From a virus: a DNA stretch of 20,054 nucleotides. The stretch covers positions 1 to 20,054 of IMG/VR virus record IMGVR_UViG_3300003690_001203, one strand, 5' to 3'. Each line of letters starts with the position of its first letter. Position 1 is the first letter of the stretch. The notes under the pieces were generated by a model. It was not told the DNA's origin. It did not search any database and saw only the letters and a list, made by a program, of their open reading frames with translations. The position numbers were made by a program, and so were the translations under genes. This document shows positions 1 to 20,054 of this stretch, piece by piece.

Positions 1-504
1 GGCGACGTCGCCAAGAAGGTCGCGCTGGCGGCCAAGTCCATCGCGATCGCTCGCGCCTCGTTCGCCGCGACGATCGAGGTCTACAAGGCGATGGCCGGCA
101 AGCCGGTCGACGTCCAGACCGTCAAGGACTTCGCCCGCGAGGTCTTCGACGAGGACTACGTCAAGGCGATGAACCTGCTGCCGAAGCTCCGCGCGAAGTC
201 GAAGGAAGCCGACGCGCACAAGGCCAAGCTGATGGCCGACGCGATCGACCAGCTACAGCAGCTCGTCGACGACCGCGCGACGAACCCCTCGCTGATGGAG
301 CGCAAAGTCGTCGAGTCCTTCGAGGCTGGCCCCGGCCACGACCTCGCCGGCTCGACCGTCTACGGTCTCGTCAACGCCGCCACCGACTACATCGACCACC
401 ACCGCTCGCGCAGCGACGAGGCGAGTCTCAAGTCGAGCTGGTTCGGTTCCGGTGCCGGTCTGCGGAAGAAGTCCTTCGACGCGGCGCTCGCGTTGCTGAA
501 CTAG
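1..504 (+). CDS. DUF932-family phage/plasmid protein (3' part, cut by window start)
   Basis: The frame is open from base 1 and ends at TAG 502-504, giving the last 167 residues of a longer protein. Near the C-terminus the fragment has TVYGLVNAATDYIDHH followed by SSWFGSGAGLRKKSF. This matches the pattern I know from the C-terminus of DUF932 / TIGR03299 'phage/plasmid-like' proteins, which carry a conserved N-A-x-T-x-Y-x-D-H stretch and a final W-F-G-S-G. The molecular role of the family is not established; it is common in phages and plasmids, often near replication or early genes. The preceding part is helical and rich in Lys, Ala and Asp. A strong hairpin terminator follows 20 bases after the stop, so this gene probably ends a transcription unit separate from the structural genes. 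The family call is fairly firm; the function is unknown. Confidence 0.8.
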   Translation, partial: GDVAKKVALAAKSIAIARASFAATIEVYKAMAGKPVDVQTVKDFAREVFDEDYVKAMNLLPKLRAKSKEADAHKAKLMADAIDQLQQLVDDRATNPSLMERKVVESFEAGPGHDLAGSTVYGLVNAATDYIDHHRSRSDEASLKSSWFGSGAGLRKKSFDAALALLN

Positions 505-523
505 CAACCTCGCGATCTCACCT

Positions 524-568
524 ACGCGACCGCGCCCTCACGAGTTGGGAGCGCGGTCGCGTTCTTGT
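524..568 (+). terminator. Rho-independent-type terminator after the DUF932 gene
   Basis: A perfect 12-bp stem is formed by acgcgaccgcgc (524-535) and gcgcggtcgcgt (551-562), with a 15-base loop in which two further C-G pairs are possible. A short T-rich tail (ttcttgt, 562-568) follows. The hairpin sits in the gap after the DUF932 stop codon and before the next gene, as expected for the end of a transcript. The tail is not a pure U run, so efficiency is uncertain. Confidence 0.7.
551..568 (+). repeat. Imperfect 18-bp direct repeat, left copy
   Basis: gcgcggtcgcgttcttgt at 551-568 matches 1339-1356 at 16 of 18 positions; both differences are C to T. The two copies flank the gene at 606-1319. 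The left copy is also the right arm and tail of the terminator hairpin. The right copy has no matching left arm beside it. An 18-mer match at this level could arise by chance in a GC-rich 20-kb window; its placement around a single odd gene is what makes it notable. Confidence 0.5.
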
Positions 569-596
569 AGGCGCGGTGTCAACTAGGTGCTACGAT
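565..596 (+). promoter_or_regulatory. Possible promoter for the gene at 606
   Basis: TTGTAG (565-570) could be a -35 element and TACGAT (591-596), preceded by TG one base upstream (extended -10, TGCTACGAT), a -10 element. The spacer of 20 bases is long, so the extended -10 may carry most of the activity. A start about 7 bases after the -10 falls at 603-606, on or next to the ATG at 606, which would make the message leaderless. This is pattern matching only. Confidence 0.35.
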
Positions 597-605
597 GCGA
601 GCACT

Positions 606-1319
606 ATGGTCAACTGCAAGAAGTGTGAAACCATCCTTAGCATCAGTACGATGCAGGGCGCAGCGAAAGTTTCCTTGCTAGGACACAAGGCCGCCTTCGG
701 TCATAGCGAACTGCCCGAAGGACCCCGAAGCAAGCCGTTTGAGCTGTGGGTCGACGACGGGAGTGATTTGGCCCAAGAGTCTGACAGCGACGACATACCC
801 GCGTCTCAACCGATCACGGGCACGGTTCCGAACAAGATTGGCGTGCTGTACTTCGAGAAGGACATGGATGCCGACGGAATCTGCCCCACCAAGCAGGGAG
901 ACGACACCGGGGCAGGGGCGTGCGAAGCCGAACAGGAGAAGGTAGGTTGCGCGAATCGGATGCGCCTGTCTTGGATCTGGGACGCGGAGAGCGCCGCCGC
1001 GCGACGCTACGAAATGGCTGTCTCTAAGGGTACGGTCTACTACCGCGATTGTCTGAACCCAGGGGGAGGCGACAGCGACAAAGTCTCGACCCCTGCGGAT
1101 CATTGGGAGAAGTTGCAGGGTCCGTTGGTCGCGCCCTGGGACAAGCTCGACGACCGAACCGGTGAATTCCTGTTCCATATTGAGCTGTGCGGAGTCGTGG
1201 AGATTTGGCGCATTCACTTCTCGGACAACACCATTGGCGCGGGTCGTGCGGGCATCATCGACTCCTACTTCAACATCGAGATCGGTTGCGAAGGATGCTG
1301 CAAAAAGGCGGAATCATAA
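606..1319 (+). CDS. Hypothetical 237-residue cysteine-containing protein (moron-like)
   Basis: I do not recognise this protein. It starts with MVNCKKCETI, a CxxC pair, and ends with EIGCEGCCKKAES, so paired cysteines at both ends could bind a metal or form disulfides. The middle is acidic with aromatic, beta-like stretches (KIGVLYFEKD, VVEIWRIHF). No signal peptide or membrane segment is visible. I chose ATG 606: GTG 576 in the same frame would add ten residues, but no Shine-Dalgarno sequence precedes either codon and a -10-like element ends 9 bases before ATG 606. Codons use A and T at the third position much more freely than neighbouring genes do. The gene stands alone between a terminator upstream and the structural promoters downstream, as expected of a moron gene picked up by a phage. 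The coding status is good; the function is unknown. Confidence 0.7.
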   Translation: MVNCKKCETILSISTMQGAAKVSLLGHKAAFGHSELPEGPRSKPFELWVDDGSDLAQESDSDDIPASQPITGTVPNKIGVLYFEKDMDADGICPTKQGDDTGAGACEAEQEKVGCANRMRLSWIWDAESAAARRYEMAVSKGTVYYRDCLNPGGGDSDKVSTPADHWEKLQGPLVAPWDKLDDRTGEFLFHIELCGVVEIWRIHFSDNTIGAGRAGIIDSYFNIEIGCEGCCKKAES

Positions 1320-1338
1320 GTGCAGCGACGAGTCGAAG

Positions 1339-1356
1339 GCGCGGTTGTGTTCTTGT
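1339..1356 (+). repeat. Imperfect 18-bp direct repeat, right copy
   Basis: gcgcggttgtgttcttgt, 16 of 18 identical to 551-568. It lies 20 bases after the stop of the gene at 606-1319 and runs into the first of the two promoter-like elements. Confidence 0.5.
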
Positions 1357-1382
1357 CGCTAAGGTGGCGAGCGTGGTATTAC
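1353..1382 (+). promoter_or_regulatory. Promoter-like element 1 of the structural operon
   Basis: TTGTCG (1353-1358), an 18-base spacer and TATTAC (1377-1382) with an upstream TG (extended -10). The outer blocks TCTTGTCG and GCGTGGTA recur in the same order at 1461-1487. It lies in the only sizeable non-coding gap, ahead of all structural genes. No experimental support. Confidence 0.4.
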
Positions 1383-1462
1383 TTGGGGCTGCTCGCGGTT
1401 GCTACCAGTTCGGCTTGGCGAGGTCGGCTGGACGGGAGGTGGTGCGGGTGGCCCCTCTTCTC

Positions 1463-1491
1463 TTGTCGTAATCTATGAGGCGTGGTAGGGT
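1463..1491 (+). promoter_or_regulatory. Promoter-like element 2 of the structural operon
   Basis: TTGTCG (1463-1468), a 17-base spacer and TAGGGT (1486-1491) with an upstream TG. It shares TCTTGTCG and GCGTGGTA with element 1, separated by 11 instead of 12 bases. A start near 1498 would leave a leader of about 25 bases before GTG 1523, with room for the GAGGA ribosome site. Confidence 0.4.
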
Positions 1492-1522
1492 CCGAGTGCA
1501 AACCACAACCCCCGAGGATTCC

Positions 1523-1782
1523 GTGACTGATACCGTTGCCGCCAAAGCCGCCGCTCTCGCTGCCGAAGAAGCCTCCCAATACGACGCGTGCAAGAACGCC
1601 GTCGAACCGGTCGACGCCGCTCGACCTTTCACCCAAGTCGGCACCGCAGCGCGCAGCTCGCCGCCGAGCCGGCCGCCGTCGCCGAGCCGGCCGCCGTCGA
1701 AGAAGAAGTCGAGCAACCGTCGGACGACGACGCGTTGCCCGAGGACCCCGCAGTCACCGACGCCGGCGAGTTACTCGACTAG
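1523..1782 (+). CDS. Small acidic protein upstream of the portal, apparent frameshift
   Basis: The start is GTG 1523, preceded by GAGGA at 1514-1518. The first part reads VTDTVAAKAAALAAEEASQY and continues to FTQVGTA near 1640. Beyond that this frame turns into Ser/Pro/Arg-rich nonsense and runs over the portal gene without a stop. The frame one base earlier instead continues in the same Ala/Glu/Pro style (AQLAAEPAAVAEPAAVEEEV ... DAGELLD) and stops at TAG 1780-1782. Adding one base near 1620-1660 makes a single protein of about 86 residues. No slippery heptamer is evident at the junction. It is the first gene of the structural operon, 35 bases before the portal. I do not recognise its family; a small virion or assembly protein is possible from its position only. 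Confidence 0.5.
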
Positions 1783-1817
1783 AGCGCCGGCCCCAATCGA
1801 AAACCCCCGAACGATAG

Positions 1818-3422
1818 ATGGTTCACGAGCTACGGACACGCAACCAATCGCAGCAACTCTTCGTCCGGGCGCTCTCGCAGGCGTACCGCAACGGCATCCA
1901 GCTCTACGACCCGTCGATCTGGCTCGTGCGCGAGCCCGAGATCGAAGAGAAGATGCTGCGCGATGCCGATATCCGGCACGCGATCGGCTACCGCCGGCAT
2001 CTCATCGCCGGGCGAAGCTGGACGATCACGCCGACCGTCGAGGGCTCCCCGCGTTCCGACGTAGCGGTCCACGTTGCGACCGAGCTGCTCAAGCACATCG
2101 AGCACTTCACGCGGGCTCGGTTGAATCTATCGCGTGCGTTCTTCTCGGGCGCTCGGTTCTCGCGGATTCACGGCGAACCGATGGATCTACCGCTTGGCGA
2201 TGGCCGGGTGCGAACTTGGTGGGTGCCGACGTCGCTCGAAGACCAAGACAAGCGCATGTACCGGATCGCGACGCGCAACGAGGACAACGTCATCCACACG
2301 CATTGGGAGCGGTGGAACATCGGCGCGAGCGAATTCGAGAGCCTTTCGCCCGACCAGTTCCGCGCCACCTTGCGCCACGTCTACGAAGACGATCAAGCGG
2401 CACTTGGACACGGGACCGCGTTACGTGAGGCGCTTGGTTGGTGGTGGTATGCCAAGACCCACGTCTTTCAAGAATCGCTCCAGGCCGTCGAGCGTTTCGC
2501 CCAGGGGATCATCCACGCGCGCATCGACGGCGTCCGCGACGCGGACGGCAAACCCAACACGCAACTGATCGCCGAGTGGCAAGAGGTTCTCGAAGACCTA
2601 CGCTCGCGACACGTCCTCGTCTCGGACAAGAACGACATCGTCGAGGTCATCAGCGGTAGTTCGGAAGGGCACCAACTCCTGAGCGACATTCGCGCCGAGC
2701 TACGCAATACGATCTACACGTTGGTCATGGGTGCGAACCTCACGACGGCGGCTTCCGAGGGCGGAAGCTACGCGCTCGCCGAAGTGCAAGAGAACTCGAC
2801 CGAGGCGTTGCTGCGCTACGATCGCGAGACGCTACAAGAAATGCTCTCGGCGCAGCTCATCGCCTACATTTGGCGAATGAACTGGCCCAACCTCGTCGAG
2901 CTGGACATCGCACGCGAGCGCCCCAACTTCTCGATCGCGCAAGAGAAGATCATGGACCCGAAGGAACGCGCGGCCATTGGCGAGATCGCGAACCGCATGG
3001 GCGTTCGACTCTCGCGCGATGACTTCCTCGACCAGATCGGCTTCCGCATTCCCAAGGAAGGTGAAGACACGATCGACCCGGTCATCATCCCCGGCGGTGT
3101 CAACCAAAACGGCACGCTGTTCTCGGATCTCGGCATGGACGACGCGTTCACCGAGTCCGGCGACGGCGTCGCGAGTCTGGATGCGCCGAGCAAAGACACC
3201 GAGATCCAAGACACCGCGCTCAACGGCGCACAAGTTTCAGCGGCCGCCGAGATCATCGACCGGGTGGTCTCCAACACGTTGCCGCCTAACACCGCAATCC
3301 TCATGCTGACGTCGATGTTTAGCATGGATCACGAGATCGCCTCGAAGATGGTCACCGAGGCGGCCGCGTTCAATCCGGCAACGCCAGTCGATTCCCCGGC
3401 CGAGGCGGCGTTGATGCGTTGA
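1818..3422 (+). CDS. Portal protein, Mu gp29-like (DUF935)
   Basis: The portal forms the dodecameric ring at one head vertex through which DNA is packaged and ejected. The 534 residues are close to the family's usual size of about 500. Family-like features are the N-terminal stretch MLRDADIRHAIGYRRHLIAG (about 46-65) leading into SWTITP, the Trp-rich central region with ALGWWWYAKTHVFQ (about 205-218), and the segment GANLTTAASEGGSYALAEV (about 305-323), a hallmark of DUF935 portals, where a conserved G-x-x-(L/Y)-A-x-x-x motif precedes the C-terminal helices. Upstream of ATG 1818 there is no strong ribosome site. The stop overlaps the start of the minor head protein. In Mu the large terminase (gp28) precedes this gene; here it does not. 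High confidence in the family. Confidence 0.9.
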   Translation: MVHELRTRNQSQQLFVRALSQAYRNGIQLYDPSIWLVREPEIEEKMLRDADIRHAIGYRRHLIAGRSWTITPTVEGSPRSDVAVHVATELLKHIEHFTRARLNLSRAFFSGARFSRIHGEPMDLPLGDGRVRTWWVPTSLEDQDKRMYRIATRNEDNVIHTHWERWNIGASEFESLSPDQFRATLRHVYEDDQAALGHGTALREALGWWWYAKTHVFQESLQAVERFAQGIIHARIDGVRDADGKPNTQLIAEWQEVLEDLRSRHVLVSDKNDIVEVISGSSEGHQLLSDIRAELRNTIYTLVMGANLTTAASEGGSYALAEVQENSTEALLRYDRETLQEMLSAQLIAYIWRMNWPNLVELDIARERPNFSIAQEKIMDPKERAAIGEIANRMGVRLSRDDFLDQIGFRIPKEGEDTIDPVIIPGGVNQNGTLFSDLGMDDAFTESGDGVASLDAPSKDTEIQDTALNGAQVSAAAEIIDRVVSNTLPPNTAILMLTSMFSMDHEIASKMVTEAAAFNPATPVDSPAEAALMR

Positions 3423-4281
3423 GATTTGACGTTGGTGAGTTCCTCGACGACGTGACAGACAAGTCGGCGGTTCACTACGTCGATGCGATCAACGACCTGC
3501 ACGCCGCCGTGATGGTCGGCAACCGACCCGAGGCCCGAGCTTCCCGTCTACGACTACAGGAGGTGATTCGCGAGACCGTCGGCACCGCCGAGATTCTAGG
3601 CGCGACCGTCACATTGCAGAAAACGGCGGCGGTCCTCGGTGGTCACGGCGTCACCTTGGCGCGCGATCGTTCGCGCATGATCGCGTTCGGCAAGACGACG
3701 ATCCAGACCGTCATGCCGCACAACACCTTCGCCGCCGCGATCGAGGCGCTAGTCGACCGAACACCGGTGACGATCCGCGCGGCCGCCGAGCGCACGGCCC
3801 TAGCAATCGCCAAGCTCTACGGCAGCGCGACCAAGCCGATCATCGCCTTCGCTCGCGCGGCCGAGGCGTCAGTCACCAAGCACGCGCAGGCGACACTTGC
3901 CGAGTTGATCCGCTCGGGCTCGGGCGAGGTTGACGCCGGCACGCGACTCGCGAAGGACATCAACGCGATGCGGAAGCGGTCGCGCAAGTGGTCGGCGAGC
4001 TACTCGCGCATGGTTTTCAGGACCAACGTCAACACCGGTGCAACTGCCGGAGCGATACTCGTGACAACCACGCAGCCGCCGACGGGATCACGATGAAGAC
4101 GCGCGATCCGCGCTGGGCGCACCTCGCCAGCCCGCTAGGTTACAACTGCCGGTGCGACATGGTCGAGGTTACGGTCTTCGATGACGCGACCTGGACGCGA
4201 AACATTCCCGCTGGCGCGCATCCCGACTCTGGGTTCCGGCACGGCGGCCGCCCCGACCTCTTGCTCTCGGGAAAGACATGA
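3419..4281 (+). CDS. Minor head / head morphogenesis protein (Mu gpF, SPP1 gp7-like), apparent frameshift
   Basis: Proteins of this family attach to the portal and act in early head assembly and DNA delivery. The first frame starts at TTG 3419, overlapping the portal stop (TTGA), and gives about 205 helical residues ending in WSASYSRMVFRTNVNTGATA. It then breaks off after about 20 unrelated residues. The frame one base earlier supplies the expected end of the domain: SDTRDNHAAADGIT, then SPLGYNCRC. The H-x-x-x-D-G and P-x-G-Y-N-C-R-C motifs are typical of the SPP1 gp7 / gpF domain. One missing base near 4035-4060 restores a protein of about 287 residues; the span of 863 bases fits exactly one lost base. 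The TTG start is uncertain, and GTG 3452 is an in-frame alternative. The family call is confident; whether the gene is intact is not. Confidence 0.8.
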
Positions 4282-4481
4282 GCGAGAAGTGGGACATGCT
4301 AAAGCCGAAGCTCGATCGCATATGTCTGCGAAGGGGCATCCTGAAAGTCGCCGCCGAGATCCCGGCGAATCGTGCTACGGTGTACCGCCTACTAAACAAC
4401 GAGACTGCCCAACCTTCTCGGGCGGTCGAGGCAGGCATCGAGCGAATCATCGACGCGGAACAGCAACAGAATGAGGACTGA
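4278..4481 (+). CDS. Small helix-turn-helix protein
   Basis: A 67-residue protein whose ATG overlaps the stop of the head morphogenesis gene (ATGA). Residues about 20-45, including VAAEIPANRATVYRLLNNET, fit a helix-turn-helix: a helix, a short turn with a small residue, then a recognition-like helix (RATVYRLLN), as in Cro/C1-type or plasmid-addiction-type DNA-binding proteins. A second amphipathic helix (RAVEAGIERIIDA) and a polar tail follow. It could bind phage DNA as a late-gene regulator, or the fold could have been reused as a structural adaptor. The ATGA coupling means it is co-expressed with head genes. The fold is moderately supported; no family name is claimed. Confidence 0.65.
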   Translation: MSEKWDMLKPKLDRICLRRGILKVAAEIPANRATVYRLLNNETAQPSRAVEAGIERIIDAEQQQNED

Positions 4482-4484
4482 CCA

Positions 4485-4805
4485 ATGGTAGAAGCACGGC
4501 ATCACGCAGAGATCATCGCCGACAAGATCATCGCCCAGAACGCGAACGCGCTGACTACTGACTTCACGGTCCACAAGCAGGAGGCGATCGTCCGCATCAC
4601 CCTCGCTATCAGCTCGGCCGTCAAGGTCAAGCTCGTCCCGAGTAGTGGCACCGCGCTCTACTTCAACGCCGGCGCGGTGATGGTCGCGGCGACCGTTTAC
4701 ACCGAAGAGTTCGCGCTTGACACCGGGCGCACTTGGAACATCCAGACCGACGACAGCGGCGGCACGACGGTCTATCATCTCGTCGTTCAGGAGATCGTAC
4801 GATGA
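4485..4805 (+). CDS. Small beta-rich structural protein of unknown function
   Basis: The gene encodes 106 residues. GAGG at 4473-4476 precedes ATG 4485 by 8 bases. After a polar helical N-terminus, the rest looks like alternating beta strands: VRITLAISSAVKVKLVPSS, TALYFNAGAVMVAATVYTEE, then TWNIQTDDSGGTTVYHLVVQ. Such a compact beta sandwich is common among small phage head proteins. Its position, between the minor head protein and the protease/scaffold with an ATGA overlap to the latter, favours a role in the capsid, for example a decoration or head fibre part. I do not recognise a named family. Confidence 0.65.
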   Translation: MVEARHHAEIIADKIIAQNANALTTDFTVHKQEAIVRITLAISSAVKVKLVPSSGTALYFNAGAVMVAATVYTEEFALDTGRTWNIQTDDSGGTTVYHLVVQEIVR

Positions 4806-6304
4806 CCGAGACAACTCTGGAGGGCATTGTTAGTGGCTACCGCGCGGAGCTGACCGACGAGGGCCTCGTGCTCTATGACGTACCAATCTTCTGCGCGTGC
4901 GCGTTTGACGCCGGCGGGTCAGGCGAGTCGAAGCCTCTCCAGTTCGACGAGCTGTGGGTCAAGGCGGCATTCAAGAAGGCGATGCGACGCCAGACCGGCG
5001 ACTACAAACCGCCGATGCACATTCGGCACCATGATCGCGAGACGGCCGCGAACGATTCGGTGCGGAAGGCCGGCTACTTCCGCATCCGTCGCACTGGCCC
5101 CATCACCCTCGACGGCCAACGGCGCACGGCGATCTACGCCGACTTGATCTTCACCGACCCCAACGCGCAATGGGAAGTTAGGACGAACCAACTCAACTAT
5201 CGGTCGGTCGAGATCCACGACTACACGGCCGAAGCGAGCATCGACGGCCTCGCCCTACTCGACCACGAGGCCCCGCACTTAGAGCTTCCGATGCTCCAAG
5301 TTGCCGGCCCGGTCGAGGACAAACGCACCGACCAAGCTGTCGCAAATGCAAATTTCCAAACCCGAGCCGCCCCAGCTCGACGCGGAACGATGGTATGTTT
5401 CCGCCGCGCTGGCACGAAAGCCTACGTCACATTCAAGGATGACTCGACCATGAAGACGCCCGAACAGATCGCAGAGGAAGCCGAGGCCGCCGAGGCCGCA
5501 CGCATCGCCAACCTGGGTGGCACCGAGACACGGGCCAACCTGGAGGACGACAAGGACAAGGACGCCAACATGGAGGACGACAAGGACGACAAGGACGCCA
5601 ACATGGAAGACGACGACAAGGACAAAGACGCGGACATGATGGAAGGCGAAAACGGTATCGACTGGGCCGCCGTCGCGAAGGCGTTGGAATCCGGCGAGGT
5701 CATGCAGAAGGATCTCGACATGGTTCTCGCTGCGATCCAGAACCAAACGCCCGCCGAAGAGGAAACCATCACGGCCGAAGAAGAGAAGGAACCCATCCAG
5801 CAAGTCTCAACGCTCAAGGCTCGGACTCCCGAGCTGGTCGCGATGGCGAAGTTGCAAGGTCAAGTCGACGCGCTCCAGGCCGCCGGCGTCCAACGCGACA
5901 CCCGAGAGAAGCGCGTCAGCGAAGTCGCTCGTGCGCTCGTTCGGCTCAAGGGGATGCCGCTCGGGGCCGACCTCCAGGGCAAGCTCGTCAAGTTCCACAA
6001 GGCGCACGGCGGCGCAGCGTTTGGCGACTACGTCGAATCGCTCGCGCAGAACACGGTCATCGACCCCGGCGAGCGTTCGGATCAGGCCAAGGCGGCCTTC
6101 AAAGCACTCGGCGGCAAGGTGCCGGCAATCGCAATGAAGTACCAGAGCGGTGGGACCGAAGACGTCCACACGGCGGCGGCGTTCTGCCGCGAGTATCGCC
6201 AGCTCCAAGAGGCCGGCGCGGGCTCGAAGCTCACCGAAGAGCAGTACGTCAAGAACAACATGGCGCGCGCCGAGAGCGCGGCCGCCGAAGCCGAAGCCGT
6301 CTAG
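4802..6304 (+). CDS. Head maturation protease with C-terminal scaffold (Mu gpI-like)
   Basis: The gene encodes 500 residues; ATG 4802 overlaps the previous stop (ATGA). Residues about 1-170 look like the protease half of Mu-type I proteins. HIRHHD (His73, His76, His77) could hold the catalytic His, a strand RTAIYADLIFTDP follows (108-120), then NYRSVEI with Ser135 as candidate nucleophile, and ALLDHEAPHLELP (151-163), which resembles the 'LALLGxExP' stretch seen in these proteins. From about 217 the protein becomes acidic, with a tandem EDDKDKDANM-type repeat at about 247-278, then coiled-coil-like helices (LVAMAKLQGQVDALQAAGVQ) typical of scaffolds. In Mu the scaffold is also made separately from an internal start. 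The family assignment is an inference from motifs and gene order; the catalytic residues are candidates only. Confidence 0.75.
   Translation: MTETTLEGIVSGYRAELTDEGLVLYDVPIFCACAFDAGGSGESKPLQFDELWVKAAFKKAMRRQTGDYKPPMHIRHHDRETAANDSVRKAGYFRIRRTGPITLDGQRRTAIYADLIFTDPNAQWEVRTNQLNYRSVEIHDYTAEASIDGLALLDHEAPHLELPMLQVAGPVEDKRTDQAVANANFQTRAAPARRGTMVCFRRAGTKAYVTFKDDSTMKTPEQIAEEAEAAEAARIANLGGTETRANLEDDKDKDANMEDDKDDKDANMEDDDKDKDADMMEGENGIDWAAVAKALESGEVMQKDLDMVLAAIQNQTPAEEETITAEEEKEPIQQVSTLKARTPELVAMAKLQGQVDALQAAGVQRDTREKRVSEVARALVRLKGMPLGADLQGKLVKFHKAHGGAAFGDYVESLAQNTVIDPGERSDQAKAAFKALGGKVPAIAMKYQSGGTEDVHTAAAFCREYRQLQEAGAGSKLTEEQYVKNNMARAESAAAEAEAV
5450..6304 (+). CDS. Possible nested scaffold protein from an internal start
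   Basis: In-frame ATG 5450 (residue 217 of the protease gene) is preceded by AAGGA at 5435-5439, 10 bases away. Translation from here would give 284 residues: MKTPEQIAEEAEAAEAARIA, the acidic repeats and the coiled-coil region, that is, the scaffold without the protease. Phage Mu (I and Z) and lambda (C and Nu3) use the same nested arrangement. The internal start lies at the change from protease-like to scaffold-like sequence, which supports it. It is a prediction and could be a coincidental Met. Confidence 0.45.
   Translation: MKTPEQIAEEAEAAEAARIANLGGTETRANLEDDKDKDANMEDDKDDKDANMEDDDKDKDADMMEGENGIDWAAVAKALESGEVMQKDLDMVLAAIQNQTPAEEETITAEEEKEPIQQVSTLKARTPELVAMAKLQGQVDALQAAGVQRDTREKRVSEVARALVRLKGMPLGADLQGKLVKFHKAHGGAAFGDYVESLAQNTVIDPGERSDQAKAAFKALGGKVPAIAMKYQSGGTEDVHTAAAFCREYRQLQEAGAGSKLTEEQYVKNNMARAESAAAEAEAV
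5541..5636 (+). repeat. Three tandem 30-33 bp repeats coding for acidic EDDKD(K/D)KDANM units
   Basis: Units at 5541-5570 (30 bases), 5571-5603 (33) and 5604-5636 (33) begin tggaggacgacaagg or a close variant and end with gacgccaaca or gacgcggaca. They encode alternating Asp and Lys in the scaffold part of the protease/scaffold gene. The second unit differs from the first by a three-base insertion; the third is more diverged. Confidence 0.85.
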
Positions 6305-6325
6305 CGCGCAACCCCGAACAACCAA

Positions 6326-6345
6326 CAAGAGGATCTGAACAATGG
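6326..6345 (+). promoter_or_regulatory. Strong ribosome binding site, decoration-like gene
   Basis: AGAGGATCTGAACA directly before ATG 6342 is almost the same as the leader of the major capsid gene at 6837-6850. The AGAGG core is well spaced, as suits an abundant virion protein. Confidence 0.6.
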
Positions 6346-6809
6346 CGACACTCCTAGCAGACCGGGTACTAGAAACTCACCCGACGGGTCGAAACGTCTA
6401 CGACATTCTGACCACGGCCGAGATCAAGGCCGGCGGACTCGTAGGCTTGTCGGTCGCTACCGGCGAGTTGATGGAGTGGGGGAATGTTGCCACCGACGAC
6501 TTCATTGGCGTCGCCCTCGAAGGCGCGCAAGGCGCGACCGCGACCCCGGCCGGCTCGGATACGACGTGCCCGGTCAACGACGAGGGGTTCATCGTCAAGA
6601 ACATTCCCATCGCAAGCGCCGCGCAAACGGACGTCGGCTTGGAGGTCTATTGCACGACCGACAACATCCTCGTGGATGCCGTGCTCGACGCGGCTTCGAC
6701 TTCCCGAGCTATCGGCCGCATCATCCGGTGGCGATCCGCCGCCGACTGCGATGTCGAACTCTACTCCGCGACCGCGTTCAGTACTCGGTACCTCACGGGT
6801 GCCACCTAG
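6342..6809 (+). CDS. Probable capsid decoration protein
   Basis: A 155-residue beta-rich protein directly upstream of the major capsid gene. It begins MATLLADRVLETHPTGRNVY, with segments such as IKAGGLVGLSVATGELMEWG and DFIGVALEGAQG, a layout like small head-decoration or head-stabilising proteins (DUF2190 / lambda gpD-type placement between scaffold and capsid). It shares its translational leader with the capsid gene, suggesting similarly high expression. I cannot name the family with certainty from sequence alone; position and composition carry the call. The 37-base gap from the protease stop holds only the ribosome site. Confidence 0.6.
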   Translation: MATLLADRVLETHPTGRNVYDILTTAEIKAGGLVGLSVATGELMEWGNVATDDFIGVALEGAQGATATPAGSDTTCPVNDEGFIVKNIPIASAAQTDVGLEVYCTTDNILVDAVLDAASTSRAIGRIIRWRSAADCDVELYSATAFSTRYLTGAT

Positions 6810-6836
6810 ACCGCGAACCGAACCAACCCGACCAAC

Positions 6837-6854
6837 AGAGGATCTGAACAATGG
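6837..6854 (+). promoter_or_regulatory. Strong ribosome binding site, major capsid gene
   Basis: AGAGGATCTGAACAATGG at 6837-6854 repeats the leader of the preceding gene exactly over 18 bases. A stretch of the CC(G)AACCAAC type precedes both copies. The AGAGG core is 9 bases from ATG 6851. Confidence 0.6.
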
Positions 6855-7843
6855 GCACAAGAGTCATCGCCAGCAACGTTCTGGCAAACGGGCTGCGGAC
6901 CGAGTTCGCGGACACCTACGAGGCCATCCGAAATCGGCAAGCCGACTCGCGGTTGTCGAAGGTCATGGATCTCTCGATCGGCGCGACGAACCGCGAGCAC
7001 GACTTCGCTTACTTCGAGGCCGCGCCTCACATGACATACTGGGAGCGGCACACGACCATCCCGACCGACGCGATGGACAGTGTGACGTTCAACGTGCCGA
7101 TCTACGAGTGGGGTCGCAGGGTGCCGTGGAGCAAGTGGGACCGCAAGGACGACCAGACGCAGACGCTCATGCAAATGGCCCGCATGGCCGGCACGTCTGC
7201 CGCGTTACTTCCCGAACGGTTCTTGTTCGATTTGATCGCCGGCACGACCAACACCTTGCCGGCGACGATCAACGCGCCTGATGGCGTGGGCTTCTTCAAT
7301 GCCACCGACGGCGACGGCGGCGCGCGCTTCGGCGCGACCGGCGGCAACACGATCGCCGGCTCGGGTGTGACCGCTGCCGCTGTCCTCACCGACTTCTACG
7401 ACACGATCGTCCGCTTCAAGCAGTTTGAGGACGGCAAGGGTCAGCCTCTTCTCGGCGACGAGGTGCTAGAGTCCGGCTTCCTCATCATCCACCCGGTCGG
7501 CATGACCGAGGCGATGGAGCAAGCCTTCCTCCAGAAACGTCAGGTCAGCTCCGGCGGCACCGCGACGCCGTCCAACCTCGTGCAAGACGCGAGCCGCAAC
7601 ATCGAGCTGTGGGGTTCCCCACGTCTCACCGGCAACAACAACTGGTATTGCTTCCTCGCGAACCCGCCGAAGCAGGCGACCTTCTTCATCGACCGCGAAG
7701 GCGTGCAAGAGTTCTCGGCGCTGGAAGGCGACAACAACTCGGACAGCAACCGCAGCAAGGCCGAAGAGTACATCCAATGGGAGAGCCGTAGCTCGGGCGC
7801 GATCTCGCTGCCCTACGGTGCCATCGAGACCACGAACTCCTAG
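6851..7843 (+). CDS. Major capsid protein, Mu gpT-like
   Basis: This protein forms the icosahedral shell. It has 330 residues; Mu gpT has about 300. The family signature is visible at about 82-114: VPIYEWGRRVPWSKWDRKDD followed by QTLMQMARMAG. Typical gpT-like relatives have an R-x-x-x-W-S-R-x-D-x-x-D-D stretch here. PERFLFDLIAGT (121-132), NAPDGVGFF (141-149) and a C-terminal beta region ending with SLPYGAIETTNS also fit. It follows the protease/scaffold and decoration-like genes in the expected order, has a strong ribosome site, and is followed by a hairpin terminator that may limit read-through and keep capsid transcripts most abundant. Confidence 0.88.
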   Translation: MGTRVIASNVLANGLRTEFADTYEAIRNRQADSRLSKVMDLSIGATNREHDFAYFEAAPHMTYWERHTTIPTDAMDSVTFNVPIYEWGRRVPWSKWDRKDDQTQTLMQMARMAGTSAALLPERFLFDLIAGTTNTLPATINAPDGVGFFNATDGDGGARFGATGGNTIAGSGVTAAAVLTDFYDTIVRFKQFEDGKGQPLLGDEVLESGFLIIHPVGMTEAMEQAFLQKRQVSSGGTATPSNLVQDASRNIELWGSPRLTGNNNWYCFLANPPKQATFFIDREGVQEFSALEGDNNSDSNRSKAEEYIQWESRSSGAISLPYGAIETTNS

Positions 7844-7877
7844 CAGTAGCGGGCCGCGCCCGTCCTTGGTAGGCTCC

Positions 7878-7910
7878 ACGGGCCGCTGTTCCACTAGGAC
7901 GGCGGCCCGT
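7878..7910 (+). terminator. Hairpin terminator (or attenuator) after the major capsid gene
   Basis: ACGGGCCGC (7878-7886) pairs perfectly with GCGGCCCGT (7902-7910). Inner pairs, two of them G-U, extend the stem to about 14 bp around the loop cacta. The following tract (tgacatttcc) is only weakly T-rich, so termination may be partial. An upstream GCCCGT at 7858-7863 could pair with ACGGGC and compete with the stem. The final T of the stem begins a perfect TTGACA (7910-7915). Confidence 0.6.
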
Positions 7911-7962
7911 TGACATTTCCAAACCGACTCCAGCCCTACAACCCCAAGAGGACAGGACTACC

Positions 7963-8592
7963 ATGACAACCGAAGTGGAAATTCAGACCACCCACGTAGA
8001 CGGCAATCTACTCGTTCCGAACTTCGACGACCTCCCCGGCGTCACCCTCGGCACCGAACATGCCTATTGGATGGGCGTGACGCCCGACTGCCCCATTTCG
8101 CAAATCAACATCGTCGGCCTCAACTTCCCGAAGCGAAACGAAATCTTCGTTGCCGATCCGGTCAACCCCGGCGGGCAGAAGATTCGCGTGCCGTCGATCG
8201 GCGGGCTCCATCGCGCGGTCACTCAAGACCACATCATTGCACTGCGCGAGGTGCTGCCCCGGTTGGTGATTCGCTTTGCAACCGAGACACCTGGGCAGCA
8301 AGAAGAACCTGGGACCGGCGTCAACACCGGACACGTCTTCAAGCGGCAGAGGAAAGCCGAGCTGGTCATCATCCCGACGTCCGCGCAGATCGTGAAGGCG
8401 AAAGAAAACGGTACCCAGGTTCCGAGATACTCACGCCACGCCGGTGATCGCGCGGCCGCCGAGTTCATGTTCTTCAAGCTCTGCCTCGATCAAGCCGTGC
8501 CGCGTCGGGAGCTAACTTGCCCCGAGACGATCTTCCAGGGCGGTATCTTCTGGCCGGAAGACATCAACGAAATCAACGCCCTTTTGAGCTAG
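7963..8592 (+). CDS. Hypothetical virion-associated protein, head-tail region
   Basis: A 209-residue protein with a clear AAGAGGACAGG ribosome site before ATG 7963. I do not recognise the family. Mixed alpha/beta features include VTLGTEHAYWMGVTPDCP, INIVGLNFPKRNEIFVADPV and a basic stretch VFKRQRKAELVII, with a cysteine-containing C-terminus (LCLDQAVPRRELTCPETIFQ). No membrane segment or signal peptide is seen. It is the first gene after the terminator that follows the capsid gene and is 15 bases from the next gene, so it likely belongs to the neck or head-surface set. An additional head structural protein is possible from position only. Confidence 0.65.
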   Translation: MTTEVEIQTTHVDGNLLVPNFDDLPGVTLGTEHAYWMGVTPDCPISQINIVGLNFPKRNEIFVADPVNPGGQKIRVPSIGGLHRAVTQDHIIALREVLPRLVIRFATETPGQQEEPGTGVNTGHVFKRQRKAELVIIPTSAQIVKAKENGTQVPRYSRHAGDRAAAEFMFFKLCLDQAVPRRELTCPETIFQGGIFWPEDINEINALLS

Positions 8593-8607
8593 ACCCGAGG
8601 ACGCCAC

Positions 8608-9972
8608 ATGGCACTAACCGAAGACCAGATCCAAGACCAGTGGCGCAAAGCTATCGACATCGTGGAGCAGACCCGCGTCTACGCCGACACTCTTGCCGGC
8701 GCGTCGAATGAGTTTGAGGTCTTGACGAGTGCGTTGAAGGGACAGTTCACGCCAGACATGCTCGCAACGTGGCAAGCGCAGTTCCGGGCCGGGCTGTCCG
8801 CTCTCGTCAGTTCGTCGCGTATCTTCGACGCGATAGCGCCGTGCATCCTCGACTACGGCAAGGTGCTCCAGGCCGCCGGCTCAGTCGGTTCCAACTACGA
8901 GACCGTCGAAGACTTGATCACCGCAATCTACGAGCATTTCGCCGCCGGTTCCGAGCGCGTCGAGTCGCGCGGTATCGTCCTTGACATCGCGCAGACCAAG
9001 ACCGGCACGGGCGACGGCGAGATCAGTCGGCTCATCATCGACGAGAGGGGCTACCAGATGGACGCGGTCACGGTTGAGGCCAAGGTCTTTCGTTGCCGCC
9101 GCGATCAGAACTCGGGCGTCAAGAAGCACGCCGAGGAATTCGAGCTGATCGGCGAGACGCGTTCGCGCGACGACCTTGAGATTGTCACGCATGGCAGCGG
9201 CGCGCTACAGTCGCTCGCGCTTCGCAACCGGAACGCCGGCGGTGGCACGGCCGGCAGTTTGCTCCGCAACTCTTCCTTCTCGTCCTACGACGTGACGGCT
9301 ACCGACCGATTCACAAGTTGGGAGTTCGTCGCCGGCACCGAGGCGATCCAAGACGAGAACGCGGCGCGCTTTTACGCGACATACCCCGGCGCGGATACCG
9401 ACGCCTCGATGCTGATGGGAGTCTCGGCCGCGTCGGGCACCGCGCGCTACAAGCAGACGCTCGCCAACATGCGGATCGCGTCGCTCAATCCATTCCGCCC
9501 CTACTTCCTCCGCGCGATGGTCAACCGCGACGCGGGGCCGGGTGCCCAGGGTGCGGGCGGCAGCTTCAAGCTCCGCCTCGGTGACGAGGTGGTGTCGAAA
9601 GACCTGTCGACGTTCGCCACCGGATGGAACGAAGTGATGTTGCCGTTGAACGCCGACTCCTGGTTCAAGAACTTCGCGCTCGGCGCGACGTCGAACGACT
9701 TCGACGTCGAAGTCGAGTGGGCCGGCTGGACGTCGGGCGACTTGCTCATTGACGATCTCATATTCTGCGAACTCGTGCCGCTCGACGGGACGTGGTGGGT
9801 TGCCCGGATGAACGACCCGAGCCCGACGCCGTGGGTGGTCGATGACGAGCTGGCCTTCGCCGACACGCAATCCGACACCAACGCCGGCAAGATCAACTAC
9901 AACCTGTGGCGAGCTGGACTCGGCTACCTTCCGCACACGACCGGCGGTTCTATCACCTTCGCGGACCCCTAG
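8608..9972 (+). CDS. Virion protein with a carbohydrate-binding-like C-terminal domain
   Basis: This protein has 454 residues, with a ribosome site GAGGA before ATG 8608. Residues about 1-210 are helical then beta (VESRGIVLDIAQTKTG, DAVTVEAKVFRCRRDQNSGV) and resemble nothing I can name. From about 218 to 395 the pattern changes: LLRNSSFSSYD, FTSWEFVAGTEAIQ, RFYATYPGA, then NPFRPYFLRAMVNRD, a strand FKLRLGDEVVSKDLS, WNEVMLPLN and a final DLLIDDLIFCELVP. An 'N-x-S-F ... W' start and an 'I-D-D-(I/L)-x' end are characteristic of jelly-roll carbohydrate-binding modules (CBM 4/9/22-like). Its place between capsid and neck genes suggests a head- or neck-attached protein that could bind glycans on the host or in its surroundings. 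The domain call is an inference from pattern. Confidence 0.65.
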   Translation: MALTEDQIQDQWRKAIDIVEQTRVYADTLAGASNEFEVLTSALKGQFTPDMLATWQAQFRAGLSALVSSSRIFDAIAPCILDYGKVLQAAGSVGSNYETVEDLITAIYEHFAAGSERVESRGIVLDIAQTKTGTGDGEISRLIIDERGYQMDAVTVEAKVFRCRRDQNSGVKKHAEEFELIGETRSRDDLEIVTHGSGALQSLALRNRNAGGGTAGSLLRNSSFSSYDVTATDRFTSWEFVAGTEAIQDENAARFYATYPGADTDASMLMGVSAASGTARYKQTLANMRIASLNPFRPYFLRAMVNRDAGPGAQGAGGSFKLRLGDEVVSKDLSTFATGWNEVMLPLNADSWFKNFALGATSNDFDVEVEWAGWTSGDLLIDDLIFCELVPLDGTWWVARMNDPSPTPWVVDDELAFADTQSDTNAGKINYNLWRAGLGYLPHTTGGSITFADP

Positions 9973-9975
9973 ACC

Positions 9976-10449
9976 ATGACAGCAGCAGAGGATCTTTGGG
10001 AAGCGGTCAAGCTGTCCTACGACAGCAAGCAGCTCATCACGCTGACGAACATCCATCAGCGCAACCAGACCTCGATCGACGAGACCGTTGGCGACAACGC
10101 GGCGCTTGGGGTCATCAACATCTGGATCATCTACGCCCAGGTCGCCTACGACGAGAACGACGGGCTTCACGTCGAGGTCGCCAAGCGCGGGGTGATCGCG
10201 ATGTTGTGGGAGCGCGGCGGCGTATCCGTCACGATCGCGCGGCAAGAGTGGGCCGAGGTCTTCACCGACGGCATCGTCGACAAGCTCAAGCGCACCGGGC
10301 CACGCTCACGCATGAGTCCGTCGAGCAACTCCAACGTCGCGCAACACTCGGGGCTTCTCTCCGACGGAACCAAACCAGAACCCTGGGCCGACGTCCGCGC
10401 GCTACCGCTGGGCCTCATGCCTTCGGCTCGAAGCTCACGGGACGCATGA
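9976..10449 (+). CDS. Probable head-tail connector / head completion protein
   Basis: A 157-residue, mostly helical protein, 3 bases after the previous stop, with no obvious ribosome site. The first 110 residues contain QLITLTNIHQRNQTSIDETV, ALGVINIWIIYAQVAYDEND and HVEVAKRGVIAMLWERGG, the kind of helical bundle seen in head completion proteins (DUF1320-like, Mu gp36 position): an early Thr/Asn stretch, then Ala-rich helices with a 'YD...H...A...G.i..L' pattern. The tail beyond about residue 110 is Ser/Pro/Arg-rich and probably disordered. It lies just before the gpG-like protein, where connectors are normally found. The specific family is not certain. Confidence 0.6.
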   Translation: MTAAEDLWEAVKLSYDSKQLITLTNIHQRNQTSIDETVGDNAALGVINIWIIYAQVAYDENDGLHVEVAKRGVIAMLWERGGVSVTIARQEWAEVFTDGIVDKLKRTGPRSRMSPSSNSNVAQHSGLLSDGTKPEPWADVRALPLGLMPSARSSRDA

Positions 10450-10450
10450 A

Positions 10451-11035
10451 ATGGTCAAGAAGGACTTCGACCAGGGCGCGAAGATGCGCCGCTGGAAAAC
10501 CAACTTGGCGAACCCCGAGAAGGCGCTCAAGCAAATCGGTATAATGATGGTCGCCGAGTCGCGCGGCGCGTTCAAGAAGCAGCGATTCGGTAGCGAGCGG
10601 TGGTCGGCCCGCGCGGTCCCTAACGTCTACGGTGTCATCGAGGACCTGTGGTCAGGCAAGAAGAGTCCAGTCAAGCGGCGTTTCGACGACCGCCCCGTAC
10701 TTCGTGACACCGGTCTGCTCATGCGCTCGATCACCTACGCCGTGTCGGGCGACACCGTGACGGTGGGCACCGTTGTCCACTATGCCGACGTGCTACACGA
10801 CGGCGGCCCTATCAAGTCGCGGACAATCAACGCGCAAGTCCGTCGTCTACTCTACAAATGGCTCAGGGGTCGGGGCCGCGACTGGGTGGGTGAGCTTGGC
10901 TTCTTGCTCAACAAGAAGTTCAAGGACACCGAACTCGAAGGCGAGGTCGAAGCGCGGCCGTTCGTCGGCATCACCAAGCGCACCTTGACCAACGCGCAGA
11001 AGCTCGTCGGTACTCGCATCATGGAGGTTCAGTAA
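10451..11035 (+). CDS. Phage virion morphogenesis protein (Mu gpG / P2 gpS-like)
   Basis: The protein has 194 residues. It carries the family marks: an N-terminal helix with MVAESRGAFKKQRF, W-S-A-R, then RPVLRDTGLLMRSI (81-94), VHYADVLHDGG (109-119) and ARPFVGIT (168-175). The R-P-x-L-x-D-T-G-x-L-x-x-S-I and A-R-P-F-x-G motifs are hallmarks of tail completion / virion morphogenesis proteins, which help join tail to head. It starts one base after the preceding stop, and its stop (TAA, 11033-11035) overlaps the next start (TAATG). Strong family call; the exact step in assembly is inferred from relatives. Confidence 0.82.
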   Translation: MVKKDFDQGAKMRRWKTNLANPEKALKQIGIMMVAESRGAFKKQRFGSERWSARAVPNVYGVIEDLWSGKKSPVKRRFDDRPVLRDTGLLMRSITYAVSGDTVTVGTVVHYADVLHDGGPIKSRTINAQVRRLLYKWLRGRGRDWVGELGFLLNKKFKDTELEGEVEARPFVGITKRTLTNAQKLVGTRIMEVQ

Positions 11036-11601
11036 TGGCCGCCGGAATTTCACACAAGACGATGCGCGCCTCGGGTCGGCTTATCTGGAACCCCCAGAGC
11101 ATCACCAACTCAGACGGCAAATGGGGCGGCACCGTGCTCGGCGCGACGATGGCGTTCTCGATTCAATCGCTCGGCGAACAATACGAGATCGAGGGTGAGG
11201 GCATCGGCCGACCCACCGACATTCTCGAAGCCGACCGGCGCTACGCTTGCGGCTGCGCGCTGCGAGGTTGGGACGACGACGCTGCCCGGTACCTGATGAC
11301 CGACGGCGACACGGCCGTCGGCGCGGTCACTGGACATCGAATGTGGACCGCCCCCGGTGTCGTCATACCCGGTCAATCCGCGCTCAGTCGCGCCATCACC
11401 TTGCTCTACGCGCCCGACGACTACAACAACATCCCCGGCGTCATCGTCTACCACGCCATTCCCCAGCTCGCGCCCGGCATCGAGATCGAGTTTGGCAAGG
11501 GCGTCGAGACCATCATTCCTTTCGCGGCGCGTGCGTTCCAAGACACCAACGGAAACGCATTGACCATTGCCTTCGTCCGAGACATGACCTTCCCGTCCTA
11601 G
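11035..11601 (+). CDS. Probable tail tube protein
   Basis: A 188-residue, strongly beta protein. It reads GRLIWNPQSIT, then KWGGTVLGATMAFSIQ, EQYEIEGEGIGRPTDILEAD, later HAIPQLAPGIEIEFGKGVET and a final TIAFVRDMTF. The 'N-P ... GGT-x-LG ... E-x-x-G-x-P-x-D-x-x-x-x' order resembles tail tube or tube-like proteins of siphophages, which start with a G-T-x-L-G strand followed by an E-x-x-G-x-x-P-x-D segment. It sits after the virion morphogenesis gene, the usual tube location. No sheath gene is adjacent, so a contractile tail is not indicated. Moderate confidence: the fold is inferred, not proven. Confidence 0.55.
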   Translation: MAAGISHKTMRASGRLIWNPQSITNSDGKWGGTVLGATMAFSIQSLGEQYEIEGEGIGRPTDILEADRRYACGCALRGWDDDAARYLMTDGDTAVGAVTGHRMWTAPGVVIPGQSALSRAITLLYAPDDYNNIPGVIVYHAIPQLAPGIEIEFGKGVETIIPFAARAFQDTNGNALTIAFVRDMTFPS

Positions 11602-11605
11602 AACC

Positions 11606-12139
11606 ATGTGGTACCCCTTCAAGAAGAAGAAGACGCCCCGCGTCGGCAAGCTATCCAACGTCGCCTATGCGCGTTGGCTTCGAGCCTGTTCCCCGCAACC
11701 TATCATCGAGTTCCTCATCTACGACGAAGACGAGCAGGAGACTCTTGCCCAGGCGGGCGACGACTTCGCCGAGGACAGAGCCGAGACCGCCGCCGGCGCG
11801 ATTGCCGTCGTGATCTCGGCAGTCGCCGACGGCCTCGCCGACGGCGGTGGCCCCGCGATCGACGAGGGCGGCTTCGCTGAACAGGCAGCTCGCTCGGTCC
11901 TCCCAAATGCCCCAGGAGAGCCTCGGCCTCGGGCCGTCCCGAATATGGGCGGGGTCTTCCAGAGGCGACGAGAACGCATTCAGGCCGACCAGGAGGACGT
12001 TGACGCGCCCCGCCGGCTCTGCGGTCTGCCACCGGACTCCCAGAGGCCCGGATACGTGCCGCCAACCGAGCGCAAGGTCCTCCCCGACAAGATCGTACTG
12101 CCCGAGCTGGCCGAAGACGGTGGGGAGCAGACGGCATGA
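11606..12139 (+). CDS. Hypothetical protein in the tail module
   Basis: The gene encodes 177 residues, starting MWYPFKKKKTPRVGKLSNVA and continuing ARWLRACSPQPIIEFLIYDE. An Ala/Glu/Asp-rich helical stretch follows (AEDRAETAAGAIAVVISAVA), then a Pro/Arg-rich, probably disordered C-terminal half with RRRERIQADQEDVDAPRRLC. The first half looks folded and the second half does not. It starts 5 bases after the tail tube candidate and ends in an ATGA overlap with the next gene. Genes here often encode tail assembly chaperones, but I see no programmed slippage site, so the chaperone role is only a possibility. Confidence 0.6.
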   Translation: MWYPFKKKKTPRVGKLSNVAYARWLRACSPQPIIEFLIYDEDEQETLAQAGDDFAEDRAETAAGAIAVVISAVADGLADGGGPAIDEGGFAEQAARSVLPNAPGEPRPRAVPNMGGVFQRRRERIQADQEDVDAPRRLCGLPPDSQRPGYVPPTERKVLPDKIVLPELAEDGGEQTA

Positions 12140-12921
12140 ACGGCGGACAGCTCGCCCAGCAGATCAAGTACGAGTTGGAGCGCGTCGTCTGGAACGTCCC
12201 AGGCGGCACCGTCGTCTTCGGTGACGACGCTGTGCGGGTCACGTCGGGCGAGCCGACGCAAGAGCAGATGCCGAGCGCGTTCCCCTTCGCACTCGTCGTC
12301 CTCGGCGGCGGACCGGGCGACCCCTACGACTCCAACTTGATCGAGCAGAGCCTCACGGTCATTTGTGTCGCGGCCGTCGCCGGCGATCCGATGGGCGAGC
12401 ACGCGGTCATCGGTGGTTCAACCGACGATCTCAGGACGTCCTACGCTCGCGGTTCTTCCGAGATCACCGAGCGCGCCCGGTTCGCGATTCGCGATCTGAA
12501 CGGGTCCGACGGTTGCCAGCTATTACTAAGCGGCGTCGACGTCTCGACGCCGAAGAATCTCAACGGGCTCCAGTGCGTCTCGGAAGAGTTCACCGTCAAG
12601 GCGTGGTGTATGTCCGACGCGCACTACACCGCACCGCAAGAACTCAAGCTCGCCGGTTCGCTCTGGACTTGGGTTGGCGCGGATATGTGCCGGGGCCGCT
12701 TCGACTTCGTCGAGTACGACCTCGTCTACAAGACCGGCGCGACCGCGCCGTCGAGCCCGGCCGACGGCACTAGCGCCGGCAAGGTCAGCGACGCCGAGAC
12801 GATCGACGTCACGTCGCTTGCCAGCAAAACATACTGCATCTTCGCGACATACAATGCGCGGAAGAACGGGCTCGTCGAAGGCGCGAGCGAGCCGGTCGTC
12901 GGGAGCATCAAGACAACGTGA
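12136..12921 (+). CDS. Tail terminator-like protein with extra C-terminal beta domain
   Basis: The protein has 261 residues. The N-terminal part (about 1-160) starts with helix GGQLAQQIKYELERVVW and continues with strands PFALVVLGGG and LIEQSLTVICVAAVAGD, a helix, and a strand SGVDVSTPK. This helix-strand-strand-helix-strand layout fits tail terminator proteins (lambda gpU / Mu gp37-DUF1834 type), which cap the tail tube for joining to the head. From about 165 to 258 a separate beta domain follows (WTWVGADMCRGRFDFVEYDL, ASKTYCIFATYNARKNGLVE) that looks like an Ig/FN3-type strand set. It overlaps the genes on both sides by four bases. The fusion, if right, is unusual; both assignments are by pattern. 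Confidence 0.55.
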   Translation: MNGGQLAQQIKYELERVVWNVPGGTVVFGDDAVRVTSGEPTQEQMPSAFPFALVVLGGGPGDPYDSNLIEQSLTVICVAAVAGDPMGEHAVIGGSTDDLRTSYARGSSEITERARFAIRDLNGSDGCQLLLSGVDVSTPKNLNGLQCVSEEFTVKAWCMSDAHYTAPQELKLAGSLWTWVGADMCRGRFDFVEYDLVYKTGATAPSSPADGTSAGKVSDAETIDVTSLASKTYCIFATYNARKNGLVEGASEPVVGSIKTT

Positions 12922-13628
12922 GACTCGGCGACGACATGACAATGCAAGTTCGGCTCAAGCATGAGCGGAACAGTCCACGCGAACGCGCGGCCGAGGAACG
13001 CCAAGAGCGCAGTCAAGAGAAGAAGCGCCGCCGGTCGATGCGAAACCTACGACGCGCGCGAATGGCGCGACGTCGGTTGGGGCCAAAGCGCAAGCGGCGC
13101 GGTCCGAGATTGAGCAAGGGGTCCGCCGCGAAGCTCAAGGTTGCGAAATATACCGCGAAGGCGGCAGCGATGAGCACCCGTCTCGTTCCGATTCTCGGCT
13201 GGGCTATGCTCGCGAACGACGCGGCGCTCATATACCACGACTTCGGTCGTCGCATCTCGGGCGGCATGTCCGCGCGCCTCATTCAAGCGCAGGACTCGGC
13301 CATCTCGATGGGCGACTATTTGCCCCAGGCCGCGTCGGCGGCCGCCGCGATCGACTACGTCGAGAGCGACCCTGCACTACTACGCGCGACTGGCGAAGAC
13401 GGCCATATGTCGAGCACGCTTCGGTCGAACCTTGTCATCATTCGACAACTAGCATACGAGAGCGCGGTCGGCGCGGACATGATTCGACGCGACGCGCACT
13501 TCGACAGTGCCGATTCGTTCCTCGACAAGATTATCATGCAGGCCGAGCGAGCCGAGTTGAAGTCGATGGCCGATCGAACGTGTCACTTGATTCGCACCGA
13601 GCGCAGCGCGAAGGGCAAGGGTAAGTAG
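12918..13628 (+). CDS. Arg/Lys-rich protein with a hydrophobic helix, tail-interior candidate
   Basis: The protein has 236 residues from GTG 12918, which overlaps the previous stop (GTGA); ATG 12936 is an alternative start. Residues about 11-67 are extremely basic (QEKKRRRSMRNLRRARMARR, then LGPKRKRRGPRLSK), like a protamine or histone tail, so nucleic acid or membrane binding is likely. A hydrophobic stretch of about 23 residues follows (84-106, containing STRLVPILGWAMLANDAALI), long enough for a membrane or amphipathic helix. The rest is helical, with several Ala-rich stretches. It precedes two tape-measure-like proteins directly, with no gap. An ejected inner-tail protein is plausible but not proven; I do not recognise a family. 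Confidence 0.6.
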   Translation: MRLGDDMTMQVRLKHERNSPRERAAEERQERSQEKKRRRSMRNLRRARMARRRLGPKRKRRGPRLSKGSAAKLKVAKYTAKAAAMSTRLVPILGWAMLANDAALIYHDFGRRISGGMSARLIQAQDSAISMGDYLPQAASAAAAIDYVESDPALLRATGEDGHMSSTLRSNLVIIRQLAYESAVGADMIRRDAHFDSADSFLDKIIMQAERAELKSMADRTCHLIRTERSAKGKGK

Positions 13629-14201
13629 ATGGCGAAGGGCGCAGTCACCAAGCTCAAGCTCGACACCGACCGAGCGCAACGCGATCTCAAGGAACTCGCA
13701 CGCCAAGGCGAGGCGACGACGGGCCGCATCAACCGCAAGGGCAAAGGCGGCAGAGGTGGCGGCGGCAGCGCGTTCGGCAAAGGCTTCGGAGCCGGTGCTG
13801 GATTTGCTCTCGGCAAGAAGATCGCCGGCTCGGTCGGTTTCTTCTCGTCCATTGGCGACATCGCAAGCGACGCGCTCTCGGGTGTCCAAGCTGATGTTGA
13901 CTACAGTCTCGGCGCGCAGCTCTCGCGCGCCAAGAAGTCGGCACGCGAAGAGACGATCGCGGCCTTCGCGATGACATCCTACCACGCGGGCAACGCCGAC
14001 GACGCCAAGCAGTTCTACAACAACATCCTCCGCAGCCGGCACAAGCCGCAGCAAGAAGGCGCGGCCGCGATTATGCAAGCGATTGGCGGCTCGCGCGGAC
14101 TCGACGAAGACCTCAAGACACCGTTCGACAAGTTCACCGACGGCACCATCGAAGAGATCCGCACGGGTTTCCAGCGGTTGTTGGAGGCGCTCGGTGGCTG
14201 A
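13629..14201 (+). CDS. Short tape-measure-like protein, paralogue 1
   Basis: A 190-residue protein starting immediately after the preceding stop (tagATG). The N-terminus AVTKLKLDTDRAQRDLKELA resembles the first helix of tape measure proteins ('K-x-x-x-D-T-x-x-A-x-x-x-L'). It is followed by a Gly-rich, hydrophobic segment (GSAFGKGFGAGAGFALGKKI, then AGSVGFFSSIGDIA; about 46-80) and a helical C-terminus. Residues 100-160 (RAKKSAREETIAAFAM ... QAIGGSRGLDE) match the next gene's 98-159. It is far shorter than ordinary tape measures of more than 600 residues. A tail-interior role is an inference from context and N-terminal style. Confidence 0.6.
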   Translation: MAKGAVTKLKLDTDRAQRDLKELARQGEATTGRINRKGKGGRGGGGSAFGKGFGAGAGFALGKKIAGSVGFFSSIGDIASDALSGVQADVDYSLGAQLSRAKKSAREETIAAFAMTSYHAGNADDAKQFYNNILRSRHKPQQEGAAAIMQAIGGSRGLDEDLKTPFDKFTDGTIEEIRTGFQRLLEALGG

Positions 14202-14751
14202 AACCTTTCAGATCAAGGTCGACTTGCTCACAAAGCAGGCGAAGCGCGCACTCAAGCGACTACGCCAGCAGCGCAACCAGACGCGGACAACCGCACGCTC
14301 GCGGATCAAGACCGCGACGAAGCGCCGCGCTAAGAATCTCATTGGTTTTCTCGGTGGGTGGGCGGCGGTCAACCGAGTGACGCGCAAGATGCGCGGCGCA
14401 GACGGACAAGTTGACCCGTGGGTTGGTGCGATGATTCCGATTCAAGCCAAGCTCCAGCAATTCATCGACGAGAAGGTTGGGTTCAGCGCCAATGCGCGAC
14501 GCGCAGCGCGCAACGACACCGTCCAGGCGCTCGCGATGGGTGTCGGTATGGGCGTCACGAGCAAGCAGGCAATTCGTGAAGTCTTTTCCTATCACGACAA
14601 CATTCGCCAAGCCCAAGCGAAGGGCCGCAACATCGTTCGCCAAGCAATCAAGGGGCCGAGCCTCGACGAGCTTATCGTCGCCGCTACGAAGGGCTTCTTC
14701 AAACTTAGTGGACGCGCGTGGGCATACGTTTGGGATAGCATCTTCAACTAA
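14194..14751 (+). CDS. Short tape-measure-like protein, paralogue 2
   Basis: The protein has 185 residues from GTG 14194, overlapping the preceding gene by 8 bases, with GGAGG at 14183-14187, six bases before it; this site decides the start. N-terminus AETFQIKVDLLTKQAKRALK continues into a very basic coiled region (RLRQQRNQTRTTARSRIKTA) and a hydrophobic segment (NLIGFLGGWAAVN, 48-60). Residues 98-159 (ANARRAARNDTVQALAM ... QAIKGPSLDE) resemble the neighbour at 13629. The 'I-K-V-D-L-x-T-K-Q-A-x-x-x-L' start looks like a tape measure N-terminus. C-terminal aromatic residues end the protein (GRAWAYVWDSIF). The role is inferred; the coding status is good. Confidence 0.62.
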   Translation: MAETFQIKVDLLTKQAKRALKRLRQQRNQTRTTARSRIKTATKRRAKNLIGFLGGWAAVNRVTRKMRGADGQVDPWVGAMIPIQAKLQQFIDEKVGFSANARRAARNDTVQALAMGVGMGVTSKQAIREVFSYHDNIRQAQAKGRNIVRQAIKGPSLDELIVAATKGFFKLSGRAWAYVWDSIFN

Positions 14752-14753
14752 TC

Positions 14754-16121
14754 ATGTCACTCGATAGCAAAGTCACGATCACCTGGGCGGGCACCGCATA
14801 CGGCGGAACCTCGACGAGTCGCCAAATCGACGGCGGCTACGTGATGGACCGCGCCTACGATCACATGAGGTTGACGTTCAACGTGATGCTCGTCGCCGCG
14901 ACGGCGGCCGCCCGGCAGACTATGCCCGAGGCTCTTGAACTCAACTTCTCCAAGCGCGACGAAGACCTCGTCGTCAACGTCGGCGGTACGTCGTTCACGT
15001 TCACGGCCGGCGTTCACTTCTTGGACTCGCGATCGAGCTGCACCAAGTCGGGAGTGTCGATGACAGACCGAGGTGCGAGCGCCGCCTATACCTGCGTCGT
15101 CGAAGCCGACATGCCGAGCGAGAACCCGGCCTCGGGTCTCGTGCAACTAGAGTCGACGGTCGACTACGAGGTTGGTCGTCAAGCTATCGTCACGCTCTCG
15201 GGCATCTACACCGCGACGTCAACCGAGGCGCAGGCCAGCGAGAACGCGACCGCCGAGTCGACGACGTTCCTCGCATCACTCGGCACGCCGCCGTCGTCGT
15301 CCTTCGAGCTGGTCGATGAACAATACACCTACAACCGACTCGACACGACTTGCCAGTGGTCGAGACAGTGGCAAGAGGTCCTCGCTAATCAGACCGAGAT
15401 AGCCTTGATCGACACGCAGATCAAAGACCACAGGATGACCTTCACCGAGACGACCCAGCACCCAGGCGACTCGAAGGAAGGCATCCACCGACTACGTCGC
15501 GTCGTCGGGACCTACGATTGCGCGCTCGACATTCGCGTCACGACCAACGTCAAGAGTGTCTTCAAGTCCAGGGTGCTCCCGCATCTCAAGGCGCTCTTCG
15601 TCTCGACGTTTGGGCCGAGCGAGTGGACGGTCGAGGATCACCGGCACACCTACGACGAGACCGCGAAGCGCCTATCGGTCGCCATCAACTTCCTCTTCGT
15701 GCCGGGGGATTCGGGCAGCGAAATCATCGAGATCCAGTTGACGGCCGCCTACAAGGAACTCCGCACGATCGACGAGACGCCGGTCCACGGCGGCGGCGAG
15801 TTCGAGAAGTATGTCGACCTCGGCTGGGCGACACTGGAGCGGATCACGCAGCGCACCGTCACGGCCGTCGGCGACATGGAACCCGTTCGCAGACTCGGCG
15901 AAATACCCAAGCCAGGCATCGCCGGCTTCTTGCAGTTTCGCAACAAGAAGCCGCCGGATAAGGGCGTCGCCGATACGGGTTGGAACCTCATCAGCAACGT
16001 CAGCCAAGTCAGCGACGTTTGGATCGGCGACCCAAACGAGACCCAGATCAAGACAAGCATTCTCGTCGAGACGATGGTCGAACGCTACAGCGTGAAACCG
16101 GGCACCACGGGGCAGCAGTAA
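14754..16121 (+). CDS. Large beta-rich tail or baseplate protein
   Basis: A 455-residue protein starting two bases after the previous stop. It is almost all beta in character: SKVTITWAGTAYGGTSTSRQ, LTFNVMLVAAT, SAAYTCVVEADMPSE, VGRQAIVTLSGIYTA. A repeat-like second half (RLSVAINFLFVPGDSGSEII and others) follows, and near the end there is IAGFLQFRNKKPPDKGVADT. Two domains of similar strand pattern are suggested, one before and one after about residue 200. It precedes the hub candidate with the next ATG touching its stop (taaATG), so the two are translationally linked. No family is recognised; tail tip or baseplate wedge/distal tail role inferred from position. Confidence 0.65.
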   Translation: MSLDSKVTITWAGTAYGGTSTSRQIDGGYVMDRAYDHMRLTFNVMLVAATAAARQTMPEALELNFSKRDEDLVVNVGGTSFTFTAGVHFLDSRSSCTKSGVSMTDRGASAAYTCVVEADMPSENPASGLVQLESTVDYEVGRQAIVTLSGIYTATSTEAQASENATAESTTFLASLGTPPSSSFELVDEQYTYNRLDTTCQWSRQWQEVLANQTEIALIDTQIKDHRMTFTETTQHPGDSKEGIHRLRRVVGTYDCALDIRVTTNVKSVFKSRVLPHLKALFVSTFGPSEWTVEDHRHTYDETAKRLSVAINFLFVPGDSGSEIIEIQLTAAYKELRTIDETPVHGGGEFEKYVDLGWATLERITQRTVTAVGDMEPVRRLGEIPKPGIAGFLQFRNKKPPDKGVADTGWNLISNVSQVSDVWIGDPNETQIKTSILVETMVERYSVKPGTTGQQ

Positions 16122-18205
16122 ATGGGAGCGGTCAAGAAACCAACGGTGGAGTTCGCGGGCGTAAAGCTCGCCGCGACGAGCACGGTCGCGTGGCGATTCC
16201 AGGCCGGCGTCCAACCCTACATGGCGACCTTCTCTTGCTACCAGAAGGATTGGGATGAGAAACTCTCGGGCAAGAAGGGCGAACCGAAAAGCCTCGTCAT
16301 CGTCGACGCTCGCGGCAAGCGCACCGAGATCAAGGACCTCTTCATCCTACACGAAGTCGCAAGCGCCAAGCCGCACCTCCAATCGTTCGTCGTCGCCGAT
16401 CGTCGCTGGCGGTGGCACCGCAAGCTAATCGCTCGCGTCTACAATATGTCGCGCAAGACAGGCGACCGGGACCTCGATGGGAAGACGCTACCGATCGAAG
16501 GCAAGGAAGGCATCCCGAAGTATGACTACCGACCCTACTCGCTCATCGGCGGCGACGAAGTCTGGACCGCACGCGAGGCATTACAGGACGCACTAGAGCA
16601 GATCGAAGACAAGCTCTTCGACGGGTTCGGCGGCAAGATCATCTTCTCGTCGTTCCCCGCGACGACCAGCTTCACGATGCAGAACGTGATGATCCGCGAC
16701 GGCGGCGACGTCGCGATCGAGAGACTACTCGCACTCATCCCCGGCGCGAATCTGTGGATCAACCGGCAGGGTCAGATCATCGTCTACAACCAACACGATC
16801 TCGCGGCCGCCGAGTCCTATCTCAAGAACCTACCGCCGGCGACGTGGGACGGTGACAAGTCTACGCCGGTCCTCAAGAACAAGATTCGCCCGCGCAAGAT
16901 CATCGTCCACTACGAACGCGAGGTCGAGTGCGTCATGCACCAAGACCGTCGGCCCCGGAACGTGGGTGAACTTTGAGGCGTGGCTCAAGGCGATGCACAA
17001 ACTACACGGCCCAGCTAAGGTCGCCGGCGCGCAACCGTGGACCTTTGAAACCATCAAGCGGTTTTGGCTCAAGGGGTCTCTGGAAGGGATGCTCATTGGC
17101 AAGAAGCGGCGCGGCTCGGTAAAGGACGTTGCAGTTGACGCGAACCGGCTAACCGCTGTGCGCGCGGTGCGCGAATCGTTCCGCCAAGATTTCCGAATCT
17201 CGCGCCGCTACATGGAGCGACTCCAAGACGTCAAGCCGGTGCGGGTCGCGCTACTCGATCCAGTCTCGGGGATGCGACAGCCGGCATCAGTCTGGGGTGA
17301 AGCCTGTTTGGTCCCAACGGCAAAGGGCACTCACGTCGCCCAGCGAAAGAACAACGGCAAGTCTGGAATCTTCTACAACATCACCACGCTACCCGAAGGC
17401 GATCAGCAGCTCACAAAGCAAGCTCCGGGTCCGCAGAGGCTCACCTTCAAGGATGCTGCGGCCGGCATTCTCCGCATCACCGGCATGGATGACCCTTACG
17501 GTTCCTACTCGGCGGTCTATCCGAGTCATGTCGTCAACGAAAAAAACGAACCCGAGGTTCCGGTGCGCGCTCTGGTCTTGCAGGACGATCATACTATGGG
17601 CGCGGCGATGCGACTCCAAAACGCAACCAACCAACTATTCCTAAGCTCAACGCTCAAGTTCAAAGTCCTTATCACGATCCTCCCTGGGTGCCCGAACAAC
17701 AAGGGCCAGTTCCACACCGAAGAGGTCACGCCCGACGAGCTGCGCGAGAGCTTCCCACAGTTTAGGATCCAAGACGGCCTCGGACCTGATTATGACGTCT
17801 ATGTGCCCGCATCCGAAGTGACCGCGCGCTTCGCGTGGCGCAGAGACAAGGAAGCCGAAAAGACGATCACCAAATTGCTCGGACTCGACGACCCCGACCC
17901 GACGACCGGTGGCCTCATCGACGAGAAGGGACACGCGACGCGGTCGCTCCCCGGCTTCACCCTCGTCAACGTGCAGCGCGAACTCTACAACCATTCGCGC
18001 GCCGTCGCGGCCGAGACCTACACCTCATTCGCCGATACGGTTGTCGGCAAGGTGGCGACAATCGTACCGCCCAACGACATCGAGTTGCGAGGAAACATGG
18101 GGGGCGCTCCACGACTTCTCCGGGGTCACTCGGTCGGTCAGTCGGCTCGGGTTCATGTCCGAAGGCGCACGCAAGGTCGTGCTCGGCATCGTGAGATTTG
18201 ATTAG
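16122..18205 (+). CDS. Probable tail hub protein, two apparent frameshifts
   Basis: The gene starts at ATG 16122 directly after the previous TAA. The first frame runs to about residue 271 (KIIVHYEREVEC), then would stop at 16974-16976. The frame one base later continues without a seam (TKTVGPGTWVNFEAWLKAMH) to about 18098. There a run of six G (18099-18104) shifts it again; removing one G gives NMGALHDFSGVTRSVSRLGF and the end VVLGIVRFD at TAG 18203-18205. The span of 2084 bases minus two gives 694 codons, so about 693 residues. Features include an N-terminal beta domain, GANLWINRQGQIIVYN (about 208-223) as in hub-type proteins, and a helical and beta C-terminal region. The hub call rests on size and position; the reading frame reconstruction is well supported. 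Confidence 0.65.
18099..18104 (+). other. Run of six G at a frame break
   Basis: Six G (atggggggcgct). The frame changes exactly here: with five G the protein continues as MGALHDFSGV; with six it becomes an Arg-rich tail ending at TGA 18199-18201. Typical site of a homopolymer read error, and also the type of tract used for slippage or phase variation. Confidence 0.8.
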
Positions 18206-20054
18206 ATGGCTGTAGGTTTCACCGACTGGACCGACCTCGGGTTCTTCCCGTTCCAAGATCACGAAGACGGCGTGCCGCTCGGAATGCGTCAGCAGATCGC
18301 CGGCGGTCGCGTCATCTCGCTCACCGACCCAGCCGAGACCGATGACCCGGCCGAGACAATCCACATCATCGGCGAAGAAGATGACATGGGAACCCTCGGC
18401 GACCTCTGGCCGATGGGATTCTGGCAGACGCGCGACCGCGATGAGCGAGACACGGGTTGCTGGTCGCAATCGTGGCCGGCGATTACCGTCGCCATCAAGT
18501 CTGGCGGACCGATCACCGGACCCGGCGACGACGAGGCACCGGGCGTCATTCCGATCATCACTTCGATGCACGGTGCCGATGGTCGGATGAAGACCAAGAT
18601 GCCCAACTACCCGAAGAGCTTCTCGCAGCTCCCCGAAGGTTGGGACACGATCGTCATGCCCGGCATGGAAGAGACCGCGCAGCATCTCGTGATGATGTCC
18701 GTCGATCCGCGCATCGTCGTCGCGAATGTCGGCGGACCGGGCAAGTGCTCGACGTTGTTCGTCGACCTCCAACCGGACAAAGAGCCGTGTATGGACTTTG
18801 ACGATAGAGACCCAGGACAAGGCGGCCGAGCTGCGCGCTCGTCGTCAATGATGAAAGTCATTCCGCTCAACGCCAACTCAACCGGGCCGCTCGGGGCCGG
18901 CGACTTCAACGGACTCGCGTGGAACTGCGCGCTCGGTAAGCAAGAATCCATTCTCGGCTACGGCATGTGCTGGATTCGGATGAACTCGGGCGGCGGCGGT
19001 GGCCCGATGCAGGGACCGATCACCGGCGGCCCGGTCACGCCGCGACCACCGGGGCCGATCACGCATGGCGGCGTGAAGGGAACACCGGCACCGCGCGGTG
19101 GCCTGTATGGCAAGGACCTTCGCGGAGAGGGAAGCGGCGGCGGCGGCGTTGGCGGTGGCGATATCGGCGACGGCCCCGAGCAAGGCGGTGGCACGATCCT
19201 ACGCGGCCGCAAGGGATTCACCGGCGGCCCCGGCGGTAATGGCCGCACCGCCAACGCCGGCAATGGTGGACGTCACGACCGCGATCGTGAGACGCCCGAC
19301 GATTGGGGCAAGTTCGCGCCAAAGGCAGAAGGCGGGCACGGCGTCACGTTCATCGCGCAGGTTGGCGCGTGTGGTCCTGTTGACGGCGGCTACGGCAGCG
19401 GCGACAAGCACTCAATTGGTACGGACCTCGACGGCAATCCGATGGTCTCAGCTCACATTTCGTCGAACGCTTACTTTGCGAAAACCCAAGAGTTCGACGC
19501 GCCGCTTGAGTTCAAAGACCGCGCTTACTTTGCGAAAACCCAAGAGTTCGACGCGCCGCTTGAGTTCAAAGACCGCTACCCGGAGGACGTGAAGACCGCA
19601 CCGATGAAAGTGGAAGTGCGCCTCGAATACGACAAAGACAAAGTTCACAAGTGGATCAAGGGGAGCAAGCCGGGCCTCTGGCGTTGGTGGTCGACGACTA
19701 ACATTTGCATCCCCGACACCCCAATGGACGGGCCGATGGATGGGCCGATGGATGGGCCGATGGGTGGGCCGGGGCCACCGGGGCCGAAGACACCGGGGCC
19801 AACGCCGCCGGGGCCGGTGCCAGCGCCGCCGGGGCCGAAGACGCCGGGTGGGCCGACGAAGCCCGGTCCGATCACGCCGATGCGTCGTGGCTATGGCGGG
19901 CCTAACGCGGTCAAACCAAGCTACGGTCGTCCGATCACCGGCGGCCCAAAGACGCTACCCCGAGCGCCGGGACCGGGCGGCAGCGGCGGGCATCAAAGTA
20001 CCGGGAGAGACTGGCACCCCGGTGCTGGGTCTCCAGGTCTGGGGGGAGTCAACA
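18206..20054 (+). CDS. Gly/Pro-rich structural protein, probable fibre (open to window end)
   Basis: ATG 18206 follows the previous stop directly (tagATG); the frame has no stop in the remaining 1849 bases, so at least 616 residues. Residues about 1-260 form a non-repetitive domain beginning MAVGFTDWTDLGFFPFQDHE. About 261-365 are Gly-rich with repeated PITGGP-type motifs (for example GPITGGPVTPRPPGPITHGG). About 370-505 contain a beta segment and two identical 18-residue units (422-457, AYFAKTQEFDAPLEFKDR twice). From 507 four MDGP-type tetrapeptides lead into a Pro/Gly-rich, collagen-like stretch (PGPPGPKTPGPTPPGPVPAP). Low-complexity extended regions between folded parts are typical of fibres. 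It lies last in the tail cluster, as receptor-binding genes usually do. No catalytic motif is seen. Function inferred. Confidence 0.7.
   Translation, partial: MAVGFTDWTDLGFFPFQDHEDGVPLGMRQQIAGGRVISLTDPAETDDPAETIHIIGEEDDMGTLGDLWPMGFWQTRDRDERDTGCWSQSWPAITVAIKSGGPITGPGDDEAPGVIPIITSMHGADGRMKTKMPNYPKSFSQLPEGWDTIVMPGMEETAQHLVMMSVDPRIVVANVGGPGKCSTLFVDLQPDKEPCMDFDDRDPGQGGRAARSSSMMKVIPLNANSTGPLGAGDFNGLAWNCALGKQESILGYGMCWIRMNSGGGGGPMQGPITGGPVTPRPPGPITHGGVKGTPAPRGGLYGKDLRGEGSGGGGVGGGDIGDGPEQGGGTILRGRKGFTGGPGGNGRTANAGNGGRHDRDRETPDDWGKFAPKAEGGHGVTFIAQVGACGPVDGGYGSGDKHSIGTDLDGNPMVSAHISSNAYFAKTQEFDAPLEFKDRAYFAKTQEFDAPLEFKDRYPEDVKTAPMKVEVRLEYDKDKVHKWIKGSKPGLWRWWSTTNICIPDTPMDGPMDGPMDGPMGGPGPPGPKTPGPTPPGPVPAPPGPKTPGGPTKPGPITPMRRGYGGPNAVKPSYGRPITGGPKTLPRAPGPGGSGGHQSTGRDWHPGAGSPGLGGVN
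19469..19576 (+). repeat. Perfect 54-bp tandem duplication inside the fibre-like gene
   Basis: Unit 1 at 19469-19522 and unit 2 at 19523-19576 are identical over all 54 bases, each starting gcttactttgcgaaaaccc. The unit encodes AYFAKTQEFDAPLEFKDR and keeps the frame. Identity at third positions implies a recent event or an assembly duplication. Confidence 0.95.
19724..19771 (+). repeat. Four 12-bp repeats coding MDGP
   Basis: Four units of atgga(c/t)gggccg type (the last reads atgggtgggccg) encode MDGP MDGP MDGP MGGP, then run into the Pro/Gly-rich tract. Such short in-frame repeats can change in number by slippage. Confidence 0.85.

Follow-up and report, generated by a model that had tools for sequence, protein, structure and literature searches.

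Genes between the tail tube and the hub

The window analysed here is the entire uncultivated virus record IMGVR_UViG_3300003690_001203, a linear fragment of 20,054 bp. Among the genes of a tube-tailed phage, that for the tape measure is as a rule the longest. At 12918-14751 the window has no long tape measure gene, and the stretch comprises three short genes on the plus strand with separate starts, as the first-pass annotation had described. Gene C (12918-13628) starts with GTG and encodes 236 aa, with a C-terminal domain in common with A and B. Gene A (13629-14201; ATG, 190 aa) is a short tape-measure candidate by its open reading frame (ORF) and family profiles. Gene B (14194-14751; GTG, 185 aa) is a duplicate of A, as judged from ORF, profiles and tree. 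Neighbouring genes touch or share a few bases, the B start overlapping the A stop by 8 bases, and there is no longer ORF on the coding strand between 12921 and 14754.

The A protein consists of an N-terminal KLKLDTDRAQRDLKEL stretch, a Gly-rich middle, and a C-terminal domain that is helical in a low-confidence model. A and B both have a Gly-rich, mildly hydrophobic stretch, and the motif block reported earlier for the pair occurs at matching positions in the two, with ARxxTxxAxAM at residue 105 and QAI(G/K)G at residue 150. The AlphaFold model of A has low confidence (pLDDT 64, pTM 0.30). It is predicted to be all-helical, with helices at residues 14-39, 86-120, 123-151, and 160-187 around a Gly-rich loop. 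These helices of 26-35 residues do not form one long rod, and strands are absent. A Foldseek search with this low-confidence model gave no structural match. In C, the N-terminal third is very basic, 27 of the first 70 residues being K/R, and a moderately hydrophobic segment lies near residues 89-107 (Kyte-Doolittle 1.22). In most of the distant C orthologues, hydrophobic 19-mers reach Kyte-Doolittle values of 2.0-2.8 (up to 2.78), and by hydropathy the C protein of most relatives has a good candidate transmembrane helix.

Library searches with A and B of the window gave no significant match, and the A/B family proteins have no match in Pfam. Eight A/B orthologues of the A13 family, from single-copy lineages, match phrog_1204 ('tail protein', 1483 positions) with a best E of 1.4e-5, and A/B residues 1-103 align to profile positions 125-235. 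An internal part of phrog_167 (tape measure, 1555 positions) is matched weakly, with three A/B orthologues matching a tape measure PHROG at a best E of 0.006. The tape-measure-style N-terminus that the first-pass annotation assigned to A and B is supported; the matches, which for phrog_1204 lie in the N-terminal part of the profile, come from some of the orthologues and from none of the window proteins. Profiles of A, B, C, the tube, and the hub found nothing credible in a PDB sequence search.

The tail module and its relatives

The tail module of the window is nearly without library matches. The portal belongs to the phrog_113 family (E 8e-23), the head module has a weak match to a major head protein, and the neck protein is of the Phage_tail_S / Mu gpG type (PF05069). 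On the plus strand, the gene at 11035..11601 encodes a protein of 188 aa whose AlphaFold model (pLDDT 82, pTM 0.76) has as its best Foldseek matches the tail-tube and connector proteins of phages Douge, YSD1, Sf11, Chi, and Bxb1 (E 6e-6 to 6e-4); against viral major tail proteins, E falls to about 1e-7. By its predicted fold this product, 11035, is the tail-tube (major tail) protein. A tubular tail is expected because of this fold, and a short tubular tail fits the predicted structure better than a podovirus-type tail.

The tube is the only protein of the module whose name is confirmed by a (predicted) fold; the terminator, distal-tail, and hub names reflect position only. The gene at 11606..12139 (+) encodes a small conserved tail-module protein, known from its position and from orthologues in relatives, at a place often taken by chaperones. 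It is followed at 12136..12921 (+) by a conserved 261-aa protein, tail-terminator-like by position, with orthologues in nearly all relatives; a terminator profile matched the orthologue of one relative only, and very weakly (E 0.57). Downstream of B, the gene at 14754..16121 (+) encodes a conserved 455-aa protein, kept in relatives and placed by position as a distal tail or baseplate component, for which no library match was found. The tail hub-like gene at 16122..18201 (+) encodes about 740-790 aa in relatives.

The window hub gene (16122-18201) is split, with about 43 residues missing and a frame change at 16936-16940, and is one intact ORF in relatives; the cause may be a genuine deletion or faulty assembly. 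The fibre gene at 18206 has collagen-like Gly-Pro repeats and a perfect 54-bp tandem duplication at 19468-19576. In two relatives, L042 (3448-5835) and L043 (3699-5951), the tube match lies inside an ORF of 750-795 aa, and in G004 a 423-aa ORF (29106-30377, in L005) is inserted directly before the tube gene. These enlarged ORFs and the insert possibly represent a decoration domain or an inserted gene.

The family was recruited by the major capsid profile first and then by the hub profile. The capsid protein search gave 9 viral contigs, the 14754 profile gave 6 loci (4 on contigs new to the set), and the hub profile gave 31 loci, part of them on already-known or near-identical contigs. With the window sequences alone as queries, no relatives of 14754 or 13629 were found in viral contigs or phage records. 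Among the phage records searched, no named phage was found to encode a relative of the hub, 14754, or A/B proteins, and the 14754 and hub profiles found no prophage in the bacterial and archaeal genomes scanned. The order in nearly all relatives is tube, small gene, terminator-like gene, C, A/B, 14754, hub, and fibre. Four relatives form a family of apparently complete genomes of 41-48 kb: G010, G011, G014, and G015. A DNA polymerase A is present in G010, as is a SASA-type carbohydrate esterase of 684 aa, encoded between terminase and portal (L055, 4936-6987); ORFs of 560-684 aa similar to this esterase lie near the portal in several other relatives.

Copy number and paralogy of C, A, and B

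In 26 lineages, C-type and A/B-type genes are found in this slot, with the tube/terminator-like genes on one side and the 14754/hub genes on the other. Eight of these lineages have two A/B genes (the window, L004, L007, L018, L019, L023, L025, and L029), and the stretch from the terminator-like gene to 14754 is about 1.81-1.91 kb. The other 18, which are more distant, have one A/B gene of about 190 aa, generally adjoining a C gene of about 250 aa that was read uncleanly in 2 of the 18 (L032 and L050). Here the corresponding stretch is about 1.24-1.47 kb. The A/B length is closely kept in the single-copy lineages, at 186-190 aa in 14 of 18 orthologues and at most 204 in 17 of 18. Since C with one A/B gene is the usual state, the two-copy state is taken as a derived duplication. 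The most distant relatives are L052 and L053. L052 has no credible match to the family proteins, and L053 has in the slot a single 256-aa protein (7430-8200) with a tape-measure-style N-terminus (KIRITIDPSEAKRQL) and a marginal match (E 0.011), which is perhaps the ancestral one-gene state.

Direct alignment of A and B gives a score of 68, which was reached in 0 of 1000 shuffles (maximum 59). The profile comparison suggested in the first-pass annotation upholds this relation: the A and B family profiles match with 98.9-99.0% probability and E values from 1.7e-17 to 2.3e-18 (the latter at 99.0%), and 100 column-permuted profiles gave at most 0.8%. In a maximum-likelihood tree, A and B each form one group (95/88 and 100/100) and are joined together apart from the single-copy proteins (93/92), with B changing fastest after the duplication. 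As read from these sequences, A and B are the products of one duplication in the branch of the window.

C is more remote. C of the window shows no match to A of the window alone, 508 of 1000 shuffles being as good, and a C profile built from six close orthologues only found no relation to A/B. The relation is clearly positive once distant single-copy lineages are added to the profiles. Single-copy A/B and C from the same lineages then match at 98.3% (E 2.5e-14); the alignment is collinear and covers 112 columns in the C-terminal half. Column-permuted controls gave at most 0.6%, and other tail families and reversed profiles at most 0.4%. A C-terminal domain of about 110 residues is therefore common to C and A/B, and the C protein of L037 also carries an A-like N-terminus. 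With distant orthologues included, C and A/B prove to be related families, so that all three genes are paralogous. The original claim of two paralogues among the three holds for A and B and is too narrow with respect to C.

A proposed miniature tape measure, its alternatives, and known systems

The slot, the predicted tube fold, and the partial similarity to tail profiles together point to A/B as a miniature tape measure. The best explanation, which is rather probable, is a short non-contractile tail in which A/B is the miniature tape measure and C is a membrane-inserting partner. The phages of this family probably build very short tails. From the genes and models we infer a ruler function, location in the tube, anchoring, tail length, stoichiometry, and membrane role as follows. 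The lumen of the tail would hold the miniature tape-measure proteins. An A/B-type protein would both measure and plug the tube, anchored at the hub by its C-terminal domain, which is predicted to be helical. The tube protein 11035 would polymerise around A/B, adding no more than a few discs. As a diverged paralogue whose N-terminus is basic and which in most relatives has a good candidate transmembrane helix, C would sit alongside A/B and on ejection could be released as part of a channel through the host membrane. Length, plug, and membrane channel, which usually belong to one long tape measure, would thus be split over two to three small related proteins.

Another arrangement, a minor but real possibility, is a split ruler in which C, A, and B co-assemble in the tube and replace the single long tape measure. 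One branch would then have changed its tail length by duplication, with A and B stacked end to end, rather than by lengthening one gene.

A rather unlikely alternative is that C, A, and B act as ejection proteins of the podovirus kind, which would wait in the head or neck and leave it to build a trans-envelope channel, with tail length set otherwise, for example by a hub/14754 complex. Like the T7- and P22-type internal proteins, they form a set of small proteins with a possible joint role in crossing the membrane. One of them combines a basic N-terminus with a strongly hydrophobic segment; Gly-rich segments in the slot proteins and one weak 'DNA ejection' PHROG match (E 0.037) also agree with such a role. 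In contrast to podovirus systems, the module has a tail-tube gene by predicted fold, and there is no significant sequence match to the ejection proteins. The genes also occupy the tape-measure slot, and the tightly kept A/B length argues against such a role.

A function as tail assembly chaperones or tail-completion factors outside the virion, in a tail that needs no ruler, is quite unlikely. The genes lie near the tube gene, and for one B member there is a match to a tail assembly chaperone PHROG (E 0.0085), but the N-terminal matches to long tail and tape-measure profiles are stronger and occur in more members. The hydrophobic segments in C, and a separate start for every gene in the lineages read, also speak against it.

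The window is a 20-kb fragment, and a conventional long tape measure could lie elsewhere in the genome, with C, A, and B as accessory genes. This is very unlikely given the longer relatives, in which the gene named by the first-pass annotation as contrary evidence was looked for on contigs of 31-48 kb and not found. G010 (47.9 kb), G014 (46.4 kb), G015 (44.7 kb), and G011 (41.4 kb) have identical ends of 75-127 bases; they appear complete because their ends repeat exactly, as in a self-closing contig, and their completeness rests on these repeats. In these four, neither the family profiles nor the long ORFs that were checked individually show a conventional tape measure. The long ORFs tested in G010 encode DNA polymerase A, a DUF2800 nuclease-like protein, an AAA ATPase, the SASA esterase, and the fibre gene product; one ORF of 448 aa had no match. 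PF10145 and PF20155 found nothing in eleven records, even at E 1. In the circularly permuted G004 (31.5 kb), the rest of the genome, from the fibre gene to g11606, is without a long tape measure gene.

Pieces of one tape measure broken by frameshifts or assembly errors, as the nearby broken hub gene might suggest, have next to no probability and this candidate was rejected, since the identical layout of three separate genes recurs in the seven other, independent two-copy lineages, which marks C, A, and B as real genes, and each of them starts separately and shows homology to the other two, not to consecutive stretches of a single protein.

If A/B do act as a miniature ruler, the lineage would offer a naturally minimal case in which to study how a ruler begins, measures, and stops, and proteins of about 190-250 residues are small enough for complete structure determination. 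The one-copy and two-copy sister lineages offer a direct test: A and B acting in series would give tails that differ in length, and in parallel tails of the same length.

A search of the open-licence literature gave no matching report of split, duplicated, or very short tape measures in a phage family. A very short tape measure is already known from RcGTA, the Rhodobacter capsulatus gene transfer agent; a paralogous miniature set with clade-specific duplication was not found reported in the literature searched. Compared with phrog_1204 and phrog_167, A/B are about one eighth as long, and the rest of the PHROG family profile is absent. In the siphophage JBD30 (Casadabanvirus), the tape measure gp46, which forms a trimer, has 1158 residues for 45 discs in a 180-nm tail, or about 26 residues per disc, and a membrane-channel function after ejection has been proposed (PMC11445458). 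A, B, and C resemble gp46 in their slot between the tube and distal tail genes, and differ in having 185-250 residues per protein.

The RcGTA tape measure g11 (Rcc01694) has about 216 residues (113 + 83 + 20) and fills the five-disc tube of a 49-nm tail (PMC7296036). It is the product of one gene, with an N-terminal helix of 113 residues followed by a beta-rich, needle-like part (PMC7296036). By these yardsticks, A and B lying side by side would give roughly 3-7 discs; at the JBD30 ratio, 190 residues alone would span about seven, and A and B end to end up to about 15. A/B are comparable to g11 in size (about 190 aa). Unlike g11, the low-confidence A model is all-helical, with a longest helix of 35 residues and no strands, and the single gene of RcGTA has its counterpart here in two to three paralogous genes.
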